From a virus, in IMG/VR virus record IMGVR_UViG_3300035145_003007, positions 1 through 22,502 of that record: a DNA stretch of 22,502 nucleotides. One strand, given 5' to 3'. A model generated the notes under the pieces. That model was not told the origin of the DNA. It saw only the letters and a program-made list of their open reading frames with translations, and did not search any database. A program made the translations under genes and the position numbers. This document shows, one piece after another, positions 1 through 22,502 of the stretch; positions within the stretch are counted from its first letter, which is position 1, and each line of letters opens with the position of its first letter.

Positions 1-1
1 A

Positions 2-2632
2 GAAATTGAAATAGAAACTACTGAACTTAGAGGACCTAACCTTAGAATTGATACTAGATTAAATTCTAGTATCCCCTCACAGTATAAATCTTATAATGAT
101 GTTTTAAGATATGGAGTTACTTCTTCATTTAATAACATTATTAATGCCCTTTCTGAAAGCGTCCCTGTATCTATAGAATATAATAATTATAATACTGATT
201 CAGGATATACATTTGAAAAATTTACCCATTTTGGGTCTGCTGAAGAAAAATTAAGAAACTTCAAATATAAATTAGGGTTAATAGAAACTTATAATTCACA
301 AAGTCGTTATATTGAAAGTATTACTGATTATAATTCGAATCCTTCTTTAACTTTAGAAAGACATAATAACTTAAATTTAGCTAATAGAGTTATACAAAAC
401 TTTAATGGTTATGAAAAATTTTTATATTATGAAAGTGGAACTTATGCATGGCCTAAATCAGACTCTAGTAAACCATACACCAATAGGCCAACTACTTCTT
501 CAGAAGCCTTAACTTGGTTTGGTAGTAAAACTCCTACGGATTCTGACTATGGGGGACAAATATTAAGTGCTTCTCAATTTGATGACCAAAACCTTTATAT
601 CTTAAGAAACACCATTCCACAGTATATTCTTGATAATGATCAAAATAGTGAATTTATTACTTTTGTTGATATGGTGGGTCAACATTTTGATAATATATGG
701 ATTTATATTGAAAATATTACCGATAAAAATGTAGCAGACAACTCTTTAAACCGTGGTATTTCTAAGGATTTAGTATTTAATGCCTTACAAGAGCGTGGTA
801 TTCCGGCTTTTGATCAATTTGAAAATTCAAGTTTATTTGAATATCTTTTAGGTGGAGATCGCGATGGTAATTTCCAGTATCAAGCACCTGTTTCACAAAG
901 TATGGTAAGTGCTTCTAATGATGGTTCTATTCCTAAAGAAGATATTACTAAAGAAGTATGGAAACGATTATACCACAATGCTCCTTATCTTTTAAAAACT
1001 AAAGGCACTGAGCGTGGTATAAAAGCCCTTTTAGCATGTTATGGTATACCTGAAACAATCCTCCATGTTAAAGAATATGGAGGTCCTGTAGCTGATAAAT
1101 CAACATTTAGAACTTTTAGTTATGAAAAAGCAACTAAAGCCTTACACCTTAATAACTCTACAGAAACCAATCTAAATGTTTCGGTTTCTCCTACAGCAGG
1201 TAATGGTAAAAAACATTTTGAATTTACAATATTACCTAAAAAAACAGGACTAGGATCTAGTGTTAACCCATTAATAAGTTCTTCAACATCAACTTTAGTA
1301 CTTATATCAAGTTCTATAAACGATCAGTCGGGACATTTTTCAGGATCATTTGGTACTAGTTCAGAATTTCCTGTTTATTCTGGGAGACCTTTAACATTTT
1401 TTATTGATGTAAATTCTTCTACTGAATTATCTATAACAGCTTCGACTTATGTAGATAACACAGTACATAATATATCATTTACTTCATCATATGCTGGGGG
1501 TAATTTTGATATAGGTCCCAAAAAAGGAAGAAAATCTAATTTTTATATCCATAATTTTAAAACGTATATTGGCTCTTTATCACAATCTGTAAAAAATACC
1601 CACACTAAAGACCCTAATATAATAGCGGGTAATAACTCATCTTCATACTTTAGTGATTTATTATATTATTCTCCTCTAGGAGCAGATTATAAAACAGAAT
1701 CTTTAGCAGATGGATATCATTTCATTGATTATTCCCCCCAAAATAATAGCAGTGGACGACTTACTATTAATGGTGATTTAGTTAATGTAAGCTATAATAC
1801 CATACAGTATACACACCACTTATCTACCCCAGATACTGTAGGGGTAAGTATGGTGTCCGAAAAAGTTAGATATGATAATGGTATTATTAATGATAATATT
1901 TTATCACCTTTTATAAGAGGTGAAGAATCTTCTCTAGATCGCCAACCACCTGATTACTCTACTTTAGGAATATTCTTTTCCCCTACTTTTGAAATTAATG
2001 AAGATATAATATATACTTTGGGGAGTTTTAGAATGGATGATTATATAGGTGACCCAAAACACTTAACTAGTGGTAGCTACCCTGATTTAAAATCCTTACA
2101 GGATTTATATGCTCAAAAAGTTAAACGTAGATATAACTTTTTTGATTATTTAAAAACCATCCAATATTTTGATCACACTATATTTAAAATTATTGAAGAA
2201 TTTGTCCCTGCTAAATCGAATTTAAAAACAGGTTTAGTAATAGAACCCCATTATTTACAAAGAGATAAATTTGTATATGCTAACACAGATTTTTCCAATA
2301 TAGAAATTAATGAGGCTAATTATAAAGGTACAGGTTCTATATCTGGAGAATATATTTTAAATGAAACTAATATTAATATTATTGATACCTTTGATGGATC
2401 TGTTGGGAATATTGAAAATAATTTTGTATACGCTCCCTATAGTAATAGATATTATAGAATAACTTCAAAATATAACCACCCAACTGAAGATAATGCTATA
2501 ATTGAAACTCAAGATACTCCGTTTGAAGGGGTAGATTTTAATGATGATTCTGGTAAATCTTCAGGAGCTATTAATGATGTTTTTGATCCTACTACTCAAC
2601 AAGCAGACGTAGAAGAGGGAGGAGAGGCTTAA
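2..2632 (+). CDS. Virion structural protein with tail-protein-I-like signature (5' partial)
   Basis: The reading frame is open from base 2 to the TAA at 2630-2632 (876 residues), so the gene starts left of the window. The ATG at 671 is internal: the codons before it read as the same Asn/Ser/Tyr-rich protein and no start signal lies there. Around residues 323-349 (bases about 968-1048) is an Ala-Pro-Tyr-Leu-Leu-Lys then KGTERGIKAL block, recalling the KGT-x-x-G(I/L) helix of P2 gpI-like baseplate wedge proteins. The following ~180 residues are Ser/Thr-rich beta sequence that could be a concanavalin/LamG-like fold. Near the C-terminus are a Tyr/Phe-rich helix (FFDYLKTIQYFDHTIFKIIE) and an acidic tail. 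Position at the head of a run of structural genes supports a tail or baseplate role. Coding is certain; the exact product is inferred. Confidence 0.85.
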   Translation, partial: EIEIETTELRGPNLRIDTRLNSSIPSQYKSYNDVLRYGVTSSFNNIINALSESVPVSIEYNNYNTDSGYTFEKFTHFGSAEEKLRNFKYKLGLIETYNSQSRYIESITDYNSNPSLTLERHNNLNLANRVIQNFNGYEKFLYYESGTYAWPKSDSSKPYTNRPTTSSEALTWFGSKTPTDSDYGGQILSASQFDDQNLYILRNTIPQYILDNDQNSEFITFVDMVGQHFDNIWIYIENITDKNVADNSLNRGISKDLVFNALQERGIPAFDQFENSSLFEYLLGGDRDGNFQYQAPVSQSMVSASNDGSIPKEDITKEVWKRLYHNAPYLLKTKGTERGIKALLACYGIPETILHVKEYGGPVADKSTFRTFSYEKATKALHLNNSTETNLNVSVSPTAGNGKKHFEFTILPKKTGLGSSVNPLISSSTSTLVLISSSINDQSGHFSGSFGTSSEFPVYSGRPLTFFIDVNSSTELSITASTYVDNTVHNISFTSSYAGGNFDIGPKKGRKSNFYIHNFKTYIGSLSQSVKNTHTKDPNIIAGNNSSSYFSDLLYYSPLGADYKTESLADGYHFIDYSPQNNSSGRLTINGDLVNVSYNTIQYTHHLSTPDTVGVSMVSEKVRYDNGIINDNILSPFIRGEESSLDRQPPDYSTLGIFFSPTFEINEDIIYTLGSFRMDDYIGDPKHLTSGSYPDLKSLQDLYAQKVKRRYNFFDYLKTIQYFDHTIFKIIEEFVPAKSNLKTGLVIEPHYLQRDKFVYANTDFSNIEINEANYKGTGSISGEYILNETNINIIDTFDGSVGNIENNFVYAPYSNRYYRITSKYNHPTEDNAIIETQDTPFEGVDFNDDSGKSSGAINDVFDPTTQQADVEEGGEA

Positions 2633-2654
2633 ATTAATTAAAAATTAACCAAAT

Positions 2655-4043
2655 ATGGCTCAAAATAATACACAAGGTACCTTAAGTTCAATGCTTCCCC
2701 AGGGCACTCCTGCAGCTCCCGCTCAAACACCACCATCTTTTGGTGCTAAATTACTTGGAAATAAAGAATTTTCCGTAGAATTAAATGACGCTGTATTCGA
2801 AACAGAAGCATGGAGAGGGAGTAGATATAATGGCCAACAATTAGAAGCTACAGAATTAAATAAATTTAATAAAGGGGATAAAACATATGGTAAAACCCCA
2901 GTAATTGAAAGATACAGTAGAAACATTTATATAGGAAATAGAGTTATAGGATTTGAAAATAACCCTATAGATGATGATCCAAATCCAGGGTTTTTAAAAA
3001 AATCTTATATCAATATTAATGGATATTTTACAATAAATTCTGATGATACTGTAACTGAAGTTGGGGTTAATTTTGAAAATATTAATGAACGAAGAGGATT
3101 TGAAAGATCTTTTATGGAAGACTTTCTTATAGGGAGTAAAGCATCTGTAATTCTTTTAGATAAAGGAGTAGAACAAAATCTTAAAAAAACCTATACTATA
3201 GATTATAATGAAGGTCTTCTTTCACGAATATTAGAAATTAGTGGTAGTACTCAAGAAACTAGCCCCATAATTTTTAATGCTCAACAAGTTATTTTTAATA
3301 ATGGCCCCACAGTCCATGGTATTGACTTAAGAATCCCCAGCGATTTAACATTAACTACTACTGAAACTAAAATATTTTTAAATAATGAGTCAAAATATTT
3401 TACAGATGTATCAGGAAGTGGAGCCAATTTTTTATTAACTAGTAATGCCTTTTCAAGATTAAACAGCTTATTCCAAGATAGTATTACCCATTATTTAGAC
3501 GATTCTGCTTCTAATAAATTTTTTCTTGAAATAAAAGTCCCTAGCATTAGTGGATCTATAAATCCTTATGAGTATAATACTAATGAATTTGGTTTAAGCT
3601 CAGTTAATACTTTTGAATTAGATATGAACAGTATGAAAATTACCCCGGGTTCATTGCGTATTGAAAGCAGATTTAAATCATATTCTAATTTTACTTTTTT
3701 AAACAAATTATCTAACCCGGCAGTTACAGGGGTATCTTTACCAACAGCAGAATTTTTCTTACATTTTACTACTAGCGGGCAATCTAGTCCTACCCACTTA
3801 AACCCAGGAAATCATTTTGTGTTATATAAACTAAATCCTACTCCTAGCATATTAGTTAATATGATTAAAGATGAAGATTTACCTAATGGTATAGGTGAAA
3901 ATGGTTTTATAGTTATTCCTGAAAATATAGATCCTAAGATCAAATATAATCTAACTAAAATTTTAAAAGACCAATTAGGTGTTGAAATAGAAACTGGATA
4001 TGTAGTTAATGGGGATGTTAGCCCATTTGATAGAAATAACTAA
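2655..4043 (+). CDS. Hypothetical virion structural protein
   Basis: 462 residues, not assigned to a named family. The first ~30 residues are low-complexity Gln/Pro/Ala/Thr, like a flexible arm, followed by a mixed alpha/beta body and a long Ser/Thr/Asn-rich beta region typical of phage appendage proteins. No signal peptide, membrane helix or catalytic motif was seen. It starts 22 bases after the upstream stop with only A/T-rich sequence before the ATG and no Shine-Dalgarno. It lies between a putative baseplate gene and a conserved small structural gene, so a tail, baseplate or neck component is likely. That role rests on position and composition only. Confidence 0.75.
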   Translation: MAQNNTQGTLSSMLPQGTPAAPAQTPPSFGAKLLGNKEFSVELNDAVFETEAWRGSRYNGQQLEATELNKFNKGDKTYGKTPVIERYSRNIYIGNRVIGFENNPIDDDPNPGFLKKSYININGYFTINSDDTVTEVGVNFENINERRGFERSFMEDFLIGSKASVILLDKGVEQNLKKTYTIDYNEGLLSRILEISGSTQETSPIIFNAQQVIFNNGPTVHGIDLRIPSDLTLTTTETKIFLNNESKYFTDVSGSGANFLLTSNAFSRLNSLFQDSITHYLDDSASNKFFLEIKVPSISGSINPYEYNTNEFGLSSVNTFELDMNSMKITPGSLRIESRFKSYSNFTFLNKLSNPAVTGVSLPTAEFFLHFTTSGQSSPTHLNPGNHFVLYKLNPTPSILVNMIKDEDLPNGIGENGFIVIPENIDPKIKYNLTKILKDQLGVEIETGYVVNGDVSPFDRNN

Positions 4044-4083
4044 TATACTCAAAAAATTACGATAGGTATAAAAGATACATATT

Positions 4084-4091
4084 TATAAATA
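4084..4091 (+). promoter_or_regulatory. Possible T4-late-type promoter (TATAAATA)
   Basis: TATAAATA, the T4 late -10 consensus, lies 12 bases before the ATG at 4104 in the 60-base gap after the 462-aa gene. The same octamer also occurs by chance inside the 1608-aa gene, so this is only a candidate. Confidence 0.3.
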
Positions 4092-4103
4092 AATAAAAAA
4101 TTT

Positions 4104-4796
4104 ATGGGATATTTAAATAACCAAACAATAATAGTAGACGCTATTTTAACTAAAAAAGGAAGGGAAGCTCTATCAAGACAAGATGGATCTTTTAATATAA
4201 CTCAGTTTGCTTTAGGGGACGATGAAATTGATTATACACTTTTTAATGAAAATCACCCTAATGGTTCCCAATATTCAGGAGAAGCTATTGAAAATATGAG
4301 TATTTTAGAAGCTATTCCTGATGATAGATTTATTATGAAATCTAAATTAGTTACATTACCCCGAGGCACTTCTAAAATGCCTGTAGTAACTGCAAATGTA
4401 TCTAAAATTACCCTTTCTTTAGGATCAACTACTAATATCAATCCTACTACCCTTAATTTTAATGGTACTAGTAATTTAAAAGAACCAGGAGGGTATATAG
4501 CTACTATTGCTGATAGAAGATTACTCCAAACATTTACAGGAACAGCAGCTAAAGGTGCTAGAATTTCTAGAAGAAGACCTTACTCAAACACCCCTATAGC
4601 TGAGTCAGTAGTAGGACAATCTTTTACCCTCACTGCTATTAATTCACAAACTTTATTTGGGACTTCTACTAAGTTACTAACTTCTATTATTATAGAAGGA
4701 AGAGATAGTGGTGCTAGAGTTACTATCCCTGTAGAAATTAGTAAAGAAGTTATAGCAATAACCGCAGATCAAAACGTATCTGGAACCGTAAGATAA
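4104..4796 (+). CDS. Small conserved phage structural protein
   Basis: 230 residues. The N-terminus (MGYLNNQTIIVDAILTKKGR, then a DGSFNITQFALGDDEIDY stretch, residues 27-44) is a pattern I associate with a small protein found beside tail genes in marine T4-like phages; its function is not known to me. The middle is basic (ISRRRPYSN, about residues 154-162). The C-terminal ~60 residues alternate polar and hydrophobic residues like an Ig-like beta-sandwich. The start follows a 60-base intergenic region holding a possible T4-late-type promoter. Probably a virion component, most likely tail-associated, judged by neighbours. Confidence 0.75.
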   Translation: MGYLNNQTIIVDAILTKKGREALSRQDGSFNITQFALGDDEIDYTLFNENHPNGSQYSGEAIENMSILEAIPDDRFIMKSKLVTLPRGTSKMPVVTANVSKITLSLGSTTNINPTTLNFNGTSNLKEPGGYIATIADRRLLQTFTGTAAKGARISRRRPYSNTPIAESVVGQSFTLTAINSQTLFGTSTKLLTSIIIEGRDSGARVTIPVEISKEVIAITADQNVSGTVR

Positions 4797-4806
4797 AATA
4801 TAAACC

Positions 4807-5847
4807 ATGTCAACATTTGTACGCCTAACTACCGACGATATAGTAATTAATACTGAAAAAGTTTCTACTTCTACCTGGAGTAATAACGTTAATAACCTAA
4901 CAACCGCTCATACTTCAAGCACTCAAGCCTCTTTTTCGAGTGCTACATCTAGTGGACAGTTTTACATAGATGTGTATAATGTAGCTACCGATTCTACTTC
5001 AATCACCCCCGAAGTACAGTATTCTGTATCTTATGGACATAAAGCAGGTAGTGGTTCGTTAGATTTTACTAACGAAACAGGATCTTTCGGTTATAGTGCT
5101 ACAAGAGACATATATGGTCAGTATAGATCTTTAGTGTTTGGAACAGAAACTCGTAATTTTACGTTTAATAATCATACACCTAATGATATTTATGTTTTAA
5201 ATGTAGAAAGAGCCCGTTATAAACAAGCTTTAAAACCTGGATCTCTTAATTTTAAAATCAAGAAAGGATCTACTGAACTTTTCCTCACAGACGATTCAGT
5301 TACTACTACCGGTAGTGCAGTTTTAACAAACCTAGGTAGACAATTTAATATAGTATCAGGCTCAAACGGTACAATGTTGGGAACTAATATAACCAGGGTT
5401 ACAGATTCTGGTAGTTATGGATTATTTTACCCAGATGCTGGAGTTATTATTTTAAACCCAGATGCATTAGATGCAGCTACTGCGGATAATGGTTTAAATC
5501 TTGGCACTTCACGTAATAGCAATACTTCGGATAAAAATAACCAAACATTATATAATGCTATTTCTTCATCAGGATACTTTATAGTTGATTCTGAAGAAAC
5601 CATTTCATCTCAATTTTATTTTGTAAGAGCACGGAATAAAGAATTCAATTATTCCACCAATCCTACTTTTATAGATGCAAACGGTAATTTAAATTTTGAC
5701 TCTATGGTAGATGCTCCTAAATCTTATATTACTACTATAGGATTATATAACGATTCAAACGAACTATTAGCAGTAGCTAAGTTAAGCCAACCTATAACTA
5801 AAGATTTTACTAAAGAAGCTTTAATAAAAGTTAAACTTGATTATTAA
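4807..5847 (+). CDS. Virion structural protein with conserved C-terminal module (short paralogue)
   Basis: 346 residues. Three landmarks recur in the same order in the next, much longer protein: KPGSLNF (about 143-149), YGLFYPDAGVIILNP (204-218) and a C-terminal module with EFNYSTNPTF (279-288) and YITTIGLYNDSNELLAVAKL (307-326). This looks like the compact form of a scaffold that the downstream gene has expanded. I recall the C-terminal module from structural proteins of marine T4-like phages. Its stop shares one base with the next start (TAATG), so translation is probably coupled. It starts 10 bases after the upstream stop, preceded by ATATAAAC and no Shine-Dalgarno. Likely a tail or baseplate protein; assembly position unknown. 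Confidence 0.8.
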   Translation: MSTFVRLTTDDIVINTEKVSTSTWSNNVNNLTTAHTSSTQASFSSATSSGQFYIDVYNVATDSTSITPEVQYSVSYGHKAGSGSLDFTNETGSFGYSATRDIYGQYRSLVFGTETRNFTFNNHTPNDIYVLNVERARYKQALKPGSLNFKIKKGSTELFLTDDSVTTTGSAVLTNLGRQFNIVSGSNGTMLGTNITRVTDSGSYGLFYPDAGVIILNPDALDAATADNGLNLGTSRNSNTSDKNNQTLYNAISSSGYFIVDSEETISSQFYFVRARNKEFNYSTNPTFIDANGNLNFDSMVDAPKSYITTIGLYNDSNELLAVAKLSQPITKDFTKEALIKVKLDY

Positions 5848-8800
5848 TGTTTGTATACAAGAAGCTAAAAGCTTCAGATGCGAGCCGAACTCCATTTGAG
5901 GCTCATAAACAATATGTTATAACAGCTGATAATACCAGCTCGTTAGGTATAGATTTTTTTAGTGCTCGTTTTAGTTCTTCTAGTAAGGATGCATTTTCTT
6001 TAAATGATCCTAATGAAACTAAAAAATACTTTCAATTAGATAAGATTTATTATAATAAAGATTTTGGTAATACTTTAGGTGGGTTAGAATATGAGGACCA
6101 AGATACACGTCTATATAAGGAATTAAACGTTATATCTATACCTCAAGGATTATTCGGTAGTAGTATCCAAAAAGGAAGCCTTAACTTATTTGAAACATAT
6201 ACAGACGATTCTAAAGGAAATGTTTATAATTCTTCTTTAACTCTTTCAAATTATCCCACAGATAAAGAAAGAGTATTATATATTGCACCTGTTAAAGGGT
6301 TTAAATTAAGTGACCTTAATAGAGATTACAATACAGGATATTCTTTAGTAAATGCCCCTACTACCTTAGATAAGGTTGTATATGATGATTCTCTTTATTT
6401 AAATTCTATAGAATATATTAGTAGTTCTATAACCCACTTACCAGATTTAAACTGCACAGGTATAAATTTAGAAAGTGGTTATGTAAAATCACCCCATTCA
6501 AATAATATAAATTTTGGATCTGGTCAAGATTTTACAATAAGTTTTTATTATAAAACTCCTACTCTTTCAGGAACTAAATACTTAATAGCTAAATCTTATA
6601 GCAAAACCGCTATTAATAGCCCTGAAAGGGGAAATACCAGAACAACAGGCAGCTTACAAGCCACTGAAATAGATGCAGGCCCTTCATACCCATTTGAAAT
6701 TTATCTTACAGATAACCAAATTAATTTTGCTAGAGCCGATCAGGATATAATTTCTTTAGCTACTAGTTCCGCAGTTTTAGATAATAATACTTTATATCAT
6801 ATAGCTTGCGTTAAAACAGGTAGTAATTTGCGCATATATGTAAATGGTAATTTAACGGGTAGTGATAGTGATAGTACTAATATTACTAAAAACAAAGCTA
6901 ATTTATATATAGGTAACAGAGGAGGAACCCGGAGTGAATATACTTCAGCAGGAGGTACTCTTTCACAATTAATGATTTTTAATAAAGGTCTTAATAACAC
7001 ACAAATATCTAATGTTTCCTCTTCTATAACTGGGTTACCTTATATTGGCAATATATTTTATGAAAATGGACTAATAACAATTACTTCACCTAAATATACT
7101 AATAATTTAGGTAATATTAATGAATCTGTAAACTCACAAATCACTATAAGTCCTACATATGGTAGTGAAAACGATTTTGATATAAAATTATTAGAATCCG
7201 AAGGAGCAACAGTATTTAAGTCAACTTTTACAGCATTTAATTCCCAAAGTATAGAGACAAATATCTATAGTGCTACTAATTATGATATTATAGATTTTTC
7301 AAACACAGGAGTTGGCGGAAAACTTGTTTCATCTTCTAATCAAGAAGGAGATTCTACAGTAGGAGAATATTCTTTATTTACAGCACAAGCACCTTTTGAA
7401 AGAGACGAATATTTTACAGCTACAGCTTTTAGTAGTAAATTACTATTTATAGGAGGGGCTTATGGAGTACCAACCTTATATAATCTCTATCCTGGTTATG
7501 TTATTCCTTCTGGATCTACGGGTGGTTTTAACCCAACACCTGTTAGTTCATCTACAATTTCTATAACTTCAAATAGTAGTAAATGGTTAATAAGTGCTTC
7601 AGAATTAACAACAACCCAAAATTTCACAATAAAAGCTAGCGCATCTCAATTTGTAATTGATGAAAGTTTCCCTACCTCTGATTCTTCTATATCAGATACT
7701 GTATTTTCTTATGACCAAAACACAGCAGATTCGGGAGCATTATATATAAACGATTATGTAATTGATGGTTTAGTTCTAACAGGTAGTTTAGAAGATATAC
7801 CTAATTATGCTGGATTTATAAGAAATTTGAGCGGCTTAGCAGGTACTGAAGCTAACGGAGATACACGTATTAGAATACCTGCAACATCGGACTCTGCTAC
7901 TGATGATAGAAGTAACATCCAATTCAGGGAAGGAGGACTTCTTGTAGCAGGTGATAAAAATGATATAAAAATAATTACAGTCCCCAGTGATAATGATATT
8001 TCTATAACTCTAACTATGAGTCCTAAGTTCACAAACAGTGAACCTTTTGCACGGAATGTAACCTATAAAATTCGGTCAGGATCTACTGCTATTGCTTCTA
8101 AAACAGTTAGTATACCTGGTGAAACATCAGTTCCTTTGGCAACTACCCCTTTAACCGTAACACGATTTATAACTGCTAGTGATGAATATGATATGACTAT
8201 AGATATGGGGGGCCGTTTCTCATTAGAAATGACTGAAGCAACTCTTCAAATCACTAGCCAGACTCCTGGACAGGGAAAACGTAATAAAGTAGCACTAATA
8301 AATAATTCTCTAATATTAGATGACCGAGATAATGATAGAACTAAATGTTATACAGTCCAAATAGACGAAATTCATACTAGTGCTTCTAACCAAGCTACGG
8401 GTCCTAATTTTGACTCAATAACTGAAGGAAGCTTAAAAGTAACTTTAGAAAGAGTATTCCAAGGACAAGCTACAACAATTACTAGTTCAATATATGGTCC
8501 AGAAACCGTTTCAGGATCATTTTTTAAGTTTATAAACTTAGACGATATAGATGGTAACGGTACTATAAATACCCACGTAAGTTATTTACGTACTAAAATA
8601 GAATTAATTGATACTTCTTCTCTTAATGTTAATTTAGAAAATCCATTACAGACATTTAGTAATGGCGAGGGATTTTATATTAAAAACTTTAAAGTAAAAG
8701 AGATTAGTGGTTCTTCATCCGCTACTGTATCTGTAAATGTTAGTAGTTTTGATGATTTTACTACAGATGAAGAAATCCCTAATAGGAATACAGCAGGACC

Positions 8801-10673
8801 TTTCCCATATTCAAGTGTAGGTCCCTTTAATATCGATCCTGGAGCAGCACCTAATAACATTATAGTGGGTACTTCAGCATTCCCTCACCCTATTTTAACT
8901 ATTGATGCTACTGGATCCTTAGTAGAAATAGGTGCTACTGCTTCATTAGCGAATGATCCAACTTTAATTAGTGCTAGTTTTTCGGCAACTGCTAGTGAAG
9001 CGGGTGTATATGTTATAAGTGGTTTTATTATAGATAGTAATTTTACCTCTGGTTTCCCCCGATTAAGAATATATTCTGGAAGTACTTTAATTACTTCTTC
9101 TTTTGGAAGCACAGTTGACTTACGAGATAGTAGCCATTCAGATAGATTATCAACTACATCCCGTAGAATAAATCTAACTAGTGATTTACCTGGAGAAAAT
9201 AGTGTGGAATTAGGATACTTACCTGAGGGAGGGCAATTTAAAGTAGAATTAGATGTTGTAGAATCTAATGGCACTACTTTAAAACCTACCCCCTCAAACG
9301 AATCTGCAAGTTATAGTGGTTTAGGTGTTTTTTATCTTACCTCAAGTAACCAACTACGAGATAATATTTCAGCTACACCAAACTTTTTAAATACTTTTAA
9401 CTCTATTCAAATACACAACCCAGATGGAGTTTTCCCCTATACTACAACTACTTCTATTACTGAAAGTTTATTAGGTGCCTCAGGATTTTCTGTAGATGGA
9501 GAATATATAACTGGCCAACTTACAGATAATACTGAATTATTTTTTACATCTTCATTACCTATAACCCAATCTAACCTTTATGAAGCTGTTCCATTTATGG
9601 TTGAAAGAATATATAATTTAGATGCTAATTCACGATATATAATTTCTCAATCTTTAAATTTCAACAGCACAAATGGTAATAAAATAATATGGAGAATAGC
9701 CAGAACTGAAGACGAAGCAACTCCCAATAATTTAACTGAAGCTGTTGATCTTGATTTTATATCTAGTGCTAATAATATATTTTCAACCGAAAACCAGTGG
9801 GTAACAGCTTCAGCCACTATAGATACTACTACAGGTGGAGAATATACAGCACAATTTTTAATATATAATGTAGCAGCTGCACCAACTACTAATGCTACTC
9901 AAGGAGATTTCCTAAAACTAGCCAGTGCCTCTCTACTACAATATTCAGGATCAAACACTATTACTCGTGTAGGTGGTAATAACTTTAGTAATACTAACTT
10001 ACAAAGTATTAAATTAAATAACTCAGGGACCGATACCCTACCTATTAAAGTAGGCGATTCAAACCCACAAACTTACGATGATTTTACATTCGTAGACGCT
10101 AATAATATTACTTTATCTACCCCTATTTTCCTAATAGATAATGGTGAAATAACAGGATCTGAAGGTAATGTTTTTGCTTACTATAAATACACTTCTTCAT
10201 TAAATATAGCTAGTGGATTTGATTTAGATATGGATGGGGGTGTTATATCTAATTTAGGAGATTATCCTAATACTTTTAATATATTAAATGCTTCAAATAA
10301 TACTATGTCTATTAACGATGAAGTATTATTACTAAGTGATACAACAGCTAATGTAGAATATGTAACAGGTGGTAGTATTAGTGATTTTAATTTACAATTT
10401 AAAAACAGTCATTTAATATTTGAACATGAATATCAATGTACTGTATCGGAAGATGAATATAATTTTAGTTTAAACCCAACACTAAGATTAAATAAAGATA
10501 TAGAAGAAGGAGAATTAGCAAACTTTGCAACAGGTTCAAACTTTAAACCATATGTTACAACAGTTGGCTTATATAATGAAGAAGGAGAATTATTAGTAGT
10601 AGGTAAATTAGGACAACCTATGAAAATGAGCAACGAAACAGACACAACATTTATTGTAAGATTTGATACATGA
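5847..10673 (+). CDS. Large tail fibre/adhesin-like structural protein with LamG-like domain
   Basis: 1608 residues, the largest gene here. The N-terminus (MFVYKKLKASD...PFEAHKQY) and landmark QKGSLN (about 109-113) are followed by a LamG/concanavalin-like domain at about 205-395: INFGSGQDFTISFYY, LYHIACVKTGSNLRIYVNG, ANLYIGNRGG and LSQLMIFNKGLN are its typical strands. GNIFYENGLITITSP (401-415) follows. Residues ~420-1500 are Ser/Thr/Asn-rich beta sequence, probably several jelly-roll or Ig-like units, with a Ca-loop-like DIDGNGTI at 900-907. The last ~85 residues repeat the C-terminal module of the preceding 346-aa protein (YVTTVGLYNEEGELLVVGKL). LamG folds often bind glycans, so host-surface recognition is a reasonable inference. 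It overlaps both neighbours by 1 and 4 bases. Confidence 0.85.
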   Translation: MFVYKKLKASDASRTPFEAHKQYVITADNTSSLGIDFFSARFSSSSKDAFSLNDPNETKKYFQLDKIYYNKDFGNTLGGLEYEDQDTRLYKELNVISIPQGLFGSSIQKGSLNLFETYTDDSKGNVYNSSLTLSNYPTDKERVLYIAPVKGFKLSDLNRDYNTGYSLVNAPTTLDKVVYDDSLYLNSIEYISSSITHLPDLNCTGINLESGYVKSPHSNNINFGSGQDFTISFYYKTPTLSGTKYLIAKSYSKTAINSPERGNTRTTGSLQATEIDAGPSYPFEIYLTDNQINFARADQDIISLATSSAVLDNNTLYHIACVKTGSNLRIYVNGNLTGSDSDSTNITKNKANLYIGNRGGTRSEYTSAGGTLSQLMIFNKGLNNTQISNVSSSITGLPYIGNIFYENGLITITSPKYTNNLGNINESVNSQITISPTYGSENDFDIKLLESEGATVFKSTFTAFNSQSIETNIYSATNYDIIDFSNTGVGGKLVSSSNQEGDSTVGEYSLFTAQAPFERDEYFTATAFSSKLLFIGGAYGVPTLYNLYPGYVIPSGSTGGFNPTPVSSSTISITSNSSKWLISASELTTTQNFTIKASASQFVIDESFPTSDSSISDTVFSYDQNTADSGALYINDYVIDGLVLTGSLEDIPNYAGFIRNLSGLAGTEANGDTRIRIPATSDSATDDRSNIQFREGGLLVAGDKNDIKIITVPSDNDISITLTMSPKFTNSEPFARNVTYKIRSGSTAIASKTVSIPGETSVPLATTPLTVTRFITASDEYDMTIDMGGRFSLEMTEATLQITSQTPGQGKRNKVALINNSLILDDRDNDRTKCYTVQIDEIHTSASNQATGPNFDSITEGSLKVTLERVFQGQATTITSSIYGPETVSGSFFKFINLDDIDGNGTINTHVSYLRTKIELIDTSSLNVNLENPLQTFSNGEGFYIKNFKVKEISGSSSATVSVNVSSFDDFTTDEEIPNRNTAGPFPYSSVGPFNIDPGAAPNNIIVGTSAFPHPILTIDATGSLVEIGATASLANDPTLISASFSATASEAGVYVISGFIIDSNFTSGFPRLRIYSGSTLITSSFGSTVDLRDSSHSDRLSTTSRRINLTSDLPGENSVELGYLPEGGQFKVELDVVESNGTTLKPTPSNESASYSGLGVFYLTSSNQLRDNISATPNFLNTFNSIQIHNPDGVFPYTTTTSITESLLGASGFSVDGEYITGQLTDNTELFFTSSLPITQSNLYEAVPFMVERIYNLDANSRYIISQSLNFNSTNGNKIIWRIARTEDEATPNNLTEAVDLDFISSANNIFSTENQWVTASATIDTTTGGEYTAQFLIYNVAAAPTTNATQGDFLKLASASLLQYSGSNTITRVGGNNFSNTNLQSIKLNNSGTDTLPIKVGDSNPQTYDDFTFVDANNITLSTPIFLIDNGEITGSEGNVFAYYKYTSSLNIASGFDLDMDGGVISNLGDYPNTFNILNASNNTMSINDEVLLLSDTTANVEYVTGGSISDFNLQFKNSHLIFEHEYQCTVSEDEYNFSLNPTLRLNKDIEEGELANFATGSNFKPYVTTVGLYNEEGELLVVGKLGQPMKMSNETDTTFIVRFDT

Positions 10674-11095
10674 TAATACCAAATAGTTATGAAGAATTTC
10701 CAGAAAACACATATGGTTATGTTTACCAAACAACCCATTTACCTACTGGAAAAAAGTATATTGGCAAAAAATCGTTAATATATAATCAAAAGAAAAAAAT
10801 AGGTAAACGTGAAGCTGCTCTTTGGGAAGGTAAGGGAAGACCACCAGTTTATAAGCAAGTTCAAAAAGAAAGCGATTGGAAAACCTATTATGGTTCTCAC
10901 GAATTTATTAAAACTTCTATTAAAGAAGGCAAACAAGATGAATTCAAACGTGAAATTCTTCAACTTGCATTCTCTAAAAAGGAGTTAACTTATCTTGAAA
11001 ATAAGTGGCTTTTTAGCAAAGAAGTGCTAGAAAAAGAAGAATATTTAAATGACAACATCGAAGGAAGATACTTTAAGCGGGATTTTGATATTTGA
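10670..11095 (+). CDS. GIY-YIG-like endonuclease domain protein
   Basis: 141 residues. YGYVYQTTHLPTGKKYIGKK (residues 15-34) has the layout of a GIY-YIG nuclease core: two beta strands with Tyr17/Tyr19 and Tyr30-Ile31-Gly32. A basic helix (KKKIGKREAALWEGK), YYGS (73-76) and Glu110 in a helix follow; Glu110 could be the metal-binding acid. Short phage proteins with this arrangement are often annotated as putative endonucleases. The first strand is divergent (YVY rather than GIY), so activity is not certain. The gene shares ATGA with the upstream stop and TTGA with the primase start, so it is embedded in the operon rather than sitting as a free-standing homing gene. A role in DNA processing is inferred. 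Confidence 0.65.
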   Translation: MIIPNSYEEFPENTYGYVYQTTHLPTGKKYIGKKSLIYNQKKKIGKREAALWEGKGRPPVYKQVQKESDWKTYYGSHEFIKTSIKEGKQDEFKREILQLAFSKKELTYLENKWLFSKEVLEKEEYLNDNIEGRYFKRDFDI

Positions 11096-12039
11096 ATTTT
11101 ATTCCGTATATTGTGGGTATGAAAGAAGACCGACTAATTTTCTTACTCGAAGGTCTATTAGGAAAAAGCAAAAACGCACGCGGAGGTGACGAAGCTGTAT
11201 TTAGCTGCCCTAATTGTAATCACCACAAAAAGAAACTAACCCTTAACAAATATACCCAAAAATACCAATGTTGGGTGTGTGGTTTTAAAGGAGCCAGAGC
11301 CATACAGCTTCTCAAATTTATTAAGGCTCCTTACACAGCTTTCCAAGAACTTAAAGAAATTGACAATCAATACAATTTTAAAACAGTTCAAGTAGAAAAA
11401 ACTAAGGACCAACTTCAATTACCCGAGGGGTTTACTACACTAATAGATGGTAAAGGTTTAACCCGAAATAAAGCGTGGCATTATTTGCAATCTCGTGGAG
11501 TTACCGCACAAGATATAGTAAAATACAATATTGGTTATATTGAAGAAGGTAAGTTAGCTAATTTTATTATTATACCAAGTTACGATAGACATGGATCTCT
11601 TAATTACTGGGTAGGTCGTTCTTTTGACCCACAAGCTTACCATAAACATAAACTTCCCCCGATATCTAAGGATATTATTGGATTTGATATGCTTTGTAAT
11701 TTTAACATTCCTGTTATAATTTGTGAGGGAGCCTTTGATGCTATTGCTATAAAACGTAATGCTGTACCTTTATTTGGTAAACGAATTAGTAAATCCCTTT
11801 ACAAAGAACTCGTAAGAGGTCGCGTAAAGCAAATATATCTTGCGCTTGATCAGGATGCTATAAATGATTCTCTTAAATATGCTAAGGAACTTATGGCATA
11901 TGGTAAAGAAATATTCTTATTAGAACTAGGAGGTAAAGATCCTAGTGATTTAGGGTTTGAGGCAATGACCCGTGTGCTTCAAAACGCAAAACCATTAACT
12001 TTTCAAGGATTAGTAGAAAAGAAAATCCTGTATCAGTAA
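11092..12039 (+). CDS. DNA primase, zinc ribbon plus TOPRIM (T4 gp61/DnaG-like)
   Basis: 315 residues, shorter than bacterial DnaG and close to T4 gp61. Cys39-x2-Cys42 and Cys60-x2-Cys63 (CPNC...CWVC) form the N-terminal zinc ribbon used for template recognition. The TOPRIM domain shows VIICEGAFDAIAI with Glu212 and YLALDQDA with Asp253 and Asp255, the conserved metal-binding acids. It would make RNA primers for phage lagging-strand synthesis; no helicase gene is in view. The listed start is TTG at 11092, which overlaps the upstream stop (TTGA). An ATG at 11119 (residue 10) is the alternative and keeps every motif. Function is well supported; the start is not settled. Confidence 0.88.
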   Translation: MNFIPYIVGMKEDRLIFLLEGLLGKSKNARGGDEAVFSCPNCNHHKKKLTLNKYTQKYQCWVCGFKGARAIQLLKFIKAPYTAFQELKEIDNQYNFKTVQVEKTKDQLQLPEGFTTLIDGKGLTRNKAWHYLQSRGVTAQDIVKYNIGYIEEGKLANFIIIPSYDRHGSLNYWVGRSFDPQAYHKHKLPPISKDIIGFDMLCNFNIPVIICEGAFDAIAIKRNAVPLFGKRISKSLYKELVRGRVKQIYLALDQDAINDSLKYAKELMAYGKEIFLLELGGKDPSDLGFEAMTRVLQNAKPLTFQGLVEKKILYQ

Positions 12040-12050
12040 TTAATATGTAT

Positions 12051-12068
12051 TACAAACTGCAGTTTATA
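12051..12068. repeat. Palindrome just upstream of the mosaic ligase gene
   Basis: AAACTGCAGTTT (12054-12065) is a perfect 12-base palindrome, extending to 12051-12068 with one mismatched pair. It abuts the ATG at 12068 in a 28-base intergenic gap. It could be an operator or a small start-site hairpin, or chance in AT-rich DNA. Confidence 0.3.
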
Positions 12069-15000
12069 TGAAAATAGCCCTTTTACCTGGTGGGTTTAAG
12101 CCTCCCCACCTTGGACATTATAACATGGCAAAATACCTAGCGGATTTTGCAGATAAAGTTATAGTAAGAATAGGGCAAAAAGAAAGAGAAGGTATAGGAC
12201 CTGAATTGGCTTTAGAAGTATGGAATTTTTATAAAGAGTTTGATCCTGACTCACGTGCTAAAAAATTAATTATAAGTGTAGCACAATCGCCTTCTCCTGT
12301 GAAAGACGTATATGATTTTGTAGAAACAATAGCTCCCGAAGGATCTACGGTTATTTTAGGTATGGGTGAAAAAGATGCTAAAGATGGGCGTTATAATAAC
12401 ATCCCTAAATTCGCAGAACCACGTAATATTAAAGCAGAAATCGAACTAGTCCCACCCCAAGCTGGTGGGATTTCAGGTACTCGTATGAGGGAAATTATTA
12501 AATCTAACAATAAAGAAGAGTTTTTTAAATATATTCCTGACTTTTTACCTGAAGAAATTAAAGAAGAACTTTGGACCAAATTAGTAGATAGTACTATGCC
12601 TACTGAAGTAGATGAAATGATGATGGGTACTATGAATAGAGAGGAAATGGCTAAGCATAACGCCAATATGAAAAAATTACGTAAATTCTTCTCTAAACAG
12701 GGTGATCAAATGTATCAAATTCCCGATAAATTAACTAAGGGATTACGCAGAAAATTATATGAGGGCAGTAAATATGATGAAGGTACTGTAAAGATACAAC
12801 GTCTTATATTTACTGAATTTAAAGACCAATTAGGTAAATCTTTTAAAAATAAAGAATGGTCTGAATATTGGTTAGAGGGACCAGAGTATGTAGTATTTTT
12901 TGATATAGGTGTAGAATTTGTACCTAAAAAAATGTTAATCCCCTACTCTATAGCAGGTGATGCTGGCGAGGATGATATACAAATCAAAATTATTTATAAT
13001 CCAGAATCATTCCCTGAATCATTTAACGATCTTAACGCAGAAATCAAAGAAACGGTAAGACACGAATTAGAACATCTAGCTCAATATAACTTTCCTAATA
13101 AAGAATCATTTGAAAAATATAAAGGTAAAATACCATTCTACAAGTATCTTACTTTAAACCATGAAACTCCAGCATTTGTTAGAGGTTTAAATAAAAGAGC
13201 TAAATTTAAAAAAATTAGTTTAAGTGATGCTTTTGAAGAGTTTTTTGATGATTTTGTAGATCAATTTAAAAGCGAAGACGAAATTAATACTGTAAGACAA
13301 ACTTGGACTAATTATGCTCAGGAAAATTTACCAGGGGTTAAATTAAATGAAAAATTAACTATAGGAAATAAAGTAGTAAAAACTATTCATACAAATGGTT
13401 CAGACAATCCTGAAGATCATGAAATTGAATTTGAAGATGGTACTAGAGAACCCTATTTAAATCACTTAAAAGAAGGTGATACCTATGAAAAAATGGCTGC
13501 TAAAGGTAAAAAAGCAGGTAATTTAAAACAGGGCACCGTTAGAAAACGTTTAAATATTCCTAAAGGCGAAAAAATACCTTTATCATTAATTAATAAAGAA
13601 TTATCACGTCTTAAAAAAATGGAAAAGCGAAGTGCTAAAAACCAAAAATATTATAAAGCACTTACATTAGCTAAAACATTAAAGACTACAACTAATGTTA
13701 ATGAAAATATAGATCTTAAAGACTTTACATACTTTGAAACAAATCAAGGATCTAAATATGTTAGAAAAAATTCTACAAGCCAACTAAGAAGAATTAAATC
13801 TCACCACGCTAATACAGGGGGAGAAGATGCTGGTTTACATGGTTGGAGCCAACAATCTATGTTTGTAGATCCTAAATTTGATAAAGAAGCAAACGCTGTA
13901 CAATTTTTAATAGGAAAAGGATTTAAACAAATAGCTTTATCTAAAACCCAAGATAGTAAAATGGTTTTACTTATTCCTAAAGATAATAAGTGGGTTCCTG
14001 CTACTTGGGGGGATGCATATCCTAATTTTGTCAAAAATAAACCCGAATATCAAACAAAGCCTTTAGCGTGGGAATATAGTAAAGAACCCACTATGGGACA
14101 CCATGTGGTAGATTTTGATATAAATTCAAATAAAACTATTAAAGGGTGGCATTTTGGTAGTCCTGTATCTAAAATAGGCCCTTTAAGTGATGAAGATGCT
14201 AAGTTATTTAAACTTAAAGAAAACTTCCCACCATATAAAGCAAATCAAGTCCAACAAACTAGATATAAAGCAAGCGATACATTTACAAACGATCGTAAAA
14301 AAGCTAAAAAATTAGGCTACCTACAGGAAAAAGACCCTAAAACAGGCACAGGTAAAAAACCAAAAGGATCAGGACGCCGCTTATATACTGACGAAAATCC
14401 GAAAGACACCGTTAGTATTAAATTTAGCACTAGACAAGATATAGTTGATACTTTATCTAAAAAGTCATTTAAATCTAAATCCCACGCACGTCAGTCACAA
14501 ATTATTAATTTAATTCACCAACGTGTTAGAGCAGCACATGGTAGAGCTAAAGATCCCGCTGTTAAAAAACGCTTAAAATCAGCTTTAAACTATATTACTA
14601 AGCGTAAAGAAGCATCAAAAAGAAAAACACAAAGAATGAGAAAAGAAGGATTATTCTCACAAGAATGGTGGTTAGATATAATCACTGAAGAGATATTATA
14701 TGAGGGGGGTGCCGCAGGGCATATGGCACATCCATTTGATTTACCCCAAGTAAAAACAGGTAGAGATTTAATTAAATCATTTGAACAAGCTGCGGATAGT
14801 TTAGAAAAACAACCTGGTAGCGTTAAAATAGATGGCGTAAATGCGTCAATTAGATTAATAAATAACGCAGGTAAACGCCAGTTCGCCATGGACCGTGGCT
14901 CAAAAAAGGCACTTGATTTAAAGGGCGTTACTAAAGCTGATTTAGAAGCTAGATTTGGAGCTGGTCACGGTATGATTAAAGCCGGCGGCGATGTATTGGA

Positions 15001-15769
15001 TATATTTAACGCAGCTTTACCATCAATTGAAGAAGAATTAACCGCACTCGGGTTATGGGATGATCCAAATGTTATGTTTAACATGGAGTATGTTAGTGGT
15101 AAGTCAAATGTACAAGATTATGGTAAAAATTTCTTAGCAATTCACGGTTTACTAAGTGTAGAAACTAAAGAAGTACAAGGAGCTCGCAAAATGCTTACAA
15201 AACGTATTACTTCTGAAAAAGGATTTGCACAAAGTGACATGGATGAGTTACTTAAAAAATTAGAACCATTTGCTAAAAAGAAAGGATTCGAAATTTATGG
15301 ATCTGTTCCCACTACATTTACTAAAAAACCAGATTTTAAGTCTGTTTTAGGAAAATCATATAAAATTGAATTTGCTGAGGGAGCTAAAGTTAAATCATTA
15401 GCTCAATGGTTAAATGATGTTACTAGTATTCCCGCAGAAGACCGCATTCAAATGAACTTAGAAACTGGAGGCACCAAAGACGTTGGGGCATTAAGTAAAC
15501 AAGTGTATTTCGCAATATTTGGCGGTGAAACCGTAGATGATTTATTTGATAACGAACAAGATATTCAAAAAGCTATTCAAGGAGCTATAACATATCTTGC
15601 AACTGAAAAATTAGGTGATGCAATATTAGATGTACTTGATTCACCAATGGGTTCTGTAAATGATCATGAAGGTGTAGTTATACGTGATCCTAAAATTTCA
15701 AACCGCCCATTCAAAATCACAGGTAAATTTATAACCGGTGGTGTATCTTCACAATTCCAAGCAAAATGA
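12068..15769 (+). CDS. Mosaic nucleotidyltransferase / HExxH / ATP-ligase-like protein
   Basis: 1233 residues with several domains. Residues 1-175: cytidylyltransferase-like fold with GGFKPPHLGH (8-17) and ISGTRMR (135-141), the HxGH and ISSTxxR signatures of adenylyl/cytidylyltransferases such as NMN adenylyltransferase. About 240-425: zincin-like domain with HELEH (332-336) and possible third ligand Glu366. About 430-545 and 735-860: basic, Lys/Arg-rich modules of unknown role. About 880-1230: covalent nucleotidyltransferase domain with motif I KIDG (920-923, Lys920 the presumed nucleotidyl acceptor), FNMEYVSG (1004-1011), motif IV EGVVIRD (1201-1207) and motif V FKITGK (1215-1220), as in ATP-dependent DNA/RNA ligases. 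Substrates are unknown. The frame is continuous, so this is one long product unless it is processed. Its stop overlaps the HD gene start. Confidence 0.82.
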   Translation: MKIALLPGGFKPPHLGHYNMAKYLADFADKVIVRIGQKEREGIGPELALEVWNFYKEFDPDSRAKKLIISVAQSPSPVKDVYDFVETIAPEGSTVILGMGEKDAKDGRYNNIPKFAEPRNIKAEIELVPPQAGGISGTRMREIIKSNNKEEFFKYIPDFLPEEIKEELWTKLVDSTMPTEVDEMMMGTMNREEMAKHNANMKKLRKFFSKQGDQMYQIPDKLTKGLRRKLYEGSKYDEGTVKIQRLIFTEFKDQLGKSFKNKEWSEYWLEGPEYVVFFDIGVEFVPKKMLIPYSIAGDAGEDDIQIKIIYNPESFPESFNDLNAEIKETVRHELEHLAQYNFPNKESFEKYKGKIPFYKYLTLNHETPAFVRGLNKRAKFKKISLSDAFEEFFDDFVDQFKSEDEINTVRQTWTNYAQENLPGVKLNEKLTIGNKVVKTIHTNGSDNPEDHEIEFEDGTREPYLNHLKEGDTYEKMAAKGKKAGNLKQGTVRKRLNIPKGEKIPLSLINKELSRLKKMEKRSAKNQKYYKALTLAKTLKTTTNVNENIDLKDFTYFETNQGSKYVRKNSTSQLRRIKSHHANTGGEDAGLHGWSQQSMFVDPKFDKEANAVQFLIGKGFKQIALSKTQDSKMVLLIPKDNKWVPATWGDAYPNFVKNKPEYQTKPLAWEYSKEPTMGHHVVDFDINSNKTIKGWHFGSPVSKIGPLSDEDAKLFKLKENFPPYKANQVQQTRYKASDTFTNDRKKAKKLGYLQEKDPKTGTGKKPKGSGRRLYTDENPKDTVSIKFSTRQDIVDTLSKKSFKSKSHARQSQIINLIHQRVRAAHGRAKDPAVKKRLKSALNYITKRKEASKRKTQRMRKEGLFSQEWWLDIITEEILYEGGAAGHMAHPFDLPQVKTGRDLIKSFEQAADSLEKQPGSVKIDGVNASIRLINNAGKRQFAMDRGSKKALDLKGVTKADLEARFGAGHGMIKAGGDVLDIFNAALPSIEEELTALGLWDDPNVMFNMEYVSGKSNVQDYGKNFLAIHGLLSVETKEVQGARKMLTKRITSEKGFAQSDMDELLKKLEPFAKKKGFEIYGSVPTTFTKKPDFKSVLGKSYKIEFAEGAKVKSLAQWLNDVTSIPAEDRIQMNLETGGTKDVGALSKQVYFAIFGGETVDDLFDNEQDIQKAIQGAITYLATEKLGDAILDVLDSPMGSVNDHEGVVIRDPKISNRPFKITGKFITGGVSSQFQAK

Positions 15770-16587
15770 ATTTCAGAACATTATATGACCAGTCACCCCC
15801 TGAGTTAAAAAACATAGTAATATCTCAGTGGAAAGCTAAACAAAATTCTAAATACCACCCCGAAGGTAATACCCTAAAACACATTATTACTGTTACTAAT
15901 AGGGCATTTAAACATTTCCCTGATAATCCTCATATTCAATTAGCAGCTTATTTTCATGATTTAGGTAAATTAGCCACTGCAGGTGTTAATCCTAAAACAG
16001 GACAACCAACTGCTTATGGGCATGAAAATGAAGGTGTAGGTTTAGTAGATAAGTATAAAAGTTTTATCACTAAAATGGGTGCTGATCCTGGTATAGTTAG
16101 ATATATTGTTAAAAATCATATGAAAATCAAACCTAGAACTTGGGATGTAATGAGGCAAAAGAAAAAAGATCCTATAATGAATGATCCCTCTTTTGATGAT
16201 TTAATGAAATTTGGTAATATAGATAAAGGAGGTTTAAATCTACAAGAAAAAATGAAATTAAAAGATATATTAAACGAAGTTGAAATCAGTCGCAATATTG
16301 AAATTGATATTGTAGGTAATAATATTATGATAAAACAAGGTGATCGTGTAAATGGTAAACTTGTAAGAATTGACATTGCTTATGTAGGAATGTCAGATCG
16401 TATTTATAGAGGGTATTTATTTGTAGATGATGGTGGATCTAGACCACAACAAATAAACCTTGATGGGGGTGAAAGAGGTTTATTTGAATTTTATGATGCT
16501 GTTGGAGCAGGACGTGGGGCTGATGCCAGAGACTTCTTTGCAAAATATGGAGTTAAAATAGGCTTTTCAGAAATGGACGTAAGCTAA
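15766..16587 (+). CDS. HD-domain metal-dependent phosphohydrolase
   Basis: 273 residues. Residues 30-160 carry an HD signature: His31 or His39, His64-Asp65 in AAYFHDLGKLA, His86 (GHENEG), His118 (KNHMK) and Asp153 in FGNIDKGG. This order resembles the HD domain attached to bacterial CCA-adding enzymes, which in E. coli has phosphatase and 2',3'-cyclic phosphodiesterase activity. Residues ~172-273 are a separate beta-rich C-terminal region I do not recognise, starting just after ILNE (168-171). The ATG overlaps the ligase-like gene's stop as ATGA, so the two are probably co-translated. End-trimming of RNA or nucleotides is a plausible role; the substrate cannot be read from the sequence. Confidence 0.8.
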   Translation: MNFRTLYDQSPPELKNIVISQWKAKQNSKYHPEGNTLKHIITVTNRAFKHFPDNPHIQLAAYFHDLGKLATAGVNPKTGQPTAYGHENEGVGLVDKYKSFITKMGADPGIVRYIVKNHMKIKPRTWDVMRQKKKDPIMNDPSFDDLMKFGNIDKGGLNLQEKMKLKDILNEVEISRNIEIDIVGNNIMIKQGDRVNGKLVRIDIAYVGMSDRIYRGYLFVDDGGSRPQQINLDGGERGLFEFYDAVGAGRGADARDFFAKYGVKIGFSEMDVS

Positions 16588-16638
16588 ACTTTTATTATAT
16601 GTATAACAAAACAATAACACTTTAAAACACAATTAATC

Positions 16639-16890
16639 ATGGCCGGATTATATGACTTATTTGTTGACGGAGAATTTAACTTACAAAACTCACGTCACTC
16701 TAGACTAGATTTTGGTGGCGTTGCTAGCCCCTTTAAAGACATGACTGCATTCAACGTCATCGGAGCACCTCAAGAAGTACACGAGTTAATCACTGGTGGA
16801 ATTGGTCTTCCTTACTACGGAACTCAAGTTGGTCCTATTAACGATATTACTGGACAACAAACTGGTGGTTCTTTAGGAGAGCTAGGCTAA
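16639..16890 (+). CDS. Small protein, probably highly expressed, function unknown
   Basis: 83 residues, Gly-rich and without Cys or any motif I recognise (MAGLYDLFVDGEFNLQ... ending GQQTGGSLGELG). Codon choice differs from its neighbours: all Asn codons are AAC, both His codons CAC, and most Asp and Tyr codons GAC and TAC, whereas adjacent genes favour AAT, GAT and TAT. It has its own 51-base upstream gap and is closed by a strong hairpin terminator about 20 bases downstream. Together these suggest an abundant small product such as a capsid decoration, tail or internal head protein. No Shine-Dalgarno precedes the ATG; the upstream sequence is A-rich. The coding call is firm; the role is inference. 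Confidence 0.75.
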   Translation: MAGLYDLFVDGEFNLQNSRHSRLDFGGVASPFKDMTAFNVIGAPQEVHELITGGIGLPYYGTQVGPINDITGQQTGGSLGELG

Positions 16891-16912
16891 TTAGCTTCTT
16901 ATTTTGATCTTT

Positions 16913-16947
16913 AAAGACCCTTTCCTACAATAGGAAGGGGTCTTTTT
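16913..16947 (+). terminator. Rho-independent terminator after the 83-aa gene
   Basis: Bases 16913-16927 pair with 16931-16945 in a 15-bp stem with one G-U wobble and a 3-base CAA loop; the T-run is 16943-16947. It separates the 83-aa gene from the downstream modular-gene chain. Confidence 0.9.
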
Positions 16948-16960
16948 GTATATATAAACG

Positions 16961-17554
16961 ATGTTAAATAAAGAATTTAAAAGAAAAGATGTAGAACGGA
17001 TGCGTAATCTGATTAAAGGTAAATCAGGTGAATCCGCAGAGGTACAAGTTGGTTATTCTTCTAAAAAAGAAGACTATAAAGAAGGGGATATTTGGGAAGA
17101 AAACGGCAAAACTTGGACTATTAAAGATGGCATAAAACAAACTGTTACTAAATTAGATAAGGTTAAAAAAGAGGCTATTATGCCTTTGTTTTGTCCTAAT
17201 TGTAATAATTTAATGAAAAAACGTTTAGACACTAAAATGTATAAAATACATAAAATGTGTTTAGATTGTGTCGTAGACATGGAAGCTAAATTAAAACTTC
17301 AAGGTAAATTTGAAGAGTACGAACGAAATATTATAGCTAATAATGCCCATTCATATTTAGATGATCTTGAACAATATTTATTAGAAGCTATTAATGAATC
17401 TAACACTCAATATGTTTCTGAAAGAGGTGAGGTAGAAAGATGGAAAGGAGGCATAGATAGTGATGAATTTTTAAAACAAATGAAAATTAATTTTTCTGAA
17501 TTTAGAAAACAAGTCGACGACTATAAAAATAACAACACAGATGATAAAGCTTAA
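16961..17554 (+). CDS. Zinc-ribbon phage protein
   Basis: 197 residues. Two CxxC pairs, Cys78/Cys81 (FCPNC) and Cys100/Cys103 (MCLDC), form a likely zinc-binding knuckle. Before it is EGDIWEENGKTWTIKDGIKQ (41-60), a block I recall from conserved proteins of marine T4-like phages. The C-terminal half is charged and predominantly helical, possibly coiled coil. No enzymatic motif was seen. It starts 13 bases after the terminator T-run, preceded by ATATAAAC, and its last 14 bases overlap the next gene. It opens the chain of modular genes, so a structural, head-assembly or regulatory role is possible; the family's function is unknown to me. Confidence 0.75.
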   Translation: MLNKEFKRKDVERMRNLIKGKSGESAEVQVGYSSKKEDYKEGDIWEENGKTWTIKDGIKQTVTKLDKVKKEAIMPLFCPNCNNLMKKRLDTKMYKIHKMCLDCVVDMEAKLKLQGKFEEYERNIIANNAHSYLDDLEQYLLEAINESNTQYVSERGEVERWKGGIDSDEFLKQMKINFSEFRKQVDDYKNNNTDDKA

Positions 17555-18401
17555 AGAACTCTTATTTGGTAAACCTGATTGTGGGTGTGGGTGTGGTAAT
17601 TGTGAAGGTACTAAACTTACTAAACGTGTTAAAATATCTGAAAACCTACAATATCACTTGGATAATAAAATCCCATTAGGTGAATCTATTTTTAGAATCA
17701 GTTCTAATGCACATGTTAAACTATTTGCAGAAACCAGAAAATTATGGGAAGCAGGTAAAATCCAATTATCTGAAGCTGATGAATATTTTATGCATACCGA
17801 TGCTGGTAGGCAGGGTAGATATAAAGGTAAATTAGTCCCTCTTGATTTACCTTATATCCTAAGTGAAAGTGAATTTGAAAATAAACAGATAGAACTTTTA
17901 CAACAAATATTAGACATATTAAAAACCTCTCGTAAAGATGGTGAAGATAGGGAAGAAGACATCGAAGCTTTAGACACTAGCATCGATTACCTTTCTTCCG
18001 CACTTACAGATAAAGATCCACTTAGTATTTCTATTGACCAAGGAATTTTTGGTAAATTAGCTTCGCCTAAAAAGAAATCTGTATCTGAAATTGCTTATAT
18101 TGTAAGCGAAGCTGCTAAAAAGAAAAAGAAAAACCCACCTTTAAATAAACCTAAACGTGGTGGATCTAAAGCTTACTATGTTTATGTAAGAAACCCTAAA
18201 ACTAAAAAAGTTGTAAAGGTATCTTTTGGATCAGGTGGTTTAAGAGCTAAAATTAGTAATAAAAAAGCTGCACAAGCGTTTGCAAAAAGACATGATTGTA
18301 AAAATAAAACTGATAGGACTAAAGCTTCTTATTGGAGCTGCCGATTGCCTCGTTATGCTAAACAGTTGGGTTTGGGAACACCTGCTTCAACGTACTGGTA
18401 A
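17541..18401 (+). CDS. Modular protein with prohead-core-like C-terminal module
   Basis: 286 residues. Order: Cys-rich N-terminus (CGCGCGNC, residues 14-21); a helical region with GESIFRISSN...LWEAGKI and GKLVPLDLPYI (about 47-106) that I associate with marine T4-like phage structural proteins; an acidic coiled-coil-like stretch (110-160); IVSEA followed by a poly-Lys run (187-197); and a basic C-terminal module (about 205-286) containing YYVYVRNPKTKKVVKVSFGS and SYWSCRLPRYAKQLGLG. I recall that last module attached to prohead core or scaffold proteins of cyanophages and related phages. The start lies 14 bases inside the upstream gene. Head-core or internal capsid protein is the best guess; no enzyme motif was seen. 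Confidence 0.72.
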   Translation: MIKLKELLFGKPDCGCGCGNCEGTKLTKRVKISENLQYHLDNKIPLGESIFRISSNAHVKLFAETRKLWEAGKIQLSEADEYFMHTDAGRQGRYKGKLVPLDLPYILSESEFENKQIELLQQILDILKTSRKDGEDREEDIEALDTSIDYLSSALTDKDPLSISIDQGIFGKLASPKKKSVSEIAYIVSEAAKKKKKNPPLNKPKRGGSKAYYVYVRNPKTKKVVKVSFGSGGLRAKISNKKAAQAFAKRHDCKNKTDRTKASYWSCRLPRYAKQLGLGTPASTYW

Positions 18402-18669
18402 ACCATATACTGAAATAGAAATCGCCAAAAACATTTATGAAAGGCGTTTTTCTCATTATACTAAACCTAAACACCTTAAGTGGCATATGGATGATGAAGA
18501 TCGTCTTATAACATGTAAATATCCTACTAATTGGAAAATACAATTAGAGAATCAACTTCCAGTTTCTTTAGACAAGCCTATATTTATTGAGAGACATCAA
18601 TGGCACCGCCTTATTAAAGGAGAGGGGTCATTAATTCTTAAGATAAAAAAACATGCTAAACGAGCGTAA
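18355..18669 (+). CDS. Small cupin-like phage protein
   Basis: 104 residues from the ATG at 18355, which overlaps the upstream gene by 47 bases. An upstream in-frame ATG at 18280 would add only residues translated from inside the previous gene, so I reject it; CTG at 18382 is another possibility. The conserved-looking part is KWHMDDEDRLI (42-52), then NWKIQLENQLP, PIFIERHQWHRLIKGEGSL (75-93) and a Lys-rich end. I recall similar short proteins (WHxDxEDR ... IFIP...HRxIKG) in marine phages, with strand spacing like a small cupin barrel; His44, His81 and His84 could bind metal. It ends 17 bases inside the next gene. Function unknown. Confidence 0.65.
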   Translation: MLNSWVWEHLLQRTGKPYTEIEIAKNIYERRFSHYTKPKHLKWHMDDEDRLITCKYPTNWKIQLENQLPVSLDKPIFIERHQWHRLIKGEGSLILKIKKHAKRA

Positions 18670-19267
18670 ATTACCAAAATCTGTAGAAAAAATGGCCCAA
18701 GCATTACCAGATGCTGAGTTTAAAAAACGCTACGGTAAAAATTGGAAATCTGTTAAAATAGCTACAGCACAAAAATTAGCCGAAAATTTTCTTATGGCTG
18801 AAAATTGTGGTTGTAGTGCATGTAATGATGAATTAGAAGAAAAAAAAGCTAAACGAGATAGATGCCTTCGTATAGCTGATCGTAAATTTAAAAAACCCTC
18901 TGCATATAAAAGTGGTGCCGTTGTTAGGTGCCGTAAAGGTAAAATATGGAAGGGGGTTAAAGAAGTTTATAAACAATTAGACGAAAAAGAAAAAGAAACC
19001 CTACGCACTTGGTTTAAACGCCGCGGTGCTCCTGGAAAAACAGGAGGATGGGTTGATTGTAATACTGGCCGAAAAGACCCTAAAACAGGTAAGATGAAAT
19101 ATAAGCCTTGTGGTAGACAAAAGGGAGAAAAACGTGCCAAATACCCCTCATGTAGACCTACACCGGGAAAATGTAAAGATAAGGGTAAAGGTAAAACATG
19201 GGGTAAAACTAAAGAACAAAAAATACGTGAGGTAATCCAAAACGTAATAAAAAATACAATAGCATGA
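18653..19267 (+). CDS. Cys-rich basic modular phage protein
   Basis: 204 residues, rich in Lys and Cys. Order: an N-terminal helical module with [19 protein letters not shown] (23-41); a NCGCSAC cluster (51-57); a module with Cys71, [20 protein letters not shown] (80-99) and Cys93; a helix ending [20 protein letters not shown] (121-140); and a C-terminal Cys module with Cys136, Cys153, Cys167 and Cys174 ([22 protein letters not shown]). I recall the SAYxSGAxVxCRK and GGWVDCNT...CGR...YPxCRPT modules as exchangeable units in large marine phages; their function is unknown. The four Cys of the last module could bind zinc. It overlaps the previous gene by 17 bases and the next as ATGA. Nucleic-acid binding or head packing is inferred from charge. 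Confidence 0.75.
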
Positions 19268-20706
19268 GCTTTTTAGATGAAAAAAAATTAGATCCTGTTG
19301 GTAAGGAAGACGATGATATTAACAACGATGGTAAGGTAGATAAAACAGATAAGTACCTTAAAAATCGTAGAGAAAAAATATCTAAAAACCTTAAGGAAGA
19401 AGACCTTGAAGAGGGTAAATTAAAAAACTTTGTACTAGGTTTAGGATTAAGTGCTGCTGCTCTTGCAGGCATTAGCAATATGAATAATAATGATCCTGTT
19501 GTAAAGCGTTTAAAAGCCGAGTACGAACAAGCTGAACCCGCTAAACAAGATTCTATTAAAAAATTAATAACTAAAAGATTGATTTTTTTAGACACAGGAA
19601 AATTTGATGATAATACACCTATGAAAGAAGATAAAAAAACAGTTGAATTACCAGCCGACACTACATTTACACTTGACCTTAAACACCTTATGAAAAAACA
19701 CCTTGATGAGGGTAAATCACAAGAAGACGTAGTTAAATTAACTAAAGCTTTAATGAAAAAACTTCATGATAAAGGTGAAGTAACAGTTAAAGGTACTAAA
19801 GTGTTATTTAAAGAAAGTGCTGCTTCTAATCTAGAATTAAAATCTTTAGCTAAAAAGATTTATTTAACAATGAAAAAACTTCTCCCGGGTAGAGTACAGT
19901 TAGTAGGTAATGTAAGTACTGCTCCTGATGATACTGGGTGGGGTAAAAGACTAGATGCAGGGAGAGTTGATGATTTAGATAAACCTTATGCCGCTATTTT
20001 TATTAATACATCTAATAATAGGGAAGACAGTGAAGAATCAGTTCATGTACAATTAGGTGCTCCTAAAAAAGAACAAGCCTTAAAAGTTTATAATGATTTA
20101 AAAAGCGCCTACCCTCAGTTTGAATATGAACATGTTCAACAAAAACAAGGTATAGGATGGAGTAGAAATGGTTATTACATACAATGGTTAATTAAACCAG
20201 GTAAAACAACATCTGAGGCAGATGTTCCCCAAGACACCCAACTAGCACTTCCAGAACCACCTGAACAAACTGCAAACTTTTTAGGTGATGATAATATGGA
20301 TTATGAAGGAGGTATGGCAAAATCACAAATGCTCAAAATGAAAAATTACGCTAAAGCATTGTGTGATATGATTGATGATGAAACACAATTAGAATCATGG
20401 GTTCAGGCTAAATTAACTAAAGCATCTGATTATATGTCTTCAGTTTATCATTATTTAGATTATCAACGCACTAAAAATATAAATGAGGCTATAGGAGATG
20501 TAATCCCTGATGGCGAGTGGCAAAAATTAGACATTGAGTGGATAATGGATGAGCCTGATGTAAATAGACCAGACTACCAAGAAGGCCCACTTTTCGGAAC
20601 CACAGCAGATGGTAGAGCGTTTGAATCATATGGTAACTGGACACCATTTGAAGATGAATATCGTCCCTTAAGAGGTGAAGAAGTAATAGAAGTACCCTTA
20701 CCATAA
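19264..20706 (+). CDS. EF-hand-loop modular phage protein
   Basis: 480 residues in several modules. Residues 18-29 form a textbook EF-hand loop (Asp18, Asn20, Asp22, Gly23, Val25, Asp29), likely binding calcium. A hydrophobic helix ([15 protein letters not shown], 56-70) could be membrane-active or buried. Residues 136-184 are a small helical domain ([20 protein letters not shown]...). About 185-315 is a mixed alpha/beta domain. About 346-405 is a helical module ([20 protein letters not shown], then [18 protein letters not shown]) I recall from marine phage proteins. About 411-475 is an acidic C-terminal module. LFKES (181-185) and NINEA (405-409) lie at module edges. It overlaps the next gene by one base (TAATG). 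Probably a head-core or internal virion protein; not proven. Confidence 0.72.
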
Positions 20707-21143
20707 TGGATAAATTAACTGAACAACGGCTAAGACGTAAAATACGTCAAATAATAAGAGAAGAACGTGAGTATGACTTACGTCAATTATCTCCAGGAGC
20801 ATTTAATGCTATAGGACCTGAGACTTTAGGTATTCCTCCCTCAGCTATTGTTGATGTTAAAATTATTAAAGCACCTAAACCAATTTTCAAATGTTTCCTC
20901 GATAATGGGCAATCATTTAACTTAATTGATAATGGTAATTACATGCAAGCTGATATAAATCGTATTTTATTTGATTTAGATAGAGATGACGATTTAAATG
21001 GTGCTAAGTATGAGCTTGAAAAATTAATGCAAAAAGGCAGCATTAAATCAGACGATGAAGAAGCTGCTTCTGATGATTTTGGGGGTGATGAGCCAGCTGC
21101 TGAACCACCTGCTGAAGAACCAGCCGAAGAACCTGAAGTATAA
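20706..21143 (+). CDS. Hypothetical protein with acidic Pro/Ala/Glu tail
   Basis: 145 residues, not recognised. The N-terminus is a basic helix (KLTEQRLRRKIRQIIREE, 3-20), a type of start I have seen on other phage proteins. Residues ~45-110 are a compact alpha/beta region (IVDVKIIKAPKPIFKCFLDN...). The last ~35 residues are acidic and low-complexity (DDEEAASDD, then PAAEPPAEEPAEEPEV), probably disordered. It is joined to both neighbours by one-base TAATG overlaps. A basic head with an acidic tail could suit a scaffold or adaptor, but nothing in the sequence fixes a function. Confidence 0.65.
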   Translation: MDKLTEQRLRRKIRQIIREEREYDLRQLSPGAFNAIGPETLGIPPSAIVDVKIIKAPKPIFKCFLDNGQSFNLIDNGNYMQADINRILFDLDRDDDLNGAKYELEKLMQKGSIKSDDEEAASDDFGGDEPAAEPPAEEPAEEPEV

Positions 21144-21535
21144 TGAATAATAATCCAGAATTTAAACAAGCCTTAGCGGGTATTTACAGAGATGGATGTA
21201 AAAAATTTAACATTCGTAATACTCCTAAACTAATACTTCGCCAGGATGCCGAAAATGGAGAATTAACCTTAGGACGTACTGCATATTACGATCCTAACAA
21301 TTTAACAATTGTTCTTTATACATCAAATCGTCACCCTAAAGACATACTTAGATCATTCGCTCATGAACTAATCCACCACGTACAGAATGAACGGGGTGAT
21401 TTACATTTAGGTGATGCTAGTGATCCCCAATATGCCCAAAATGATGAGCATATGAGAAAAATGGAAAAAGAAGCATATTTGCAAGGTAATTTATTAATGA
21501 GAGACTTTGAAGATAATTTTAAGTACCAGCAATAA
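21143..21535 (+). CDS. Zinc metallopeptidase-like protein (HExxH)
   Basis: 130 residues. FAHELIHHVQNERG carries the zincin motif HELIH (His74, Glu75, His78); Glu110 in MRKMEKEAYLQGN is a good third zinc ligand, a spacing seen in small SprT/IrrE-like and other phage zincins. Preceding strands (TAYYDPNNLTIVLYT, 46-60) resemble the beta hairpin before the active helix in that group. It could cleave phage or host proteins, for example during head maturation, since it closes the modular-protein gene chain. The substrate is unknown. It starts on a one-base overlap with the upstream gene. Confidence 0.75.
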   Translation: MNNNPEFKQALAGIYRDGCKKFNIRNTPKLILRQDAENGELTLGRTAYYDPNNLTIVLYTSNRHPKDILRSFAHELIHHVQNERGDLHLGDASDPQYAQNDEHMRKMEKEAYLQGNLLMRDFEDNFKYQQ

Positions 21536-21598
21536 TAATATATGTAATAACGTATAGACTGATTCATAGCCAGTCGATTAAAAAATTAAACTGAGAGC

Positions 21599-21631
21599 TG
21601 TGGCCTCCATTTGGAGGCCACACTTTATTTT
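21599..21631 (+). terminator. Rho-independent terminator before the FAD gene
   Basis: Bases 21599-21608 pair with 21613-21622 (GC-rich GTGGCCTCC / GGAGGCCAC plus one T-A pair) around an ATTT loop, followed by a T-rich tract to 21631. It ends the chain of modular genes. A weaker hairpin (GACTG/CAGTC, 21557-21575) lies upstream. Confidence 0.85.
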
Positions 21632-21658
21632 CGTATATTTAATAGTTAAGATTAAAAC

Positions 21659-22502
21659 ATGGAAAAAATAGTAATAATCGGAGCCGGAGTAGCGGGCGTA
21701 AACGCTGCAACCAAGTTAGTTGATAATGGTTACCCTGGTAATAAAATCACTATTCTAGATATGGGTAATAATCCTTACCACCGTAAACCAGAGGAAGTAA
21801 TGACAGGTTTTATGGGTGCTGGGGGTTGGAGTGATGGTAAATTAACATACCATACTGCAATCGGTGGTCATATGTCAAAATATTGTGGTGATGAAAAAGC
21901 CATGGAATTAATGGATCAAGTAATTGATAATTTTAGACGATTCCACCCCAAACCAGAAGTTATCCAGTGTTCACATCCAGTAGAGGAACCAGAATTTATT
22001 AAGCCATATTTTGGTTTACGTTTATTTCCTGTATGGCATATTGGAACCGATTACCTACATGAAATAGGTAAGACTTGGTACGATTATCTTTGTGATAAAG
22101 GTGTTAAATTTATTTGGCAAGCTAAAGCTACAGATATTGATTTTAATACTAATACTGTTCATTTTTCTACTCCTGGTATTGATAGTCAAATTACTTATAA
22201 TCGTTTGATCTTTGGTGTTGGTAAGTCTGGAATTGATTTTGGTAAAAAGTTAATTGAAAAAAACGATTTCCCAACAGAGGCTAAACCAGTACAAATTGGT
22301 GTTCGTTTTGAAGCACCACAAAAGCACTTCCAAAAATTGATTGATATCAGCTATGACTTTAAGTTGTATCGTAAATTTGAGGATAAAGGCGTGTCACTTC
22401 GTTCGTTCTGTACTAATAATAATGCGGCATTTGTTGCGGTTGAGGAAACATATGGTGATCACAGTTATAATGGACACGCTAAAAAGGATGAAGCATACCG
22501 AA
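21659..22502 (+). CDS. FAD-dependent dehydrogenase, COG2509-like (3' partial)
   Basis: The frame opens at ATG 21659 and stays open to the right edge (281 residues seen), so the gene is cut. The N-terminus VIIGAGVAGVNAA has the dinucleotide-binding GxGxxG (Gly8, Gly10, Gly13), with Asp34 at the end of the second strand. GAGGWSDGKL (53-62), IGVRFEAP (213-220) and LRSFCTNNNAAFVAVEE (247-263) match the pattern I know from uncharacterised FAD-dependent dehydrogenases of the COG2509 type. It would be a cytoplasmic flavoprotein; the substrate is unknown. It follows a strong terminator and a 27-base A/T-rich gap, so it probably has its own promoter. In a phage this is an unusual, possibly host-derived, metabolic gene. 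Confidence 0.85.
   Translation, partial: MEKIVIIGAGVAGVNAATKLVDNGYPGNKITILDMGNNPYHRKPEEVMTGFMGAGGWSDGKLTYHTAIGGHMSKYCGDEKAMELMDQVIDNFRRFHPKPEVIQCSHPVEEPEFIKPYFGLRLFPVWHIGTDYLHEIGKTWYDYLCDKGVKFIWQAKATDIDFNTNTVHFSTPGIDSQITYNRLIFGVGKSGIDFGKKLIEKNDFPTEAKPVQIGVRFEAPQKHFQKLIDISYDFKLYRKFEDKGVSLRSFCTNNNAAFVAVEETYGDHSYNGHAKKDEAYR

Follow-up and report, generated by a model that had tools for sequence, protein, structure and literature searches.

A phage reading frame with NMNAT-like and RNA-ligase-like ends as a candidate cargo polyprotein cut by the head protease

In phage T4, the prohead protease gp21 cleaves behind L/I-x-E, and the ten N-terminal residues of the internal protein IPIII are enough for packaging into the head (PMC9026906). 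The T4 cargo proteins known so far are packaged one by one. A cytidylyltransferase of cyanophage S-CREM2 (gp154) was detected in virions by mass spectrometry, with table entries of 3 and 11.2 that we read as peptides and percent coverage (PMC10665884). Polyvalent proteins of phages carry several domains in one chain, and the authors who studied them likened them to polyproteins (PMC5512222). Cargos processed singly by gp21 and injected proteins with several domains are each already known; our searches of the open-licence literature turned up no cargo polyprotein cleaved by the prohead protease in T4-like phages.

The window analyzed here is a stretch of viral DNA whose IMG/VR record is complete at 22,502 bases, yet it is a piece of a larger genome. 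A first-pass annotation, made from the letters of the sequence, had described a 1233-residue reading frame (12068 to 15769, plus strand) and a 273-residue frame with an HD domain (15766 to 16587, plus strand), the start of the latter overlapping the stop codon of the former as ATGA. Both are present as described, as are the HLGH, ISGTRMR, KIDG, EYVSG, EGVVIRD and FKITGK motifs. Overlooked at that time were the approximately 700 residues that separate the two end domains, which form a mosaic of shuffled modules. The parts of the longer frame are listed below, with a slash marking a candidate cut here and throughout.

12068 to 15769, plus strand: polyprotein reading frame of 1233 residues, with a constant NMNAT-like N-terminus, variable modules and a constant ligase-like C-terminus
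12068 to 12616, plus strand: HxGH adenylyltransferase domain of the NMNAT/PPAT superfamily by its motifs, residues 1-183, ending in the candidate site VDE
12617 to 12763, plus strand: module 2 (MMMGTMNREEM...KLYE), with VDE/ and LYE/ at its edges
12764 to 13351, plus strand: module 3, HExxH (HELEHLAQY) metallopeptidase-like, with LYE/ and LNE/ at its edges
13352 to 13474, plus strand: module 4 (KLTIGNKVV...HLKE)
13475 to 13705, plus strand: module 5 (GDTYEKMAAKGKKAG...TTTNVNE), immediately preceded by [LIVM]xE in 19 of 20 contexts
13706 to 14221, plus strand: module 6 (NIDLKDFTYFET...FKLKE), also found in locus L004
14222 to 14329, plus strand: module 7 (NFPPYKANQVQQ...GYLQE), immediately preceded by [LIVM]xE in 8 of 12 contexts
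14330 to 14647, plus strand: module 8 (KDPKTGTGKKPKGSGRRLYTDENPKDT...), with at least 594 relatives, and also found as a gene of its own with a leader
14648 to 14704, plus strand: internal element resembling a capsid-targeting leader, GLFSQEWWLDIITEEILYE, ending in the candidate site LYE
14705 to 15766, plus strand: ligase-like covalent nucleotidyltransferase domain, residues 880-1233, by motifs and predicted fold
14825 to 14827, plus strand: codon of Lys920 of KIDG, the predicted nucleotidyl acceptor, invariant

The N-terminal domain carries KPPHLGH at residues 11-17 and ISGTRMR at residues 135-141. Its conserved forms, GGFKPPHxGH and ISGTxxR, agree with the GxFxPxHxGH and ISxTxxR motifs of NMNAT/PPAT-type HxGH adenylyltransferases. 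A Pfam search with the whole frame returned only CTP_transf_like, below threshold, and a profile search of the PDB with the domain retrieved PPAT and archaeal NMNAT (E-values of 5e-4 to 0.02). These motifs and profiles assign the domain to the adenylyltransferases of the NMNAT/PPAT superfamily, which bears out the HxGH nucleotidyltransferase first proposed. NMN is our likeliest guess for its putative substrate, because phage relatives of the domain are annotated as NMNAT. An identification with Namat of NARP1 was considered and dropped, because Namat is described as Nampt-like (PMC12774641).

At the opposite end, the lysine of SVKIDG is residue 920, as had been assigned, and EYVSG, EGVVIRD and FKITGK follow downstream in that order. 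Across 38 relatives, down to 52% identity, the K, D, G and N of KIDGxN, the E and G of EYVxG, the E and G of EGVVIRD and the K of FKITGK are invariant; the motifs are therefore not chance matches. Motifs I (KxDG), III, IV and V, by which covalent nucleotidyltransferases and RNA ligases are recognized, are thus conserved and in order. Viral contigs, when scanned, proved to encode at least 455 relatives of the C-terminal 354 residues, and Pfam, PHROGs and phmmer against the PDB gave no significant sequence match to the domain. An AlphaFold2 model computed from the 38-sequence alignment reached a pLDDT of 90. With this model, Foldseek placed RNA ligases at the top, if weakly (best E-value 3e-3, low TM-scores), and VIA-align ranked T4 RNA ligase 1 (Rnl1) first (Z 9.0, 176 residues, 3.8 Å), followed by Naegleria RNA ligase, the trypanosome editing ligase, tRNA ligases, T4 RNA ligase 2 and DNA ligases. 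Since no rival fold class appears at the top of VIA-align, we accept a covalent nucleotidyltransferase fold for the modeled domain, with RNA ligases first, on the model and VIA-align together, the Foldseek result being weak by itself; the proposed KxDG ligase-like domain thereby gains structural support. If it seals a nucleic acid at all, we infer that this would be RNA rather than DNA. The low Foldseek scores, a motif V in which the second lysine of KxK is not conserved (KIT) and a long insertion between motifs III and IV would also suit some other covalent nucleotidyltransferase, for example a protein-modifying or RNA-capping enzyme. We regard this as possible though less likely than not, given that nearly all of the top VIA-align rows (Z 6-9) are RNA or DNA ligases and that motif I begins with KxDGxN, which we take to resemble Rnl2-type ligases; either identity is compatible with a polyprotein.

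The two ends frame a middle that changes rapidly. In 30 relatives with both ends, the ends are constant and the 200-900 residues in between differ in the order and presence of segments, even where the ligases of two phages are more than 80% identical. The segment corresponding to module 2 recurs in L002, L004, L017, L020 and L030, and module 3 occurs in Flavobacterium phage immuto. Pieces exchanged at other loci include, by Pfam, Fe/Mn superoxide dismutase, plastocyanin-like, GNAT, DUF192, NT5C and PolyA_pol domains. The apparent cargo of the NMNAT-ligase polyprotein at L020 (1431-5660) comprises Fe/Mn superoxide dismutase, plastocyanin-like and GNAT domains, and DUF192 is a module of the NMNAT-ligase polyproteins at L022 (5739-9050) and L030 (4596-9041). 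Of 59 complete frames, 57 retain the NMNAT end in combination with the ligase end, a coupling that had been noted from the window. Polyvalent proteins are recognized by a mosaic architecture that strings several unlike enzymatic domains along a single chain, and the frame has this layout.

The joints between modules share a short motif. The residues immediately before the ligase domain are [LIVM]xE in 63 of 64 non-redundant and otherwise divergent contexts, the exception being a lineage (L058 and relatives) that carries LLC in place of LxE. When the 25 residues before the domain were clustered at 30% identity, 17 of the 18 clusters kept [LIVM]xE, with Glu at -1 in 17/18 and an aliphatic residue at -3 in 18/18; there is a further aliphatic preference at -4, and almost nothing else is fixed. 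A second ligase-like family (GGAYGHMxHPF, KTDG), gathered independently, has [LIVM]xE directly before the domain in 54 of 55 contexts and in 13/13 clusters. The motif also directly precedes the GRYD form of module 3 (8 of 9 contexts) and lies within four residues of one further module (51/63 contexts). Taking the ends of local alignments as homology breakpoints, with no modules defined beforehand, 93 of 203 fell near [LIV]xE, against 33.9 ± 5.2 at random positions (z approximately 11), and in a separate set of 81 proteins 299 of 923 did so, against 129.9 ± 10.0 (z 17); because the sequences share ancestry, these breakpoint and context numbers are descriptive and nominal probabilities overstate their significance, the cluster counts being the safer measure. 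This enrichment was absent for most control motifs: [LIV]xD, [LIV]xK, [AGST]xE and [LIV]xxE did not exceed chance in the first set, and controls ranged between z -4.6 and +4.3 in the second. Some [LIVM]xE motifs lie inside folded domains of the window's frame (residues 101, 142, 328, 989 and 1060), so the motif alone defines no cut.

The same motif ends the leaders of stand-alone genes. Some single genes consist of one of these modules behind a leader of 12-15 residues that ends in [LIV]xE; examples are MISLTKILTEILSE/GDPK, (V)IKLLNILKETLLE/SDPK, MIRLKNILNEVLLKE/GGAYGHM and VNFSEYIELINE/GGAAGHM. Four polyproteins retain a fused leader together with its Met, for example LEE/MKLFSKEWWLDVITEELLNE/GGAAGHM. 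T4 ipII and ipIII start with MKTYQEFIAE (record NC_000866), which the single-module leaders resemble, and the NMNAT-like protein of S-CREM2 begins MKNFSSFLTE/A. As in T4-type internal head proteins, [LIV]xE is thus found at the mature end of leaders and between pieces. A point against such targeting is that the window's frame has the NMNAT domain from Met1 and its leader-like element is internal only, whereas the known T4 leader is N-terminal. A leader is present on only 26 of the 71 NMNAT starts in our set, and at the N-terminus of 24 of the 25 complete frames of the second family.

Could the joints be mere seams? A polyvalent ejection protein might be injected and work uncut, its [LIV]xE joints being flexible linkers or sites of recombination. 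Phage polyvalent proteins with 2-15 domains are known (PMC5512222) and the modules here have clearly recombined, but only the aliphatic-x-Glu pattern is constant, the middle residue and flanks of the motif vary, [LIV]xD, [LIV]xK and [LIV]xQ show no enrichment, and the motif also ends the N-terminal leaders of single-module genes, where there is no seam. We consider an uncut protein quite improbable.

A protease of the expected type is encoded by the relatives. The window, itself a fragment, contains no prohead protease gene; a Peptidase_S77 prohead protease, of the gp21 type, is encoded in 9 of 12 contigs of relatives, and a gp23-like capsid protein in 8 of the 12. The capsid propeptides of the relatives end QLVQE/A, QLVNE/A or QLISE/A, with the cut position inferred from T4. 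Terminase and prohead protease genes are found close to the polyprotein gene of Microcystis phage Mel-JY01 and to that of immuto; a literature search for virion proteomics of immuto yielded nothing usable. Because the specificity of T4 gp21, the leaders, and the protease and capsid genes of the relatives all match, the joint motif points to the prohead protease. With such sites at the joints, the domains of the frame would probably be separated in the capsid.

The gene that follows divides into two parts.

15766 to 16251, plus strand: HD-domain cassette, residues 1-162, inserted relative to locus L002
16252 to 16584, plus strand: small candidate packaged protein with the leader MKLKDILNE/VEISRN, a separate gene in relatives

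The 273-residue frame matches Pfam HD (PF01966) at 6e-5, with 23.7 bits against a cut-off of 22, as an HD phosphohydrolase should. In many close relatives, a small gene starting MKLKDILNE/VEISRN or similar has its ATG overlapping the ligase stop. The window carries the HD domain precisely at this junction, behind the ligase stop and ahead of the small gene's start, to which it is fused in frame (it ends LQEK, followed by MKLKDILNE); position and fusion suggest a cassette gained there, and the HD domain is most simply read as an insertion. A constant partnership of HD and ligase, as the first-pass annotation had proposed, is rejected: none of the 79 relatives fetched (four without downstream sequence) has an HD gene adjoining this ligase. 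The HD relatives themselves (L224-L239) are mostly modules within other polyproteins, several of which, once more with [LIV]xE at their joints, also have a CCA-adding domain (PolyA_pol, 2.9e-30) beside NMNAT-like and ligase-like ones. Among the 25 complete frames of the second family, 20 have an NMNAT, 6 an HD and 6 a CCA-adding domain, and that second phage group joins HD, CCA-adding tRNA nucleotidyltransferase, NMNAT-like and ligase-like domains in one polyprotein. The annotation's own test, that homologous phages might never combine these genes, thus goes against the HD coupling in this ligase family but not in the second. The two families share a GGxxGHMxHPF start and the motif order; their homology is not firmly shown (hhalign E-value 0.007, probability 5%), and the model of the second has a pLDDT of 51.

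These results bear on the reading from which the analysis started, a fused end-healing and sealing enzyme with an HD partner, made during infection as one covalent unit that repairs ends or recycles the ligation cofactor. The ligase fold and motifs, the joint retention of NMNAT and ligase and the combination of HD, CCA-adding enzyme and ligase in the second family fit it. The protease sites at the joints argue against one fused enzyme, as do a middle that varies among close relatives, the lack of an HD gene beside this ligase, and a scan of the proteins that identified no kinase or 3'-phosphatase module. We judge the fused unit improbable. Its RNA-repair idea survives in part, through the polyprotein in which HD, CCA-adding, NMNAT-like and ligase-like domains are brought together.

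We instead think it quite probable that a T4-like phage makes from this frame a cargo polyprotein that is cut by the head protease, packaged and injected. Leaders of the capsid-targeting type would bring the polyprotein into the prohead during head assembly, where the phage's gp21-type protease would cut after [LIV]xE at the module joints. Cleavage would free separate enzymes, namely NMNAT-like, HExxH peptidase-like and RNA-ligase-like proteins along with small basic proteins, which would stay in the capsid and then enter the host with the DNA. NMNAT and ligase would form a constant core, and the middle an exchangeable set gained, lost and shuffled between phages. Together, these enzymes may restore NAD and repair cut RNA early in infection.

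Depletion of NAD is countered by NAD-making enzymes. Phages are known to meet tRNA-cutting defences with CCA-adding enzymes and RNA ligases in combination (PMC7824862). Since HD, CCA-adding enzyme and ligase share one polyprotein in the second family, an injected RNA-repair kit of co-delivered, separated enzymes is plausible, if unproven. In its broader form, which we advance only tentatively, T4-like phages of aquatic bacteria may pack a ready-made, rapidly exchangeable kit for NAD synthesis, cyclic-phosphate opening, CCA restoration and RNA sealing as a cleaved polyprotein, injected with the genome, and so counter tRNA-cutting and NAD-depleting defences ahead of any phage gene expression.

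Three further genes of the window have leader-like or module-like features.

17541 to 18401, plus strand: candidate internal-head protein with a short N-terminal [LIV]xE (MIKLKE...), a weak case
19264 to 20706, plus strand: candidate second polyprotein, with an MSFLDE/ leader and a Ca-binding-like module shared with cyanophage 'cytidyltransferase' proteins
21143 to 21535, plus strand: stand-alone HELIHH peptidase-like protein, fused as a module in polyproteins of immuto, L130 and L136

The frame at 19264-20706 probably encodes a second packaged polyprotein. Its Ca-binding-like module recurs in 224 phage records, most of them from cyanophages; some of these proteins bear the annotation cytidyltransferase. 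Elsewhere in the window, a 1608-residue structural gene (5847-10673) has constant ends and a variable middle, and measures 569 residues in L006 and 555 in L021; the start of an FAD-dependent oxidoreductase gene (21660-22502) is cut by the contig end. In the phage T4 record (L319, 11592-12411), ipI adjoins gene 57B, annotated 'RNA ligase'.

If true, cargos strung together by joints that each bear a site for the head protease would give dsDNA phages a counterpart of viral polyproteins. Such a chain would explain the fast swapping of injected effectors, as any module placed between two [LIV]xE motifs would be packaged and released, and the rule that a module starts right after [LIV]xE could be used to find hitherto unrecognized injected proteins in thousands of uncultured phages. 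Should the core prove to be a kit for RNA repair and NAD, the phage would have a counter-defence that acts ahead of its own transcription.

Among known systems, T4 IPI-IPIII and Alt, processed by gp21 and injected, resemble this locus in their [LIV]xE-ending leaders, the head protease and the expected packaging and injection. They are single cargos, each with its own N-terminal leader, whereas here several cargos follow one another in a chain whose joints each bear a site, around a core of enzymes and with rapid exchange of modules. Polyvalent proteins (Iyer et al. 2017, PMC5512222) share the multi-domain layout, expected injection, and peptidase and nucleotidyltransferase domains, but their release was ascribed to embedded peptidases, in contrast to the prohead-protease motif at the joints and T4-type leaders found here. 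The cyanophage cytidylyltransferases of S-CREM2 (gp154) and Syn19 have an NMNAT-like domain behind a leader (MKNFSSFLTE/ or MKKFSAFLNE/), span 286-386 residues and lack the ligase domain. Closer is WWT39297.1 of Microcystis phage Mel-JY01, with a leader, an NMNAT-like domain and an IAE/GGLGGHMNHPF ligase-like domain with KLDG; at 639 residues it lacks the variable middle, and its ligase is nearer the second family. Finally, T4 Rnl1 and Pnkp and the RNA repair enzymes of jumbo phages (PMC7824862) correspond in the RNA-ligase-like fold and in the CCA-adding nucleotidyltransferases of related polyproteins, but were described as separate genes and not as modules of a polyprotein packaged in the virion.
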